Below are positions 1-64,000 of a stretch of 64,000 nucleotides of DNA, piece by piece. The notes below the pieces were generated by a model. That model was not told where the DNA came from and did no database searches. It saw only the letters and a list, made by a program, of their open reading frames with translations. Numbering within the stretch: the first letter of the stretch is position 1; every line of letters begins with the position of its first letter. This DNA comes from Alphaproteobacteria bacterium. GTDB taxonomy: Bacteria; Pseudomonadota; Alphaproteobacteria; CACIAM-22H2. The stretch is from positions 62,001 through 126,000 of the forward strand of contig JAFKFM010000015.1 of assembly GCA_017308135.1 (NCBI GenBank). The letters run 5' to 3'. The translations under genes were made by a program, and so were the position numbers.

Positions 1-1548
1 GATTTGGGGCTCTCCGAGCCCGTTCTGAACGCGATCAAAGATGCGGGGTATACGACCCCGACACCCATCCAAGAAAAAGCGATTCCCTACGTCCAGATGG
101 GCCGCGACGTTCTGGGCTGCGCCCAGACCGGCACGGGAAAAACGGCAAGCTTCGTGCTGCCGATGATCGACGCGCTGAGCCAAGGCCGCGCCAAGGCGCG
201 CATGCCGCGCTCGCTGATCCTGGAACCGACGCGCGAACTCGCCGCGCAGGTCGCCGAGAATTTCGACAAATACGGCAAGTATCTGAAGCTGACGAAGGCG
301 CTGCTGATCGGCGGCGTGTCGATGGACGAACAGCAGAAGGCGCTGGAACGCGGCGTCGACGTGCTGATCGCCACGCCGGGCCGCTTGCTCGACCTGTTCG
401 ATCGCGGCCGCATCCTGATGCACGACACCAAGCTGCTGGTGATCGACGAAGCCGACCGCATGCTCGACATGGGTTTCATCCCCGACGTCGAGCGCATCGT
501 GTCGCTGCTGCCCCCCTTGCGCCAGACGCTGTTCTTCTCCGCGACCATGGCGCCGGAAATCAAGCGCCTGGCCGACAAGTTCCTCAACAATCCGAAGGAA
601 GTCGCGGTCTCGGCCCCGGCCGCCACGGCCGATACGGTGACGCAAGGCATCGTCACGGTCGCCGAACGCGAGAAGCGCGAAACGCTGCGCCGCTTGATCG
701 GCGCGCAGCAGATCAAGAACGCGCTCGTGTTCTGCAACCGCAAGCGCGACGTCGACATCCTGTGGAAATCACTCAAGCGCCACGGCTTCAACGTGGGCGC
801 GTTGCACGGCGACATGGACCAGACGACGCGCATGGAAACGCTCGACGGGTTCAAGCGCGAAGAGATCCAGATCCTCGTCTGCTCCGACGTGGCCGCGCGC
901 GGCCTCGACATCGGCGGCTTGTCGCACGTGTTCAATTTCGACGTGCCGATCAACGCCGAGGATTACGTCCACCGCATCGGCCGCACGGGCCGCGCGGGGC
1001 GCTCGGGCATCGCCTATACGATCGCCACGCGCGACGATTCCAAATTCGTGCGCGCGATCGAATCGCTGATCAAGAAGCCGATCCCGCCGATCGTGCTGGA
1101 AGGCTTCGAAGCGCCGACCGGCGGCGACGCCGAAGGCGACAGCCCGCGCCCGGAACGCGAGTCCCGTTCGCGCGGCGGGCGTGGCGGTCGCGATCGCGGC
1201 GGCCGTTCGCGTCGTCCCAGTCGCGACGAAACCCCGGCACCGGAAGCGACGGGCGAATTGCCCCTCGCGGTCGAAGCGCCGGTTGTTGTCGCGGAGACGG
1301 TCATGGCCGAACCCGCCGCAGTGGTCGACTTCGTACCGCCGGCCCCGGTGCACGCGCCGGCCCCGCGTCCGCGCCAGCCGCGCCGCCAGGAACGCCAATC
1401 GCATCAGGAGCGCGTCCATCACGAACGCACGCCCGGCGATAGCGTCGGCAACGAGCGCCATGCCCCGCTGCCGGAAGGCCTGGGGCGCGGCTTCGACGAC
1501 GGCGGGGTCCCCGCCTTCCTGTTGCGCGGACGGCGCGCGGCGGGTTAA
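1..1548 (+). CDS. rhlE: DEAD-box ATP-dependent RNA helicase, RhlE type (5' end outside window)
   Basis: ATP-dependent RNA helicase acting on structured RNA in the cytoplasm (ribosome assembly or RNA decay in this family). The reading frame is open to base 1 and the N-terminal aromatic/Q-motif region is only partly inside, so the start lies upstream. Helicase motifs appear in order: Q motif TPTPIQ, Walker A AQTGTGKT near residue 40, PTRELA, TPGR, DEAD box VIDEADRMLDMGF near 148, SAT, the LHGD region, SDVAARGLDI and HRIGRTGRAGR near 323. The last about 130 residues are a disordered Arg/Gly- and Pro/Ala-rich tail with an RGG-like stretch, typical of RhlE C-termini and likely to bind RNA. A small Lrp-domain gene follows after 26 bases. 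Confidence 0.93.
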   Translation, partial: DLGLSEPVLNAIKDAGYTTPTPIQEKAIPYVQMGRDVLGCAQTGTGKTASFVLPMIDALSQGRAKARMPRSLILEPTRELAAQVAENFDKYGKYLKLTKALLIGGVSMDEQQKALERGVDVLIATPGRLLDLFDRGRILMHDTKLLVIDEADRMLDMGFIPDVERIVSLLPPLRQTLFFSATMAPEIKRLADKFLNNPKEVAVSAPAATADTVTQGIVTVAEREKRETLRRLIGAQQIKNALVFCNRKRDVDILWKSLKRHGFNVGALHGDMDQTTRMETLDGFKREEIQILVCSDVAARGLDIGGLSHVFNFDVPINAEDYVHRIGRTGRAGRSGIAYTIATRDDSKFVRAIESLIKKPIPPIVLEGFEAPTGGDAEGDSPRPERESRSRGGRGGRDRGGRSRRPSRDETPAPEATGELPLAVEAPVVVAETVMAEPAAVVDFVPPAPVHAPAPRPRQPRRQERQSHQERVHHERTPGDSVGNERHAPLPEGLGRGFDDGGVPAFLLRGRRAAG

Positions 1549-1574
1549 CTGATCGGCGAGGGAGTGCTTCGCCC

Positions 1575-1808
1575 ATGCAGACGATCTTCATCATGGTGAA
1601 ATGCGAACTCGGTCACGCTTACGACGTGGCCGAGCGCGCGATGGAGACCGAACAGGTCTCCGAGGTCTATTCGATCTCGGGCCAGTACGATCTGCATCTG
1701 AAATGCTACTTGCCGGACGACATGGATCCCGGCCATTTCGTGATGGGCATCCAGAAAATTCCCGGCGTGAAGGACACGTTCACGCTGATCACGTTCAAGG
1801 CCTTTTAG
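1575..1808 (+). CDS. Stand-alone Lrp/AsnC ligand-binding (RAM) domain protein
   Basis: A 77-residue protein made only of the C-terminal effector-binding alpha-beta sandwich of Lrp/AsnC regulators; the DNA-binding helix-turn-helix is absent. It starts MQTIFIMVKCELGHAYDV, and the conserved pattern of a glycine before a tyrosine/aspartate (ISGQYDLHLKC) is that of RAM domains. Such single-domain proteins form ring oligomers and may bind amino acids or modify full-length Lrp proteins; the ligand here is unknown. The start is ATG with GGGAG about 10 bases upstream. It may be co-transcribed with the helicase gene, but nothing in the sequence ties the two functionally. Confidence 0.85.
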   Translation: MQTIFIMVKCELGHAYDVAERAMETEQVSEVYSISGQYDLHLKCYLPDDMDPGHFVMGIQKIPGVKDTFTLITFKAF

Positions 1809-1839
1809 GGCAAGGCCTTCTAGGTCAAGGCGTTCCAAC
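1794..1839 (+). repeat. Imperfect 15-base tandem repeat, three copies
   Basis: Three consecutive units beginning tcaaggccttttagg, gcaaggccttctagg and tcaaggcgttccaac cover the last codons and stop of the Lrp-domain gene and run into the spacer. Drift rises toward the third copy, which also forms part of a small inverted repeat with cccttga. It is probably a local slippage duplication; a weak terminator role is possible. Confidence 0.5.
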
Positions 1840-1896
1840 GCCCTTGAACTGAACGGCGCGTCGCCCCACCCTTCCTTCGGAACGGTGGAGGCGTAA

Positions 1897-2985
1897 ATGC
1901 GTTTTCTATTTGTAATTTTGGCAATGTTTGCCGCGCCTATCGCGGCGCAAGCGCAGGATTATCGCGTCGAAACGCTGGCGCGCGGGCTCGAAAATCCCTG
2001 GGCCGTCGCCTTCCTGCCGAACGGCGACGCGCTGATCACCGAACGCCCCGGCCGTTTGCGGCTCTACACGAACGGCGCGTTGCGCGCCGAGCCCGTCGTG
2101 GGCCTGCCGCAAGTCTATGCCAGCGGCCAAGGCGGCTTGCTCGATGTGGCACTCGCGCCGGATTTCGCGACGACCGGCGAAATCTATCTGACGATGGCCG
2201 CACAGACCGAGGGCGGTGCCCTCACCCGCCTCGTGCGCGCGCGCTACGCCGATGGGCGTTTGAATAATGTCGCGACTTTGCTCGACGCCACACCGGCGGG
2301 ATCGGGCGGGCGACATTTCGGCTCGCGCCTCGCCTTCGGCACGGACGGATTCCTCTACTTGACGACGGGCGATCGCGGAAACGATCCGCGCGCGCAACGC
2401 ACCGACGATCTGGCGGGCAAGGTGCTGCGCCTCGCGCGCGACGGCAAGCCCGCGCCCGGCAATCCGTTCCTCGATCGCAACGGCTATCGGCCGGAGATCT
2501 TTTCCTATGGCCATCGCAACCCGCAGGGCCTCGCCTTCGATGGTGCCACGTTGTGGAGCGTCGAGCACGGGCCGCAAGGCGGCGACGAAATCAACATCGT
2601 CAAGCCCGGCCTCAATTACGGCTGGCCGGTCGTGACGCATGGCCGCCAATACGGCTCGGGGACGCAAATCGGCGAAGGTACCTCTAAGCCCGGCATGGAA
2701 GACCCCGTGCATATCTGGGGCCCGACCTCGCCCGCGACGTCGGGACTCGCGATCTATCGCGGCGACGCCTTCCCCGCGTGGCGCGGCGATTTGCTGGTCG
2801 GCATGCTGCGCGAAGGGGCGATCCGCCGCGTGACGATCCGCGACGGGCGCGTCACGGGCGAACAGAAACTCGCCGAGGGCGCGGCCGGGCGTATTCGCGA
2901 TGTGCGTGTCGGGCCCGACGGTTACGTCTATTTCGTCAGCGATTCGCGCGACGGCGTTCTGGCGCGGCTGGTGCCCGCGCGCTGA
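1897..2985 (+). CDS. PQQ-dependent aldose sugar dehydrogenase family, exported (YliI/GdhB-like)
   Basis: Predicted periplasmic six-bladed beta-propeller oxidoreductase that oxidises aldoses with pyrroloquinoline quinone. Residues 1-20 are a Sec signal peptide with cleavage after AQA. The family segments are visible: ENPWAVAFLPNGDALITERPG at the start of the mature protein, GRHFGSRLAFGTDGFLYLTTGDRG, YGHRNPQGLAFD, and GPQGGDEINIVKPGLNYGWP, which includes the calcium/PQQ-site neighbourhood. Length 362 matches the family. GGAGG lies 5 bases before the ATG. No PQQ synthesis gene is nearby. The substrate cannot be read from sequence; many members act on several sugars. Confidence 0.88.
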   Translation: MRFLFVILAMFAAPIAAQAQDYRVETLARGLENPWAVAFLPNGDALITERPGRLRLYTNGALRAEPVVGLPQVYASGQGGLLDVALAPDFATTGEIYLTMAAQTEGGALTRLVRARYADGRLNNVATLLDATPAGSGGRHFGSRLAFGTDGFLYLTTGDRGNDPRAQRTDDLAGKVLRLARDGKPAPGNPFLDRNGYRPEIFSYGHRNPQGLAFDGATLWSVEHGPQGGDEINIVKPGLNYGWPVVTHGRQYGSGTQIGEGTSKPGMEDPVHIWGPTSPATSGLAIYRGDAFPAWRGDLLVGMLREGAIRRVTIRDGRVTGEQKLAEGAAGRIRDVRVGPDGYVYFVSDSRDGVLARLVPAR

Positions 2986-2991
2986 CGTGCC

Positions 2992-3019
2992 TTGCGCTTC
3001 CCCGGCCAGATACTTTAGA
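2992..3019 (+). promoter_or_regulatory. Candidate sigma-70 promoter of the ring-CoA operon
   Basis: A -35 like TTGCGC (2992-2997), a 16-base spacer and a -10 like TTTAGA (3014-3019) lie 30 bases before the TTG start of the first operon gene. The -10 sits inside the MarR-type palindrome, so a bound repressor would block polymerase. Assigned by eye only. Confidence 0.4.
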
Positions 3020-3030
3020 CTTAAAGTATC
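3009..3030. promoter_or_regulatory. MarR-type operator: perfect 9+9 palindrome
   Basis: Two arms GATACTTTA and TAAAGTATC flank a four-base centre (gact), giving a perfect 22-base palindrome. Its AT-rich arms stand out in this G+C-rich DNA. It lies between the end of the sugar dehydrogenase gene and the Shine-Dalgarno of the SDR gene, in the operon that encodes a MarR regulator as its second gene. Size and symmetry are those of MarR-family operators, so autoregulation of the operon by that protein is the simple reading. Confidence 0.7.
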
Positions 3031-3048
3031 TCGCCTGGGGAGGCCGGA

Positions 3049-3837
3049 TTGTCGATTGAAACCACCGTTGATACCGACGCCCATCGTCCGCTCGCGGGCT
3101 GCCACGCGCTCGTCACGGGTGCGTCGCGCGGCATCGGTGCTGCCATCGCCCGCGCCCTTCACGCCGACGGCGCGCGCCTGACGCTGATCGCGCGCAACGT
3201 CACGCATTTGGCCCCGCTCGCGGCCGAGCTTGGCGCTGAAGCCCTCGCCTGCGACGTGACCGATGCGAAAGCGCTGGGCCACGCTTTCGCCACCGCCGCC
3301 GGGCACCAGCATGTCGATATTCTGGTGAACAACGCGGGCCACGCCGAAACCGCCCCCTTCGGGCGCACGGATCCCGAGATGTGGGCGCGGATGCTCAATC
3401 TCAACCTCACCGCCGCATATACCGCGTGCCGACTCGCGATCCCGGCGATGGCCGCCGATGGCTGGGGCCGCGTGATCAACGTCGCCTCCACCGCCGGTCT
3501 CAAAGGCTACGCCTACACCTCCGCCTACACCGCCGCGAAACACGGGCTGGTCGGGCTCACCAAAGCGCTCGCGGCCGAATACGCGCGCAGCGGCGTGACC
3601 GTGAACGCCGTGTGCCCCGGCTACACCGACACGCCGATGCTGGCCGATGCGGCCGCCCGCGTCGCCGCCAAAACCGGCAAGGCGGATAGCGACATTAAAA
3701 CCGGCTTCGCCGCCGCGAACCCGATGGGCCGTTTGATCAAGCCCGAGGAAGTCGCCGCGTGCGTCGCGTGGCTGGCGCGCGACGAAGCCGCGTCGGTGAC
3801 GGGCGCTGCCATTCCGATCGCCGCAGGGGAAATCTGA
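3049..3837 (+). CDS. SDR-family NAD(P)-dependent oxidoreductase, first gene of ring-CoA operon
   Basis: Short-chain dehydrogenase of 262 residues, likely a 3-hydroxyacyl-CoA dehydrogenase in this pathway. Rossmann glycine motif TGASRGIG at 23-30, NNAG motif, catalytic Ser with YTAAK Tyr/Lys pair and the VNAVCPGYTDTPM segment are all present. The start is TTG with GGGGAGG 5 bases upstream; no in-frame ATG fits better. The stop overlaps the ATG of the MarR gene. In cyclohexanecarboxylate and 2-aminobenzoate operons an SDR acts on the hydroxyacyl-CoA made after ring hydration, which fits the gene set here; the actual substrate is unknown. Confidence 0.85.
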   Translation: MSIETTVDTDAHRPLAGCHALVTGASRGIGAAIARALHADGARLTLIARNVTHLAPLAAELGAEALACDVTDAKALGHAFATAAGHQHVDILVNNAGHAETAPFGRTDPEMWARMLNLNLTAAYTACRLAIPAMAADGWGRVINVASTAGLKGYAYTSAYTAAKHGLVGLTKALAAEYARSGVTVNAVCPGYTDTPMLADAAARVAAKTGKADSDIKTGFAAANPMGRLIKPEEVAACVAWLARDEAASVTGAAIPIAAGEI

Positions 3838-4325
3838 TGGATCGCGAACGCGGACACGAGGATTCGGACCATCTGCAACTGCGCGCCTGGCTGCGCTTGC
3901 TCACCTGCGCGAACTTGATCGAATCGCGCGTGCGCGGCGGGTTGCGCGAAACCTGGAACATCACGCTGCCGCGCTTCGATCTTCTGTCGCAGTTGCACCG
4001 CGCGGGCGACGACGGTTTGACGATGGGCGATTTGTCGCGCGCCATGATGGTGTCGGCGGGCAACGTCACCGGCCTCGTCGAAGCCTTGGTCGGCGAAGGT
4101 CTCGTGCGCCGCACGATTTCCGCCGCCGATCGCCGCCAATCGCGCGTGCGTCTCACCCCCGCCGGCAAACGCGGCTTTGAAGCAATGCTGCCCGAACACG
4201 AACGCTGGATCGACGAAGCCTTCGCCGGCCTCGACCGCAGCGACCTCAAACGCCTGCTCGAATTGCTGGCGAAGCTCAAACAATCCGCCAAAGCCGCCGA
4301 GCGCGGCGGCAAGGAAGCCGCATAA
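3837..4325 (+). CDS. MarR-family transcriptional regulator of the operon
   Basis: A 162-residue winged-helix regulator. The recognition region reads [19 protein letters not shown] and the wing [13 protein letters not shown], both classic MarR. The ATG overlaps the upstream stop by one base and its own stop overlaps the next ATG (TAATG), so all are co-translated. An in-frame extension upstream would run through the SDR gene and is rejected. MarR proteins beside aryl-CoA genes (BadR, CouR and others) usually respond to an acyl-CoA intermediate; the palindrome at 3009-3030 is the probable binding site. Confidence 0.9.
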
Positions 4326-5146
4326 TGCTGACCCGCTACGACGCCGCGCGCTTCGCGCCCAAGCATTTCGGCTGGTCGGTGGACGGCAAGGTTGCACACA
4401 TCGTGCTGAACCGGCCGGAGAAGAAGAATCCGCTAACGTTCGAGAGCTACGCCGAGCTGCGCGATCTGTTCCGCGACCTTTGCTATGTCGACCAGATCAA
4501 GGCCGTGATCATCACGGGGGCCGGCGGCAATTTCTGCTCGGGCGGCGACGTGCATGAAATCATCGGCCCGCTTGTCGGCATGGAAATGCCCGATCTGCTG
4601 CGCTTCACGCGCATGACAGGCGATCTGGTCAAGGCGATCCGCGCCTGTCCGCAAGTCGTGATCGCGGGTATCGACGGCATTTGCGCCGGCGCCGGGGCCG
4701 CCATCGCGATGGCGGTGGACTTACGCATCGGCACGCCCAACGCCAAGGTCGCGTATCTGTTCACGCGCGTCGGCCTCGCGGGCTGCGACATGGGCGCTTG
4801 CGCCATCCTGCCGCGCATCATCGGCCAGGGGCGCGCCGCCGAGTTGCTGTTCACCGGCCGCTCGATGTCGGCCGAGGAAGGCGAGCGCTGGGGCTTCTTC
4901 AACAAGCTCGTGCCGCCCGCCGAACTCGAAAATTCCGCGAAAGTCTGGGCGCGCGATCTGGCGAACGGCCCGACCTTTGCCCATTCGATGACCAAGAAGG
5001 CCATCGACCACGAATGGAATATGGGCGTCGATCAGGCGATCGAAGCCGAGGCGCAAGCCCAGGCGATCTGCATGGAAACGAAGGATTTCGAGCGCGCCTA
5101 TCGCGCCTTCGTCGCCAAGCAGAAGCCGGTCTTCGAGGGCAGTTGA
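4325..5146 (+). CDS. Crotonase-fold enoyl-CoA hydratase family protein lacking both usual glutamates
   Basis: A 273-residue crotonase. The CoA-binding and oxyanion segments are clear ([26 protein letters not shown]). The two positions that carry catalytic Glu in true hydratases are changed: the usual GGGxELA is GAGAAIA and the usual PE-hydrophobic-G segment is FTRVGLAG. It is therefore unlikely to do standard hydration. Ring-opening hydrolases such as BadI, thioesterases and lyases share this fold with altered residues. From memory, close relatives accompany 2-aminobenzoyl-CoA degradation genes. It overlaps the MarR stop by one base and the acyl-CoA dehydrogenase start by one base. Confidence 0.85.
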
Positions 5147-6300
5147 TGGCCGACCGTTCGTTCCTGCCCTGGCCGTTTTTCGAGGCGAAGCATCGCGACT
5201 TCGCCGCGCGCCTGTCGGCTTTCGGCAAAGCGAAGGTCGAACCGCTGGCGCATGACGAACACGACGCCGACGCGACGACCAAGAATTTCGTTTCGATGCT
5301 CGCGGCGGAGAAATTCCTCGACGCCGCCGTGCCCGACGGATCGCACGACGTGCGCACGTTGTGCCTCGCGCGCGAAACCCTCGCCTATCATTCCGGCCTC
5401 GCCGATTTCGCCTTCGCGATGCAAGGCTTGGGCACGGGCTCCATCGTGTTGTTCGGGAGCCCCGAACAGAAAGCCAAGTGGCTGCCGGCCGTGCGGGCGG
5501 GCAAAAGCCTGGGCGCCTTCGCGATGTCGGAGCCCGAAGGCGGATCGGACGTCGCGGCACTGCGCACCACCGCCACGAAAGACGGCGACGGGTGGCGCTT
5601 GAATGGCCGCAAGACCTGGATTTCCAACGGCGGCATCGCGGGGCAATACGTCGTCTTCGCGCGCAGCGGCGAAGCGCCGGGCGCCAAGGGCCTGTCGGCC
5701 TTCGTCGTGCCGGCCGATGCACCGGGCTTGATCGTCGAAGCGCGGATCGACGTGTCGGCCCCGCACCCGCTGGCGACATTGCGTTTCGAGAATTGCCGCG
5801 TCGGCGCCGACGCGCTGCTGGGCAAACCCGGCGACGGCTTCAAAATCGCGATGTCGACGCTGGACGTGTTCCGCTCCACCGTCGGCGCGGCGGCTTTGGG
5901 TTTCGCGCGCCGCGCGCTCGACGAAGCGATCGCGTTCTCGAAATCGCGCAAAGTTTTCGGCGCAATGCTGTCCGACATGCAGTTGACGCAAGCGGCATTG
6001 GCCGAGGCGGCGACCGAGATCGACGCGGCCGCGTTGCTGATCTATCGCGCCGCTTGGACGAAGGATAGCGGTGCGCCGCGCATCACGCGCGAAGCGTCGA
6101 TGGCGAAGTTTTTCGCGACCGAGATGGCGCAGCGCGTCGTCGATCGCGCCGTGCAGCTTCATGGCGGCCAGGGCGTGGTCGCGGGCGCCACGGTCGAACG
6201 GCTCTACCGCGAAGTGCGCGCGCTGCGCATCTACGAAGGTGCGAGCGAAATCCAGAAGCTCGTCATCGCCAGTCAGATTTTGTCGGAGCCGCAGCCGTGA
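5146..6300 (+). CDS. Acyl-CoA dehydrogenase
   Basis: FAD-dependent acyl-CoA dehydrogenase, 384 residues, the normal length. The FAD/substrate motif [19 protein letters not shown], the central [10 protein letters not shown] and the C-terminal catalytic segment [11 protein letters not shown], with the presumed base Glu near residue 364, are present. It should introduce an alpha-beta double bond into a cyclic or linear acyl-CoA made by the ligase of this operon, passing electrons to ETF. The ATG at 5146 overlaps the crotonase stop; a longer open frame reaching back to 4681 would lie inside the crotonase gene and is not used. The stop overlaps the GTG of the next gene. Confidence 0.88.
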
Positions 6301-7742
6301 AAATTCTCGAACCGATCCGCATCGGCACGGCGACCGCCCCCAATCGCATCGCGGTGCCCGCGATGGTCACGCGCCTGTCGGGCGAGGACGGGTTCGTCAA
6401 TCAAGGCATTATCGACCGCTATGTGCGCTACGCCGAAGGCCATGTCGGCCTGATCGTCGTCGAGGCGACGGCGATCCACGAGTCCAAATCCGGCCCGCTG
6501 CTGCGCCTGTCGCGCGACGATTTCGTCGCCGGTCATCGCGAAATGGTGAAGCAGGTCAAGGATGCCGGCCCGTCGATGATCGTGCCGCAGATCATCCATT
6601 TCATGAAGGTCGCGCGCTCGGGCTGGCGCCAGACGATCGACATGCTCTCGCCCGCCGATATCGACAAGATCGTCGAGGATTTCGGCATGGCCGCGTTGCG
6701 CGCGCGCGAAGCCGGTTACGACGGCGTCGAACTCCATTCCGCGCACGCCTATACGCTGTCGTCGTTCCTGTCGCGCCGCAACCTGCGCCGCGACGAGTAT
6801 GACGGCCGCACGCTGGAAGGCCGGTTGCATATGTTCGGCCGCGTAATGACCGAAGTGCGCAAGCGCGTGGGCAAGGATTGGCCCGTGGGCGTGCGCTTCT
6901 TGGCGGAAGAAGCGATCAAGGACGGCTACGCGCTGCCCGACTCCCAGCGCATCGCGTTGCGCATGGCGCAATTGGGTGTCGACTACATCTCGCTGTCGAT
7001 CGGCGGCAAATTCGAGGACGCGGTCCATAAGGAAGGCGAAGCGCTCTACCCCTACACCGGCTATTCGGGCGATCGCTGCATGCCCGGCGAGCAATACCCG
7101 CCGATGCCGCACACGCATCTCGCCGCGTCGATCAAGGAATTCATCAACGCGAACGGCTTCGATGTGCCGGTGATTTCCGCGGGCAAGATCAGCGAGCCTG
7201 CCGACGCCGAGCGGCTTCTGCAGGACGGAAAGGCCGACATGATCGGCATGGCCCGGCAATTGCTGGCGGACCCCGATTGGGTGCGCAAGGTCGCATCCGG
7301 CCGCGAAGGGGCGATCGTGCGCTGCATCTACTGCAACGTCTGCAAACAGCTCGACGAGAAGTTCAAACTCGTCGCCTGTTTCCTATGGCCCAAGGGCGTC
7401 GAGCAGGCGCCGCACGAAGACATGAGCACGCAAGCCCCCGCTTGGCCCGATGGCGATGCGGGCCTGACCGCGAAATTCGAAAACGGTGCCGTCAAGCTCG
7501 CGTGGAAACGCGCGGGCGGCGCCGTCACCGGCTACGACATCTATCGCGTCGAAGCCGACGGCACGCCGCGTATCGTCGAAGCCGTAAAGGGCACCAAATT
7601 CGTCGATCGCATGGTGCTCGGCGGCCTCGCCTACGCCTATCACGTCAAAGCCTACGACGCGTCGGGCCATACCTCGCCGCCATCGCAAACCATCCGCATC
7701 GAATTGCCGATCCCCGCTTACGACGAGACCGCCCATGCCTGA
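6297..7742 (+). CDS. Old-yellow-enzyme flavin reductase with Fe-S cysteine cluster and C-terminal FN3 domain
   Basis: A 481-residue protein. Residues 1-340 form an FMN TIM barrel of the NADH:flavin oxidoreductase / 2,4-dienoyl-CoA reductase type; H147 and H150 ([13 protein letters not shown]) are the expected substrate-anion and proton sites. C343, C346, C349 and C361 form a four-cysteine cluster like the 4Fe-4S site of dienoyl-CoA reductases, though the third cysteine is one residue closer than usual. The FAD/NAD domain that normally follows is missing; instead about residues 390-475 look like a fibronectin type III domain. It starts with GTG, coupled to the acyl-CoA dehydrogenase stop. Likely role: reduction of an unsaturated or dearomatised CoA ester, with electrons from an unknown donor. 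Confidence 0.82.
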
Positions 7743-9378
7743 GCGCATTCTGCCGTTCACCGCCCATGTCGACAGCTTCGCGCGGGACAATCTGCCGCCG
7801 CTCGGCGAATGGCCGGAGATGTTTTTCGCGCTGCCGGAGTTCTATTACCCGCAGCGCTGCAACGCGGGCGTGGAACTCCTCGACAAGGCTGTCGCGCGCG
7901 GCTGGGGCGGTCGCGCCTGCATCCGCTTCGGCAAGGATGTGTGGACCTATGCCGATCTGCTGACCCGCGCCAACGCCATCGCGCGCGTGCTGACCGAGGA
8001 TGCGGGGCTGAAGCCCGGCAACCGCGTGCTGCTGCGCTCGGCCAATAATCCGATGATGGTCGCGTGCTGGTTCGCGATCATCAAGGCGGGCGGCATTGCG
8101 GTCACGACGATGCCGCTGCTGCGTTCGCGCGAGCTCGTCCAGATCATCGACAAGGCGAAGATCGCGCTGTCGCTGTGCGATGCGCGCCTGGCCGAGGATA
8201 TGGAGAAGGCTAAGGACGCGGCCGCCACCTGCAAGGACATTCTCTATTTCAACACCGATGCGGCGGACGGCATCGAAGCGCGCATGGCGAAGAAGCCGCA
8301 AGGCTTCGACAATTGCCCGACGTCGCTGACCGATGTGGCGCTGATCGCGTTCACCTCGGGCACCACCGGCAACGCGAAGGGCACGATGCATTTCCATCGC
8401 GATATCCTCGCGATCTGCGATGCCTTCCCGCGTTATATTTTGCAGCCCAACGCCGACGATATTTTCACGGGCTCGCCGCCGCTCGCCTTCACCTTCGGCT
8501 TGGGCGGGCTCGTCACCTTCCCGATGCGCTTTGGCGCATCGACCGCGTTGGTCGAGAAAGGCTCGCCCGACGTTCTGCCGCAGATCGTGCAGGACCATAA
8601 GGCGACGATCCTGTTCACTGCCCCCACCGCCTATCGCGTGATGGCGGACAACGCGCCCAAAGCGGCCTTCGCGAGCCTGACCAAGGCCGTGTCGGCGGGC
8701 GAATTCCTGCCCAAGCCGATCTTCGAGGCATGGCACGATTTCACCGGCATCAAATTGTTCGACGGTCTGGGGGCGACCGAGATGCTGCACATCTTCGTCT
8801 CCGCGCGCCAGGAAGACATCATTCCCGGCGCCACCGGCAAGGCGATCCCCGGCTATACCGCTTGCATCCTCGACGACGACGGCAACGAATTGCCGCCGGG
8901 CGAAGTCGGGCGCCTCGCCATTCGCGGCGCCACGGGCTGCCGCTATCTCGCCGATCCCGAACGCCAGAAGGCCTATGTGCAGAAGGGCTGGAACCTGACC
9001 GGCGACGCCTATCGCATGGATGAAAACGGGTACTTCTGGTACCAGGCGCGCACCGACGACATGATCGTGACGGCGGGCTACAACGTCTCGGGCCCCGAGG
9101 TCGAAGGCGCGTTGCTCGAACACGCCAAGGTCAAGGAATGCGCCGTCGTGGCCGCACCGGATCGCGATCGCGGCATGGTCGTCAAAGCCTATGTCGTGCT
9201 GCGCGACATGAAGGATGCCGGACCCGATACGGTCAAAGCGCTACAGGACCATGTGAAGGCGACGATCGCGCCCTACAAATATCCGCGCGCGGTCGAATTC
9301 GTCGATGCGTTGCCGCGCACCGAGACGGGCAAGGTCCAGCGCTTCAAGCTGCGCCAGCAGGCCGCCGGCAAAATTTGA
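7735..9378 (+). CDS. Acyl-CoA ligase of the benzoate/2-aminobenzoate-CoA ligase family
   Basis: ATP-dependent CoA ligase of the ANL superfamily, 547 residues, activating the entry substrate of the operon. The AMP-binding loop FTSGTTGNAKGT is near residue 206, the adenylate motif GLGATEM follows, and the C-terminal lysine lies in PRTETGKVQRF near 533. The sequence resembles benzoate-CoA and 2-aminobenzoate-CoA ligases more than acetyl-CoA synthetases. The start overlaps the preceding gene by 8 bases, ending the coupled set. An aromatic or alicyclic carboxylic acid is the likely substrate, but pocket residues cannot be judged by eye. Confidence 0.85.
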   Translation: MPERILPFTAHVDSFARDNLPPLGEWPEMFFALPEFYYPQRCNAGVELLDKAVARGWGGRACIRFGKDVWTYADLLTRANAIARVLTEDAGLKPGNRVLLRSANNPMMVACWFAIIKAGGIAVTTMPLLRSRELVQIIDKAKIALSLCDARLAEDMEKAKDAAATCKDILYFNTDAADGIEARMAKKPQGFDNCPTSLTDVALIAFTSGTTGNAKGTMHFHRDILAICDAFPRYILQPNADDIFTGSPPLAFTFGLGGLVTFPMRFGASTALVEKGSPDVLPQIVQDHKATILFTAPTAYRVMADNAPKAAFASLTKAVSAGEFLPKPIFEAWHDFTGIKLFDGLGATEMLHIFVSARQEDIIPGATGKAIPGYTACILDDDGNELPPGEVGRLAIRGATGCRYLADPERQKAYVQKGWNLTGDAYRMDENGYFWYQARTDDMIVTAGYNVSGPEVEGALLEHAKVKECAVVAAPDRDRGMVVKAYVVLRDMKDAGPDTVKALQDHVKATIAPYKYPRAVEFVDALPRTETGKVQRFKLRQQAAGKI

Positions 9379-9494
9379 CGATTTCACGCGGCCGTCATCC
9401 TGGGCCTGTGGAAAACCTTGACCGCGAGTCTTCGGCTGATTCACACTTTGCGCGTCGATGGCCTTCCGTTTCGAGTCGCGGGGTAGCCGCGGTT
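9379..9494. other. Spacer after the ring-CoA operon; possible promoter only
   Basis: No gene is visible between the ligase stop and the hairpin leader. A TTGACC element at about 9419-9424 could be a -35 for the downstream leader and small ORF, but the matching -10 is poor (near ATTCAC). There is no clear terminator directly after the ligase. Confidence 0.3.
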
Positions 9495-9592
9495 CCGGAA
9501 GGCAAGGCGGGCGCGCCTTACGCGCCCTTCCGGTGACCAACGACAGGTGGCGCGGGAACGCCGCCGGTCGCCGCCACGAAAGGAGGTGATCC
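9495..9592 (+). promoter_or_regulatory. Structured leader with two hairpins and extended Shine-Dalgarno
   Basis: First hairpin: CCGGAA (9495-9500) pairs with TTCCGG (9528-9533) around an inner stem GGGCGCG (9509-9515) / CGCGCCC (9521-9527) with a five-base loop. Second hairpin: GTGGCG (9547-9552) pairs with CGCCAC (9572-9577). Three bases later AAAGGAGGTGATCC (9579-9592) matches the whole anti-Shine-Dalgarno tail of 16S rRNA, directly before a GTG codon. The layout is that of a translated leader or RNA regulator. No known riboswitch family was recognised. Confidence 0.5.
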
Positions 9593-9712
9593 GTGAAACA
9601 AGGATCGTTCAACGCTGGCCACACGCCGGCAAGTGCCGCTTCGGATGGGGCCAAAGCCCATGTCCGCAGCGCCATTATCTCCATAGTGGCGCGGGTGCCG
9701 GAACGCCGCTAA
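9593..9712 (+). CDS. Small ORF (39 aa) with exceptional ribosome-binding site
   Basis: GTG start with 6 bases between GGAGG and the start codon; the product begins MKQGSFNAGHTPASAASDG and ends in a basic tail VPERR. It has no signal peptide or membrane segment and matches no family I know. Codons ATA, AGT and GCA are less common in neighbouring genes. It sits between a hairpin leader and a strong terminator, so it looks like its own short transcript. It could be a leader peptide, a genuine small protein, or the translated part of a regulatory RNA. Confidence 0.5.
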   Translation: MKQGSFNAGHTPASAASDGAKAHVRSAIISIVARVPERR

Positions 9713-9743
9713 CGCGGCGCCGCACGATCGGTATTCGATCCGT

Positions 9744-9777
9744 CCCCGCCGGGTCCCGCCCGGCGGGGATATTTTTT
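9744..9777 (+). terminator. Strong rho-independent terminator
   Basis: Stem CCCCGCCGGG (9744-9753) / CCCGGCGGGG (9759-9768), 10 perfect pairs with a five-base loop, followed by ATATTTTTT. It ends transcription of the small ORF unit and insulates the crotonase gene that starts 17 bases later. Confidence 0.85.
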
Positions 9778-9793
9778 GCTAAAATCGCCCGCC

Positions 9794-10564
9794 ATGACCG
9801 ACGCCCTTCTTCTGATCGACGAACCCGCCCCGCATGTCCGCCGGCTGACGCTGAACCGGCCGGAGGCGCGCAACGCCCTGTCCTCCCCGCTTCTCGTGGC
9901 GCTCGCCGAAGCGCTGGAGGCCGCGAGCGACGACGCCAATATCCGCGCAATCGTGCTGACCGGCGGCGCCAAGGTTTTCGCGGCGGGGGCCGACATCAAG
10001 GAACTCGCCACGCGCGACACGGTGACCGGCTTGCTCGACGCGCGCACGGCGCTGTGGGGGCGCATCCGGCGCTTCGCGAAGCCGATGGTCGCGGCGATCG
10101 ACGGCTATGCGCTGGGCGGCGGTTTGGAGCTCGCCATGCACGCCGATATCGCCATCGCGGGCCCTGCGGCGCAATTCGGTCTGCCGGAGATCAATCTCGG
10201 TTTCATCCCCGGCGGCGGCGGCACGCAGCGTTTGGCGCGCATCGCCGGCCAGCAACTCGCGATGAAGCTGATCCTGACCGGCGAATTTGTCGACGCGAAA
10301 ACGGCCCTCGCCGCCGGACTCGTTGCCGAGATCGCCGAGGACGCCCAATTGCGCGCGGTCGAAATCGCGGCGAAGATCGCGCAGAAGGCGCCGCTCGCGG
10401 CGCGCCTCGCCAAGGAATTGGTGCTGGCCGCGCGCGACACGCCGCTCGAAACCGGTCTCGCCTACGAACGCAAGGCGATCGCCGCGTTGTGGGGCACGGA
10501 AGATTTCAAGGAAGGTGTCGGCGCCTTCCTCGAAAAGCGCAAAGCGAATTTCGCCGGCAAATAA
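9794..10564 (+). CDS. Enoyl-CoA hydratase/isomerase family protein with canonical glutamates
   Basis: Crotonase of 256 residues. In contrast to the gene at 4325, both catalytic Glu positions are kept (GGGLELAM and LPEINLGFIPGGGGTQ), and the oxyanion-loop region reads AAGADIKEL, so it should hydrate 2-enoyl-CoA esters in the cytoplasm. ATG at 9794 is preferred over an in-frame TTG at 9776 that lies in the terminator T-tract. It is separated from the ring-CoA operon by a terminator, so it is probably expressed apart from it, though it could supply the missing hydration step. Confidence 0.88.
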   Translation: MTDALLLIDEPAPHVRRLTLNRPEARNALSSPLLVALAEALEAASDDANIRAIVLTGGAKVFAAGADIKELATRDTVTGLLDARTALWGRIRRFAKPMVAAIDGYALGGGLELAMHADIAIAGPAAQFGLPEINLGFIPGGGGTQRLARIAGQQLAMKLILTGEFVDAKTALAAGLVAEIAEDAQLRAVEIAAKIAQKAPLAARLAKELVLAARDTPLETGLAYERKAIAALWGTEDFKEGVGAFLEKRKANFAGK

Positions 10565-10585
10565 AACCAGATGGGAGCGACCGCC

Positions 10586-10810
10586 ATGAAACGCCTGGGA
10601 ATTGTATTTGCCGCCGCCTTGCTTACTTTCGTAAGCGCCGGCGCCTTCGCGCAAACCACGCCGAACCGGTCGAACCAAGGCGGCGAAGCGCGCGGCGCCG
10701 AGCGCGCGGGCCAAGTCCGCGACCAGAATCAGCAACGCCGCGACGCGGCCGAAACCAAGGGCAAGGGCGCCGAGAAGCGCGCGGCGAACGCGAAGAAAGA
10801 CAAGAAGTAG
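10586..10810 (+). CDS. Small exported Lys/Arg/Glu/Ala-rich protein
   Basis: A 74-residue protein: residues 1-23 are a clear Sec signal peptide (MKRLGIVFAAALLTFVSAGAFAQ), and the mature 50 residues are highly charged, low in complexity and end in KKDKK. ATG at 10586 is chosen because GGGAG lies about 10 bases before it; an in-frame ATG at 10571 overlaps that site. No family is recognised. The mature part is probably disordered or a single charged helix in the periplasm. Confidence 0.6.
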   Translation: MKRLGIVFAAALLTFVSAGAFAQTTPNRSNQGGEARGAERAGQVRDQNQQRRDAAETKGKGAEKRAANAKKDKK

Positions 10811-10826
10811 ACCCGGGCGCCGCGCG

Positions 10827-11327
10827 TCAACGGCGCGGCCCCGAGCCTTCCATCAATTGGCGGCGCGCACGCTCGGCTTCGTCGGGCGTCAAACGCCGCG
10901 CGATGGTCGCGGCGATTTCGCGCGCTTGGCGGCGATCGTCGCCGTCCAAGCTTTGCGCGGCGCGGATCGCCTCGATATAGGCGGCGACCGAATTGCGCGC
11001 GACGCCAAGACCTGCATCGAGCATCAGCGCGTAGTTGAGCTTGGCATGCGCATGGCCCGCGGCGGCCGCGCGCGCGAACCATTGCGCCGCAAGCACGGCA
11101 TCGGCGGGCACGCCTTCGCCCTGGCGATAGAGATTGCCGAGCGAGAATTGCGCGCCGACATGCCCGCGCTCGGCCGGCCCCAGCCAGAAGAACCACGCCG
11201 ATTCCGGATCGCCGGCGAAATAAGCGTCGAGCCCGCGTTCGAACGCAGCCCTGTCGTCGGCCGGAATTTGCGCGGCGGCGGGCGTCGCGATCAGCAGCGC
11301 CAAGGCCGCGAACGCCGCGCGGATCAT
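10827..11327 (-). CDS. Exported Sel1-repeat (SLR) protein
   Basis: A 166-residue protein with an N-terminal signal peptide (cleavage after ATPAAAQ) followed by two to three Sel1-like repeats (GAQFSLGNLYRQGEGVPAD and AKLNYALMLDAGLGVARNS). These alpha-alpha repeats usually act as protein-protein adaptors in the periplasm. The ATG overlaps the EamA gene stop as ATGA, so the two are translationally coupled, although a functional link is not evident. The stop is inside a small GC-rich inverted repeat shared with the convergent gene end at 10810. Confidence 0.82.
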   Translation of the reverse strand: MIRAAFAALALLIATPAAAQIPADDRAAFERGLDAYFAGDPESAWFFWLGPAERGHVGAQFSLGNLYRQGEGVPADAVLAAQWFARAAAAGHAHAKLNYALMLDAGLGVARNSVAAYIEAIRAAQSLDGDDRRQAREIAATIARRLTPDEAERARRQLMEGSGPRR

Positions 11328-12232
11328 TTTCCCGCGCGCGCCACCGCGCGCTCGCGATAGAAAACGTAAAGCCCCGCCGCCACGACGATGGCGGCGCCAA
11401 GCAGCGTCCATCCGTCGGGCACATGGCCGAAGAACAACGCGCCCATCGCCCCCGCCCAAACGATCTGCGTATAGGTGAAGGGCGCCAGAATCGCCGGCTG
11501 GGCGCGCGCATAGGCCTCGCCCATCAGGTAATGGCCGGCGGCGCCGAACACGCCCATCGTCATAAGGATTAGCCAGCCCTTCAAATCGGGCGTGACCCAG
11601 ACGAACGGCACGAGCATGGAGAACACCAGCGTGCCGGTCAGCCCGGCATAAAGCAGCTGCACGCGCGAGGAATCGGTCCGCGCGAGCGAGCGCGTCGCCA
11701 AATGGTAGACCGAGTTCATCAACGCCATGCCCAGGCACAGCAAGGCGGCCCAATGCATGTCGCCGGTCGGCCGGATGACGATCAACACGCCCGCGAAGCC
11801 GACGGCGACGGCGGCCCAGCGGCGCGGGCCGACTTTCTGGCCCAGCACGAAATGCGCGATCGCGACGATCGTCAGCGGCGTGATGAACGAGATCGCCTGC
11901 GCATCGACCAACGGCAGATATTTGATCGACGAGAAGAACAGCAGCGTGACCACGCACAGCATGAAGCCGCGCGCGATATTGAGGCCAGGCCGGGCGCTGG
12001 CGAAGGCCTGGATCGGGCCCTTCCGAAGCAGGATCGGCGTCAGCAGCAGGAAGTGGAAAAGATAGCGGCCCCAAACGATCTGAAAGGGATCGAAAATCTG
12101 GGTCGCGTACTTCGCCGTCGCGTCCAGCAGCGCGAAGGAGATCGTCATCGCGACGATCAGTCCGATCGCGGTCAGATTCCGGCGTGCCTGGGAGATGGCG
12201 GCCGACGCGCCGTCCGACGTTGGGGTGCTCAT
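11324..12232 (-). CDS. EamA/DMT-family inner-membrane transporter
   Basis: A 302-residue drug/metabolite transporter with about ten hydrophobic segments arranged as two EamA halves, starting near ATGLIVAMTISFALL and ATMGVFGAAGHYLMGEAYARA. Family members export amino acids, nucleobases or other metabolites; the cargo is not predictable. It carries a short hydrophilic N-terminus and a basic C-terminus. It precedes the Sel1 gene in a two-gene minus-strand unit. Confidence 0.85.
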   Translation of the reverse strand: MSTPTSDGASAAISQARRNLTAIGLIVAMTISFALLDATAKYATQIFDPFQIVWGRYLFHFLLLTPILLRKGPIQAFASARPGLNIARGFMLCVVTLLFFSSIKYLPLVDAQAISFITPLTIVAIAHFVLGQKVGPRRWAAVAVGFAGVLIVIRPTGDMHWAALLCLGMALMNSVYHLATRSLARTDSSRVQLLYAGLTGTLVFSMLVPFVWVTPDLKGWLILMTMGVFGAAGHYLMGEAYARAQPAILAPFTYTQIVWAGAMGALFFGHVPDGWTLLGAAIVVAAGLYVFYRERAVARAGK

Positions 12233-12274
12233 GGGCGGCCAGAATAGCCGCCCCGTCGCGATATGTCGCGTGCG

Positions 12275-12904
12275 TCAGCCGCGCCCGACCATGGCCATGA
12301 ATTCACGCCGCGTGGACGCGTTGGTGCGAAAAGCGCCGAGCATCCGGCTCGTCACCATCGACACGCCCGCCTTGTGCACGCCGCGCGTCGTCATGCACTG
12401 ATGCTGGGCTTCGATCAGTACGGCGACACCCTTGGGCTGGAGCACGTCCTGCACCGCATTGGCGATCTGGGCCGTCAGCTTCTCCTGGATCTGAAGCCGC
12501 TTGGCGTAGATATCCAGCACGCGCGCGAGCTTGGAAATGCCCACGACGCGCTTGTTCGGCAGATAGGCGATATGCGCCTTGCCGACGATCGGCACCATAT
12601 GGTGCTCGCAATGGCTTTCGAAGGACACGTCGCGCAGCAGCACCATTTCGTCGTAGCCGTCGGTTTCTTCGAAGGTGCGCTGCAAGATGTCGATCGGATC
12701 GCTGTCGTAGCCCTGGAAAAATTCCTCGTAGGCGCGCACGACGCGCGACGGCGTATCGATCAAGCCTTCGCGCGCCGGGTCGTCGCCGGTCCAGCGCAGT
12801 AGCGTGCGCACCGCCGCTTCGGCTTCGGCGCGCGTGGGTTTGTCGCTGGCGATCCGCGTCGTCTCGGTCGAGGAATTGTCGTCGGATCGCAACAGCGTCT
12901 CCAT
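12275..12904 (-). CDS. folE: GTP cyclohydrolase I
   Basis: Converts GTP to 7,8-dihydroneopterin triphosphate, first step of tetrahydrofolate synthesis (also feeds queuosine synthesis). Zinc ligands C99, H102 and C170 lie in [12 protein letters not shown] and [10 protein letters not shown]. The start at 12904 (METLLRSDD) gives 209 residues and has GGAGAG 6 bases upstream; longer starts lack a good site. A single gene, with no other folate genes nearby. Confidence 0.95.
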
Positions 12905-13042
12905 GGTGTCTCTCCGCATTCGGGTCGTTATCGAACCTCTTAAATGTCGGCCGCCGTCGCGCCGTTTCAAGATGCGGTAAAAATTCTCCCAAACCGCTGA
13001 TCCGAGCGCGAAATCCGGCGTAGCGCGGTATCGAGAAACGAA

Positions 13043-13070
13043 AACGGCGCCGGGTTTCCCCGGCGCCGTT
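13043..13070 (-). terminator. Terminator hairpin between phoX and folE
   Basis: A 12-pair stem AACGGCGCCGGG / CCCGGCGCCGTT with a four-base GAAA loop on the minus strand, followed there by TT-CG-TTT. It lies 23 bases beyond the phoX stop and should end phoX transcription before folE. Confidence 0.75.
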
Positions 13071-13093
13071 CCGTATTGACGGATTGCAGCCGA

Positions 13094-15127
13094 TCAGCCG
13101 CCGATCACGCCGCCATCGCGCTTGGTGATCATGACCACCGACGGGCGCGCCGGCATATTGGCCTGGAAATCGGGCCAACGCGTCGGCATGTCGTCGAAGG
13201 TCGGGTGGCGACCGAACGGCGCGTATTCCTTGGCGCCGTCGGTCGCCGGGTGCTGCACCGCGACGGTCATCGCGCGGCCGTCGGAAGTGAAGTTCATCCC
13301 ACAAATTTCCGCGCCGATCGGCGCGCGGAAGAACATTTTCGACGTGCCGCGCAGCGCACCCGACGTCTCGACCGCCCACACGCCGTCGGCCGTCCCCGAC
13401 GCGGCCTTCCAGGCGGTCCCTTGGTCGGTGCCGACCCACAACCGCCCGGCCGGATCGATCGACATATTGTCGGGGCACGCGAACCACCCGTTCGCGGTCG
13501 TCGCCGGATTGTACATCGCCTTCTGTTCCGGCTTGGCGGGGTTGCCGCACACGACGAGCAAGTCCCAACGGAAGCGCGTGGCGGTGTGATCGTCGCCCGC
13601 TTCGGTGATCTCGACCACTTGGCCCCAGTTGTTTTCGGCGCGCGGGTTCACCGCATCGACCTGATCGGCCTTGCGGTTCGAGTTGTTGGTGAGCGTCAGA
13701 TAGACTTTGCCGGTCCGCTTGTTGGGCTCGAAATCCTCCGGACGATCCATCTTGGTCGCGCCGAGCAAGTCGCCCGCGCGCCGCGCTTCGATCAGCACGT
13801 CGGCCTGGCTCGCGAAGCCGTTGGCTTCGGTGAGCGGGCCTTGCCCGTGCACCAGCGCCAGCCATTCGCCCGAACCGTCGGCATTGAACTTCGCGACGTA
13901 AAGCGTGCCCGCATCCAGCAGGTCGCGGTTCGCCGAACGGTCGTTCGGATTGAAGCGGCCGGCGGTGACGAATTTGAACGCGTACTCGAAACGCTCGTCG
14001 TCGCCCGAATACAGCACCACGCGGCCGTCGCGCGCGACGATCGTTTCCGCGCCTTCGTGCTTCGTCCGGCCCAAAGCCGTACGCTTGACCGGCGTGGAGG
14101 CCGGATCATAGGGATCGATCTCGACGACCCAGCCGTGACGGTTGGGTTCGTTCGGCTCCTTCGCCAGATCGAAGCGGTCGTAATGGGCCGCCCAATTGTA
14201 CCAGCCGCCCGGCACGCCGTAGCGGCGGTGATTCGCGGTTTCCTTGTGGCCGTCGGCCAGCTTGCCGCCGAAATAGCCGTGGAAGTTCTCCTCGGCCGTG
14301 AGATAGGTGCCCCAGGGCGTCATGCCGCCGGCGCAGTTATTGATCGTGCCGTTGACCGCGCGGCCCGACGGATCGGCGGCGGTCTTCAGCCGATCGTGAC
14401 CGGCGGCGGGACCCGAGATGCGCATCGACGTGTTGATATCGATCCGCCGGTTATGGCGGCCGCCGCGCACATAGCTCCATTTGCCGTTGGCGCCCTTCGC
14501 GATCTCCACGATCGACGCGCCGTGCGCCGCCATTTCCACGTCGACGAATTCCTTGGTCATCTTCGTGGCGTCGACCCGGCCCGTCGCCGGATTGGAGACG
14601 CCGCGGAACATGATTTCCGGGCTCGTGTATTCGTGGTTCACGCACATGATCGCAGCACTCGACGTATCGGCCGCGCCGGGCATCGGCGCAAGGCCGATAT
14701 AGTCGCAGTTGTAGCCGAATTGCAGCGCCTGCGCGGCGCCGGTCTGCCGCTCCGGATCGAAGGCGGGCGAATTGGTGAATAGCGGATCGCCCCAACGGAT
14801 CACGATGTCGGCGTCGTAGCCGGGCGAGACGTGATGGCGCTCATCCACGCCGTGGCTGATTTCGTCGAACGCGAAGGTCGCGCCGGGCAGACCGGCGGCG
14901 ACGGATTGCGCTTTCGCCAGCTGCGGCGCGACGGTTGCGATCGCCGTGCCGGCGAGCAAACCGCCGAGCACCGAGCGGCGGCCCATGCGCTGCGCGAACA
15001 CGTCGCCGATCGTCGGGTTCGCCGACGGGTTGACCGGAATGTCTTCCGAAATTTCGTACAACTCGCCGAAGGTCAAACCGGCGTTTTCCGGCTTGGCGGC
15101 GAGGGTGGCGTAATCCTTTTGGGACAT
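13094..15127 (-). CDS. phoX: PhoX-type alkaline phosphatase (DUF839), Tat-exported
   Basis: A 677-residue calcium/iron-dependent phosphomonoesterase that releases phosphate from organic esters in the periplasm. The N-terminus has an unusual long pre-region before a Tat motif (GRRSVLGG, 49-56) and hydrophobic stretch ending AKAQ. PhoX hallmarks include GYNCDYIGL, CVNHEYTSPE, NNCAGGMTPWGTYLTAEENFHG split by family spacing, GRYSHE-like segments and CPDNMSIDPAGRLWVGTDQG. GGGAG precedes the ATG. A candidate PHO box is at 15192-15224, so phosphate control through PhoB is likely. Confidence 0.92.
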   Translation of the reverse strand: MSQKDYATLAAKPENAGLTFGELYEISEDIPVNPSANPTIGDVFAQRMGRRSVLGGLLAGTAIATVAPQLAKAQSVAAGLPGATFAFDEISHGVDERHHVSPGYDADIVIRWGDPLFTNSPAFDPERQTGAAQALQFGYNCDYIGLAPMPGAADTSSAAIMCVNHEYTSPEIMFRGVSNPATGRVDATKMTKEFVDVEMAAHGASIVEIAKGANGKWSYVRGGRHNRRIDINTSMRISGPAAGHDRLKTAADPSGRAVNGTINNCAGGMTPWGTYLTAEENFHGYFGGKLADGHKETANHRRYGVPGGWYNWAAHYDRFDLAKEPNEPNRHGWVVEIDPYDPASTPVKRTALGRTKHEGAETIVARDGRVVLYSGDDERFEYAFKFVTAGRFNPNDRSANRDLLDAGTLYVAKFNADGSGEWLALVHGQGPLTEANGFASQADVLIEARRAGDLLGATKMDRPEDFEPNKRTGKVYLTLTNNSNRKADQVDAVNPRAENNWGQVVEITEAGDDHTATRFRWDLLVVCGNPAKPEQKAMYNPATTANGWFACPDNMSIDPAGRLWVGTDQGTAWKAASGTADGVWAVETSGALRGTSKMFFRAPIGAEICGMNFTSDGRAMTVAVQHPATDGAKEYAPFGRHPTFDDMPTRWPDFQANMPARPSVVMITKRDGGVIGG

Positions 15128-15191
15128 CGAGCTCTCCCGGCGGAAAGCGTCGCGGGAATCGCGACGCGCTGCCGGGGAGTCCTAACGGCGC

Positions 15192-15224
15192 CGCGTGACG
15201 CCGGGATTACACCATCGTGACGCC
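15192..15224 (-). promoter_or_regulatory. Candidate PHO box: three 11-base direct repeats
   Basis: Read on the minus strand, units GGCGTCACGAT, GGTGTAATCCC and GGCGTCACGCG follow one another without gaps, 65 to 97 bases before the phoX start. PhoB binds 11-base direct repeats with a GTCA core, so period, core and distance all fit. The middle unit is degenerate. Confidence 0.55.
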
Positions 15225-15233
15225 TGGACGACG

Positions 15234-16142
15234 CTAACCGCGCACCACGTAGAACAGCACGACCATCCCGACCGCGGCGGCCGGCAACAGCCAGACCGCC
15301 TCGCGCGCCCCGCCCTTGTTGCGCATGTTGAAGAAGTGGCGCACGGCGATGCCGCAGACGGCCACGCCCGCCAGGATCGCCCAGTTCCATTCATGGCCCC
15401 AGGTCGACGCCCAGTTCTTCGACAGCATGATGAACACGATCGGCAGCGTGAAATAGTTGTTATGCAGCGAGCGGAATTTCGCCTGCTTGGCGTATTTGCC
15501 TTCGGGCTTGGTGCCCGCCGCCGTCGCCTCGACCAATTCGCGCTGGTTGGGAATGATGATCATCCACACATTCGCGGTCATGATCGTGCCGATGACGGCG
15601 CCCACATGGATATAGGCGGCGTGCGCGGTCATGATATGCGACAGCACATACGCCACCAGCACGAGACCCGCGAAGGTCGCGGCCATCGCACCGCCGGGAT
15701 TGCCCTCGGCCCAAGCGCTCTTCCACAGCAGATCGTAGACGGTCCAGCTGATCGCGATGGTGGCGAGCGACACGGCGATCGCCGCGCCGATGCCGTAGGG
15801 TGCAAGCGCTTCGATCGTCAGGAAATCGCCGGTCGAGCCCACGTAGTAAAGCAGCGCCAGCAGCAGAATGCCCGAGATCCAGGTGAAAGCCGCTTCCCAT
15901 TTGAACCAATGCAGTTCCTTGGGCAGCGTGGGCGGCGCCACGGCGAATTTCTCGACGCGATAAAAACCGCCGCCATGGACGAGCCACACCTCGCCTTCGA
16001 CGCGATCCTTGGGCGTCTCCAGCGGGCGGAAATGCGATTCAAGCCAGTTGAAATAGAACGACGCGCCGATCCAGGCGATGCCGGTGATGACATGCGTCCA
16101 GCGGACGAGAATATCGAGCCATTCGAGCAGCAGCGGATCCAT
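15234..16142 (-). CDS. puuD: Membrane urate hydroxylase PuuD, without the cytochrome c domain
   Basis: Oxidises urate to 5-hydroxyisourate at the inner membrane. The 302-residue product is all membrane domain with about eight hydrophobic helices and the family segments WLDILVRWTHVITGIAWIG, HWFKWEAAFTW and RSLHNNYFTLPIVFIMLS. Many PuuD proteins carry an added C-terminal cytochrome c; here the protein ends directly after the last helix, with no CxxCH. The start at 16142 (MDPLLLEW) follows the hiuH stop by 8 bases; a start at 16181 would overlap hiuH by 31 bases and is less likely. It forms an operon with hiuH. Confidence 0.88.
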   Translation of the reverse strand: MDPLLLEWLDILVRWTHVITGIAWIGASFYFNWLESHFRPLETPKDRVEGEVWLVHGGGFYRVEKFAVAPPTLPKELHWFKWEAAFTWISGILLLALLYYVGSTGDFLTIEALAPYGIGAAIAVSLATIAISWTVYDLLWKSAWAEGNPGGAMAATFAGLVLVAYVLSHIMTAHAAYIHVGAVIGTIMTANVWMIIIPNQRELVEATAAGTKPEGKYAKQAKFRSLHNNYFTLPIVFIMLSKNWASTWGHEWNWAILAGVAVCGIAVRHFFNMRNKGGAREAVWLLPAAAVGMVVLFYVVRG

Positions 16143-16150
16143 GGCGTTTC

Positions 16151-16504
16151 TCAAGACCCCCGGTAGGTGGACATGCTCCACGGCGTGGCCAGCAGCGGCA
16201 CGTGGTATTTGCCGTTCGGCTCCGCGATGCCGAAGGCGATCGGCACGACGTCCAGGAACGGCGGGTCGGGCAATTGCACACCCTTCGCGCGGTAGTACGC
16301 GGCAAGCTCGAATTGGAATTCGTAGCGCCCGACTTGAAACTCCGCCCCCGGCAGCAGCGGCTTGTTGCTGCGCCCGTCGGCGTCGGTCACGCCGTCCACC
16401 AGCACGATTTCCGTATTGCCGGTCTTGCGGATCAGCTTGAACTTGAGCCCTTCGGCCGGCTTGCCGTGATAGGTGTCGAGCACATGGGTGGACAAATGGC
16501 CCAT
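16151..16504 (-). CDS. hiuH: 5-hydroxyisourate hydrolase (transthyretin-like)
   Basis: Hydrolyses 5-hydroxyisourate, the PuuD product, to OHCU. At 117 residues it has normal length. The N-terminal LSTHVLDTYHGKPA His, a central Arg and the C-terminal diagnostic YRGS ending are intact. No signal peptide is seen, so it is cytoplasmic. It is the first gene of the hiuH-puuD unit. The third step, OHCU decarboxylase, is not encoded in this window unless the PuuE-type gene at 36012 has a partner elsewhere. Confidence 0.93.
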   Translation of the reverse strand: MGHLSTHVLDTYHGKPAEGLKFKLIRKTGNTEIVLVDGVTDADGRSNKPLLPGAEFQVGRYEFQFELAAYYRAKGVQLPDPPFLDVVPIAFGIAEPNGKYHVPLLATPWSMSTYRGS

Positions 16505-16655
16505 CGATTTCCTCGCTTAGGGATTGGGCAGCAAGCTAATGCCGCGCCGCAAAATCCACAAGTAAGCTCGATTTTGCCTAGGTTTAGCCCGACCTGCCCA
16601 AACGTTGAGCAACATCCTTGATTTCGCGGCTGGGACTCCGGCATCGTGACCCGGA

Positions 16656-16673
16656 CCGGTCGATCCCGACCGG
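16656..16673. repeat. 7+7 inverted repeat upstream of the ABC ATPase
   Basis: CCGGTCG and CGACCGG flank ATCC, 56 bases before the GTG of the ABC ATPase gene, in the 224-base divergent region shared with hiuH. It could be an operator or a leader hairpin. Apart from this and the Shine-Dalgarno, I see nothing else in the spacer. Confidence 0.4.
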
Positions 16674-16728
16674 CACAGCCCTTGCTCCTTGGGGAGGAAA
16701 GTTTCCCTCGCCAGCGGAGATAAACCCC

Positions 16729-17529
16729 GTGACCGCAGCCGACACCTTCATCGATATCGACAAGGTCGACCTCGTTTACCGCACCAAGGACGGGGATACG
16801 CTTGCCCTCAACCAGGCGGACCTCAAAATCCGTCAGGGTGAATTCGTCGCGGTCGTCGGGCCGTCGGGCTGCGGGAAATCGACGCTGCTGAAGCTCGTCT
16901 CGGGCCTGCATCTGGCCAGCAAGGGCAACGTCATCGTCGGCGGCCAGGAAGTGACCGGCCCGCTGAAGATTTGCGGCATGGCGTTCCAGAACTCGATCAT
17001 GCTGCCCTGGCGCACGCTGATGGACAACGTGCTGCTGCCGCTGGAAATCGTCGAGCCGCACGCCAAGACCTTCCGCCGCGACAAGGAAAAGCACATCGCC
17101 GCCGCGAAGGAATTGCTCGCGACCGTCGGCCTCAAAGGCTTCGAAGACAAGTTCCCCTGGCAGCTTTCGGGCGGCATGCAGCAGCGCGGCTCGCTGTGCC
17201 GCGCGCTGATCCATTCGCCGCAGATGCTGTTGCTGGACGAACCCTTCGCGGCGCTGGACGCGTTCACGCGCGAGGAATTGTGGGACGTCGTGCAGACGCT
17301 GTGGATCAAGAAGCGCCCCACCGTCATGCTCATCACCCACGATCTGCGAGAGGCCGTGTATCTGGCCGATCGCGTGTTCATGATGAGCGCGCGTCCGGGC
17401 AAGATCATCTCGATCACCGAAAGCAATTTCGCGCGCCCGCGCAAACTCGAGGACACGTTCAAGCCGGAATTCGTCGACATCGTGCACAAGCTGCGCGACG
17501 AGATTTCGGCCGTGCGCGCGTCGAAGTGA
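16729..17529 (+). CDS. ABC transporter ATPase, nitrate/sulfonate/pyrimidine-precursor type, no partner genes
   Basis: A 266-residue ATPase of the SsuB/TauB/ThiZ family that would drive uptake of a small anion or nitrogen compound. Walker [11 protein letters not shown]-loop MAFQNSIMLPW, signature LSGGMQQRGSLCRAL, Walker B LLLDEP and switch His in LITHDLREA are complete. GTG at 16729 has GGAGA about 8 bases upstream; the frame extends to 16618 but without a site. No permease or binding protein is adjacent. Its stop overlaps the methyltransferase start. Its place next to urate genes suggests a purine-related cargo, but that is inference. Confidence 0.85.
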   Translation: MTAADTFIDIDKVDLVYRTKDGDTLALNQADLKIRQGEFVAVVGPSGCGKSTLLKLVSGLHLASKGNVIVGGQEVTGPLKICGMAFQNSIMLPWRTLMDNVLLPLEIVEPHAKTFRRDKEKHIAAAKELLATVGLKGFEDKFPWQLSGGMQQRGSLCRALIHSPQMLLLDEPFAALDAFTREELWDVVQTLWIKKRPTVMLITHDLREAVYLADRVFMMSARPGKIISITESNFARPRKLEDTFKPEFVDIVHKLRDEISAVRASK

Positions 17530-18521
17530 CCGGGGGCGGGAGCAAGCCGCCCCCGCCCTTCACGCTCCAGCGCGCGCTGGCCGGGTTCTATCCGGCCGCC
17601 GCGTTCCTCGCCGGTCTCGAACTCGACCTGTTCGCCGCCCTCGCGCGCGGGCCCTTGCGCGCTAACGAACTCGCGCGCGCGATCGACGCGAAAGACGAAA
17701 CGCGCCTCGCCGCCTTGTGCGACGCGCTCTGCGTCTACGGTTTCCTCGTGCGCGACGGCGAACGCCGCTACGCGCTGACTGCGGAATCCGCCGCCTATCT
17801 CGTGCCCGAGGCGCCCGGCTATATCGGGCCGATCGCGCCGGTCTATGGGCGCTTTTTTCGGGGCGGCCTCGATTTCGCGCGTGCGGTACGCGAGGCGACG
17901 CCCTCCGGCGCGCAGGATTCGTCGGAAGACGCGTTTCTGCGCGGCATCCACAAAACCGCCCTCGCCGTCGGGCGCGATATCGCCAAACGCTTCGATCTTT
18001 CCGGCGCCAAACACTTGATCGATGCGGGTTGCGGCGGGGCCGGTGTCGCCATCGCGCTGTGCAAGGCTTTGCCGGGCCTGACCGCGACGGCGAGCGATCT
18101 CGTCCCCGCCTTGCCGGTGGCGCGCGAATTTGTCGCGGCGGCGGGACTCGCGGATCGTATCGTCATCGACGAAGGCGATGTGCTGAAGGGCCCACCCCCC
18201 GGCGGCCCGGCCGATATCGTCGTCGCGCGGGCTTTGTTACAGGTTTTGGGACCGGCGGAAGCCGAAACGGCGCTCGTCAATCTCGCCCGAGCGGTCGCGC
18301 CCGGCGGGTTGCTGATCGTCGCCGGTGCGGTTCTTCACGACGACGGGCTTGCGCCGGACGACATGGTGGGCTTCAACTTGTCCCTGATGACACTGTTCGA
18401 ACACGGCCGCGCCTATACCCAATCGAAACACGAAGCCTGGTTCGCGAAAGCGGGAATGGGCGCGCCGGCGCGCATCGTGTTGCCGTCGGGCGGCTCGCTG
18501 CTGTGGGCGCGCAAGCCATGA
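17526..18521 (+). CDS. SAM-dependent methyltransferase with N-terminal dimerisation domain
   Basis: A 331-residue class I methyltransferase of the hydroxyneurosporene/acetylserotonin O-methyltransferase type. Residues about 10-90 form the winged-helix dimerisation domain (LELDLFAALARG, LVRDGERRYALT). SAM motif I is HLIDAGCGGAGVAIALCKALPGL near 160-180. The C-terminal part keeps the family fold, with LVNLARAVAPGGLLIVAG. GTG at 17526 overlaps the ATPase stop, and its first codons form a strong GC hairpin (17532-17554), so translation likely depends on the upstream gene. The acceptor is unknown. Confidence 0.75.
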   Translation: MTGGGSKPPPPFTLQRALAGFYPAAAFLAGLELDLFAALARGPLRANELARAIDAKDETRLAALCDALCVYGFLVRDGERRYALTAESAAYLVPEAPGYIGPIAPVYGRFFRGGLDFARAVREATPSGAQDSSEDAFLRGIHKTALAVGRDIAKRFDLSGAKHLIDAGCGGAGVAIALCKALPGLTATASDLVPALPVAREFVAAAGLADRIVIDEGDVLKGPPPGGPADIVVARALLQVLGPAEAETALVNLARAVAPGGLLIVAGAVLHDDGLAPDDMVGFNLSLMTLFEHGRAYTQSKHEAWFAKAGMGAPARIVLPSGGSLLWARKP

Positions 18522-19570
18522 CCGCGCAGCTCAAGTCGACGATCGACGCGCTTGCCGAACGCCTGACCGAGCCGGTCGTGCGGCTCGACGCACACCGGCG
18601 CATCGTGTTCGCCAACGCCGCCTTCGTGCGCGTGTTCGGCACCGCACCGGGCAGCATCGCCGCACTCGCCGCCGACGATACGGCCAAAGCGTCGCTGATC
18701 GCGGCGTTGTCGGCCGCCAACGAAGCCGAATTGCCGCTGACGGACGCGCAAGGCGAATTGATCCTCGTCTCGATCGATTCGATGCGCTGCGGCGACGGAC
18801 ATGTCGCCGTGCTGCGCCCGCAGACGACGCAAGCCTCGCGCGCGACGGATTACTTCCTCGCCGCCGCGAGCCACGAAATGCGCACGCCGCTCAACGCCAT
18901 ACTCGGCTTCGCGCAGATGATCGCGCGCGGCGTGGGCGGCCCCGCCACCGACAAGCAGCGCGAATACGCGGAATCGATCGAGACCGGCGCCAAGCTGCTG
19001 ATGGGCATTTTCGAGGAATTGCTGGAAGTCGCGCGCGGCGACGATACGGCCGAGCGGCTCAACGAAGCCGCCCTGGATCTCGGCTCGCTCGCGCGCGGGC
19101 AGCTCGATCTCGTCCGCCCGCAAGCCGAGGACGCGCAGGTGGCGCTCGCCATGCAGCACCCACCCGAGCCGATCGCGATTTCGGCCGACGCGCGCAAGCT
19201 GTCGCAATGCGTGCTGAACATGCTCGCCAACGCGATCAATTTCGCGCCCCAAGGCAGCACGGTGACGCTGGGTCTGGGCCGCGCGCAAGACGGCGACGTG
19301 GTGCTGTGGGTCGCGGATCAAGGGCCGGGCATACCGCCCACCGATATCCGCAGCCTCGACGAGAAGTTCCTGCGTGCGGTGCCGGGCGATCTCATCCGCC
19401 GCACGCCGGGCGCGGGGCTGGGCCTCGCCATTGTGCGCCGCTATGCCGAACTGCATGGCGGGCGGCTGGATATCGGTACGGGGGCCGGCGGTGGTGCATG
19501 CGTCACGCTGCGCCTGCCCGCCAATCGCCTGCTCGGTGCCGCCCCCGCGAAACGCGCCGGGATCGTTTAG
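18518..19570 (+). CDS. Soluble PAS-type sensor histidine kinase
   Basis: A 350-residue cytoplasmic histidine kinase without membrane segments. Residues 10-100 are a PAS-like sensor (VVRLDAHRRIVFANAAFVRVFG), phospho-acceptor H119 lies in AASHEMRTPLNAILGF, and the ATPase domain has the N box (NMLANAINFA), G1 (VADQGPGI) and G2 (GAGLGLAIVRRYAELHGG). The ATG overlaps the methyltransferase stop as ATGA. No response regulator gene is next to it, so it is an orphan kinase. It ends 2 bases from the convergent M20 gene. Confidence 0.88.
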   Translation: MTAQLKSTIDALAERLTEPVVRLDAHRRIVFANAAFVRVFGTAPGSIAALAADDTAKASLIAALSAANEAELPLTDAQGELILVSIDSMRCGDGHVAVLRPQTTQASRATDYFLAAASHEMRTPLNAILGFAQMIARGVGGPATDKQREYAESIETGAKLLMGIFEELLEVARGDDTAERLNEAALDLGSLARGQLDLVRPQAEDAQVALAMQHPPEPIAISADARKLSQCVLNMLANAINFAPQGSTVTLGLGRAQDGDVVLWVADQGPGIPPTDIRSLDEKFLRAVPGDLIRRTPGAGLGLAIVRRYAELHGGRLDIGTGAGGGACVTLRLPANRLLGAAPAKRAGIV

Positions 19571-19572
19571 CC

Positions 19573-20814
19573 TTACTCGTTCGCGAGCGCTTCGAGCGAC
19601 GCGACCAGCACGCGCGCCCCGGCCGCGAGATCGGACGGCGTGGCCGCTTCCGCTTCGTTGTGGCTGATGCCGCGCTCGCACGGCACGAAGATCATGCCCG
19701 CGGGGCAGAAGGGTGCGACATGCATCGCGTCGTGCCCGGCGCCCGAAGGCATGTCCATGTTCGGTAAGCCCAGCGCGGTGGCCTTGTCGCGCACCAGATC
19801 GACGATGCGCTTGTCGAACACCGTCGGCGCCACGTCGGTGATGCGCTGCACGGCCACGCCGCACGGGCCCACGGCCGCTTTCGCCACCGCTTCGATGCCC
19901 GAACCCAAACGCGCGAGTACGGCCGCATCCGGATGGCGGAAGTCGATCGTGAAATGCACATGGCCCGGCACGGTGTTGGGCGAGCCCGGGCGGCATTCGA
20001 AACGGCCGACGGTGAAGCGCACGATGTCGGCCGGGTCGTGCATGTGGCGCTCCAGCGCCGAGACGATGGCGACGGCGCTTTTCAGCGCGTCCTTGCGCAC
20101 GCGCAAAGGCGTGGTGCCCGCATGGGCTTCCTCGCCGACGATATCCAGCGTGTAGCGCTGCGAACCTTGAATGCCCGTCACGACGCCAATCGTCTTGGCG
20201 CCCGCTTCCAAGCGCGGCCCCTGTTCGATATGCGCTTCGATATAGGCGTGGAAATTCCGGTCGAACCCGTCGATCTGGCGCACCGGCGCTTCGGCCAGCG
20301 TCTTGGCGAGCGCATCGCGCAGCACCACGCCGTCGCGGTCGGTCACGCCCAACATCTTTTCGAGATCGTCGTGCCCCGACCAGACGGACGAGCCCATCGC
20401 GCCGGGCTGGAAACGGCTGCCTTCCTCGTTCATCCAGGCGACGACCTGGACCGGGCGCTTGGTGCGGATACCCGCGTCGTCGAGCGCTTCCAGCGCTTCG
20501 AAACCGGCGAGCACGCCGTAGATGCCGTCGTATTTGCCGCCGGTGGGCTGGCTGTCCATGTGGGAGCCGGTGACGACCGGCGCGGCGTCGTTCTCCGTGC
20601 CCGCCCGGCGGATATAGAGATTGCCGATCGGATCGCCGAACAGATCGTAGCCGCGCGCCTGCGCCCAGCCGCCGATCAAGCGGCGCGCGGCAGCGTCCTC
20701 CGCCGACAGCGCCTGACGGTTCACCCCGCCCTTGGACAGGCCGCCCAGCTTGGCCATGTCGACATGGCGTTGCCACAGGCGGGTTTCGTCGATACGGGAT
20801 GCGGCGTCGGACAT
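19573..20814 (-). CDS. M20-family carbamoylase (allantoate amidohydrolase / N-carbamoyl amino acid hydrolase / beta-ureidopropionase)
   Basis: A 413-residue zinc hydrolase that cleaves N-carbamoyl groups, releasing ammonium and CO2 or ureide. Metal-binding and catalytic segments are intact: GSHMDSQPTGGKYDGIYG, WMNEEGSRF, HAGTTPLRVRKDAL and GAGHDAMHVAPFCPAGMIFVP. The three activities named share this architecture and cannot be separated by eye. It lies 50 bases after ureG in the same direction, so it may be read with the urease operon. Next to urate and urease genes an allantoate-type role is attractive. Confidence 0.85.
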   Translation of the reverse strand: MSDAASRIDETRLWQRHVDMAKLGGLSKGGVNRQALSAEDAAARRLIGGWAQARGYDLFGDPIGNLYIRRAGTENDAAPVVTGSHMDSQPTGGKYDGIYGVLAGFEALEALDDAGIRTKRPVQVVAWMNEEGSRFQPGAMGSSVWSGHDDLEKMLGVTDRDGVVLRDALAKTLAEAPVRQIDGFDRNFHAYIEAHIEQGPRLEAGAKTIGVVTGIQGSQRYTLDIVGEEAHAGTTPLRVRKDALKSAVAIVSALERHMHDPADIVRFTVGRFECRPGSPNTVPGHVHFTIDFRHPDAAVLARLGSGIEAVAKAAVGPCGVAVQRITDVAPTVFDKRIVDLVRDKATALGLPNMDMPSGAGHDAMHVAPFCPAGMIFVPCERGISHNEAEAATPSDLAAGARVLVASLEALANE

Positions 20815-20864
20815 TCGGGGGCTCCTATCTCAAGCCGTTCCTTTGCGGCATTCCGCGCGGGTTT

Positions 20865-21491
20865 TCAAGCCGCGCGCGCGGGCAGGCCGCCGGCCTTGGC
20901 GATGAAATCGACGATCTCGGTCACACCCTTCCCGGCGCGGATATTGGTGAAATAGAAGGGCCGGGTTCCCCGCATCTTCTTGGCGTCGCGGTCCATCACC
21001 TCGAGCGACGCGCCCACATAAGGCGCCAGATCGATCTTGTTGATGACCAGCAAATCCGAGCGCGTGATGCCCGGCCCGCCCTTGCGCGGGATTTTGTCGC
21101 CCGCTGACACGTCGATCACGTAGATCGTGAGGTCCGCAAGTTCGGGCGAGAAGGTGGCCGCGAGATTGTCGCCGCCGCTTTCGACGAACAGAAGTTCGAG
21201 GCCGGGGAATTTGCGCGTCATCTCCGCGACCGCCGCGAGATTGGCGGACGCATCCTCGCGGATCGCCGTATGCGGGCAGCCGCCGGTTTCCACGCCCGCG
21301 ATCCGGTCGGGATCGAGCGCGCCGGAGCGCGTCAGGAACAGCGCGTCTTCCTTCGTGTAGATGTCGTTGGTGATCGCGGCGACGTCCCAACGCTGGCGCA
21401 TCGTCTTGCACAGCGCGTCGACCAACGCCGTCTTGCCCGACCCCACCGGCCCGCCGATCCCGACGCGCAAAGGTCCCGTGTGTTTGTTCAT
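20865..21491 (-). CDS. ureG: Urease accessory GTPase UreG
   Basis: GTPase that powers nickel delivery to urease. The 208-residue product has P-loop GPVGSGKT at 14-21, the Cys-Pro-His metal-binding motif in [28 protein letters not shown] and NKIDLAPYV guanine-recognition motif. ATG at 21491 overlaps the ureF stop (ATGA). It is the last accessory gene of the ureDABCEFG operon. Confidence 0.97.
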
Positions 21492-22144
21492 GATCTGAAT
21501 AACCGTGTGTATTGGGTTTCGTGGCGGAAGGAGAGTATGTCGAGCGCGGATGCGGCCGAGCCCGCATCGTCGAGGTCGCGATCCAACGCCGCATCGCGCG
21601 CGGCTTCGATCGCGTCTTCGAGCCCCGAGATCGCCGCAAGCCCGTCGCTCTGCCCCAGCGGAATGGCGCGCACGGCGGCCGAGACCATATTCGCGGCGAA
21701 GGCGTGAAGATAGGCGCCGAGCGCCTCCGGCAACGGAATGCCGGCTTGCGCGGCGGCACGCGCGACGGCAACGGGATAGATTTGCGGATCGCCGTCGAAA
21801 CCCGGCCACGCCTTGGCGACGGCGGAGGCGAAGCTCGTCCCCTGCTGCGTGGCTTCCAAGGCGAGTTCCCCTGTCCCGCGCATCGCGGCGGCGCGTTGCG
21901 CGATGTCGGCGAAAGCTTGCGTATCTTCGGCCAATGTCGCGCGCCACGCATGGACGAAGAACACTGCATCGGCGCGCGCCGGCCCATATTCTAGCAAATC
22001 GCTTATCCACGCGATCAGATCGGCCGCCCCGGTCACGCGCTTGTCCTCGATCGCGGCTTCCAGCCCATGGCTATAGGCGAAGGCGCCGACGGGAAACGCC
22101 GGCGACAGCCACGCGATCAGCCGCAACAAAGCGTCAGTGCGCAT
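21488..22144 (-). CDS. ureF: Urease accessory protein UreF
   Basis: Nickel-insertion chaperone that forms the UreDFG complex. It is 218 residues from the chosen start [20 protein letters not shown], the conserved family opening. [16 protein letters not shown] and the C-terminal [16 protein letters not shown] are typical. Alternative in-frame ATGs at 22156 and 22177 overlap ureE more and have no better ribosome site. It overlaps ureE by 11 bases and ureG by 4. Confidence 0.92.
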
Positions 22145-22568
22145 GATAGGCGCCATGCTCGGGCGCGAAGCTTTCATTCGCGCGGAAGACTTTGGCGCCG
22201 AGACCGTTCAGCATCGCCTCGATCACATGGTCGTAGGCGATGCGCAAACGCCCGTCGTCGAGCACTTGCACCGCGAGATGGCGGTTGCCGAGATGCCAGG
22301 CGAGCTTCGCCGTGTGTGCTGCATCGCGCCCCGCGATATCGAGAACGTCTTCCGCCGCCGCCCGCACTTCGACGAACTTGCCGTCGTCCAACGCCAGCCC
22401 GTCGCCTTCGTGCAGATGGGTCGCGTGGACGAGATCGAGCAAGAATTCCCCGCCCGCATCGTCCACCAGCAACTGGCGGCGCAGATGGCGCTTGTCATGC
22501 GCCAGCGTGACCGACCCCGCTTTCAAGCCGCGATCCCAATCCTGTTCGACCGCCAAAGCCCGGCGCAT
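22134..22568 (-). CDS. ureE: Urease nickel metallochaperone UreE
   Basis: A 144-residue nickel-binding dimer. The N-terminal peptide-binding domain and the C-terminal metallochaperone domain (HTAKLAWHLGNRHLAVQV, with the conserved bridging His) are present. The tail ends in a short histidine group (EHGAYHAH) instead of the long polyhistidine run of some homologues. The stop overlaps the ureF start region; ureC ends 1 base before its start. Confidence 0.92.
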   Translation of the reverse strand: MRRALAVEQDWDRGLKAGSVTLAHDKRHLRRQLLVDDAGGEFLLDLVHATHLHEGDGLALDDGKFVEVRAAAEDVLDIAGRDAAHTAKLAWHLGNRHLAVQVLDDGRLRIAYDHVIEAMLNGLGAKVFRANESFAPEHGAYHAH

Positions 22569-22569
22569 G

Positions 22570-24279
22570 TCAGAACAGGAAATAGCGCTGGGCGAGCGGC
22601 AACACGTCGGCCGGTTCGCAGACCAGCGCCTTGCCGTCGGCGCGCACTTCGTAGGTCTCGGGATCGACCTCCATTTTCGGCAGCGCGTTGTTGAGGACCA
22701 TATCCTTCTTGCCGATCTTGCGGATGCCCTTCACCGGCAGCACGGCGCGGTCGAGCTTGAGCTTCTTCGCGATGCCGTCCTTGTAGGCGGCTTGCGACAC
22801 GAAGGTGAGGCACGACGACGCCAGCGCGCGGCCGAACGCGCCGAACATCGGGCGGTAATGCACGGGCTGCGGCGTGGGGATCGAGGCGTTGGGATCGCCC
22901 ATCGGGGCCGCCGCGATCTGCCCGCATTTCAAGATCATCTCGGGCTTGGCGCCGAAAAACGCCGGCTGCCAAATCACGAGATCGGCGTATTTGCCCTTCT
23001 CGATCGAGCCGACATACTTGGCGATGCCCTGCGCCAACGCGGGATTGATCGTGTATTTCGCCACATAGCGCTTGACGCGGAAATTGTCGTTCTCGCCCTT
23101 CTCCTCCGGCAGGCGCCCGCGCTGGACCTTCATCTTATGCGCGGTCTGCCACGTGCGGGTGATCGTCTCGCCGATGCGGCCCATCGCTTGGCTGTCGGAG
23201 CTCATCATCGAGATGGCGCCCATATCGTGCAGGATATCCTCGGCCGCGATCGTCTCGCGCCTTATGCGGCTTTCGGCGAAGGCCACGTCTTCCGGAATGC
23301 GCCCATCGAGGTGATGGCACACCATCAACATGTCGAGATGCTCGTCGATCGTGTTGCGCGTGAACGGCCGCGTCGGATTGGTCGAGGACGGCAACACGTT
23401 GGGCAGGCCGCAGACCTTGACGATGTCGGGCGCGTGGCCGCCGCCCGCCCCTTCCGTGTGGAAGGAGTGGATGTTGCGGCCCTTGAACGCGGCGATCGTA
23501 TCTTCGACGAAGCCACTTTCGTTCAGCGTATCGGTGTGGATCGCGACTTGAATGTCGTATTTCTCCGCGACCGACAGGCAAACGTCGATGGCGCTGGGCG
23601 TCGTGCCCCAATCTTCGTGCAGCTTCAGCGCACATGCGCCCGCCTTGATCATCTCGACCAGCGGGGCCTGCGCCGAGGCGTTGCCCTTGCCGAAGAACCC
23701 CAAATTGATTGGCAAGCCTTCGGCGGCTTCGAGCATGCGGTGCATGTGCCACGGACCCGGCGTGCAGGTCGTGGCCGACGTGCCCGCCGCCGGTCCCGTA
23801 CCGCCGCCCATCATCGTGGTGATGCCCGAATAGAGCGCGTCGTCGACCTGCTGCGGGCAAATGAAATGGATATGCGAGTCGATGCCGCCGGCGGTAACGA
23901 TGCGCCCCTCGCCCGCGATCACTTCGGTACCGGGACCGACGATGATATCGACACCCGGCTGAACATCGGGATTACCGGCCTTGCCCAGCGCGGCGATCTT
24001 GCCGTCCTTGATGCCGATGTCGCATTTGACGATGCCCCACCAATCGAGCACCAGCGCGTTGGTGATGACGGTATCGACCGCGCCGCCCGCGCGCGTCACC
24101 TGGCTTTGGCCCATGCCGTCGCGAATGACCTTGCCGCCGCCGAATTTCACTTCCTCGCCGTAAACGGTCAGGTCCTTCTCGACCTCGATGAACAATTCGG
24201 TATCGGCCAAGCGCACGCGATCGCCCGTGGTGGGCCCGTACATGCCGGCATAGGAGGAACGGGGAATACGATAGCTCAT
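22570..24279 (-). CDS. ureC: Urease alpha subunit
   Basis: Catalytic subunit that hydrolyses urea to ammonia and carbamate in the cytoplasm. At 569 residues it is full length. All nickel-site residues are visible: H136 and H138 in [13 protein letters not shown], the carbamylated Lys in [12 protein letters not shown], His in [10 protein letters not shown] and in [15 protein letters not shown], the flap MVCHHLD catalytic His and the Asp in SSDSQAMGR. The start overlaps none of ureB and follows its stop by one base. Confidence 0.98.
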
Positions 24280-24280
24280 G

Positions 24281-24625
24281 TCACTTCCCCTTTTTCTTCG
24301 CGGGCTTGGGCGCCGAGGGTTTCAGCTTGCCGTTCACTTCGGCGCGGAAGCCGAACACTTTGCGCGCACCGGCATAGGCGACGAGCGTCACGCGCCGCGT
24401 CTGCCCCGGCTCGAAGCGCACGGCCGTGCCGGCGGGAATGTTCAGCCGCGCGCCATAGGCTTTGTCGCGCGGGAAGGACAGCGCCGGATTGGTTTCGTAG
24501 AAATGATAATGCGAGCCGACCTGGATCGGCCGGTCGCCGGTATTGGCGACGTCGATCTCCACCGTCTTGCGGCCGGCGTTGAGTTCGATCTCGCCTTCGC
24601 GCAGCAGGAATTCGCCCGGTTTCAT
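24281..24625 (-). CDS. ureB: Urease beta subunit
   Basis: Structural beta subunit of the urease trimer, 114 residues. It begins [16 protein letters not shown] and contains the invariant [16 protein letters not shown] and FEPGQTRRV segments. The C-terminus has an added Lys/Pro-rich tail ([10 protein letters not shown]) beyond the usual end. Separate ureA and ureB genes are the usual proteobacterial form. Confidence 0.97.
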
Positions 24626-24636
24626 GTCGGCGCCCC

Positions 24637-24939
24637 TCAGCGGATCGGGTTGTGGACGGTCACGAGCTTCGTGCCGTCGGGGAAGGTCGCTTCGACCTGG
24701 ATGTCGTGAATCATCTCGGCGATGCCGTCCATCACCTGCGCGCGGGTGATGACCTTGGCGCCGTCGCGCATCAGATCGGCGACCGAGCGGCCGTCGCGCG
24801 CGCCCTCGACCACGAAATCGGTGACGAGGGCGATCGCCTCGGGATGATTGAGCTTCACGCCCCGTTCGAGACGGCGGCGCGCGACATTCGCGGCCATCGC
24901 GATCAGCAATTTGTCTTTCTCACGCGGTGTCAGATTCAT
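24637..24939 (-). CDS. ureA: Urease gamma subunit
   Basis: Gamma subunit of urease, 100 residues, starting [17 protein letters not shown] and ending with the family signature segments [17 protein letters not shown]. The open frame reaches further upstream to 25029, but that part overlaps ureD and lacks a site; MNLTPREK is the standard start. Confidence 0.97.
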
Positions 24940-24967
24940 GGCGGACTCTCCCGAACCGGTCCCAGCA

Positions 24968-25825
24968 TCAAACGTGCCACAAACGGGGCAATTGCCCCGG
25001 CAAATTCCAGATTTTGGAGCGTAGCGCACACCACGCCCGCGCGTAATCGCGCCGCAGCCTGGCGGGCTCGGAATCGAGCAGGCGCGCGACCATCAATCCC
25101 GCGACCACGCCTGCCCCGGCCTCCGGTGCGGCTTCCAAGGCTTCGCGGGCGATGTCGCGGGCCGCTTCGGGGTCCGGGCAGGCGCAAACCAGCGTCGCCG
25201 AAGCCCGCGCCCCATTGAACAGAGCGGGCCGCGCGAGGATTTCGTCGTCCAGCCGATCGAGGATCAGCGCGTCATCCCACAGGCGCTTGCCATCGCGGCG
25301 GATCGACCAGCGGTCGCGCAGCGCGCCGTTGGTCATGGTCTCGCCGCGCGCGCGCCGGCCGAACACGACGATCTCGCCCGCCAGCAAATCGCTATCGGCG
25401 GCGAGATCGATTGCCATTTTCCGGTCGAGCTTGGCGCCGTCGAACAGGATCGTGTCCTGCGACAGCCATTCGAGCCGCGCCCCCGCGCCCACGTTCAGCG
25501 CGTTATGCACGCGCGCATAGGGGCCCCAGGCGCGATAGATCTTCTCCGCCGATTGCGCGGTCACGAGGGCGGCGGCTTGGGTGCCGATATCGACCTCGAT
25601 CGTCAGCGAATCCCCGCCGACGATCCCGCCGCCGGTATTCACCAGTACGGCGACCGGCTGTTTTTCGGCGAGCGGATCGGGAAACAGGATTTTCAGCGGA
25701 TCGCGCTGTTCGAGGTCGGACAAGCGCACCACGCCGTCCTTGGCGTCGTAGACATAGGCGACGCGCGCCCGGCCTGTGACGGCTGGTCGCACCAGGCCGC
25801 GAACGATATCGCCTTCCCCGAGCAT
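24968..25825 (-). CDS. ureD: Urease accessory protein UreD
   Basis: Scaffold of the urease activation complex, 285 residues. It has the family segments [24 protein letters not shown] and [14 protein letters not shown]. The start at 25825 ([10 protein letters not shown]) leaves 38 bases to the divergent SDR gene; a long in-frame extension into that gene is rejected. It is the first gene of the ureDABCEFG operon, whose promoter must fit the short divergent spacer. Confidence 0.95.
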
Positions 25826-25863
25826 GGCCGATACTCTAGCGGGCAAATACGGCGGGGGGAAAC

Positions 25864-26634
25864 ATGACCGAAGGGGCATTGCGCGTTTTAGTGACCGCGG
25901 GGGCGGCCGGGATCGGCCTTGCGATCGCGCGGGAATTCGCAGGCGCGGGCGCGCGCGTCGCCATCTGCGACGTGGATGCCGCGGCACTCGCCGCCTTCCA
26001 CGCCGAAATGCCGGGACATCTGGCCTATGCGTGCGACGTGTCGGACGAGGACCAAGTCGCCGACCTGTTCGCCGACGCCGTGCCCGAGTTGGGCCGGCTC
26101 GACGTGCTGGTGAACAACGCCGGGATTGCGGGGCCGACGGCTCGCGTCGAGGAAATGGCGCTCGACGATTGGCGTAAAACCCTCGCGGTCAACCTGGACG
26201 GTCAGTTCCTGTGCGCGCGCGCCGCGATCCCGCATTTGCGCGCGGCCGGCGGCGGCGCGATCATCAACCTGTCTTCGGCGGCCGGGAAATTCGGTTTCCC
26301 GCGCCGAGCACCCTATGCCGCCAGCAAATGGGGCGTCGTCGGCTTCACCAAAAGTCTGGCGATGGAACTCGGGCCCGACGATATCCGCGTCAACGCGATC
26401 CTGCCCGGCGCGGTCGACGGGCCGCGCATCCAGCGCGTCATCGCCGCGAAGGCGCAGGCGACCGGCGTTTCGATCGACGAAATGACCGCGCGCTATACGG
26501 CGCAAGCCTCGCTCGGCCGGCTGATCGATCCCGCGGATATCGCGCGCATGGCCGTGTTCCTCGCCGGGCCCGGCGGGCGGAACATCTCGGGCCAGGCTTT
26601 GTCGGTCGACGGCGATACCCAAAGCTTGATCTGA
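25864..26634 (+). CDS. SDR-family NAD(P)-dependent oxidoreductase
   Basis: A 256-residue short-chain dehydrogenase. The nucleotide motif is TAGAAGIGLAIA, slightly unlike TGxxxGIG because Thr-Ala precedes Gly. NNAG, Ser in NLSSAAGKFG and the YAASK Tyr-Lys pair are intact, as is NAILPGAVDGPRI. A purine-rich site (GGGGGG) lies 6 bases before the ATG. It diverges from ureD and converges on a GNAT gene; no pathway link is evident. The substrate is unknown. Confidence 0.85.
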   Translation: MTEGALRVLVTAGAAGIGLAIAREFAGAGARVAICDVDAAALAAFHAEMPGHLAYACDVSDEDQVADLFADAVPELGRLDVLVNNAGIAGPTARVEEMALDDWRKTLAVNLDGQFLCARAAIPHLRAAGGGAIINLSSAAGKFGFPRRAPYAASKWGVVGFTKSLAMELGPDDIRVNAILPGAVDGPRIQRVIAAKAQATGVSIDEMTARYTAQASLGRLIDPADIARMAVFLAGPGGRNISGQALSVDGDTQSLI

Positions 26635-26646
26635 ACGGGGTCTGAT

Positions 26647-27153
26647 TTAAGCGGGATCCCAGCCGAAGCCGATTTCGGCGAGCACGGCGGTTCCGGCGGG
26701 CACGTTACGGCGCGCGATCTCGACGGCACCCGTCTTGCGATAGAAATCCTGCGCGCCCGTATTCACGGCGAGCGCCCAGGCCATCAAGCGACGCCCGCCG
26801 CGCGCGCGGACCCAGTCGCGCCCTTGGGCAAGCATCGCCGCACCGATCCCGCGCCGCTGGACGTGGCGCAGCAGATAGAGGCTGCGGATTTCGTGATCCC
26901 ACCCGGCGGGCGCTTCCGTGGCGGGCATAAACAGGCCGAGGGCCGCGAGCGCGCCGCTATCGTCGGGCGCCACAAGGGCGAAATACGGCCCGTCGCCGCC
27001 CGCCAGAATCGACGTCCACATGCGCGCGCGGAATTCGACGCGCTCGGGTGCGAGCAGCGCGTCGGGCACATGACCGGCATAGGTCTGCCGCCACGCCTCG
27101 ACATGCACGCGCGCGAGATCGGCGATATCGGCGGCCGTCGCTTGCCTAATCAA
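26647..27153 (-). CDS. GNAT-family N-acetyltransferase
   Basis: A 168-residue acyltransferase. It opens with MIRQATAADIADLARVHVEAWRQTYAGH split by typical GNAT spacing, and the acetyl-CoA loop appears as RHVQRRGIGAAMLAQGRDWV, followed by the late strand ALAVNTGAQDFYRKTGAVE. The target is not predictable; RimI-like protein, amino acid and antibiotic acetylation are all possible. It lies 12 bases after the bactofilin gene in the same direction. Confidence 0.86.
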   Translation of the reverse strand: MIRQATAADIADLARVHVEAWRQTYAGHVPDALLAPERVEFRARMWTSILAGGDGPYFALVAPDDSGALAALGLFMPATEAPAGWDHEIRSLYLLRHVQRRGIGAAMLAQGRDWVRARGGRRLMAWALAVNTGAQDFYRKTGAVEIARRNVPAGTAVLAEIGFGWDPA

Positions 27154-27165
27154 GCCTTGGGCGGA

Positions 27166-27609
27166 TCACTTCTTGTTGTTGACGATATCGACGACCAAGG
27201 CGAGCGGCGAATCCCGATCGACCTGCAAGCCGTCGTCCTGGCGCTGGATATGGCCGTCGACCTGGGCTTCGGATTCGACCGTCAGCGTTTCGTAGCGGAT
27301 ATCGCCCACGACCCGCGCCGTGCGGCCCAGTTCGACCGCCTTCGCCTTGATCGGCCCGAACACTTTGCCGAGCACGCGGATGCGCTCGGCCGAAATCTCG
27401 CCGCGCACTTCGCCGGTCGCGCCGATGGTCAACGTGTGCGTTTTGACGGTGCCTTCGATGCGGCCGTCGAGCTGGATGTCGCCGTCGCAATTCACGTCGC
27501 CCTTCACCGCGAAACCGGCGGCGATGATCGACGGAATCGACGGGCCTTGCGGCTTGGCCGCCGGGGCGCGGCTCGTTTCGACGGGCGCTCTATTCGATTT
27601 TCCGAACAT
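27166..27609 (-). CDS. Bactofilin (polymer-forming cytoskeletal protein)
   Basis: A 147-residue beta-helical filament protein. After a disordered Pro/Ala-rich N-terminus (1-40), residues 45-135 show the repeating short-strand pattern with many small residues (VKGDVNCDGDIQLDGRIEG, ETLTVESEAQVDG). Bactofilins assemble without nucleotide and recruit cell-wall enzymes at curved membranes. The start at 27609 (MFGKSNRAP) overlaps the M23 peptidase gene by 20 bases. This pairing is known from the BacA-LmdC system of stalked budding bacteria, so the two proteins very likely act together. Confidence 0.9.
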   Translation of the reverse strand: MFGKSNRAPVETSRAPAAKPQGPSIPSIIAAGFAVKGDVNCDGDIQLDGRIEGTVKTHTLTIGATGEVRGEISAERIRVLGKVFGPIKAKAVELGRTARVVGDIRYETLTVESEAQVDGHIQRQDDGLQVDRDSPLALVVDIVNNKK

Positions 27610-28903
27610 TGCGGATAGCCTCCACATAACGGGCGGGATCGACGGTACGGCCGTCGACGATGACTTCGTAATGGACATGCGGGCCGGTGCTGCGGCCGGT
27701 GGAGCCGAGCAACCCAACGGTCTGCTGGCGTTCGACGCGCTGGCCCACGCGCACGTCGATCCGCGTGAGATGGCCGTAACGCGTGGCGATGCCGAAATCG
27801 TGCTGGATTTCGACCAGATTGCCGTATTCGCCGCTCCAGCTGGCGATGGTGACGCGGCCGGGGGCCGTCGCCATCACGGGCGTGCGCATCGGCGCGGACA
27901 TGTCTAGGCCCGAATGCATGGCGAGCTGGCCGTTGAACGGATCGCGGCGCACGCCGAAGGGGCTCATCACGCCGTAATCGCGCAGCGGCGCGCCGAAGGG
28001 CAAACGGCGCAAGGCCGAACGCATATCGCGCAGGCGTTCGAGATCGGCACCCAGCGAGGCGAGTTGAAGACTGGCGGGGGCGAGCCCGTCGGCGGCGGGC
28101 GCGTTCGCGGCCGGCGGCGAGAACGGACCGCCCGCACTCGATCCGCGATTGGCGAGAACGCGTTCGGGCGTGAGGCCGGTCGAGCGCAACACGCGCACGA
28201 TTTCGTCGATCTGCACGCGCGTGCGCCCGCCGAGTTCGACGAGTGTTGCGTCCTGTGCGCGCGCCGCGTCGCGCTCGCCCGCGCGCAGGCGGGCAAGATC
28301 GGTGTTGGCCGCGCGCATTTCCAGCGCCAGACGCTGATCTTCGACCGCCAGGCGCCCGCGCTCGGCCAGCGCTTCGACGCGCAAACGTTCGACCGACGCG
28401 GCGCGCTCGGGCGCACCCTCGCCGCGCGCCACGGGGCGCGTCTCGATCTGGCGGAGCTTGTCGAGCAAGCCTTCATGCGTCGTCTGCGCGCGCTCGCGCT
28501 CGCTCTCGGCCGAGGCCAGACGCTGCTCGACGTCGCGCATGCGCTCGATCAATTCATTGCGCTGTTCCATCAGCGAGGCGACGGCTTCCGCCGCTTCCGC
28601 CCGGCCGCGATCGGCCGCGCGCGTCAGCGCTTCGGCCAATTCCTCCATCCGCGCGCGATGGTCGTCCTGCAACCGCGCGACATCGTTGGCGCGTTGCTCG
28701 ATCTCGACCAGGGCTTGACGATAGGCATGCGCGCCGATGCCCGCGACGAGGGCGGCCCCCAGCAGCAGCGACGCCGCGAAGCGCTGCGCGATCGGCGAAA
28801 CGGTCAGCAACCGGACGCGGCCATCCGCGCGCACCAGAACCTCGCGCGGGCGAAACGCCCATGCGTCGATCCTGACGATCCAGTTCCCGAACCCCTTAAC
28901 CAT
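27590..28903 (-). CDS. Membrane-anchored M23 metallopeptidase with coiled coil
   Basis: Likely peptidoglycan DD- or LD-endopeptidase, 437 residues: a cytoplasmic basic N-terminus, one membrane helix near residues 42-62, a long coiled coil (about 65-225, rich in Glu/Arg/Ala), then a LytM domain. Zinc ligands are in HSGLDMSAP and the HVHYEV motif, and the GVMSPFGVRRDPF entry to the domain is standard. The intact HxxxD and HxH indicate an active enzyme. It is the first gene of a unit with bactofilin and GNAT and is probably positioned by bactofilin. Confidence 0.9.
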   Translation of the reverse strand: MVKGFGNWIVRIDAWAFRPREVLVRADGRVRLLTVSPIAQRFAASLLLGAALVAGIGAHAYRQALVEIEQRANDVARLQDDHRARMEELAEALTRAADRGRAEAAEAVASLMEQRNELIERMRDVEQRLASAESERERAQTTHEGLLDKLRQIETRPVARGEGAPERAASVERLRVEALAERGRLAVEDQRLALEMRAANTDLARLRAGERDAARAQDATLVELGGRTRVQIDEIVRVLRSTGLTPERVLANRGSSAGGPFSPPAANAPAADGLAPASLQLASLGADLERLRDMRSALRRLPFGAPLRDYGVMSPFGVRRDPFNGQLAMHSGLDMSAPMRTPVMATAPGRVTIASWSGEYGNLVEIQHDFGIATRYGHLTRIDVRVGQRVERQQTVGLLGSTGRSTGPHVHYEVIVDGRTVDPARYVEAIRNVRKIE

Positions 28904-29137
28904 AAATCCCCGTTCGAGGAATTCGCCTTGTGGAAAACAGTCCGGGAAAGGCCTCTCGAAACCCTTCCGGACGTGGCGATTCGTCGCGAAATCGAGGCCG
29001 GATGATGCCGATTCAATCCGACGTGTTCAAGCACGCCGACACCGAAAAAATCGCGGAAAATAAGGGCACAACGTGACTTTCGAGACGCAGCCCAACGCGT
29101 TGATTCTAAGCGATTCGCGAAACGCGAATTTGCGATC
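28904..29137. other. Spacer between the M23 gene and the polyamine permease gene
   Basis: About 240 bases with no convincing ORF or tRNA. It holds a 7+7 inverted repeat ATTCGCG-aaa-CGCGAAT (29113-29129), which may end the polyamine operon weakly, and presumably the promoter of the M23-bactofilin operon. Two DnaA-box-like sites lie at its right edge. Confidence 0.4.
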
Positions 29138-29158
29138 TGTGGATAACTAAGTGGATAA
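29138..29158 (-). promoter_or_regulatory. Pair of DnaA-box-like sequences
   Basis: On the minus strand, TTATCCACA (29146-29138) matches the DnaA box exactly and TTATCCACT (29158-29150) differs in the last base; their starts are 12 bases apart in the same orientation. The second lies in the last codons of the permease gene. AT-rich 9-mers of this kind are scarce in such G+C-rich DNA, but chance cannot be excluded. Confidence 0.35.
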
Positions 29159-29962
29159 ACCGCGACGCTGTGCGCCACGTCGCGCCGAAACATAGGCAAG
29201 CAGTCCGATCGAAATCACCAACACGGTCGCCAGCGCGTTGATCTGCGGCGACAAACCCAACCTGACGCTGGAGTAAACGAGCATCGGCAACGTCGTTGCG
29301 CCCGGCCCCGCGACGAAACTCGCGATCACCAGATCGTCGAGCGACAACGTGAATGCGAGAAGCCAACCGGAAGCGATCGCGGGTGCGAGCATCGGCACGG
29401 TCACGCGCAGGAACGCGCGCAGCGGATTGGCGCCGAGATCGAGGGCCGCCTCCTCCATCGCCGGGTCGAGGCCGCGCAACCGCGCTTCGACGATCAACGC
29501 GACGAACGCCGTGCCGTAAGTCGCGTGCGCCAATGCCACGACCAAGAAGCCGCGCTCGGCGGGCCAGCCGATCCAGCGTTCCAACGCGGAGAAGCTCATC
29601 AGCATCGACAGGCCGAGGATCACTTCCGGCAAGACCATGGGAACCAAAAGCAACAACGCGAACAGCGGACGCAACGCGAAGCCACCCAGGCGCGCAAGCG
29701 CATAGCCCGCGAGCGTCCCGAATACGCCGGCGATCGTCGCGGCGAATGCGGCGATGCCCAAGCTCAAGCCCGCCGCTTCGATCATGCGTTCGTTGCGCAG
29801 CAACTCCGCGTACCAGCGCGTCGAGAACCCGGCCCAAACGGTGACGAGGCGGCTGTCGTTGAAGCTGAACAGGATCAGCAGCAGGATCGGCAGATACAAA
29901 AACACGAAACCCGCCGCCAGCGCGGTCGGCAGCCACGACAAGCCGCGCCGCATCCCGCTCAT
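29147..29962 (-). CDS. Polyamine-type ABC transporter permease (PotI/PotC-like)
   Basis: Inner-membrane permease of 271 residues with six hydrophobic helices. The EAA loop appears as MEEAALDLGANPLRAFLRVTVPML, and the C-terminal TLSLDDLVIASFVAGPG motif is typical of PotC/PotI proteins. The ATG at 29962 overlaps the PotH-like stop as ATGA; the long upstream frame overlaps that gene and is not used. It is the last gene of a four-gene putrescine/spermidine-type operon. Confidence 0.9.
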   Translation of the reverse strand: MSGMRRGLSWLPTALAAGFVFLYLPILLLILFSFNDSRLVTVWAGFSTRWYAELLRNERMIEAAGLSLGIAAFAATIAGVFGTLAGYALARLGGFALRPLFALLLLVPMVLPEVILGLSMLMSFSALERWIGWPAERGFLVVALAHATYGTAFVALIVEARLRGLDPAMEEAALDLGANPLRAFLRVTVPMLAPAIASGWLLAFTLSLDDLVIASFVAGPGATTLPMLVYSSVRLGLSPQINALATVLVISIGLLAYVSARRGAQRRGLST

Positions 29963-30810
29963 CGCGTCGTCGCCCGCAAGCGATCGGCGATCACGATGGG
30001 CAGCGCCAAGGCGGCCGCCAGCAGCGTGGCGATCGCGCAAGCGACCGGCCAATCGCGGTTCTGGAAAAATTCGAGCCACATCACGCGCCCGATCATCGGC
30101 GTATCGGGCCCGCCGAGCAGATCGGGGATCACGAATTCGCCGGTTGCGGGAATGAACACCAGCAAGCATCCGGCGGCCACGCCCGGCAGCGACAACGGAA
30201 ACGTCACGCGCCAAAACGCGCGCGACGGTGTGGCACCCAAATCATGCGCGGCCTCGACCAGCGAGCTTTCGATCCGCTCCAGCGTCGAATAGAGCGGCAG
30301 GACCATGAAGGGCAGATAGGCATAGACAATGCCTAAATGAACCGCGAATTCGTTGGCGATCAACTCCAACGGCTCGGACGCCAGTCCCACGCTTTGCAGG
30401 GCGGAATTGATGAGGCCCGTCGGGCGCAGCAACGCCATCCACGCGTAGACGCGGATCAGGAACGACGTCCAGAACGGCAGAATGACGAGAAACAGCAGAA
30501 AACCGCGCTTATTTTCGGGTGCCCGCGCGATCGCGTAGGCCATGGGATAGCCGATCAGCAGGCAGATCGCGGTCGATGTCGCCGCAATCCGCGCGGCGTT
30601 GACGAAGGCGCCTATATATAAGGTGTCGGAGAACACCAGCGCATAATTGGACAACGTCAATGACCACTCGAAAGGCGGGGCGCCTTGCGTGGACTCGCCC
30701 AAGCTCACCGCGAACACCAAAGCGAGCGGGGCCGCAACCGTCAAACCAAGCCATAGAAAGACCGGCGCCACGAAACCGGTACGCGCGCGCGCGGCCCAGG
30801 CGGCGTTCAT
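29959..30810 (-). CDS. Polyamine-type ABC transporter permease (PotH/PotB-like)
   Basis: A 283-residue permease with six helices, partner of the neighbouring PotI-like protein. The EAA loop is SSLVEAAHDLGATPSRAFWRVTFP, and PATGEFVIPDLLGG is a PotB/PotH-type segment. The ATG at 30810 overlaps the ATPase stop by 4 bases, so all three membrane and ATPase components are translationally coupled. Confidence 0.9.
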   Translation of the reverse strand: MNAAWAARARTGFVAPVFLWLGLTVAAPLALVFAVSLGESTQGAPPFEWSLTLSNYALVFSDTLYIGAFVNAARIAATSTAICLLIGYPMAYAIARAPENKRGFLLFLVILPFWTSFLIRVYAWMALLRPTGLINSALQSVGLASEPLELIANEFAVHLGIVYAYLPFMVLPLYSTLERIESSLVEAAHDLGATPSRAFWRVTFPLSLPGVAAGCLLVFIPATGEFVIPDLLGGPDTPMIGRVMWLEFFQNRDWPVACAIATLLAAALALPIVIADRLRATTR

Positions 30811-31757
30811 CGCGCGATGACCGAACCGGCGTTTTCCGCCCAGCCGAACGCGATCTCCGCGCCGTTCGCGGGGATGGGCGCATCGCCCGCCGCACTCGCG
30901 GTCAGCGTGCCGAACGACGTGTCGAGGAATACGAGGCGCCGTTCGCCAAGATATTGGCATTCGCGCACCCGGCCTCTATGCGGGCCTTGGAACAACGATA
31001 GTTTTTCGGGGCGCAAGGCGAGCCACCCGCCTTCCGGACGCGCGATCAGATTCACGCGGCCGACGAACTCGGCGACGAATTTGCTCGCCGGGCGCTCATA
31101 AAGCTCGGTCGGCGTGGCGATCTGGACGATCTTGCCCTTCTCCATCACGCCCACGCGGTCGGAGATCGCCATCGCTTCGTCTTGGTCGTGGGTCACGAAC
31201 ACGAAGGCGATGCCCAGGCGCGCCTGCAATTCGACGAGTTCGAGGCGCGTTTCCTCGCGCAGCTTGCGATCGAGCGCCGACAACGGTTCGTCGAGCAGCA
31301 ACACGCGCGGATGGCGGGCCAATGCGCGCGCGATCGCCACGCGCTGACGCTGACCGCCGGAAAGCTGCGACGGTTTGCGCTTGGCGAATTCGCCGAGCTT
31401 CACCAATGCGAGCATTTCCGCGACACGCGCGTCGCGCTCGGCGTCGGACATTTCCAGCGTTTCGAGGCCGAATCGCACATTGCGCGCGACGTCGAGATGC
31501 GGGAACAGCGCGTAGCTTTGGAACACCGTATTGACGGGCCGCGCCCAGGGCGGCGCCTGGGTCACGTCCTGGCCGTCGAGTTCGATCGTGCCCGCATCGG
31601 GCGCTTCGAACCCGCCGATCAGGCGCAGCAAGGTCGTCTTGCCGCAGCCCGACGGCCCGAGCAGGCAGAAAATCTCGCCCTCGCCGATCTCCAGATCGAC
31701 GCCGTCGACGGCCGCGGGGCCGCCGAACGACTTCGCCACGCCCGTAAGACGGATCAT
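30807..31757 (-). CDS. Polyamine-type ABC transporter ATPase (PotG/PotA-like)
   Basis: A 316-residue ATPase. Walker A GPSGCGKTT, Q-loop VFQSYALFPHL, signature LSGGQRQRVAIARAL, Walker B VLLLDEPLSALD and switch His VTHDQDEA are intact. The C-terminal 80 residues are a TOBE regulatory domain, somewhat shorter than in PotA of enteric bacteria. It starts 7 bases after the binding-protein stop. Confidence 0.92.
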   Translation of the reverse strand: MIRLTGVAKSFGGPAAVDGVDLEIGEGEIFCLLGPSGCGKTTLLRLIGGFEAPDAGTIELDGQDVTQAPPWARPVNTVFQSYALFPHLDVARNVRFGLETLEMSDAERDARVAEMLALVKLGEFAKRKPSQLSGGQRQRVAIARALARHPRVLLLDEPLSALDRKLREETRLELVELQARLGIAFVFVTHDQDEAMAISDRVGVMEKGKIVQIATPTELYERPASKFVAEFVGRVNLIARPEGGWLALRPEKLSLFQGPHRGRVRECQYLGERRLVFLDTSFGTLTASAAGDAPIPANGAEIAFGWAENAGSVIAR

Positions 31758-31764
31758 CGCGCGA

Positions 31765-32868
31765 TCAGCGGCCCGATGTGACGCGGCTCCAGGCGCGCGT
31801 GCGCGCGCGCTCGTAATCGCGCGCCGCCGGCGTGATCGTGTAAAGGCGGGCGCGCACTTCGTCGGGCATGAACACCGTGGGGTCGGAGCGCATCGGCTCC
31901 GGCACCAGCGGGCGCGCGGCCGTCACCGGCGTGGGATAACCGACGAAATCGGCGTTCATCGCGGCGATTTCCGGGCGCAGCATGAAATCGATGAAGCGAT
32001 GCGCGGCGTCGACGTTGCGCGCATCGGCCGGGATCGCCCAAACGTCGTGCGTGAACAGCGAGCCTTCCTGCGGGATCGCGTATTCGACGCGCACGCCCGC
32101 ACGCTTGGCTTCGACCGCGCGCGCGGCGGCCTGCTTGATATCGCCCGAATAGCCAAACACGACGCAAGCGTCGCCGTTGGCGAGATCGTTGATGTATTCG
32201 GACGAATGCCATTTGCGCACGAAGGGCCGGATGCGCATCAGCATCTCGGTCGCCTTGTTGAGGTCTTCGATCGATTTGGAATCGGGATCGAGGCCCAAAT
32301 AGCGCAACGCCGCCGGGAACACGTCGGTCGGCGAGTCCAGCACGACGATGCCGCAGGCACGGAAACGCTGCGCGATTTCGGGATCGAAGATCATACGCAG
32401 CGAATAGACGGGCGCATCGGCCATCACGCGGCCCACGCGTTCGGCGTTGTAACCGATGCCGGTCGTCGAGGAGAGGTGCGGCACCACGAACTTATTGCCG
32501 GGGTCGGCCAGCGCCACATTCGCCAGCACGCGCGCATCGACACCCGCGAGATTGGGAATCTTCGACTTGTCGAGTTCGCGATAGAGCTTGGCCGGAATTT
32601 GCAGCGCCACGAAGGGCGAGGCCGACGGCACGACCAGATCGTAGCCCGAGCGGCCCGCGCGCAGCTTGGCGTCCAGCGTTTCGTTCGAATCGTAGGTGTC
32701 GTAGCGCACGCGGATGCCGGTTTCGGCGGTGAACTTTTTCAACGCGTCGGGCGCGATGTAGTCGTTCCAGTTATAGACGTTCAGCGTGCCCTGGGCGGCA
32801 ACCGGGGCGGCCGCGACGAGGCCGAGAAAAACGGCCGCAATTCGGGCGATTTGAATCGTCAAGCGCAT
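31765..32868 (-). CDS. Periplasmic polyamine-binding protein (PotF/PotD-like)
   Basis: A 367-residue solute-binding protein with a Sec signal peptide (cleavage after AAPVAAQ). The mature start LNVYNWNDYIAPDALKKF is the hallmark of putrescine/spermidine receptors. Other family segments are YDLVVPSASPF and GYSGDIKQAA. It is the first gene of the operon and has the best promoter match in the window. Putrescine is the likeliest ligand, spermidine or another diamine possible. Confidence 0.92.
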   Translation of the reverse strand: MRLTIQIARIAAVFLGLVAAAPVAAQGTLNVYNWNDYIAPDALKKFTAETGIRVRYDTYDSNETLDAKLRAGRSGYDLVVPSASPFVALQIPAKLYRELDKSKIPNLAGVDARVLANVALADPGNKFVVPHLSSTTGIGYNAERVGRVMADAPVYSLRMIFDPEIAQRFRACGIVVLDSPTDVFPAALRYLGLDPDSKSIEDLNKATEMLMRIRPFVRKWHSSEYINDLANGDACVVFGYSGDIKQAAARAVEAKRAGVRVEYAIPQEGSLFTHDVWAIPADARNVDAAHRFIDFMLRPEIAAMNADFVGYPTPVTAARPLVPEPMRSDPTVFMPDEVRARLYTITPAARDYERARTRAWSRVTSGR

Positions 32869-32898
32869 CGTTGCGACTCCCTGTTTATGGCGCGTTCG

Positions 32899-32927
32899 AT
32901 AGAGCCTTTCCGGCCCGTTCTTGTCAA
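32899..32927 (-). promoter_or_regulatory. Sigma-70-type promoter of the polyamine operon
   Basis: Minus-strand TTGACA (32927-32922), a 17-base spacer and CTCTAT (32904-32899) form a near-consensus promoter. The expected start of transcription is about 25 bases before the binding-protein ATG, which has GGGAG 8 bases upstream. Confidence 0.65.
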
Positions 32928-32996
32928 TCTTGCGAAGGGGTTTATCCCGCCGGCCGAAAAACCGGCACGGTTTTGGCTAACACCCGAACTTCCCAC

Positions 32997-33017
32997 GCCC
33001 GGCGCCCAAAGCCGGGC
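32997..33017 (+). repeat. 7+7 inverted repeat in the allophanate hydrolase leader
   Basis: GCCCGGC (32997-33003) and GCCGGGC (33011-33017) are separated by seven bases and end 16 bases before the AAGGA site of the next gene. It may be a leader hairpin or an operator for the long plus-strand operon. Confidence 0.4.
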
Positions 33018-33041
33018 ACCCATGCTACCGTCAAGGAACCG

Positions 33042-34832
33042 ATGACCGACTCCCTCGATTTCGCCGCTTTGCGCGCGGCCTATGCCAAGGGCGCCTCGCC
33101 CGCGGATACCGTGGCCGCAATCTACGACCGCATCGCCGCGCGCGGCGTCGATCCGACCTGGCTGCATGTCGTACCGCGCGCGGAAAGCCTTGCCGCCGCC
33201 AAGGCGCTCACCGACAAGCCGCGCGATCTGCCGCTTTGGGGCGTGCCCTTCGCGATCAAGGACAATATCGACCTCGCGGGCGCCACCACCACGGCCGCCT
33301 GCCCGGCCTTCGCCTACACGGCCGAGAAATCGGCTTTCGTCGTCGAGAAACTGGTCGCCGCCGGCGCCATCCCGATCGGCAAAACCAATCTCGACCAATT
33401 CGCCACCGGCCTGGTCGGCGTGCGCTCGCCCTATGGCGTGCCGGAGAACACGTTCGACAAACGCTACGTGCCCGGCGGCTCGTCCTCGGGCTCTGCCGTG
33501 TCGGTCGCCGCCGGCCTCGTGTCGTTTTCGCTCGGCACGGACACGGCCGGATCGGGCCGCGTGCCCGCCGGGTTCAACAATATCGTCGGCCTGAAGCCGA
33601 CCAAGGGGCTGCTCAGCACCACCGGCTTGGTGCCCGCGTGCCGGTCGCTGGACGTGATCTCGATCTTCGCGCTGACGGTCGCCGACGCGCTGGACGCCAC
33701 GCGCGTCGCCGCCGGGTTCGACGCGGCCGATCCCTATTCGCGACGCATGGCGGGCACGCTCGACCGGCGCGCGGCACCGAAAAATTTCCGCTTCGGCGTG
33801 CCCAAGGCGCCGCTGCTCGAATTCTTCGGCGACGAGCGCGCGGCGAAGATCTACGCCGACGCGCTGCGCCGCTTGGAAAAATTGGGCGGGACGCGCGTCG
33901 AGTTCGACTATGCGCCGTTCAAGGCGACGGCCGATCTGCTTTACGACGGCCCGTGGGTCGCCGAGCGTTACGCCGCGATCGAAAAACTGATGCGCGAAAA
34001 TCCCGACGCGCTGTTCCCGACCACGCGCGCGGTGATTTCCAACGCGTCGAAATACGACGCGGTCGCGACGTTCCGCGCGCTCTACAAGCTCGAAGAATTG
34101 CGCCGCGCGGCGGCGGGCGTGTGGAACGATGTCGATGTGCTGGCTTTGCCGACGTCGGGCTCGATCTTCACGCTGGAACAGTTGAAGGCGGAGCCCGTCC
34201 TGCGCAACACGCAGCTCGGCTACTACACCAATTTCGTGAACCTGCTCGATCTCTCCGGCCTCGCCATCCCGGCCGGGATGCGCGACGACGGCTTGCCCTC
34301 GGGCCTGACGCTGATCGGCCCGGCCTGGGCGGATGCCTCGCTCGCCGCGCTGGGCGAAGCGTTCCACCGCGATACCGGTTTGCCGTTGGGCGCCACCAAG
34401 CAACCGCAGCCAGTCGCCCCACCCGCCCCCGCGATTTCGGAGCGTATTGAAATCGCCGTCGTGGGCGCGCATCTCTCCGGCATGGCGTTGCACGGGCAAT
34501 TGACGGAGCGCAACGCCAAGCTGGTCCGCGCCGGAAAAACGTCGGCGAAGTATCGCCTATTCGCGCTTGCCGGGCAGACGCCGCCCAAACCGGGCTTGAA
34601 ACGCGGCGAGAACGGCGCTTCGATTGAAATCGAGATCTGGTCGCTCGCCCCCGACGCGTTTGGTACTTTCGTGGCATTGGTGCCGCCGCCGATGGCGATC
34701 GGCACGATCGAGCTCGACGACGGAAGCTGGGTGAAGGGTTTCGTGTGCGAACCCGCCGGGTTCGAGGGTGCGACCGACATCACGCATTTGGGCGGCTGGC
34801 GCAGTTACATCGCGCGCGGAATGAAGGCATGA
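33042..34832 (+). CDS. atzF: Allophanate hydrolase (AtzF type)
   Basis: Hydrolyses allophanate to ammonia and CO2. It is 596 residues in two domains: an amidase-signature domain (1-440; K73 in [19 protein letters not shown] loop, nucleophile S171 in GTDTAGSGRVPAG) and the C-terminal allophanate-specific domain (about 455-596, VVGAHLSGMALHGQL through YRLFALAG). AAGGA precedes the ATG at 33042. No urea carboxylase gene is nearby, so allophanate probably comes from biuret, triazine-like or other ureide breakdown. It heads a long co-directional gene run. Confidence 0.92.
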   Translation: MTDSLDFAALRAAYAKGASPADTVAAIYDRIAARGVDPTWLHVVPRAESLAAAKALTDKPRDLPLWGVPFAIKDNIDLAGATTTAACPAFAYTAEKSAFVVEKLVAAGAIPIGKTNLDQFATGLVGVRSPYGVPENTFDKRYVPGGSSSGSAVSVAAGLVSFSLGTDTAGSGRVPAGFNNIVGLKPTKGLLSTTGLVPACRSLDVISIFALTVADALDATRVAAGFDAADPYSRRMAGTLDRRAAPKNFRFGVPKAPLLEFFGDERAAKIYADALRRLEKLGGTRVEFDYAPFKATADLLYDGPWVAERYAAIEKLMRENPDALFPTTRAVISNASKYDAVATFRALYKLEELRRAAAGVWNDVDVLALPTSGSIFTLEQLKAEPVLRNTQLGYYTNFVNLLDLSGLAIPAGMRDDGLPSGLTLIGPAWADASLAALGEAFHRDTGLPLGATKQPQPVAPPAPAISERIEIAVVGAHLSGMALHGQLTERNAKLVRAGKTSAKYRLFALAGQTPPKPGLKRGENGASIEIEIWSLAPDAFGTFVALVPPPMAIGTIELDDGSWVKGFVCEPAGFEGATDITHLGGWRSYIARGMKA

Positions 34833-36019
34833 ATCTGAACGCTTACACACGTTACGAACGCGTCTATATCCAAGGCAATCCGGAAGGCGGACCGTTGCGC
34901 GGCCTCGTCTTCGCGGCGAAGGATTTGTTCGACGTCGCCGGCAAGCGCACGGGTGCAGGCAATCCCACCTGGCTGCAAACCCATAATCTGGCGACGGCGA
35001 CGGCCCCGGCGATCGAAAAGCTGCTCCACGCGGGCGCCACGCTCAGCGGCAAGACGCAGACGATCGAACTCGCCTTCGGCATTTCCGGCCACAACATCCA
35101 TTACGGCATGCCGCTGAACCCCGCCGCCCCCGATCGCGTGCCGGGCGGCTCGTCTTCGGGTTCGGCGTCGGCGGTCGCGGGCCGCGCCTGCGATTTCGCG
35201 CTGGGCACCGACACCGGCGGTTCGGTGCGCGTGCCCGCCAGCTATTGCGGGATTTTCGGCATGCGCCCGACGCACGGCCGGATTTCGACCGAAGGTGTGG
35301 TGCCGCTCGCACCGTCTTACGACACGGTCGGCTGGTTCGCGCGCGAGGCGGAACTGCTCGAACGCGTCGGCCGCGTGTTGCTCGACGAAACCGAACCGCC
35401 GCCCGAGCCCAATCGCCTGCTGATCGCGGCGGACGCGCAGCGCCTGTGCGATCCCGACGTGACGCAGGCCGTACTCCCATGGATCGGCCGCGCGCGCTCG
35501 TTCTTCGAATATGTCTACGACGTCGAAGTCGGCGGTGCGGCCCTCGCCGACTGGACCGCGTGCTATCGCGTGTTGTCAGGCCGCGAAGCCTGGGCCGCGC
35601 ACGGCGAATGGATCGAGACCGTGAAGCCGAAATTCGGCGCGGATGTCGCGGCCCGCTTCGCCTATGCCAAGACCGTGACGGAGGCGGATTTCGCCAAGGC
35701 GCTGCCGATGCGCGAAGCGGCGATCAAGCGCCTGGATGAGTTGCTGCTGCCGGGCACGATCCTGTGCATGCCGACGGCCCCGGTGCCGCCGCCCTTGCGC
35801 GATGCCGACGACGCCACGCTCGAACGCGTGCGCATGCGCACCTTCCAATTCACCTGCATCGCGGGGCTTTGCGGCTTGCCGCAGATCAGCGTGCCCGCCG
35901 GCTTCGCGGGCGACGCGCCCGTCGGCATTTCGTTCATCGGAGCGCGCGGCTCGGATGCCATGCTGCTCAATTTCGTCCGTATTCTGACGTCTCCCGCCGA
36001 GGAACAAAGCAATGGCTAA
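34829..36019 (+). CDS. Amidase-signature hydrolase
   Basis: A 396-residue amidase, shorter than usual. The triad segments are present: Lys in FAAKDLFDVAGKRTG, cis-Ser in [13 protein letters not shown] and the nucleophile in GTDTGGSVRVPASYCGIFG. The ATG overlaps the allophanate hydrolase stop (ATGA), so the proteins are made together and perhaps act in sequence on one compound. The downstream deacetylase start overlaps its 3' end by 8 bases. Substrate unknown; indoleacetamide hydrolase-like annotation is common for such proteins but not specific. Confidence 0.85.
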   Translation: MNLNAYTRYERVYIQGNPEGGPLRGLVFAAKDLFDVAGKRTGAGNPTWLQTHNLATATAPAIEKLLHAGATLSGKTQTIELAFGISGHNIHYGMPLNPAAPDRVPGGSSSGSASAVAGRACDFALGTDTGGSVRVPASYCGIFGMRPTHGRISTEGVVPLAPSYDTVGWFAREAELLERVGRVLLDETEPPPEPNRLLIAADAQRLCDPDVTQAVLPWIGRARSFFEYVYDVEVGGAALADWTACYRVLSGREAWAAHGEWIETVKPKFGADVAARFAYAKTVTEADFAKALPMREAAIKRLDELLLPGTILCMPTAPVPPPLRDADDATLERVRMRTFQFTCIAGLCGLPQISVPAGFAGDAPVGISFIGARGSDAMLLNFVRILTSPAEEQSNG

Positions 36020-36953
36020 GGTCCAGCCGAAGAACAAGCCGACGAAAGCGCCCGCCTATCCCCGCGATTTGATCGGCTATGGCCGCAACCCGCCGCACGC
36101 GCAGTGGCCCAACCGCGCGAAGATCGCGGTGTCGTTCGTGGTGAACTACGAAGAAGGCGGCGAGCGGTCGATCCTGCACGGCGACAAGGAAAGCGAATCC
36201 TATCTGCAGGAAGTCGTCGGCCTGATTCCGCGCCAGAAGAAGCGCGACGAAAGCACGGAGAGCGTCTACGAATACGGCAGCCGCGCCGGGTTCTGGCGCA
36301 TCCTGCGCGAATTCGAAAAGCGCAAAATGCCGTTCACGTCCTGGGCCGTGGGCATGGCGCTGTTGCGCCATCCCGATGCCGGCCGCGCGATGGCCGAAGG
36401 CGGCCACGAAGTCGCGAGCCATGGCTGGCGCTGGTACGATTACCAGAACATGCCGATCGCCGAAGAGCGCAAACATTTCAAACTCGCCATCGACGCGATC
36501 GAGAAGACGACGGGGACCAAGCCCGTGGGTTGGTACACCGGCCGCTTCTCGCCCAACACGCTGAAACTCGCGTCCGAATTCGGCATGCTGCATGCGGGCG
36601 ACGCCTATAACGACGACCTGCCCTATTGGACCGTGCCCGACAAAAAGCCGCTGCTGATGGTCCCCTACACGCTGGACGTCAACGACATGAAGTTCGGCAC
36701 GGCGCAGGGCTTCAACACCGGCGACGATTGGTTCGCCTATGCGCGCGACGCGTTCGACACGCTTTACGCCGAAGGCGACGAAACGCCGAAGATGATGTCG
36801 ATCGGCCTGCATCTGCGCCTGATCGGCCGGCCGGGCCGTTTCCGCGCCCTTCAGCGCTTCATGGACCATATCGAGAAGCACGATCGGGTTTGGGTTGCGC
36901 GCCGCAAGGATATCGCGCATCACTGGGTCAAGACGCATCCCTATAAGGAGTAG
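36012..36953 (+). CDS. puuE: Polysaccharide-deacetylase-fold protein, allantoinase PuuE-like
   Basis: A 313-residue NodB-fold hydrolase. The opening with RDLIGYGRNPPHAQWPN, VSFVVNYEEGGERS and SVYEYGSRAGFWR is that of PuuE, the metal-independent allantoinase that opens allantoin to allantoate. HEVASHGWRWYDYQ and GWYTGRFSPNT also match. Length is normal. It links the ureide operon to the urate genes at 15-16 kb. Some PuuE-like proteins have other cyclic-amide substrates, so the exact reaction is inferred. Confidence 0.82.
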   Translation: MAKVQPKNKPTKAPAYPRDLIGYGRNPPHAQWPNRAKIAVSFVVNYEEGGERSILHGDKESESYLQEVVGLIPRQKKRDESTESVYEYGSRAGFWRILREFEKRKMPFTSWAVGMALLRHPDAGRAMAEGGHEVASHGWRWYDYQNMPIAEERKHFKLAIDAIEKTTGTKPVGWYTGRFSPNTLKLASEFGMLHAGDAYNDDLPYWTVPDKKPLLMVPYTLDVNDMKFGTAQGFNTGDDWFAYARDAFDTLYAEGDETPKMMSIGLHLRLIGRPGRFRALQRFMDHIEKHDRVWVARRKDIAHHWVKTHPYKE

Positions 36954-36974
36954 CGTCGCGACCGGGGAGGACGC

Positions 36975-37610
36975 GTGGGAAATTTCGCCGATTATTCGCG
37001 TTTCGTCGTCACGCTGCTGGCGATTTTGACGCCCTTCGCGGCGATCCCGGTCTTCCTCGCGCTGACCGAAGGCCAGCGCCGGGGCTTTCGTGCGCGCACC
37101 GCCAATCTCGCGGCGACGACCGTCTTCTGCGTGCTGATCGTTTCCGCCTTCACCGGCGACGTGCTGTTGCGCGTGCTGGGGACGAGCCTCGACGCGTTCC
37201 GCGTGGGCGGCGGGATCGTGCTGTTCTTGATGAGCCTGTCGATGCTGAACGCGCAGCTTTCACCCGTGCAGCATTCGCAGGAGGAAGCGGACGAAGCCGG
37301 GCAAAAGTCGGCGCTGGGTGTGGTGCCCATCGGCATGCCGCTGCTGGTCGGACCCGGTGCGATCTCCTCCACCATCATCGAGATGAAGCGCAGCCCCGAA
37401 TGGGCGCATGCCATCGCCATCGTCGCCTGTATCGCCATCGCCTGCGTCGCGGTCTGGGCCGCGTTGCGGCTGGCCGAGCCGATCGGCGCCAAACTCGGGC
37501 GCATCGGCCTCAACATCCTCAACCGCATTTTCGGGCTGCTGCTGGCGGCGATCGCGGTCCAGATCGTCACTGCCGGGCTGCTCGGCCTGTTCCCGGCGCT
37601 AGCCGGCTAG
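36975..37610 (+). CDS. MarC-family integral membrane protein
   Basis: A 211-residue inner-membrane protein with six hydrophobic segments, containing PFAAIPVFLALTEGQ near the start and VGPGAISSTI in the middle. The family (MarC/NAAT) is described as putative amino-acid transporters with uncertain function. GTG start with GGGGAGG 7 bases upstream. Position inside an amide and ureide degradation run suggests transport of a related small molecule. Confidence 0.85.
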   Translation: MGNFADYSRFVVTLLAILTPFAAIPVFLALTEGQRRGFRARTANLAATTVFCVLIVSAFTGDVLLRVLGTSLDAFRVGGGIVLFLMSLSMLNAQLSPVQHSQEEADEAGQKSALGVVPIGMPLLVGPGAISSTIIEMKRSPEWAHAIAIVACIAIACVAVWAALRLAEPIGAKLGRIGLNILNRIFGLLLAAIAVQIVTAGLLGLFPALAG

Positions 37611-37625
37611 GTTAAGCTCGTTGCC

Positions 37626-39185
37626 ATGATCCGCCTTCCGCCCTATTCGACCCAGAATTTCACCATCCGCAAACCGATGACCGGGACCGCCGTCGGCGGC
37701 ATCGTGTCCGGCCAAGCCAAAGCCGCCATGGAAGTCGGCGCCGCCGTGCTCGACGAAGGCGGCAACGCGATCGACGCGGCGGTCGCCGCGGGCTTCGCGC
37801 TCGCGGCCGTCGAGCCGTGGAACTCCGGCCTTGGCGGGATCGGCTTTCTGCTTTATCGCGCCGCCGATACCGGCAAGACCGTCGCGATCGATTTCGGGCC
37901 GCAAGCGCCCGCCAAGCTCGACCCCGCGCATTTCCCGCTGACGGGGCGCACCGCCGGCGACCTGTTCGGCTGGCCGGAAGTCGAAGGCAATCGCAACGTC
38001 CACGGGCCGCTCTCCTTCGCCATTCCGGGCCAGGTCGACGGGCTTGGCCTCGCCCATGCCACCTTCGGGACGATGGATTGGGCGATGCTGCTGGAACGCG
38101 CCGCGCGCCTGGCCGATCGCGGTTTGCCGATCGATTATTGGACGACGCTGAAGATCGCCTCGGCCGCGAGCGAGCTCGCGCTCTATCCCTCGTCGCGCGC
38201 GACTTATATGCCGGGCGGCCTGCCGCCCGTGCCCGATTACGGCAAGGTCACGAAGTACCTGCCCAACGAGCGTCTGGCGCTGACGATCCGCCGCCTGCAA
38301 TTGAAGGGTGCCCGCGATTTCTACGACGGCGCGCTGGCGTCGGACATCGCTTACGACGTGCAAGAAGTCGGCGGCGTGATGAATCGCGAAGATCTGGCCG
38401 GTTATCGCGCCAAGATCGTCGAGCCGACGCGCGTTTCCTATCGTGGTGCTTTGGTCGAGACCGCCCCGATCGGTACGGCGGGCCCGACGCTCGCGCGGGT
38501 GCTGGAACTTCTCGGGCCCCATGTCTTCCGCCATTACGGCCCGGATGCCGCCAGCTTCGTCGCCTATGCCGACGCGTTGCGCACCGCCTATGCCGAGCGG
38601 CTCGCCGAACCGGCGGCGCCAACCAGCACCACGCATCTCAACGTCGTCGATCGCCACGGCAATATGGTGGCGCTGACGCAGACGCTGCTATCGACCTACG
38701 GAAGCCGCTTGGTCCTGCCCGCGACCGGCATTCTGATGAATAATGGCGTGATGTGGTTTGACCCGCGCCCCGGTCGCGCGAATTCGATCGCGCCGGGCAA
38801 GCGGCCGCTGACCAATATGTGCCCGACCATTGTGTCGCGCGACGGCAAGGGCTGGTTCACGCTCGGCGCCTCCGGCGGGCGGCGCATCCTGCCCTCGGTC
38901 GCGCAGGTGTTGAGCTTCCTGGTCGATCACAACATGGATCTCGACCGCGCCTTCCATCATCCGCGCATCGACGTGTCCGGCGGGCCGGAGATCGACTACG
39001 ACCCCGCGCTGCCGGTCGATGTGCGCGCGGCCCTCACGCAACGTTTCCAGGCGAACGCGCTGGAAGCCGCCGTGTTCCCGTCGAACTACGCTTGCCCGTC
39101 GGCGGTAATGATCGATCCGCAGACCGGCGGACGTACCGGCCTTGCCGACGTGATGAGCCCGTGGTCGGCTGCGATTTCCACATAA
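37626..39185 (+). CDS. Gamma-glutamyltransferase-family N-terminal-nucleophile hydrolase
   Basis: A 519-residue Ntn hydrolase related to gamma-glutamyltranspeptidase and glutaryl-7-ACA acylases. The self-cleavage site is TTHLNVVD with T335 as predicted new N-terminus of the small subunit; GNAIDAAVAAGFALAAVEP and NSIAPGKRPL are further hallmarks. No signal peptide is visible, unlike periplasmic GGT, so it is likely cytoplasmic. Possible substrates are gamma-glutamyl amides, such as gamma-glutamyl-putrescine, but this is inference from the polyamine uptake genes nearby. Confidence 0.87.
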   Translation: MIRLPPYSTQNFTIRKPMTGTAVGGIVSGQAKAAMEVGAAVLDEGGNAIDAAVAAGFALAAVEPWNSGLGGIGFLLYRAADTGKTVAIDFGPQAPAKLDPAHFPLTGRTAGDLFGWPEVEGNRNVHGPLSFAIPGQVDGLGLAHATFGTMDWAMLLERAARLADRGLPIDYWTTLKIASAASELALYPSSRATYMPGGLPPVPDYGKVTKYLPNERLALTIRRLQLKGARDFYDGALASDIAYDVQEVGGVMNREDLAGYRAKIVEPTRVSYRGALVETAPIGTAGPTLARVLELLGPHVFRHYGPDAASFVAYADALRTAYAERLAEPAAPTSTTHLNVVDRHGNMVALTQTLLSTYGSRLVLPATGILMNNGVMWFDPRPGRANSIAPGKRPLTNMCPTIVSRDGKGWFTLGASGGRRILPSVAQVLSFLVDHNMDLDRAFHHPRIDVSGGPEIDYDPALPVDVRAALTQRFQANALEAAVFPSNYACPSAVMIDPQTGGRTGLADVMSPWSAAIST

Positions 39186-39197
39186 AGAAGCAGAACC

Positions 39198-39746
39198 ATG
39201 ATCGACAAACCTTGGAAGGTCCTCGCCGCGCGCGAGGTCTATACGCATTCGCCTTGGATACGCGTCGTCGACGAGCGCATCGAACTGCCCGACGGCCGCG
39301 TGGTGCCGAGTTTCCACAAGGTCTACCTGCCCGATCATTCGATCCTGTTCCCGATCACCGAAGACGGCCGCGTGATCGCCACGCGGTCCTATCGCCATGG
39401 CGTGGGGACGGTCGTGTGGGGATTTCCCGGCGGCGGAATCGACGCGGGCGAAACGCCCGAACAGGCCGCCGCGCGCGAACTGCGCGAGGAAACCGGCTAT
39501 CAAGCCGCCGCGCTCAAATCGCTGGGCGGTTACGTGACCGGCGCCAATGTACGCGGCGCCAAATCGCATCTTTTCCTCGCCACCGGCTGCCGCAAAACGA
39601 CCGAGGCGAATTCGGGCGATTTGGAGGAAACGGAACTTCATCTTCTATCCCGTGAAAAGGTCCGGGATTTGCTTATGAGCGACGGTTTCCACGTTTTGGC
39701 GCATGCGGCGATCACGGCGCGCGCCCTTCTGGAGTGGCCGGAATGA
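39198..39746 (+). CDS. Nudix hydrolase, ADP-ribose pyrophosphatase type
   Basis: A 182-residue Nudix enzyme. The Nudix box GGGIDAGETPEQAAARELR then EETGY has every catalytic residue (GxE, REUxEExGU). The N-terminal half resembles ADP-sugar pyrophosphatases. It cleaves a nucleoside diphosphate linked to another group, possibly ADP-ribose or FAD-type compounds. The stop overlaps the ATG of the cysteine hydrolase gene. Confidence 0.87.
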   Translation: MIDKPWKVLAAREVYTHSPWIRVVDERIELPDGRVVPSFHKVYLPDHSILFPITEDGRVIATRSYRHGVGTVVWGFPGGGIDAGETPEQAAARELREETGYQAAALKSLGGYVTGANVRGAKSHLFLATGCRKTTEANSGDLEETELHLLSREKVRDLLMSDGFHVLAHAAITARALLEWPE

Positions 39747-40507
39747 AGAATCCCCTGGGCTCCGCGCCCAACAACCGCTGGCGCGTCGATGCCAAGACCG
39801 TCTCGACCTTGCGCGAGGCGCCAAAGGCGAAGCCCCTGTCTTTCGCGGCGATGCCGCAAACTCTGACGGTCGACGCGACGCGCAGCGCGATGATCGTCAT
39901 CGATATGCAGAACGATTTCTGCCACCCGGACGGTTGGCTGGCGCATATCGGCGTCGACGTGACGCCGGCGCGCAAACCGATCAAGCCGCTCGCCAAGCTG
40001 CTGCCCGCGTTGCGCAAGGCGGGGATGCCGGTCATCTGGGTCAATTGGGGCAACCGGCCGGATCTCCTCAATCTCAGCCCGTCGCTGCTGCATGTCTACA
40101 AGCCGACGGGAAAAGGGATCGGCCTCGCCGACGAATTGCCCAAGAAGAAGGGCAAGGTCCTCGTCAAGGATTCCTGGGCCGCCGCCGTGGTCGACGAATT
40201 GCCGATCAAATCGAACGACATCAAGATCGACAAATTCCGCATGAGCGGATTTTGGGACACGCCGCTCGACTCGATCCTGCGAAACTTGCGCGTCGACACG
40301 CTGTTCTTCGGCGGCGTGAACGCCGACCAATGCGTGTTGTGCACGCTGCAGGACGCCAATTTCCTCGGCTACGATTGCGTGATGGTGGAGGATTGCTCGG
40401 CCACCACCTCGCCGCAATTCTGCTGGGACGCGACGATCTACAACGTGCGCCAATGCTTCGGCTTCACGGCCAATTCCGCGTCGCTGCTGAAAGGTTTGAC
40501 GAAATGA
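39743..40507 (+). CDS. Isochorismatase-fold cysteine hydrolase (biuret/ureidoacrylate amidohydrolase type)
   Basis: A 254-residue amidohydrolase with the triad D54 (IVIDMQNDFC), K164 (IDKFRMSGFW) and C197 (GVNADQCVLCT). This subgroup contains biuret hydrolase, ureidoacrylate hydrolase RutB and N-carbamoylsarcosine amidase, all acting on carbamoyl amides. With allophanate hydrolase in the same run, biuret hydrolysis to allophanate is a plausible job. ATG at 39743 is coupled to the Nudix stop; a GTG 9 bases upstream is in frame but weaker. The stop overlaps the cupin start. Confidence 0.83.
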   Translation: MKNPLGSAPNNRWRVDAKTVSTLREAPKAKPLSFAAMPQTLTVDATRSAMIVIDMQNDFCHPDGWLAHIGVDVTPARKPIKPLAKLLPALRKAGMPVIWVNWGNRPDLLNLSPSLLHVYKPTGKGIGLADELPKKKGKVLVKDSWAAAVVDELPIKSNDIKIDKFRMSGFWDTPLDSILRNLRVDTLFFGGVNADQCVLCTLQDANFLGYDCVMVEDCSATTSPQFCWDATIYNVRQCFGFTANSASLLKGLTK

Positions 40508-40947
40508 AAGCGCCCGTCGCCTTCAAGCGCCCCATCGCTTTCAAAAAAATCACCGAATGCCCGGCGTATCGCATCTCGCCGAACGACACGAATTATTTCG
40601 CGCTGGTCTTCGATCCGGCGGGCGACGACGTCGATCTGGTTGCGGTTGTCGAAATCTTCACGCCCGGCGGCAAGACGCCGCCCAATTCGCATTCGCGCGC
40701 GCACGAGATGTTCTTCGTGCTGGAAGGCGAAGGCAAGGCATTCTGCGACGGCGCGTCGCTGGATTTGAAAAAGGGCGATGCGATGATGCTGCGCCCGGGC
40801 TCGAACCACGAAGTGCACAACACCGGCACGGGCAAGCTCTACACGCTGACCGTGATGGTCCCGAATCAGGAATTCGCCGAACTGATCCGCAACGGCCAGC
40901 GCGTGGAACTCGACGCCGAGGATCGGCGCGTGATCGCGGGAATCTAA
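40504..40947 (+). CDS. Small cupin-domain protein
   Basis: A 147-residue single-domain cupin. Motif 1 is GGKTPPNSHSRAHEMFFVLEGEG, in which one metal His may be altered, and motif 2 is LRPGSNHEVHNTG. The ATG overlaps the cysteine hydrolase stop. Cupins beside amidohydrolases are often ureidoglycolate- or ureidoglycine-related enzymes or ligand-binding proteins; which applies is unknown. Its TAA shares four bases with the convergent MFS gene stop. Confidence 0.78.
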   Translation: MKAPVAFKRPIAFKKITECPAYRISPNDTNYFALVFDPAGDDVDLVAVVEIFTPGGKTPPNSHSRAHEMFFVLEGEGKAFCDGASLDLKKGDAMMLRPGSNHEVHNTGTGKLYTLTVMVPNQEFAELIRNGQRVELDAEDRRVIAGI

Positions 40948-42128
40948 ACGCGCGTCATCCGGATCAGCCAGACGAACAGAAAGATCGATACGAACATCAA
41001 GACCGCGCACAGCCCCATGACGGCGCTGGAGCCGCCCAGGCTGCTCGCCCCCGCCATCACGAAGGGCGCCGCCGAGAACAGATAGTTCAGCGGCAGATTG
41101 AGCTTGCCCATGATCTCGGCATAGCCGTCGCGGCCGAACACGACCAGCGGACCGACGACGCGCACGATGGTCATCGTGCCGGAGCCCAATCCGAAACCGA
41201 TCACGCCCGCCGCGAAAGCCATTACGCCGCCGCCGAAAATCACCGGCAAGGCGCAGCCGATCGCCATGATCGTGGCGCTGGCGAGGCCCAGCATGAGGAT
41301 CGGCAATCGGTCGCCGAACGCCGTCTCGGCCATACGCGCGACCATTTGCGCGGGCCCGAATAGCGAGCCGACGACGACGGCGAGGGCGAGTTCCAATCCA
41401 TAGCCTTGGCCCACCGAAACGATCTGGACGGGAAAGCCCCACGAAACGAAACCCGCCCCGGCGAAAGCCGCGAACATCAGCCAGAACGCCTTGCGGCGCA
41501 TATCGGGGGCGATCATCGGCCGCGCGCCCTCGCCCGCCGGACCGCCGATGGCGGGCTGCGGTTTGACGCGAATCGCCCAATGCACGGGCACGCAGAAAGC
41601 GAATTGCAGGGCCGCCAGCGCCAGACACGATCCGCGCCAGCCGATGATCGGTTCCATCGCCGCGAGCAGCGGCAAAGCGATCGGCGGGCACAGACTGCCC
41701 AGCAACGTCATCAAGCCCAGCGCCTTGCGCGAGGCGTGGGGCATAAGTTGCGCGACGGCCGCGAAGGGCGTTTGAGTCAGCGTCATCGGCATCGAAAAGC
41801 CGATCAGCACCCAGGCGAGGACGAAGCCGATCAAACCTTGTGCGAAGGACAGCACCGCCATCCCCGCCCCCAGCAGCACCGAGCCCGCGATCAGGATTTC
41901 GCGCGGGCCGATCCGATCGGTACGCCTTCCGATCGCGGGTCCGAGCAGCGAGCCGACCAGCAGCATGATCGTGATGCCGCCGAAGATCATCGCGACCGGC
42001 AGCCCGAGATCGGCGGCCATCGGCGCGCTGTAAACGGCGGGCACGAAATAGGACGAGCCCCAGCTCGCGATCTGGGTCATCGAAATCGCGACGACCCCAC
42101 GCCGCCCATCCAGCGACCAACCGCTCAT
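40944..42128 (-). CDS. MFS transporter
   Basis: A 394-residue major facilitator protein with twelve hydrophobic segments; the loop motif GRRTDRIGPRE after helix 2 is the MFS motif A. It begins MSGWSLDGRRGVVAI; the ATG at 42128 overlaps the amidase stop as ATGA and is preferred to an in-frame ATG at 42146. Coupling to an amidase suggests it imports the amide or exports the product. Cargo unknown. Confidence 0.87.
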   Translation of the reverse strand: MSGWSLDGRRGVVAISMTQIASWGSSYFVPAVYSAPMAADLGLPVAMIFGGITIMLLVGSLLGPAIGRRTDRIGPREILIAGSVLLGAGMAVLSFAQGLIGFVLAWVLIGFSMPMTLTQTPFAAVAQLMPHASRKALGLMTLLGSLCPPIALPLLAAMEPIIGWRGSCLALAALQFAFCVPVHWAIRVKPQPAIGGPAGEGARPMIAPDMRRKAFWLMFAAFAGAGFVSWGFPVQIVSVGQGYGLELALAVVVGSLFGPAQMVARMAETAFGDRLPILMLGLASATIMAIGCALPVIFGGGVMAFAAGVIGFGLGSGTMTIVRVVGPLVVFGRDGYAEIMGKLNLPLNYLFSAAPFVMAGASSLGGSSAVMGLCAVLMFVSIFLFVWLIRMTRV

Positions 42129-43522
42129 CTTGGCGGCAAGGCCCAAGGCCGCGCGTTCTCGAACGCACGCGCCGCGCGCAGCACCAAGCGATCGTCATAG
42201 GGCCTGCCGACGAATTGCAGCGCCATCGGCAAACCGTCGTCGTGCAAACCGATCGGCACGCTGGCCGCAGGCTGACGCGTCATGTTGAACGGGTAGGTGA
42301 AGGGCGACCAATCGATCCAGTAGCTTTGCGTCGCGGGATCGGCGACGTCCTGCCCCGCCTTCACCGCCGTGATCGGCAATTGCGGCGTCAGCAGCAGATC
42401 GTAGCGGCGAAGGAAGCGCTGCATCGTTTGAGTCAGCGCATTGCGATAGGCGTCGGCGTCGAGATAATCCTGCGCCGACAGCGACAGACCATGCTCGGTC
42501 GACGCGACCAAGCCGGGATCGGACAAATGCCATTTGTCGCGCGGGATGCCGCGCAACGGCTTGGCGAGCGACGCGGTCCACAACGTGTGGAACGCGTGGC
42601 GCGCTTCGGCGACGTCGAATTCCGGCTCCGCCGGTTCAACGATCGCGCCGAGCCCGGTCAACACTTTCGCCGCGTCGTCCACCGCACGCGCGATTTGCGG
42701 ATCGACCGCGACGGTTTTGAAGCGCGGCGAATAGCCAATTTTCAGGCCCTTGATGCCCTTCTCGAGATCGAGCAGCCACGAGCCCGGGTCTTGCGGCAGC
42801 GAAAACGGATCGCGATCGTCGGGATGCGCGATGATTTCCATCATCCGCGCGGCATCCTCCACGCCACGCGCCATCGGCCCGATATGCGCGAGCAAACCGG
42901 CGGGGCTGGACGGATAGGCCGCGACGCGGCCGAAGCTCGGCTTCAATCCGAAAATGCCGCAGAACCCGGCGGGCATGCGGATCGATCCGCCGCCATCGGT
43001 GCCGACATGCAAGGCGCCCATGCCGCAGGCGGCCGCCACCGCCGCCCCGGCGGACGATCCGCCGGCGGTACGGTCCTTGTTCCATGGATTGCGGGTGATG
43101 CCGGTCAGCGGCGAATCGCCGATCCCCTTCCAGCCGAACTCCGGCGTCGTCGTCTTGCCGAGCAGTACCGCGTTCGCGGCCTTCAACCGCGCGACGGCCG
43201 GTGCGTCTTCGGTCCATGGGCCCTTGGGATCGACATGCTTCGATCCGCGCAAGGTCGGCCAGCCCGCGGTGATCAGCAAATCCTTGATCGTCGCTGGCAC
43301 GCCATCGAGCGTGCCTTGCGGTTCGCCTTTCGCCCAGCGCGCTTCGGACGCGCGCGCCGAGGCAAGCGCCGAATCCGCATCGACCAGACAAAATGCGGCG
43401 AGTTCGCCGTTCCGCGCGGCGATCCGGTCCAGGCACGCTTGCGTTACCTCGACCGGCGAGAACGCTTTACGCGCATAGCCCGCGAGATATTCGCGGACGG
43501 ACAGAAACGCCAAATCGGACAT
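42125..43522 (-). CDS. Amidase-signature hydrolase
   Basis: A 465-residue amidase. Triad segments are Lys in VPATIKDLLITAGWPT, the AGGSSAGAAVA loop and the nucleophile in GTDGGGSIRMPAGFCGIFG. This is the second of three stand-alone amidases in the window; it differs from the others in length and neighbours. GGGAGG is 8 bases before the ATG at 43522. It is followed by a coupled MFS transporter and diverges from the M81 gene. Confidence 0.88.
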   Translation of the reverse strand: MSDLAFLSVREYLAGYARKAFSPVEVTQACLDRIAARNGELAAFCLVDADSALASARASEARWAKGEPQGTLDGVPATIKDLLITAGWPTLRGSKHVDPKGPWTEDAPAVARLKAANAVLLGKTTTPEFGWKGIGDSPLTGITRNPWNKDRTAGGSSAGAAVAAACGMGALHVGTDGGGSIRMPAGFCGIFGLKPSFGRVAAYPSSPAGLLAHIGPMARGVEDAARMMEIIAHPDDRDPFSLPQDPGSWLLDLEKGIKGLKIGYSPRFKTVAVDPQIARAVDDAAKVLTGLGAIVEPAEPEFDVAEARHAFHTLWTASLAKPLRGIPRDKWHLSDPGLVASTEHGLSLSAQDYLDADAYRNALTQTMQRFLRRYDLLLTPQLPITAVKAGQDVADPATQSYWIDWSPFTYPFNMTRQPAASVPIGLHDDGLPMALQFVGRPYDDRLVLRAARAFENARPWALPPR

Positions 43523-43602
43523 TACGTCGCCTCCCGGGCTTCGGCTATGCTGGCACGCGGCTTGCGACAAATGAATAGATTCCAACGACGGTCATAGCCC
43601 CC

Positions 43603-45102
43603 ATGCGTCTGCTGCTCGCGATGTTCAAACACGAGACCAACACGTTCTCGCCGATCGTGACCGATCTGGCGCGGTTCGAGGCGTGGGGGCTGCAATGGGG
43701 CGAGGACGTGGTGAAAGCATACGCGGATACGCGCATGCCGCTGGCCGCCTATATGAAACTCGCCCGCGAACGCGGCGCCGAAATCGTAACGCCCGTCGCG
43801 GGCGAAGCGATGCCCGGCGGCAAGGTCACGCGCGACGCCTACGAAAAAGTCGTCGGCGCGATTTTGGACGCACTGGACGACACGATCGACGGCGCGTTGC
43901 TCGATCTGCACGGCGCGATGGTGCCCGAACATACCGACGACGGCGAAGGCGAATTGCTGCGCCGAATTCGCGAAAAGCGGCCGGGCTTGCCCATCGCGGT
44001 GACCTGCGATCTGCACTGCAACCTTTCCCAAGCGATGGTCGAGAATTGCACCGCGTTGATCGGCTACAAGACCTATCCCCACGTGGACATGTACGAAGTG
44101 GCGGAGCGTGTGGGCCGCGTCGTGCTCGACGCGATGGACGGCAAATGTCAGCCGGTCCAAGCCTGGGCGCCCACGCCGCTGCTGTCGCAAACCTTGCGGC
44201 AGGGCACGGCCGATCAGCCGATGAAGGCGATGGTCGAACGCGCGGCCGAGTTTGAAGCGCGACCCGGTATTCTCTGCGCGACCGTGTTCGGCGGTTTTGC
44301 ATTGTCGGATATTCCCATCGCCGGCAGCGCCACGATCGTCGTCGCGGATGGTGACGCGCAGGCCGCGCGCGATGCGGCGCAAGACCTTGCCGATCGCGTC
44401 TGGGACCAGCGCAAGGAATTCATCTATGTCCACCGCCCGCTCGGTGGCGCCATCGCGCAAGCGCGCGAGTTGAACGCCGCCCCGATCGTACTGCTCGACC
44501 ACGCCGACAACGTCGGCTCCGGCGGCACGTCCGACGTGATGAAGGTCATCGCCGCCGTGCTCGCGGCGGGGCTCGACGGCGTCGCCGTCGCCACGGTGTG
44601 GGATGCGGATGCGGTGCAAAAGATGTTCGCCGCCGGCAAGGGGGCCACGCTCACGCTCGACCTCGGCGGTAAATCGCCGATGCCGGCGTTGAACTTGGCG
44701 CCCAAGCCGCTACGCCTGACCGGCACGGTGCAGAACCTCGCCGACGGGCGCTGGCGCGTCGAAGGGCCGATGTACACCGGCGTGATGGTGGATACCGGCC
44801 CGACGGCGGTGTTCCGCACGGCGGGCATGGAGATCGTCGTCTGCTCGCGCCATCACGAGCCCTGGGATACCGGCATCTTCACCGCCAACGGTATCGATCC
44901 GGCGCAAAGACGCTACCTGTTGCTGAAATCGCGCATTCACTATCGTGCCGGTTTCGCGCCTTTGGCGCGCGCGACCTTCACGCTGGATGGCGAAGGCGTC
45001 ACCACATCGGACAACACCAAGCTAAATTACCGGAACTTGAGCCGCCCAATTTACCCGCTCGATCCCGGTCCGTTCACGCCGCCGCGTGCGCGAGACGCTT
45101 GA
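43603..45102 (+). CDS. M81-family metallopeptidase (MlrC-like)
   Basis: A 499-residue protein of the family that includes microcystinase C. The N-terminal domain opens FKHETNTFSP and holds LDLHGAMV and DLHCNLS, with conserved His/Asp metal ligands; the C-terminal domain begins near LLDHADNVGSGGTSD. Members are usually found next to Dpp-type peptide transporters, as here, and are thought to cleave small imported peptides. The cleaved bond and substrate are not known. The mature protein has no signal peptide. Confidence 0.87.
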   Translation: MRLLLAMFKHETNTFSPIVTDLARFEAWGLQWGEDVVKAYADTRMPLAAYMKLARERGAEIVTPVAGEAMPGGKVTRDAYEKVVGAILDALDDTIDGALLDLHGAMVPEHTDDGEGELLRRIREKRPGLPIAVTCDLHCNLSQAMVENCTALIGYKTYPHVDMYEVAERVGRVVLDAMDGKCQPVQAWAPTPLLSQTLRQGTADQPMKAMVERAAEFEARPGILCATVFGGFALSDIPIAGSATIVVADGDAQAARDAAQDLADRVWDQRKEFIYVHRPLGGAIAQARELNAAPIVLLDHADNVGSGGTSDVMKVIAAVLAAGLDGVAVATVWDADAVQKMFAAGKGATLTLDLGGKSPMPALNLAPKPLRLTGTVQNLADGRWRVEGPMYTGVMVDTGPTAVFRTAGMEIVVCSRHHEPWDTGIFTANGIDPAQRRYLLLKSRIHYRAGFAPLARATFTLDGEGVTTSDNTKLNYRNLSRPIYPLDPGPFTPPRARDA

Positions 45103-45226
45103 TCGCCCTTCGCCACCTTGGCATGCTTTGGGTGCGCTGCGGCATGAATCCGCCGCGGCCCGCAAAGACGACGCGCCGGATAAACCGTCGCGAGATTGAA
45201 CAGGACCGGCTTTTCAGGAGGCTTCC

Positions 45227-46813
45227 ATGAAAACCACTTTGAAGCGGCTCGCCGCCGCCAGCGCGATCGCGTTGATCGCCGGCTTGACCGGCGGTGTCGG
45301 CACGGCGGACGCGCAGCAAAAGGTGCTGCGGTTCATCCCGCACTCGAATCTGCCCGCGATCGATCCCGTCGCGACGACCGGCTACGTGGTGCGCAACCAC
45401 GGCTATCTCGTCTACGACACGCTGTTCGCGACCGACGAGAATTTCAAAATCCAGCCGCAGATGGTCGACAAATGGACGACCAGCGCCGACGGTCTGCGCT
45501 GGGAATTCACTTTGCGCGACGGCATGAAGTTCCATGACGGCACGCCGGTGAAGGGTGCCGACGCCGCCGCTTCGATCCGCCGCTGGACGGCGCGCGATTC
45601 CTTCGGCCAGACGCTCGCCGCCTCGGTCGATTCCTACGAGACGGTCAACGATCTGACCTTCGCGATCAAGTTGAAGACGCCCTTCCCGCTGATGATCGAC
45701 GCGCTCGGCAAATTGTCGAGCCAGGTGCCGTTCATCATGCCCGAGCGCATCGCCAACACCGATCCCGCGACGCCGATCACCGACGCGACGGGCTCGGGCC
45801 CGTTCCGTTTCGTGCGCGACCAGTGGGTGCCCGGCCAGCGCGCGGTCTACGAGCGCTTCGCCGACTACAAGCCGCGCAGCGAAGCCCCGTCCTGGGCCGC
45901 CGGCGGCAAAGTCGTGAAGGTCGACCGCGTCGAATGGCGCATCATTCCCGACGCGGCGGTCGCTTCGGCGGCGCTGAGCCAAGGCGAAGTCGATTGGTGG
46001 GAACAGCCGATCTTCGACCTGCTGCCCCAGCTCGCGCGCAACCGCGACATCGAGATCAAGAACATCGACCCGGTCGGCTCGATCATGATGGCGCGCTTCA
46101 ACCATCTGCATCCGCCGTTCGACAACCCGGCCGTGCGCCGCGCGGTCATGATGGCCGTGAACCAGGAGGAATATCTCCAGGCCGTCGTCGGCAACAAGGA
46201 ATACTACAAGGCCTGCAAATCCTTCTTCTCCTGCGGCACGCCGCTGGCGTCGGATGTGGGCATCGAAGGCGCCGCCGGCAATCTCGACCGCGCCAAGGCG
46301 CTGCTCGCGGCGTCGGGCTACAAGAACGAAAAGGTCATCATCATCTCGCCGACCGACATTCCGACCAACCACACGCAAAGCCTCGTGACGGAGGATCTGC
46401 TGAAGCGGCTGGGCATGAACGTCGAACTCGTGGCGACGGATTGGGGTTCGGTGCTCGCGCGCCGCGCCAATCGCAACGCGCCCGAACAAGGCGGCTGGTC
46501 GATCTTCCATACGTGGTGGGTCGGGCCCGATCTGGTGAACCCGGCGCTGCACGCGCCTTTGCGCGGCAACGGTGCTGCCGCGTGGCCGGGCTGGCCGACC
46601 GATACGCGTATCGAGGAACTGCGCAACGCCTGGCTCGCCGCCCCGACCCCGGCGGCGCAGATCGAAGTCGCCAAGCAGATCCAAGCGCGCGCCTACGAAC
46701 AAGCGCCCTACGTCACGACGGGCATGTTCCAGCAGCCGACCGCCTATCGTAAGAACATCTCGGGCGTGCTGATCTCGCCCGTGCCGTTCTTCTGGAACGT
46801 CGACAAGCGCTAA
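45227..46813 (+). CDS. Dpp/Nik-type ABC transporter substrate-binding protein
   Basis: A 528-residue periplasmic receptor of family 5. The signal peptide runs to TADAQQ (about residue 30). The family segments WTTSADGLRWEFTLRDGMKFHDG and DATGSGPFRFVRDQWVPG are clear. CAGGAGG lies 5 bases before the ATG. It heads a five-gene peptide-type transporter operon downstream of the M81 peptidase; ligands may be di- or oligopeptides or modified amines. Confidence 0.92.
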   Translation: MKTTLKRLAAASAIALIAGLTGGVGTADAQQKVLRFIPHSNLPAIDPVATTGYVVRNHGYLVYDTLFATDENFKIQPQMVDKWTTSADGLRWEFTLRDGMKFHDGTPVKGADAAASIRRWTARDSFGQTLAASVDSYETVNDLTFAIKLKTPFPLMIDALGKLSSQVPFIMPERIANTDPATPITDATGSGPFRFVRDQWVPGQRAVYERFADYKPRSEAPSWAAGGKVVKVDRVEWRIIPDAAVASAALSQGEVDWWEQPIFDLLPQLARNRDIEIKNIDPVGSIMMARFNHLHPPFDNPAVRRAVMMAVNQEEYLQAVVGNKEYYKACKSFFSCGTPLASDVGIEGAAGNLDRAKALLAASGYKNEKVIIISPTDIPTNHTQSLVTEDLLKRLGMNVELVATDWGSVLARRANRNAPEQGGWSIFHTWWVGPDLVNPALHAPLRGNGAAAWPGWPTDTRIEELRNAWLAAPTPAAQIEVAKQIQARAYEQAPYVTTGMFQQPTAYRKNISGVLISPVPFFWNVDKR

Positions 46814-46841
46814 CGTCACAAGCGGACGACAGGGTCGGTAC

Positions 46842-47783
46842 GTGTTCGCATTCGTCGTCCGCCGTCTTCTGGCCACCATCCCCGTCATGGGGGTGGTGGC
46901 CCTTTTCGTTTTCTCGCTGCTCTATTTCTCGCCCGGCGATCCGGCCGCGATCATCGCGGGCGATCTCGCCACGGTCGACGACATCCAGCGCGTGCGTATC
47001 GCGCTGGGGCTCGACCAGCCTTTCCATGTGCGCTTCGGCACTTGGCTCTGGGCGATCCTGAACGGCGATCTCGGCACGTCGATCTTTTCCGGCATTCCGG
47101 TGTCGACGCTGATCGGCCAGCGCCTGGAAGCGACGATTTCGCTGTCCATAGTCACGTTGATCTTCGCCGTCGCCGTCGCCATCCCGCTGGGCGTCGTCTC
47201 GGCGTGGCGCGCGGGCGGCTGGATCGACCGGCTGGTGATGGGCTTCGCCGTGTTCGGCTTTTCGGTCCCCGTCTTCGTGCTCGGCTATCTGCTGATTTTC
47301 CTGTTCGCGCTGGAGCTCGACTGGCTGCCGGTGCAGGGCTTCACCTCGATCCGCGAAGGTTTCTGGCCCTTCCTGCGCCAGTTGATCCTGCCGGCCTTGG
47401 CGCTGGGCACCATCTATATCGCGCTGATCGCGCGCATGACGCGCGCCGCGATGCTCGACGTGCTGGCGCAGGACTACATCCGCACCGCCAACGCCAAGGG
47501 CCTGCGCACCGACAAGGTGCTGCTGGGCCATGCGCTGAAGAACGCGGCCGTGCCCATCGTCACTGTCATCGGTATCGGTGTGGCACTGCTGATCGGCGGC
47601 GTGGTGGTGACGGAAAGCGTGTTCGCGATCCCGGGCCTGGGCCGCATGACGGTCGACGCGATCCTGCGCCGCGACTATCCGATCATCCAGGGCGTCATCC
47701 TGATGTTCGCCTTCGTCTACGTGCTCATCAATCTGCTGGTCGATCTCAGCTACACGCTGTTCGACCCGCGTATCCGGTATTGA
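46842..47783 (+). CDS. Dpp-type ABC transporter permease (DppB-like)
   Basis: A 313-residue permease with six hydrophobic helices, starting with a typical FVVRRLLATIPVMGVVALF helix at the GTG codon. The EAA region is TRAAMLDVLAQDYIRTANAKGL, and the C-terminus ends with the DppB signature LVDLSYTLFDPRIRY. It is followed 4 bases later by the second permease. Confidence 0.93.
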   Translation: MFAFVVRRLLATIPVMGVVALFVFSLLYFSPGDPAAIIAGDLATVDDIQRVRIALGLDQPFHVRFGTWLWAILNGDLGTSIFSGIPVSTLIGQRLEATISLSIVTLIFAVAVAIPLGVVSAWRAGGWIDRLVMGFAVFGFSVPVFVLGYLLIFLFALELDWLPVQGFTSIREGFWPFLRQLILPALALGTIYIALIARMTRAAMLDVLAQDYIRTANAKGLRTDKVLLGHALKNAAVPIVTVIGIGVALLIGGVVVTESVFAIPGLGRMTVDAILRRDYPIIQGVILMFAFVYVLINLLVDLSYTLFDPRIRY

Positions 47784-47787
47784 TCCG

Positions 47788-48659
47788 ATGGCCCTGACCG
47801 CCGTCGGCCCCGCCCCCGCTTCCGCCCTCGCCGGCAAACGCCGCCCGTGGTGGCGGCGCAATCTGTCGATCGTGCTGGGCGGCGGCTTGCTGCTCGCGGC
47901 GTTGACGATGGCGCTGCTCGCCCCCTATCTCGGCACGGTCGACCCGACGGCGCTGTCGCCGATCCGCCGTTTCCGTCCGCCGTCGGAAACCTACTGGTTC
48001 GGCACCGACCATCTGGGCCGCGACGTCTATAGCCGCGTCGTCTATGGCGCGCGCGCCTCGCTGATGGTCGGCATCGCCGTCGCCGTTCTGGCGGTGGGGG
48101 CCGGGTTGTTCTTCGGCCTGATCGCCGGCTTCAACCGCTGGATCGACGCGGTGCTGATGCGCGTGATGGACGGGCTGATGGCGATCCCCGCGGTCCTCCT
48201 CGCCATCGCGCTGATGGCGCTGACCCGCGCGAGCCTCGAAAACGTCATCATCGCGATCGCGATCGCCGAAGTGCCGCGCGTCACCCGGCTTGTGCGCGGC
48301 GTGGTGCTGACCTTGCGCGAACAGCCCTTCGTCGAAGCGGCGGTCGCCTCCGGCACGTCGACCGTCAAAATCCTCTATCGCCATATCTTGCCCAACACCG
48401 TGGCGCCCTTGGTGGTGCAAGCCACTTACATTTGCGCCTCCGCGATCATCACGGAGGCGATCCTATCCTTCATCGGCGCCGGTCTGCCGCCCTCGATCCC
48501 GACTTGGGGCAATATCATCGCGGAAGCGCGCGCCGTGTTCTCCGTCCGCCCGCATCTGATCGCCTTCCCGGCGGTATTCCTGTCGCTGACCGTGCTGGCG
48601 ATCAATCTTTTGGGTGACGGGTTGCGCGATGCGCTCGATCCGCGATTGGCACGCCGCCT

Positions 48660-48663
<4 letters not shown>
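47788..48663 (+). CDS. Dpp-type ABC transporter permease (DppC-like)
   Basis: A 291-residue permease with the N-terminal helix after RRPWWRRN, the [19 protein letters not shown] segment diagnostic of DppC, the EAA loop near [23 protein letters not shown] and the final [15 protein letters not shown]. Its stop overlaps the next ATG by 4 bases. Confidence 0.93.
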
Positions 48664-49636
<973 letters not shown>

Positions 49637-49640
<4 letters not shown>

Positions 49641-50605
49641 CCGCGCAACCGATCCTGCAGGTCGTCGACCTCAAGAAGCATTTCCCGATCCGCAAGGGCG
49701 TGCTGCAACGCGTCGCCGCGAAGGTTCACGCGGTCGACGGCATTACCTTCCACGTCAATGCGGGCGAAACGCTGGGCTTGGTCGGCGAGAGCGGTTGCGG
49801 CAAATCGACCGCCGGCAAGACGATCCTGAAACTGATCGAGCCCGATTCCGGCTCCGTGCGGCTGATGGGCGAACGCATCGACGCGCTGTCGCGGCGCGAA
49901 ATGTGGCCCCATCGCCGCCAATTGCAGGTCGTCTTCCAGGATCCCTATTCGTCGCTGTCGCCGCGCTTGACCGCCGGCGCCATCGTCGCCGAGCCGCTGG
50001 AAAATTTCGGCATCGCGACGGGCAAGGAAGCGCGCGAGCGCGTTGCTTGGCTGTTCGAGAAGGTGGGCTTGCGCGCCGAGCAGATGGCGAAATATCCCTA
50101 CGAGTTCTCCGGCGGGCAGCGTCAGCGCCTCGGCATTGCGCGCGCGCTGGCCGTGCGGCCCAAGCTGATCGTGGCCGACGAGCCCGTCTCGGCACTCGAC
50201 GTGTCGGTCCAGGCGCAGGTCGTCAATCTGCTGATGGATCTGCAGGAAGAATTCGGCCTCTCCTACCTGTTCGTCGCCCACGATCTCGCGGTCGTCGAAC
50301 ATATCAGCCATCGCGTGGCGGTCATGTATCTCGGCAAGATCGTCGAGATCGCCGACAAGAAATCGATCTTCGCCGCGCCCAAACATCCCTACACCGAAGC
50401 GCTGCTGTCGGCCGCCCCGCAACCCGATCCGACGACCAAGCGCAAGCGCATCATCCTGGCGGGCGACGTGCCTTCGCCGGTCAATCCGCCCTCCGGCTGC
50501 CGCTTCCACACGCGCTGCCCTTACGCTGTCGATCGCTGCAAGGCCGAGGAACCGGTCTTGCACGAAGCCGCTTCCGGCCACCAAGTGGCCTGCCATCTGC
50601 GTTAA
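49637..50605 (+). CDS. Dpp-type ABC transporter ATPase (DppF-like)
   Basis: A 322-residue second ATPase. Walker [25 protein letters not shown], signature [15 protein letters not shown], Walker [11 protein letters not shown] and FVAHDLAVV are intact; the C-terminal [14 protein letters not shown] extension is typical. The start at 49637 (MTAQPILQV) is coupled to DppD; an earlier in-frame start lies inside that gene. Its TAA overlaps the convergent amidase stop by four bases. Confidence 0.93.
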
Positions 50606-51906
50606 TCGCGTAAGGCGGCTTCGACCCAAGCGGCGTGGCGGATCGTTTCCACATCCTCGCCCGACGGCCCGACGAGTTGGACGGCGAGCGGCAAGCCGCC
50701 CGCGTTCTTGCCCGCCGGCAGCGCGATGCACGGATTGCCGAGCAGCGTCCAGGCGCGGTTGAACACCGGGTCGCCGGTGCGCGCGAGGCCCTTGGGCGCC
50801 GCCCCTGGGGCGGCGGGCGTGAGGATCAAGTCGAAGTCGCGGAACGCATGCGACAGCAGGTTCCGGCACTTGGTCGCGAGCGCCTTTGCGGCCGTTTCCT
50901 CGCGAACGCCGATCGTGTCGCCCTTCGCCAGCATGTCGCGGAATTGCGGCGACAGGTTATCGGCGTGGAATTTCCGCTCCTCGACGAAGCCGCGCGACGC
51001 TTCCTTGGTCATGATCGCGAGTTGCGCGTCGTTGAGCCCTTCGAACTCCGGCGGCATGTCGTATTGGCCGATCCGGGCGCCTTCCTTGGAAAGCTTGACC
51101 ACGACGCGCTCGAACAGGCGCTTGGTGTCCTCGTCGGCCTGGTCCCACCAGGGCGTGCGGCAGAAGGCGATGCGCGGCGGCGGGCCCGACGGCGCTTCCG
51201 CCAGACCGGGGATCGGCTTGTTGCCGAAAGCGCGGCGGATCAAATCCAGATCGGCGACCGCGCGCGTGAAGAAACCCAGCGTGTCGAGCGTGGGCGAAAG
51301 CGGCTTGATGCCCTCCATCGGCGCCCATCCGGACGTGCCCTTATAGCCGACGACGCCGCAGAACGCCGCCGGCCGGATGACCGAGCCCGCCGTCTGCGTG
51401 CCGATGGCGATGCTGACTTGCCCGTCGGCGACGGCGGCCGCCGAGCCCGAGGACGAGCCGCCGGGCGTGTGGTCCAGGCCGTGGGGATTGGCCGTCGGGC
51501 CGGGCGTGAAATAGGCAAACTCGGTCGTCACCGTCTTGCCCAGCAGGATAGCGCCATGCGCCACCAATGCCTTCACGCACGCCGCATCCTTGCCCGGCTT
51601 GTGCCCGCGATAGATCGGCGAGCCGTAGCTCGTGGTCAGCGCCGCCGTCTCGACCAGATCCTTCACGCCGATCGGAATGCCGTGCAACGGCGATTGGCGC
51701 GCGACCTTGTCCAAAGCCATCGCGCGCTGGACGCTGTCTTGGCGCTCGATTGCCTCCCACGCCTGGACGGCGGGCTGGCGCATCGAGATACGCGTGAAAC
51801 ACGCCTTCAGCAGCGTTTCGGAATCGAGCTTGCCGGAATCCATCGCGGCGCGGGCGGCGGTGGCGGACAGGAAATGCGGATCAGGCGTCAGATGCGGCTT
51901 GGTCAT
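50602..51906 (-). CDS. Amidase-signature hydrolase
   Basis: A 434-residue amidase. Lys in [19 protein letters not shown], the [13 protein letters not shown] loop and the nucleophile region [19 protein letters not shown] are present. AGGGA lies 2 to 6 bases before the ATG at 51906; a longer start at 51948 would overlap the divergent glycosyltransferase start. It converges on the Dpp operon, so it may act on imported amides or peptides. Confidence 0.88.
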
Positions 51907-51946
51907 TTCCCTGCCATCATAGGGGGGCGAGGAGATTCGCCAAGGC

Positions 51947-54916
51947 ATGAATCGGCACGAAAACGAATTGCGCGACGCCGCGACGCGCGGCGACTGGGCG
52001 GCGGCGGTCGCGGCGGGCGACGCGTGGATCGCGGAAGAACCCGATCACGCGCCCGCGCACGCGCTGGCAGGCTACGCGGTCGAACATACCGGCGATATCG
52101 CGCGCGCTTGCGCCATGTACGAAACCGCGCTGCTTCTCGATCCGACGATCGACAACGTGCGCGCCAACCGCGCCGCATTGCTCGTCGGCCTTGGCAGATT
52201 CGACGAAGCGGGCGACGAAGTCGATGCCGTACTTCTACGCGTGCCCGATCATGCGCTCGCCACCGCCATCGCCGCCCATTTGGCGGGCAGTCGTGCCGTT
52301 TCGGCAACAGAGCGCGGCCGCGCCTTGGCGGCGAAGGGCGATCTCGCGGGTGCGCGTGTGGAGTTCGAACGCGCGATGCATTTCGCGCCCGACGATCAGG
52401 GCGTGCGCTTGAACTACGGCCGCATCCTGCGGCGCCTCGGCAAGAGCGACGAAGCGCGCGGCGTGTTCGCGACGGCGGCGGCGCAGGACCCCGCCGATCC
52501 CGTTCCGCTCGCCGAGTTGCTGATGCTCGCGCGCGACATTGCCGATTGGCGCGAAACCGAAACGCTGGAAGCCGAATTGCGTTTGCGCATCGACGGCGGA
52601 TCGGTGCTGCCGCCCTTCGTCGGCTTCTTCCTCGATCTCGATCCCGGCACTTCGCGCGACATGGCCGAACGTTGGGCGCGCCGCCAAGCGCCGGTGACGC
52701 GCGTGGCGCTCGAACCGTCGGCCGGCGGCAAACTAAGGATCGGCTATCTCTCCGAACATTTCCGCCGCCACGCGACGACGCATTTGCTGGCGGAGGTGTT
52801 GGAGCAACACGATCGCTCGAAGATCGAGCTCTTCCTTTATTCCTACGGACCCGACGACCGCAGCGCCGAGCGCGCGCGCATCGCCGCCGCCGGAGATTTC
52901 GTCGATATCGCCGCCCTCGACGACGACGCGGCAGCGGCACGTATTGCGAACGATAAACTCGACGTGCTGGTCGATCTGATGGGCTATGTCGAGCGCAACC
53001 GTTTCGGCATCGTCCGGCGCAAGCCCGCCCCGGTGATCGTCGAATTTCTCGGCTATCCGGCGACGACCGGCGATGCTTGCGTCGATTGGGTTCTCGCCGA
53101 TCCGACGACGATCCCGCCGGGCGCGGAGGATGGCTGGACCGAGCGCGTCTGGCGCTTACCACATAGCTATCAGCCCAACGACCGGAAGCGCCCGGTCGCC
53201 GCGATCCCCACGCGCCTTGAGGCGGGCCTGCCCGAACGCGGCTTCGTCTATTGCTGCTTCAACCATGTCTGGAAGCTGACGCCTTCCGTGTTCGACGGGT
53301 GGCTGCGCATTCTCGCCGCCGTGCCGGACAGCGTGCTGTGGCTGATGGACGGTCCCGCCGCCGCGAATTTGCGCGTGCGCGCGAAGGCGCAACGGATCGA
53401 TCCCGCACGCCTTGTCTTCGCCCCGCCTTTGCCGCTCGACAAGCACCTCGCGCGCCTGTCGCTCGCCGATCTCGTACTCGACACGCATCCTTATGGCGCG
53501 CATACGACGGCGTCGGACGCGCTCTGGGTCGGCGTGCCGATCCTGACGGCCATGCGCGAAGCCTTCCCCGCGCGCGTTGCCGCGTCGCTGGCCAAAGCGG
53601 CGGGTCAAGCGGGCGGCATCGTCGCACCCGACGACTACGAATCCGAAGCGATCGCGCTGGCAAGCGATCCCGCGAAGCTCGCCGCGCTGAAGGCTTCGCT
53701 GGCGAACCGCGCGTCGTCGCCGTTGTTCGATCCCGCCGCGATGGCGCATGCGCTGGAAGACGCTTACGCGAAGATGCGCGACGGCGTTCCCGCGACGCCG
53801 CGTATCGAGGTGAAGCCCGCACCGTTGAATATTTGCTTCGTCGATCCGTCGGATTTGGATTTCCGGCCCGACACGCCGGATCACCAAGCCCTCGGCGGCT
53901 CGCAATCGGGCTTCGCGTATCTCGCAAGGCGCCTTGCCGCGCGCGGCCATCGCGTCACCACGCTGACCGCGACGACGCAGCCCGGCATGGTCGATGGCGT
54001 GACGGCCGAAAGCCATGGCGGCGACCCCGCCGAGGCGCTGGCCGGCCGGCGCTTCGACGCGACGATCGTCTTGAACGACGCCGGGCCAGGCCGGGCTTTG
54101 CGCGAGGCCTTGCCCGATCGCGCCAAGCTGCTGCTGTGGACGCAGCATGCCCACGACCAGCCGGCAATGTTCGCGCTGTCGGATCCGTCGCCCTGGGATT
54201 TGGTCGTCGCGATTTCCGATTGGCACCGCGCCAAGATGATCGAGACCTATCGCCTCGATCCCGCCGCCACGCGCATCCGCCGCAACGCGATCGCACCGGT
54301 GTTCGAGGATATCGAATTCGGCACCGGCGACGCGCCCGCGCGTCTCGTCTACACCTCGACGCCGTTCCGCGGGCTGACGGTGCTGCTGGGCGTGTTCCCG
54401 CGTATCCGCGACATGTTCCCCGGCACAACGCTGGACGTTTTCTCCAGCCTCGCCGTCTATCAGGTCGCCGCCAAGGACGATCCTTTCGCGCAGCTTGCGC
54501 AGTATGTCCGCGACATGCCGGGTGTGAATCTGCGCGGCTCGATCCCGCAACGCGATCTGGCGCGGGAACTCGCGCGCGCGGATTTCCTCGCCTATCCGTC
54601 CGTCTTCGCGGAGACGGGCTGCATCGCCGCAATGGAAGCCGTCGCCGCCGGACTCGACGTGGTGTCGAGCCGCTTGGGCGCGCTGCCGGAAGCGACGATG
54701 GGATTCGGCAAGCTCGCCGCCATCGACCCCGTCAAACTCGGCGACGACGCCTTCGTGCGCCGCTATCTGGAAATCCTGGCGGCCGCGATCGACGCACGCA
54801 AGCGCGAACCCGCCAAATGGCGCGCGGAGCGCGCGCATGCCGCAAAGGCGATGCGCGAAGAAGGCACTTGGGCGCGGCGCGCCCTGGAATGGGAACGCCT
54901 CCTCGTCGCGCTCTAA
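51947..54916 (+). CDS. TPR-GT41 (OGT/SPINDLY-like)-GT4 fusion glycosyltransferase
   Basis: A 989-residue cytoplasmic protein in three parts. Residues 10-200 are TPR-like helices (AHALAGYAVEHTGDIARACAM region). Residues about 245-600 are a GT41 catalytic domain: GKLRIGYLSEHFRRHATTH, EFLGYPATTGD and DTHPYGAHTTASDALWVG near 512 are hallmarks of bacterial O-GlcNAc-transferase-like enzymes. From about 626 a second GT-B enzyme begins (ALGGSQSGFAYLARRLAARG), with a GT4-type donor site YPSVFAETGCIAAMEA. Such enzymes glycosylate flagellin or other surface proteins. Two transferase domains in one chain could add two sugars in turn. No flagellar gene is nearby. Confidence 0.85.
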   Translation: MNRHENELRDAATRGDWAAAVAAGDAWIAEEPDHAPAHALAGYAVEHTGDIARACAMYETALLLDPTIDNVRANRAALLVGLGRFDEAGDEVDAVLLRVPDHALATAIAAHLAGSRAVSATERGRALAAKGDLAGARVEFERAMHFAPDDQGVRLNYGRILRRLGKSDEARGVFATAAAQDPADPVPLAELLMLARDIADWRETETLEAELRLRIDGGSVLPPFVGFFLDLDPGTSRDMAERWARRQAPVTRVALEPSAGGKLRIGYLSEHFRRHATTHLLAEVLEQHDRSKIELFLYSYGPDDRSAERARIAAAGDFVDIAALDDDAAAARIANDKLDVLVDLMGYVERNRFGIVRRKPAPVIVEFLGYPATTGDACVDWVLADPTTIPPGAEDGWTERVWRLPHSYQPNDRKRPVAAIPTRLEAGLPERGFVYCCFNHVWKLTPSVFDGWLRILAAVPDSVLWLMDGPAAANLRVRAKAQRIDPARLVFAPPLPLDKHLARLSLADLVLDTHPYGAHTTASDALWVGVPILTAMREAFPARVAASLAKAAGQAGGIVAPDDYESEAIALASDPAKLAALKASLANRASSPLFDPAAMAHALEDAYAKMRDGVPATPRIEVKPAPLNICFVDPSDLDFRPDTPDHQALGGSQSGFAYLARRLAARGHRVTTLTATTQPGMVDGVTAESHGGDPAEALAGRRFDATIVLNDAGPGRALREALPDRAKLLLWTQHAHDQPAMFALSDPSPWDLVVAISDWHRAKMIETYRLDPAATRIRRNAIAPVFEDIEFGTGDAPARLVYTSTPFRGLTVLLGVFPRIRDMFPGTTLDVFSSLAVYQVAAKDDPFAQLAQYVRDMPGVNLRGSIPQRDLARELARADFLAYPSVFAETGCIAAMEAVAAGLDVVSSRLGALPEATMGFGKLAAIDPVKLGDDAFVRRYLEILAAAIDARKREPAKWRAERAHAAKAMREEGTWARRALEWERLLVAL

Positions 54917-55623
54917 GCGTCCGTGGTTTCGTCCAGCGCGTAACCGGCCGAGCGCACCGTGCGGATCAAGTCGAGTTCGCCCGGCGCGTTGATTGCCTTG
55001 CGCAAGCGGCGGATATGCACGTCGACCGTACGCGGCTCGACATAGATGTCGCGGCCCCACACGGCGTCGAGCAATTGCTCGCGGCTATAAACCCGGCCCG
55101 GGCGCTCCAGCAGGAAGCGCAGCAGGCGGAATTCCGTCGGGCCGAGATGGATCGATCTTCCGTCGCGCAGCACGCGATGGGCGGACAGATCCATCACCAG
55201 CCCGCCGAAGGTCAGCAGATCCTGCGCCGAGGACGGCTTCGCGCGGCGCAGCACCGCGCGCACCCGCGCGATCAGCTCCGACGGGCTGAACGGCTTGGCG
55301 ACGTAATCGTCGGCGCCCACTTCCAGGCCGCGCACGCGGTCGGCTTCCTCGCCGCGCGCCGTCAGCATGATGATCGGCAGATCGCGGGTTTCCGATTTGC
55401 GGCGCAGCTGGCGGCAAACTTCGAGGCCGGAGACATGCGGCAGCATCCAATCGAGGACAACCAAATCGGGTTTGGATTCCGCGATCGACACCAAGGCGGC
55501 TTCGCCGTCGGTGGCCGTCGTGACGCGAAACCCCTCTTTCTCGAAATTGTAGCGCAGCAGTTCGACGAGGGCGGCTTCGTCCTCGACGACGGTCAGATGC
55601 GGTTTCGCGGTCGCTTCTTTCAT
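54913..55623 (-). CDS. phoB: Phosphate response regulator PhoB
   Basis: A 236-residue OmpR-family regulator. The receiver domain has phospho-acceptor D58 (LVVLDWMLPHVSG) and KPFSPSELIARV; the winged helix has LGPTEFRLLRFLLERPGRVYSREQLLD and EPRTVDVHIRRLRKAI. It follows phoU with an ATGA overlap, the usual pst-pho order. It should bind the candidate PHO boxes at 15192 and 61109. No phoR gene is in the window. Its TAG overlaps the convergent glycosyltransferase stop by four bases. Confidence 0.95.
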   Translation of the reverse strand: MKEATAKPHLTVVEDEAALVELLRYNFEKEGFRVTTATDGEAALVSIAESKPDLVVLDWMLPHVSGLEVCRQLRRKSETRDLPIIMLTARGEEADRVRGLEVGADDYVAKPFSPSELIARVRAVLRRAKPSSAQDLLTFGGLVMDLSAHRVLRDGRSIHLGPTEFRLLRFLLERPGRVYSREQLLDAVWGRDIYVEPRTVDVHIRRLRKAINAPGELDLIRTVRSAGYALDETTDA

Positions 55624-56339
55624 TGCGCCCCCTCGGCACCCACCGTGGAGAACGACGTCCCATCGCCTTTGGGACGTTCGCCGGCCAGCGGCACGCCTTT
55701 GACGAGATAGTGGATCGTTTCCGCGATATTGGTCGCGTGATCGCCGATACGTTCGATGTTTTTGGCGATGAACAGAAGATGGGTGGACCCGGTGATGTTG
55801 CGCGGATCCTCCATCATGTAGGTCACGAGTTCGCGGAACAGCGAGCCGTGCATTTCGTCGAGTTCTTCGTCGCGGTTCCACACCGCGACCGCCTTGGCGA
55901 CGTCGCGCGCGGCGAAGGCGTCGAGCACGTCCTTCAGCATTTCGCGCACCACCGTTCCCATGCGCGGGATCGCGTGCACGGGGCGCAGGATCGGCAACTG
56001 GGCGAGCGCCACGGCGCGTTTGGCGACGTTCTTGGCGTAATCGGCCGAGCGCTCGAGATCGCCCGCGATGCGCAAACTGCCGAGCACCAAGCGCAAATCG
56101 CTGGCGACCGGCTGGCGCAGCGCCATCACGCGCACGACTTGTTCGCCGATTTCGCGTTCGAGTTCGTCGACCCGCGCGTCGGAACGCACGGTGCGCGTGG
56201 CGAGTTCCGCGTCGCGCGAGGAAACCGCCTCGATCGCGCCGGCGAGCTCGGCCTCGACCAGCCCGCCCATACGCGCGAGCAGCCCGGTAAGGCGGTTGAG
56301 TTCCTCGTCGTAGGAACGGACGATGTGATCGTTACCCAT
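55620..56339 (-). CDS. phoU: Phosphate-signalling protein PhoU
   Basis: A 239-residue helical-bundle regulator linking the Pst transporter to PhoR/PhoB. Two PhoU repeats are visible, with metal-binding type segments LRIAGDLERSADYAKNVAKR and LLFIAKNIERIGDHATNIAE. The ATG at 56339 (MGNDHIVRSYDEELN) follows PstB by 20 bases. A long in-frame extension into pstB is rejected. Confidence 0.96.
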   Translation of the reverse strand: MGNDHIVRSYDEELNRLTGLLARMGGLVEAELAGAIEAVSSRDAELATRTVRSDARVDELEREIGEQVVRVMALRQPVASDLRLVLGSLRIAGDLERSADYAKNVAKRAVALAQLPILRPVHAIPRMGTVVREMLKDVLDAFAARDVAKAVAVWNRDEELDEMHGSLFRELVTYMMEDPRNITGSTHLLFIAKNIERIGDHATNIAETIHYLVKGVPLAGERPKGDGTSFSTVGAEGAQ

Positions 56340-56359
56340 TTGTCGTCTCCCCCCGGAAC

Positions 56360-57190
56360 TCAGCCGTAGCGGCCAGTAATATAGCCCTGCGTGCGCTCGT
56401 CGCGGGGATTCGTGAAGATGGCGGCGGTATCGTCCTCCTCGACCAGCGTGCCGAGATGGAAGAACGCCGTGCGCTGCGATACGCGCGCCGCCTGCTGCAT
56501 GTTGTGGGTCACGATAACGATGGTGAAATTCGCGCGAAGTTCGTCGATCAGCGTCTCGACATGCGCGGTCGCGATGGGATCGAGCGCCGAGCACGGCTCG
56601 TCCATCAGGATCACCTCGGGACTGACCGCGATCGCCCGCGCGATGCAAAGGCGCTGCTGCTGGCCGCCGGAAAGTCCCGTACCGGACTCGTTGAGACGAT
56701 CTTTCACCTCGTCCCACAAACCGGCGCCGCGCAACGACCGCTCGACGATGACGTCGAAATCGGCCTTGGTTTTGGCGATGCCGTGGATGCGGGGGCCGTA
56801 GATGATGTTCTCGTAGATGGACTTGGGGAACGGGTTCGGTTTCTGGAACACCATGCCGACCCGCGCGCGCAGTTGAACGACGTCGATCCGCGGATCGTAG
56901 ATGTCGTCGCCGCCGATCTTGATCGAACCGCTGACCCGGGCCGACGCCACGGTGTCGTTCATGCGATTCAAGCAGCGCAAGAAGGTCGACTTGCCGCAAC
57001 CCGACGGTCCGATGAAGGCCGTCACCTGGTTCTCGCGGATGTCGATATCGACCGACTTCAACGCCTGTTTGGCGCCATAGAACACCTTGACGTCCCGGCA
57101 CTCGATCTTGACCGGAAACCGGCTTCCGGCCGCGACGGCGGTCCCCATGCTCGACACGGTTCCAGCCGATTCCAACTGATTGATGTCCAT
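56360..57190 (-). CDS. pstB: Phosphate ABC transporter ATPase
   Basis: A 276-residue ATPase with Walker [26 protein letters not shown], signature [15 protein letters not shown], Walker [13 protein letters not shown] and [12 protein letters not shown], all diagnostic of PstB. The N-terminal 25 residues are a nonconserved extension. The start follows the pstA stop by 5 bases. Confidence 0.97.
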
Positions 57191-57195
57191 GATTC

Positions 57196-58524
57196 CTACC
57201 ACCGCCGTTCGAATTTTTTGCGCAGCCAGATCGCCGTTCCGTTCATGACGAGCATGAACGCGAGCAAGACCATGATCGCCGCCGACGTCTTCTCGACGAA
57301 CCCGCGCTCGGGATTGTCGGCCCACATGAAAATCTGAACCGGAAGCACGGTCGCGGCGTCGAGCGCGCCGCCGGGCACGTCCGTGATGAAGGCGACCATG
57401 CCGATCATCAGCAGCGGCGCCGTTTCGCCCAGCGCATGGGCCATCGTGATGATCGTGCCGGTCAGAATTCCGGGCATCGCCAGCGGGATCACGTGATGGA
57501 AGATCATCTGCATCTTCGACGCGCCGATCCCCAGCGCGCCCTCGCGGATCGACGGGGGCACGGCCTTGATCGCCGCGCGCGCCGCGATGATCACGGTCGG
57601 CAAGCTCATCAATGCGAGCACGAAGCCGCCGACGAGCGGCGTCGAGCGCGGCATGCCGAAGAAGCCGATGAAAACGGCGAGGCCGAGCAACCCGAACACG
57701 ATCGACGGCACCGCCGCGAGATTGTTGATGTTGACCTCGACGATCTCCGTGAACCAGTTTTTCGGCGCGTATTCCTCGAGATAGACCGCCGCCATGATGC
57801 CCAGCGGGAACGCGAGAACGAAACAAATCGCCAGAGTGAAGATCGATCCGACGACGCCGCCCAGGACGCCCACCATCTCCGGATCTCGGCTGTCGGCGCC
57901 GGTGAGGAAACGGGGATGGAAGAGAACCGAGAGCGAGGCCGATTTCTTCAGGTCGGAAATCCACGCGATCTGACGATCGGTCAAGCGACCGCCGCTGCGT
58001 TCGTCGGCGCCGACATGGCCTTTGACGTACATGTCGACATCGGAATGCGCGAGCAGCCAAACCGCCTGCTTTCGCCCGATCAGCGAAGGATCGGCGACGA
58101 CCATGTCGCGCAGCTGGACCTCGGCGCCGGAGCCGAACAATCCTTCGAGCAGCCGCTGACCGTCGCGATCGGTCACGTCGGACCATTTGCGATCGAGGGC
58201 GTCGAAGAGCACGGCGCGATAATCGCCGCCCATCAAACGCTGGCGTTCGACCGTGCCCGCGGGCGCGATGTTGTCGGGCGAGAACTCGACCTCGATCTTG
58301 ATATGGGTCTGCTGAAAGGCCGTATAGCCCTGCGAGACGATCGACCAGAGCAGAACGATCAGCGCAAGACCGGAGAAGACGATCGCGGCGATGCCGAATG
58401 CGCGGAACCGCGCTTCGGCCGCGTAGCGCCGCTTCAAATGCCGGCGGGCGGCATCGCTGGAGTGGTACGCCGGCGAAGCGAAGGTTGCCGGGGTCTCGCG
58501 GCCGTTGGCGGTCACGTCACTCAT
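57196..58524 (-). CDS. pstA: Phosphate ABC transporter permease, long form
   Basis: A 442-residue PstA, longer than the roughly 300 residues of enteric PstA because of a large periplasmic insert (about 65-210) between the first helix and the permease core. The core carries [19 protein letters not shown] and the EAA loop [24 protein letters not shown]. Long forms are common in alphaproteobacteria. It overlaps pstC by 8 bases. Confidence 0.94.
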
Positions 58525-59890
58525 ATTGTTCCCTGTAGCGCTGGACGACCTTGAGGGCCACGAGATTGAGGGACAGCGTCACGACGAACAGCACGAAGCC
58601 GAGCGCGAACGACGCCAAGGTTTTGGGGCTGTCGAATTCCGCTTCGCCGGTCAGCAGCGCCGAAATGTAGACCGTCACCGTGGTGACGGATTCGAACGGA
58701 TTCAGCGTGGTGTTGGCGGCCAGTCCCGCCGCCATCACGACGATCATGGTTTCGCCCAGCGCTTTCGAGAAGGCGAGAATGACCGACGCCATGATGCCCG
58801 GCAGCGCCGCCGGCAGCAGCACGCGCAACGTCGTTTCGGATTTGGTGGCGCCGAGCGCGTAGGAGCCGTCGCGCATCGTCTGCGGCACGGCGTTGATCAC
58901 GTCGTCGGAAAGGGACGATACGAAGGGGATCAACATCACACCCATGACGATCCCGGCGGCGAGCGCGCTTTGCGCGGCGACGTCGAGACCGAAGAAGAGG
59001 CCGACATCGCGCACCGCCGGAGCCACCGTCAACGCCGCGAAGAAGCCGTAGACGACGGTCGGAATGCCCGCGAGAACCTCCAGCGCCGGTTTCCCCCATG
59101 CGCGCACGCTCTTGGGCGCGTATTCGGTCATGTAGACGGCGGTCATCAATCCGATCGGCACCGCCGTCAGCATCGCGATCGTCGCGATCAACATCGTACC
59201 GACGAACAACGGCACCGCGCCGAAGGAACCCGAAGCGCCAACCTGGTCGGGGCGGATCGCCATCATCGGCGACCATTGCGTGCTGAACAGGAATTCGACC
59301 GGCGAGACCTTCAGGAAGAAAGCGATCGACTCGAAGAGCAGCGAAAGCACGATCCCGATCGTCGTCATCACCGCGATGATCGACGCGATCATGAAGAAAA
59401 TCTCCATCGTCCGCTCGACCGCGTTGCGCGCGCGGAATCCGGTGGAGATGCGCGAGCGCCCATAGGCCAATCCCAGCATCGCCACCGCGAGAACGACCAC
59501 CCAGAAGGCCGCGCCGGCGATCAGCATCAGCCAACGATAATGCTCGACCGCCTTGGCGATATCCTTCGAGTCGGCGCCGATTTGCGTAACGCCCGCCGCC
59601 GCGTTGCGAATTTCCGAAACCAACAGGCCGACATCGCCCGCGAGCAGTTCCGGAGGGAGGCTGCGGATAACCAGAACTTCGACGACCGGCCCTTGCAGCG
59701 CGATCCAGAGGACCAAAATCAAAAGGCTGGGAACGCCGCACCAAAGCACGACGTACCAGCCATGGAACGAACTCAAGGAATGAAGCGGTTGGCGCTTGAT
59801 CGCCGACGCCTTCACGGCCGCCGCACGCCCCATGTAATAGCCGGCCACCGATAGGGCCAGCAGAACCACGAAAATCAGACTAAGCGACAT
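58517..59890 (-). CDS. pstC: Phosphate ABC transporter permease, long form
   Basis: A 457-residue PstC with an N-terminal two-helix extension (about 1-140) before the permease core. The core has GIPTVVYGFFAALTVAP and EAA region MRDGSYALGATKSETTLRVLLPAA. The ATG at 59890 gives MSLSLIFVVLLAL; an ATG 24 bases upstream is possible but closer to the hairpin that separates pstS and pstC. Confidence 0.95.
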   Translation of the reverse strand: MSLSLIFVVLLALSVAGYYMGRAAAVKASAIKRQPLHSLSSFHGWYVVLWCGVPSLLILVLWIALQGPVVEVLVIRSLPPELLAGDVGLLVSEIRNAAAGVTQIGADSKDIAKAVEHYRWLMLIAGAAFWVVVLAVAMLGLAYGRSRISTGFRARNAVERTMEIFFMIASIIAVMTTIGIVLSLLFESIAFFLKVSPVEFLFSTQWSPMMAIRPDQVGASGSFGAVPLFVGTMLIATIAMLTAVPIGLMTAVYMTEYAPKSVRAWGKPALEVLAGIPTVVYGFFAALTVAPAVRDVGLFFGLDVAAQSALAAGIVMGVMLIPFVSSLSDDVINAVPQTMRDGSYALGATKSETTLRVLLPAALPGIMASVILAFSKALGETMIVVMAAGLAANTTLNPFESVTTVTVYISALLTGEAEFDSPKTLASFALGFVLFVVTLSLNLVALKVVQRYREQYE

Positions 59891-59920
59891 TTGTCGTACT
59901 TCCCCCGAAGGCACGAAACC

Positions 59921-59946
59921 GGCGGGACGGCGCGAACCGTCCCGCC
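59921..59946 (-). terminator. Hairpin between pstS and pstC (partial terminator or RNA stabiliser)
   Basis: A perfect 10-pair stem GGCGGGACGG / CCGTCCCGCC with a six-base loop lies just after the pstS stop; on the minus strand it is followed by GGTTTCG, not a full T-tract. Binding-protein genes often have such a hairpin to keep their transcript more abundant than that of the permease genes. Confidence 0.65.
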
Positions 59947-59957
59947 GCGTCGCAGAC

Positions 59958-61004
59958 TTACATCAGGTTGAGGTTGGTCAAGCTTTGCACCGTCGAGCGC
60001 TGCGCGTCGCGATCGGCGGGCGGCAACGTGATCAAACCGCGCGAGGCGAGATAGCCGCGCTGACCCACCGCACGCTCGGAAGCGTATTCGGTCACGAACT
60101 CGCGAAGGCCGGGGATCACCCCGACATGCGCCTTCTTGACGTAGATGTACATCGAGCGCGACACCGGATACTTGCCGTCGGCGATGTTCTCGAACGTCGG
60201 CGCGACGCCGTCGACGGTTTTGCCTTCGATGCGGTCGCGGTTCTGATCGAGGAACGAGTAGCCGAAGATGCCGAAAGCGCCCGGTGCGCCCGTCGTCAGA
60301 CGCTGAACGATCAGATTGTCGTTCTCGCCCGCTTCGACGAACTTGCCGTCTTCGCGGACTTGCTGGCAGCGGCGGTTACGCTCGGCGGCGTCGGTGATCG
60401 CCTTGATCTCCGGCACGTTCTTGCAGCCTTCGAGCAGCACGAGCTCGTTGAACGAGTCGCGCGTGCCGGACGTCGGGGGCGGCCCCATCGCTTCGATCGC
60501 GATGCTCGGCAGCGACGGATCGACTTGGTTCCACGACGCGTAGGGATTACGCACCCACTGGCCGTTGACCGGCACTTCGCGGGCGAGGCCCTTCCAGAAA
60601 TGCTCACGCGTCAGATTGATCGCCGGCGAACCGCGGCGGACGGCCATCACGATGCCGTCGAAGCCGATTTTCAGTTCCGTGATCTCTGTGACGCCGTTTT
60701 GCTTGCAGGTCGCGAATTCCGACGCCGTCATGCGGCGCGACGCGTTCGCGATGTCGGGCTGGGTGACGCCGACGCCCTGGCAGAACGCGCGGATACCCGC
60801 GCCCGTGCCGATCGATTCGACGATCGGCGCGCGGAACTGGCCGCCGCGCGCGAACTGCTCGGCCACGGCCGAGGTGAACGGGAAAACCGTCGACGAACCA
60901 ACGACGCGGATCTGATCGCGCGCTTGCTGGGCGTTCGCGGCGCCGGCGGCGGCGAGGATCGCGGCCGTCGCAGCGAGGACGAGGAATTTCGATTTGGACT
61001 TCAA
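59958..61004 (-). CDS. pstS: Periplasmic phosphate-binding protein
   Basis: A 348-residue high-affinity phosphate receptor. The signal peptide (KSKSKFLVLAATAAILAAA...ANAQQ) covers about 30 residues; the mature protein begins RDQIRVVGSSTVFPFTSAVAE, and SGTRDSFNELV is a phosphate-binding loop. The start is TTG at 61004, with AAAGGAGG 5 bases upstream; no ATG lies near, and the frame further upstream is noncoding in character. It heads the pstSCAB-phoUB operon. Confidence 0.93.
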   Translation of the reverse strand: MKSKSKFLVLAATAAILAAAGAANAQQARDQIRVVGSSTVFPFTSAVAEQFARGGQFRAPIVESIGTGAGIRAFCQGVGVTQPDIANASRRMTASEFATCKQNGVTEITELKIGFDGIVMAVRRGSPAINLTREHFWKGLAREVPVNGQWVRNPYASWNQVDPSLPSIAIEAMGPPPTSGTRDSFNELVLLEGCKNVPEIKAITDAAERNRRCQQVREDGKFVEAGENDNLIVQRLTTGAPGAFGIFGYSFLDQNRDRIEGKTVDGVAPTFENIADGKYPVSRSMYIYVKKAHVGVIPGLREFVTEYASERAVGQRGYLASRGLITLPPADRDAQRSTVQSLTNLNLM

Positions 61005-61092
61005 AGGAGCCTCCTTTGGCTTCGGGCCGGATGCGCCGCGACGGGGAATGTCTGGCGTGAACCCGGGCGGACCGTAGTCCCCGCTCGCGACG

Positions 61093-61126
61093 AAACTATT
61101 GAAGTTCGATTGCTGTTTTGTGACAG
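61093..61126 (-). promoter_or_regulatory. Candidate PHO box and -10 of the pst operon
   Basis: On the minus strand CTGTCACAAAA (61126-61116) is a near-perfect PhoB half-site unit, followed by a weaker unit CAGCAAT at 61115-61109 and, 10 bases later, a -10-like TAGTTT (61098-61093). The site is about 105 bases before the pstS TTG. Position and first unit are good, the second unit poor. The rest of the 350-base spacer holds no ORF I can support; a second GTCACAAAAA string lies near 61221 on the plus strand. Confidence 0.5.
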
Positions 61127-61354
61127 CGGCGGCGATCGCCCGAAATTCGTGCAACCGATTGCCTGGAAATGGAAAATTCCGACACCCGAAAGGGCGCGCC
61201 AAAAATCTTGCGCCGGCGCGGTCACAAAAATTCCGCCGCCCGAATACATACCCGGGGATGTGATTGCCTACCTATGCACGCCGGAAACCTTGCTCTGACG
61301 GCCTCCCCTGCCATACTAAGCGCCGTCAATCCCTTGCCGGACCACACTGATTCG

Positions 61355-62446
61355 ATGGCGACCGCCAAACCCGTCAATGTCGACAAATTGCGCGCGTCGC
61401 TGAGCGAGCGATTCTTCGAGGCATTGGCCCGCCGGCGAATCGAGCTCAAGGAAGCCGCGCGCTATGCCGGCTGCCACGAGAAGGTGTTGGGCCGTTTGCG
61501 CCGGGGCGAGTCCGAGAAGATGGACCTCGCTTATGTCGTGGCGATCGCCAAGTCGCTGCCCGACGGCGACGCCTTCATCGGCGAAGTGACCGGCATCGGC
61601 CAAGCCGCCGACGATATGCGCGCGCGCATCCAGGAAGCGGCGGTGCGCCTGTCGCCCTCGCGGCCCGATTCCGATTGGTGGTACCCGCCTTACGGCGACA
61701 AGGTCCACGCCGCTCCCGATCCGGCCACGGCTTTGCGCCTTGCCTATCGTCTTCCGGGCACGATCGACGCCGTCGGCTACGGTCTGCGCTCGCTGGGCGG
61801 GGTACTGCGCCAGGGCATCCGCGTGACCTACGAACGCGAGGCGGCGTCGCACAAGGCGCTGCTCGCCTGCGCCAAGCATCTGCGCGAATGCTTCGGGACC
61901 GAGGCGATGGTGCTGGTCAACGACCAGCCGTTGAACGTGCGCATCGCGATCAATCTGCTGGAGGAGACGGCGGCCGACGCCGCCTCGGCGCTTGCGTCGC
62001 GCGCACACCCTTGGGTCATCGACCGGTTGTCGCTCGACAGCATCGAGGATCCGCTGCTCGGCCAATTCGCGCGCGAAGCGGCCGGCAATATCGACGACAT
62101 CGCCAGCTACGCGCTGCGCGGCGGCATGGCCGATCGTTGCGCGCTGTTCCATGTCGACGGCGAGAACGTCATGTCGCTCTGGGCGGGCGCGTCGCTCGCG
62201 GTCGACCGGTCGTCGATCATCGGGCGCAACGTGCTGGAGCGCGACGACCTCGCCTATGCGCGCATGGTCCGCGCCCATGTGCTGGAAGCCTGCGCCGAGG
62301 GCACCGTCTATCGCGAGATGGACATTCCGATGAACGGCTTGCGCGGCCGTTATCGGCGCGTGGCCGCCGCCGGACGGCGCGGCCCCGACGGCACGCGCCA
62401 GGTTGTGACGCTGGTCCAGGTCGTCGGCCTTACCGCCTACAATTGA
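61355..62446 (+). CDS. Unrecognised protein: helix-turn-helix-like N-terminus and PAS-like C-terminus
   Basis: A 363-residue soluble protein I cannot name. Residues 8-65 look like a Cro/XRE-type helical domain (RRRIELKEAARYAGCHEKVLG then GRLRRGESEKMDLAYVVAIA style spacing). A middle part with SDWWYPPYGDKVHA follows, and the last about 100 residues resemble a PAS-type sensor (LWAGASLAVDRSSIIGRNVLERDD; MNGLRGRYRRVAAAGRR). The ATG at 61355 is chosen because it opens the conserved-looking domain; ATGs at 61274 and 61169 are in frame without clear sites. It diverges from pstS where phoR might be expected. A regulatory role is inference. Confidence 0.6.
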   Translation: MATAKPVNVDKLRASLSERFFEALARRRIELKEAARYAGCHEKVLGRLRRGESEKMDLAYVVAIAKSLPDGDAFIGEVTGIGQAADDMRARIQEAAVRLSPSRPDSDWWYPPYGDKVHAAPDPATALRLAYRLPGTIDAVGYGLRSLGGVLRQGIRVTYEREAASHKALLACAKHLRECFGTEAMVLVNDQPLNVRIAINLLEETAADAASALASRAHPWVIDRLSLDSIEDPLLGQFAREAAGNIDDIASYALRGGMADRCALFHVDGENVMSLWAGASLAVDRSSIIGRNVLERDDLAYARMVRAHVLEACAEGTVYREMDIPMNGLRGRYRRVAAAGRRGPDGTRQVVTLVQVVGLTAYN

Positions 62447-62447
62447 A

Positions 62448-62463
62448 CGCCCCTTTAGGGGCG
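62448..62463 (+). terminator. Weak hairpin after the unrecognised gene
   Basis: CGCCCC and GGGGCG with a TTTA loop sit one base after the stop. No T-tract follows, so termination would be inefficient or rho-assisted. Confidence 0.35.
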
Positions 62464-62514
62464 CGCCCAACGGGAGTTGATGCGTCCATGAACGACGCAA
62501 CCTTAAGAATCCCG

Positions 62515-62542
62515 TTGAATACAAGTTTCCGTTGACCATACT
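62515..62542 (+). promoter_or_regulatory. Candidate promoter before the 62686 gene
   Basis: TTGAAT (62515-62520), a 16-base spacer and CATACT (62537-62542) lie in a locally AT-rich patch, about 140 bases before the next gene. The remaining spacer is GC-rich with no gene visible. Confidence 0.35.
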
Positions 62543-62685
62543 GACAACCAATACTCGCGTGTGACGGCGCGGTTGAACCGGCGGCCATTTCCGCCTTCGC
62601 GGCGCCCCCTTCGCGCGCCCGCCCTCGGCTGCCCGACCGCTGCGGCGGCGCGGGCTCCTTTTCCCGAGAGAAAGACGAAGGAGTT

Positions 62686-63477
62686 ATGGATGTTCTGAAT
62701 CGCACCGACCTCACCACGCTTCCCCATTTCCTGGACGCGTGGAACCCCAAGGCGTTGCCGCCCGAAGCGCGACGCCTGCTCTCGGCGCGGGTCGCCCCGC
62801 CGCTCTGCGCCGTTCTGGAGGAAGCCGGCTTCGTGCCCCGCGTCGGCTTCGATTTGGAAACGCTGGCGGAATTCCGCCACAACCTAGCCGATCCGCGCTG
62901 GGCGAAACTCGCGGAACCGTGCGATCCGCATCTCAACCCCGGCGCCACCGAAAACGACACCTTCGTCGTCTATATGCTGAACCCGGCGGGCGAGGTTTGG
63001 GGTTGTGCCGCGTCGCGCTTACGCTGGCTCGAAGGCTCGCTCGCCGACAATCTCGCGCATCAGACGGCGCTGGCCGAACGCCCGGATCGTTTGCCCGAAG
63101 GCCAGCGTTTCGCGTCGTTCGGCGCGATGGCCGAGGGCATTCGCGACGTGCCCGTGGCCTGGGGCTCGTCGCTCTGGGCGCACGACAAGGCGCCGCGCAT
63201 GCTGGTGCCCGCGATCATGCGCATGCTGCATCTGTGGACCGTCGCGCATTGGACATGGTCCTTCACCGTGTCGATCGGCCAGCCGCGCATCGCCGATCGC
63301 TACGGTTTCGACGTTCACGGCTACGATGTCGTGGCACGGGGCGCGCGACGCACGAACGCGGAGGGGGCCGCGACCGACTACCGGCTGATGATCGCGGGGC
63401 GCGCGCGCATCCGCGCGCTCGTCACCGATCCGGGCTACACGGATCTCGCGTGCGACCTGTCGGGCTTGGGGATGTAG
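62686..63477 (+). CDS. Unrecognised 263-residue cytoplasmic protein, possibly GNAT-like
   Basis: No signal peptide or membrane helix. The segment YMLNPAGEVWGCAASRLRW, then SSLWAHDKAPRMLVPAIMR, and IADRYGFDVHGYDV near 205-220 recall the order of strands and helix in acyltransferase (GNAT-like) proteins, but no acetyl-CoA loop is clear. AAGGAG lies only 2 bases before the ATG, an unusually short distance; an earlier GAGAAAG may serve instead. A Trp-rich region (LHLWTVAHWTWSF) is notable. It shares a bidirectional terminator with the convergent transporter gene. I do not assign a function. Confidence 0.65.
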   Translation: MDVLNRTDLTTLPHFLDAWNPKALPPEARRLLSARVAPPLCAVLEEAGFVPRVGFDLETLAEFRHNLADPRWAKLAEPCDPHLNPGATENDTFVVYMLNPAGEVWGCAASRLRWLEGSLADNLAHQTALAERPDRLPEGQRFASFGAMAEGIRDVPVAWGSSLWAHDKAPRMLVPAIMRMLHLWTVAHWTWSFTVSIGQPRIADRYGFDVHGYDVVARGARRTNAEGAATDYRLMIAGRARIRALVTDPGYTDLACDLSGLGM

Positions 63478-63492
63478 GACCGCCCCAACGAA

Positions 63493-63520
63493 AAACGGGG
63501 CCGGTCGCCCGGCCCCGTTT
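63493..63520. terminator. Bidirectional rho-independent terminator
   Basis: A 12-pair stem AAACGGGGCCGG / CCGGCCCCGTTT with a four-base loop, with T-rich or A-rich flanks on both sides, sits between two convergent genes and can end both. Confidence 0.85.
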
Positions 63521-63554
63521 CCCGTTTTGCCATAAAGGCGACGATACGCGAGGA

Positions 63555-64000
63555 TCACATCTCCGCGTACTTGCCATCTTTCCATTGGTAGAACACGTAG
63601 TTCGGCTTCGTCAGGTCGCCCTTGTTGTCGAAGCTGAGGCTGCCGATCACGGTATCGACCGACTTGCCGTGCAGATTCGCGATCAAGCCCGCGACCGCCG
63701 TGCCGTTCGACGCCTTCGCCGCCGCGGCGAAGACTTGCACGCCCGCATAGGACAGCAGCGTGTAGCCTTCCGGGTCGTAGTTCTGCGCCTTGAACTTCGC
63801 CACGACGCCGGCGGCGGCCGGGTTCTTCCGCGGATCGCTGTCGAAGGTCATGATGACGCCGTCCGACGCGCGGCCCGCGATGGTCGCGAACTCGGCCGAG
63901 ACGATGCCGTCGCCCGAGACGAGCTGGGCGGCGAGGCCCTGTTCGCGCGCCTGACGCACGAGCAACGCGGCTTCGGTGTGCAGACCGCCGAAATAGATGC
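63555..64000 (-). CDS. Branched-chain amino-acid-type ABC binding protein (LivK-like), C-terminal part
   Basis: The frame is open to the window edge, so only about 148 C-terminal residues are seen; the signal peptide and first lobe lie outside. IYFGGLHTEAALLVRQA at the edge, SGDGIVSAEFATIAG, GYTLLSYAGVQVFAAAAK and the final DLTKPNYVFYQWKDGKY are standard for LivJ/LivK receptors. These bind leucine, isoleucine, valine or other small amides; permease and ATPase genes would be expected outside or elsewhere. Confidence 0.93.
   Translation of the reverse strand, partial: IYFGGLHTEAALLVRQAREQGLAAQLVSGDGIVSAEFATIAGRASDGVIMTFDSDPRKNPAAAGVVAKFKAQNYDPEGYTLLSYAGVQVFAAAAKASNGTAVAGLIANLHGKSVDTVIGSLSFDNKGDLTKPNYVFYQWKDGKYAEM

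Follow-up and report, generated by a model that had tools for sequence, protein, structure and literature searches.

The locus considered here raises the question of why an open reading frame of only 39 codons should be preceded by an exceptionally long Shine-Dalgarno (SD) sequence. The window, that is the whole 64,000-nucleotide stretch of alphaproteobacterial DNA that was analysed, had been described beforehand from its letters alone, and this preliminary description reported a match of 13 bases to the 3' end of the 16S rRNA, far more than for any other gene present. The match is real and, with G9578 included, even longer. On the forward strand, positions 9578-9592 (GAAAGGAGGTGATCC) are complementary to a congener's 16S tail along 15 nt, which we take to be nearly the entire single-stranded tail past helix 45. 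Because a pattern scan of the assembly did not find its own 16S gene, the tail used for this comparison (...GGATCACCTCCTTTC... / ...CTGGATCACCTCCTTTC...) is that of L271, a genome of the same genus. The GTG start codon at 9593 directly abuts the 14-mer core AAAGGAGGTGATCC (9579-9592), of which a scan of both strands of the 5.2-Mb assembly found a single exact copy. The other sites of the window show three mismatches to this core, in a number equal to the chance expectation, and none shows fewer. A literature search by sequence matched papers on 16S primers alone. Two trivial origins of the site were considered and rejected. As a reverse-strand fragment of a 16S gene it lacks CAGCCGCAGG, which comes next in the 16S sequence. 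A chance origin was discarded on the basis of its distribution: the 14-mer, without mismatch and with a start codon after it, was found once in each of 60 of 337 alphaproteobacterial genomes, and the reversed pattern used as a control in none.

In a sample of the whole phylum, matches were present in more than half of the alphaproteobacterial genomes shown (dozens), and 13-mer matches in four genomes of other classes had mostly an irregular spacing or start. The carriers include by name Sphingomonas, Novosphingobium, Bosea, Bradyrhizobium, Methylobacterium, Azospirillum, Roseomonas and Brevundimonas. When the SD sequence alone was used as query, each non-16S match examined was located 0-1 nt upstream of a start codon. 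The layout is highly constant among 167 non-redundant copies: a G precedes AAAGG in 159 of them and lengthens the complementarity with 16S to 15 nt, where it ends; GATCC and the start codon are 1 nt apart in 164; and 140 have TCT as their second codon, a figure biased by the retrieval of the named loci with a TCT-containing pattern. No neighbouring gene is conserved across the class.

Outside the genus of the window, most copies match the Rfam family RF01867 (CC2171), and several exceed its curated cut-off. This family, named in the Rfam 15 paper, is recorded in Rfam as a Caulobacter sRNA without assigned function. The element has therefore a class-wide counterpart among the described RNA families, where the preliminary description recognised none. 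The window copy scores 11.1 bits (E 4.6, at 9575-9692) against a cut-off of 75, and by the Rfam criterion is thus not a member of RF01867; no Rfam family matched the window element directly at gathering score, and no RF01867 match was returned for the window's own genome. Given this low score, the kinship rests on a common layout and on the one-per-genome occurrence. In both RNAs the 15-nt sequence lies directly 5' of the start of a short ORF, an arm within codons 3-5 is complementary to an arm 5' of a GC-rich terminator, and there is usually one copy per genome amid variable neighbours. Thus a start codon comes 0-1 nt after GAAAGGAGGUGAUCC at 9578-9595, as in the RF01867-matching loci, and the stem closing codons 3-5 onto the pre-terminator sequence (9602-9607/9736-9741) is found in 11/11 genomes of the genus. 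The consensus UCUCAUUGUC that follows the start in RF01867 is replaced by GTGAAACAAGGATCG, with a second codon other than TCT, and the window copy also differs by its two additional leader hairpins. The arms of the closing stem are those of a lineage: CATTGTC/GACAATG in CC2171, GGATCG/CGATCC in the window, CATGGTTCAGC/GCTGACCATG and AATGAGATT/AATCTCAT elsewhere. The window RNA is best read, from these comparisons of sequence and layout, as a genus-specific and divergent version of the alphaproteobacterial CC2171 RNA.

The closing stem was evaluated over 96 distinct arms, taken as the 20 nt after the start and the 20 nt before the terminator. The duplex of an arm with its own partner reaches -13.6 kcal/mol versus -9.0 +/- 0.3 kcal/mol with permuted partners, and 0 of 10000 permutations equalled it; sequence relatedness inflates this test, the arms nonetheless varying by lineage. 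Stretches of at least 7 nt in the body that are complementary to the SD-start region are likewise enriched (28 versus 10.9 +/- 2.2).

Within the genus, the element was found in all 11 genomes sampled, and its region folds 4.9 sd more stably than shuffled sequences. From the alignment of the 11 distinct sequences, RNAalifold predicts two leader hairpins, two ORF hairpins, the closing stem and the terminator, with nearly all pairs kept in 11/11 and many of them altered on both sides. The upstream sequence varies between subclades. The two leader hairpins, the strong terminator and the 39-codon GTG frame of the preliminary description were all recovered (Table 1), hairpins and terminator with compensatory changes; the conservation of the stems in relatives, on which it had made its proposal depend, holds in 11/11, and its notion of a self-contained unit is supported. 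A consensus scan detected no sigma-70 promoter, and the window contains neither tRNA nor tmRNA. As the closing stem is invariant in the genus, the evidence for its covariation comes from the other lineages. Its 3' arm pairs by GGTA (GG(C/T)A in the genus, 9730-9733) with TGCC 9634-9637 and by CGATCC 9736-9741 with 9602-9607. In the predicted minimum-energy form, the GATCC of the SD sequence (9588-9592) is able to pair alternatively with GGATC 9602-9606; the latter can be engaged either with the SD sequence or with the closing arm, so that the two states are mutually exclusive. For the unbound RNA of the genus, the SD core is predicted to be nearly all paired (0.00-0.02 unpaired), and tight docking is therefore not assured. 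Exposure of the SD sequence was rejected as the cause of the conserved structure, accessibility across the class being hardly above that of shuffled bodies.

Table 1. Position of the features of the element in the window
Feature	Position	Strand	Observation
TTGACC, -35-like	9418..9423	+	CTTGACCG unchanged in 11 genus genomes; candidate promoter, no good -10 consensus
Leader hairpin 1 (GGGCGC/GCGCCC)	9506..9531	+	8 pairs in 11/11, one compensatory
Leader hairpin 2, conserved CGGGAWCG loop	9532..9572	+	Pairs kept; compensatory 9536:9568 and 9549:9562
15-nt SD complementary to single-stranded 16S tail	9578..9592	+	Pattern scans, 16S comparison
GTG ORF, 39 codons	9593..9712	+	Frame open; peptide not conserved
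Closing stem, 5' arm GGATCG, codons 4-5	9602..9607	+	Pairs with 9736-9741 in 11/11
ORF-internal hairpin, first	9614..9630	+	Compensatory changes
ORF-internal hairpin, second	9638..9670	+	Several compensatory pairs
Closing stem, 3' arm GGTATTCGATCC	9730..9741	+	Nearly invariant in genus
Intrinsic terminator (stem 9743-9769 + T tract)	9743..9778	+	Compensatory changes; in most relatives

In the genus genomes examined, the terminator is followed within about 20-30 nt by an enoyl-CoA hydratase gene. Just 5' of the ATG of this gene, at 9777-9796, lies an extended -10-like sequence (TGCTAAAAT) that takes the form TGnTANNNT in the genus, which suggests a leaderless transcript for the hydratase. The proximity of this gene would be expected of a cis-acting leader (attenuator) controlling it, but such a role is distinctly improbable, since the association is limited to the genus and is not class-wide, the unit closes with a terminator, and the TGnTANNNT motif fits a leaderless promoter belonging to the hydratase gene itself. 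The leader-peptide sensor that had been envisaged initially is, if acting in cis, not supported either: the amino-acid sequence is unselected, no neighbour is conserved class-wide, and the hydratase gene seems to have an extended -10 of its own past the terminator.

The most immediate explanation for a strong SD sequence is an ordinary small-protein gene whose product would be the 39-aa peptide. The start codon, the frame and the 39-codon length are indeed common to 10 of the 11 genus genomes, and elsewhere the same SD sequence precedes a conserved peptide of another type (see below), but the coding content of the frame makes this explanation improbable. The ORF of the eleventh congener, L004, stops at codon 30, and the peptide has no match in Pfam or NCBIfam. 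Among short ORFs, compared in 84 independent pairs, substitutions amount to 139/179/138 by codon position for about 1025 sites each, indels disregard the frame, and the synonymous fraction (0.295 observed vs 0.269 expected) is that of neutral evolution; the ORFs of the genus are likewise devoid of any third-codon-position or synonymous excess. Five pairs of exported peptides (56-63 aa), used as a positive control, gave 24/14/51. The codon-level check proposed in the preliminary description thus indicates an amino-acid sequence free of selection, and the coding value of the 39-codon ORF is not confirmed. The frame behaves differently from the peptide. Of 90 divergent copies, 89 reach their first stop in frame 0 between codons 13 and 40 and none before codon 13, whereas in the other two frames it falls at codon 13-40 in 37/90 and 35/90 and before codon 13 in 36/90 and 32/90. 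The exclusion of ORFs of at least 50 aa drops the exported-peptide copies from this test and cannot produce the absence of early stops. What selection maintains is a frame that stays open over a limited length, not the peptide. Selection on RNA structure alone could purge early in-frame stops.

The exported peptides are encoded behind the same full SD sequence in L021-L025, L053, L073, L135, L196, L228, L243 and L256. They are 56-63 aa long, with a signal-peptide-like start, usually one cysteine and a clear coding selection, and have no match above cut-off in Pfam or NCBIfam. Their mRNAs (in g7, g2 and other lineages) have the SD sequence and the start spacing in common with the window, a comparable closing stem occurs in L025, L053, L135 and L228, and genus g7 also shows a similar start (GTGCGCAAAGGAT). 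The window ORF, in contrast, has neither the coding selection nor the signal-peptide-like N-terminus. The exported-peptide version may be ancestral to the element or one of its alternative forms.

On the basis of these observations, the locus appears, with somewhat more than even confidence, to be an independent structured-RNA gene whose transcript would be docked on the ribosome and briefly translated, and whose output would depend on the ribosome. A structured RNA of about 200-330 nt would be transcribed from its own gene, and the pairing of its SD sequence with the whole 16S tail would dock the 30S subunit very tightly. The early codons would be locked in the stem closed by the pre-terminator sequence, and part of the SD sequence could pair with the same codons. 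Docking followed by a short translation (13-40 codons) would have to open either the closing stem or the hairpin involving the SD sequence, and the ribosome would leave within the loop, typically some 46 nt 5' of the terminator. The result could be a ribosome-dependent switch or a titration in trans, affecting either the availability of 30S subunits or the exposure of the RNA to other partners. Since no neighbour is conserved class-wide, any effect should concern the pool of ribosomes or be exerted in trans; since a short translation is seemingly required while the peptide is unconserved, the best option is that the ribosome is probably the target or the intermediary of the RNA, with ribosome sensing or titration as the presumed effect. 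Candidate outputs would be titration, sensing, the selection of special ribosomes (e.g. without bS21) and the protection of an sRNA by ribosomes.

Two further explanations were considered. In the first, the RNA would be a message read selectively by some of the 30S subunits, for instance those lacking bS21. For E. coli, bS21 has been reported to interfere with extended SD pairing (PMC13009471), in Flavobacteria ribosomes without bS21 translate the rpsU message with its unusually extended SD (PMC10931766), and the SD sequence described here is about the longest possible. In both cases the pairing with the 16S tail is exceptionally long, but Flavobacterium rpsU encodes and regulates a ribosomal protein, whereas the present ORF encodes neither bS21 nor another conserved protein, and this explanation is unlikely. 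In the second, the RNA would be a sponge for sRNAs carrying an anti-SD motif, of the CCUCCUCCC or SisA type. The class has such anti-SD sRNAs, and for SisA a sponge is known (PMC12559287; PMC3927594), but the conserved 15-nt match, with its GATCC and its leading G, corresponds to the 16S tail and does not fit CCUCCUCCC, and an open reading frame would be needless; this function is highly improbable.

The RNA gene proposed here, with its predicted short translated ORF, is reminiscent of the dual-function small RNAs Spot 42 and rnTrpL, with the difference that their peptides are functional in themselves while the peptide sequence encoded here is unconstrained. With respect to expression, CC2171 relatives are reported from Caulobacter, as the sRNA that gave its name to the Rfam family, and from Mesorhizobium, where one candidate of an sRNA list is annotated RF01867 CC2171 (PMC5596092). 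A Caulobacter profiling study describes two earlier-predicted ncRNAs as actually translated (PMC4117421). No discussion of the function of CC2171 was found in the literature searched. A more general principle is proposed only tentatively: there may be RNAs that need to be translated but for which the peptide is irrelevant, the full pairing with the 16S tail serving to capture or gauge ribosomes and the length of a dummy ORF, not its sequence, being selected. Hitherto listed without a function, CC2171 is an Rfam sRNA widespread in Alphaproteobacteria, and its hallmark according to the present data is a perfect match to the whole 16S tail combined with an open frame in which the peptide drifts. 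Should this be verified experimentally, it would offer a natural probe for ribosomes that are free or specialised, and selection for being translated would be separable from selection for the product.

Other Rfam matches were also recorded in the window. The 3' part of the element, with its terminator, is weakly matched by Rhizobiales-2 (26 bits, 9671-9769), BcKCsr2 and anti-hemB. The Rhizobiales-2 consensus contains a mimic of the 16S tail (AUCACCUCC) and could therefore in principle pair with SD sequences of the CC2171 type. Farther downstream, at 23838-24127 on the forward strand, RF02514 (5' ureB antisense sRNA) is matched with 94 bits; this match is antisense to the urease alpha-subunit gene (22570-24279, reverse strand) and probably reflects coding conservation.
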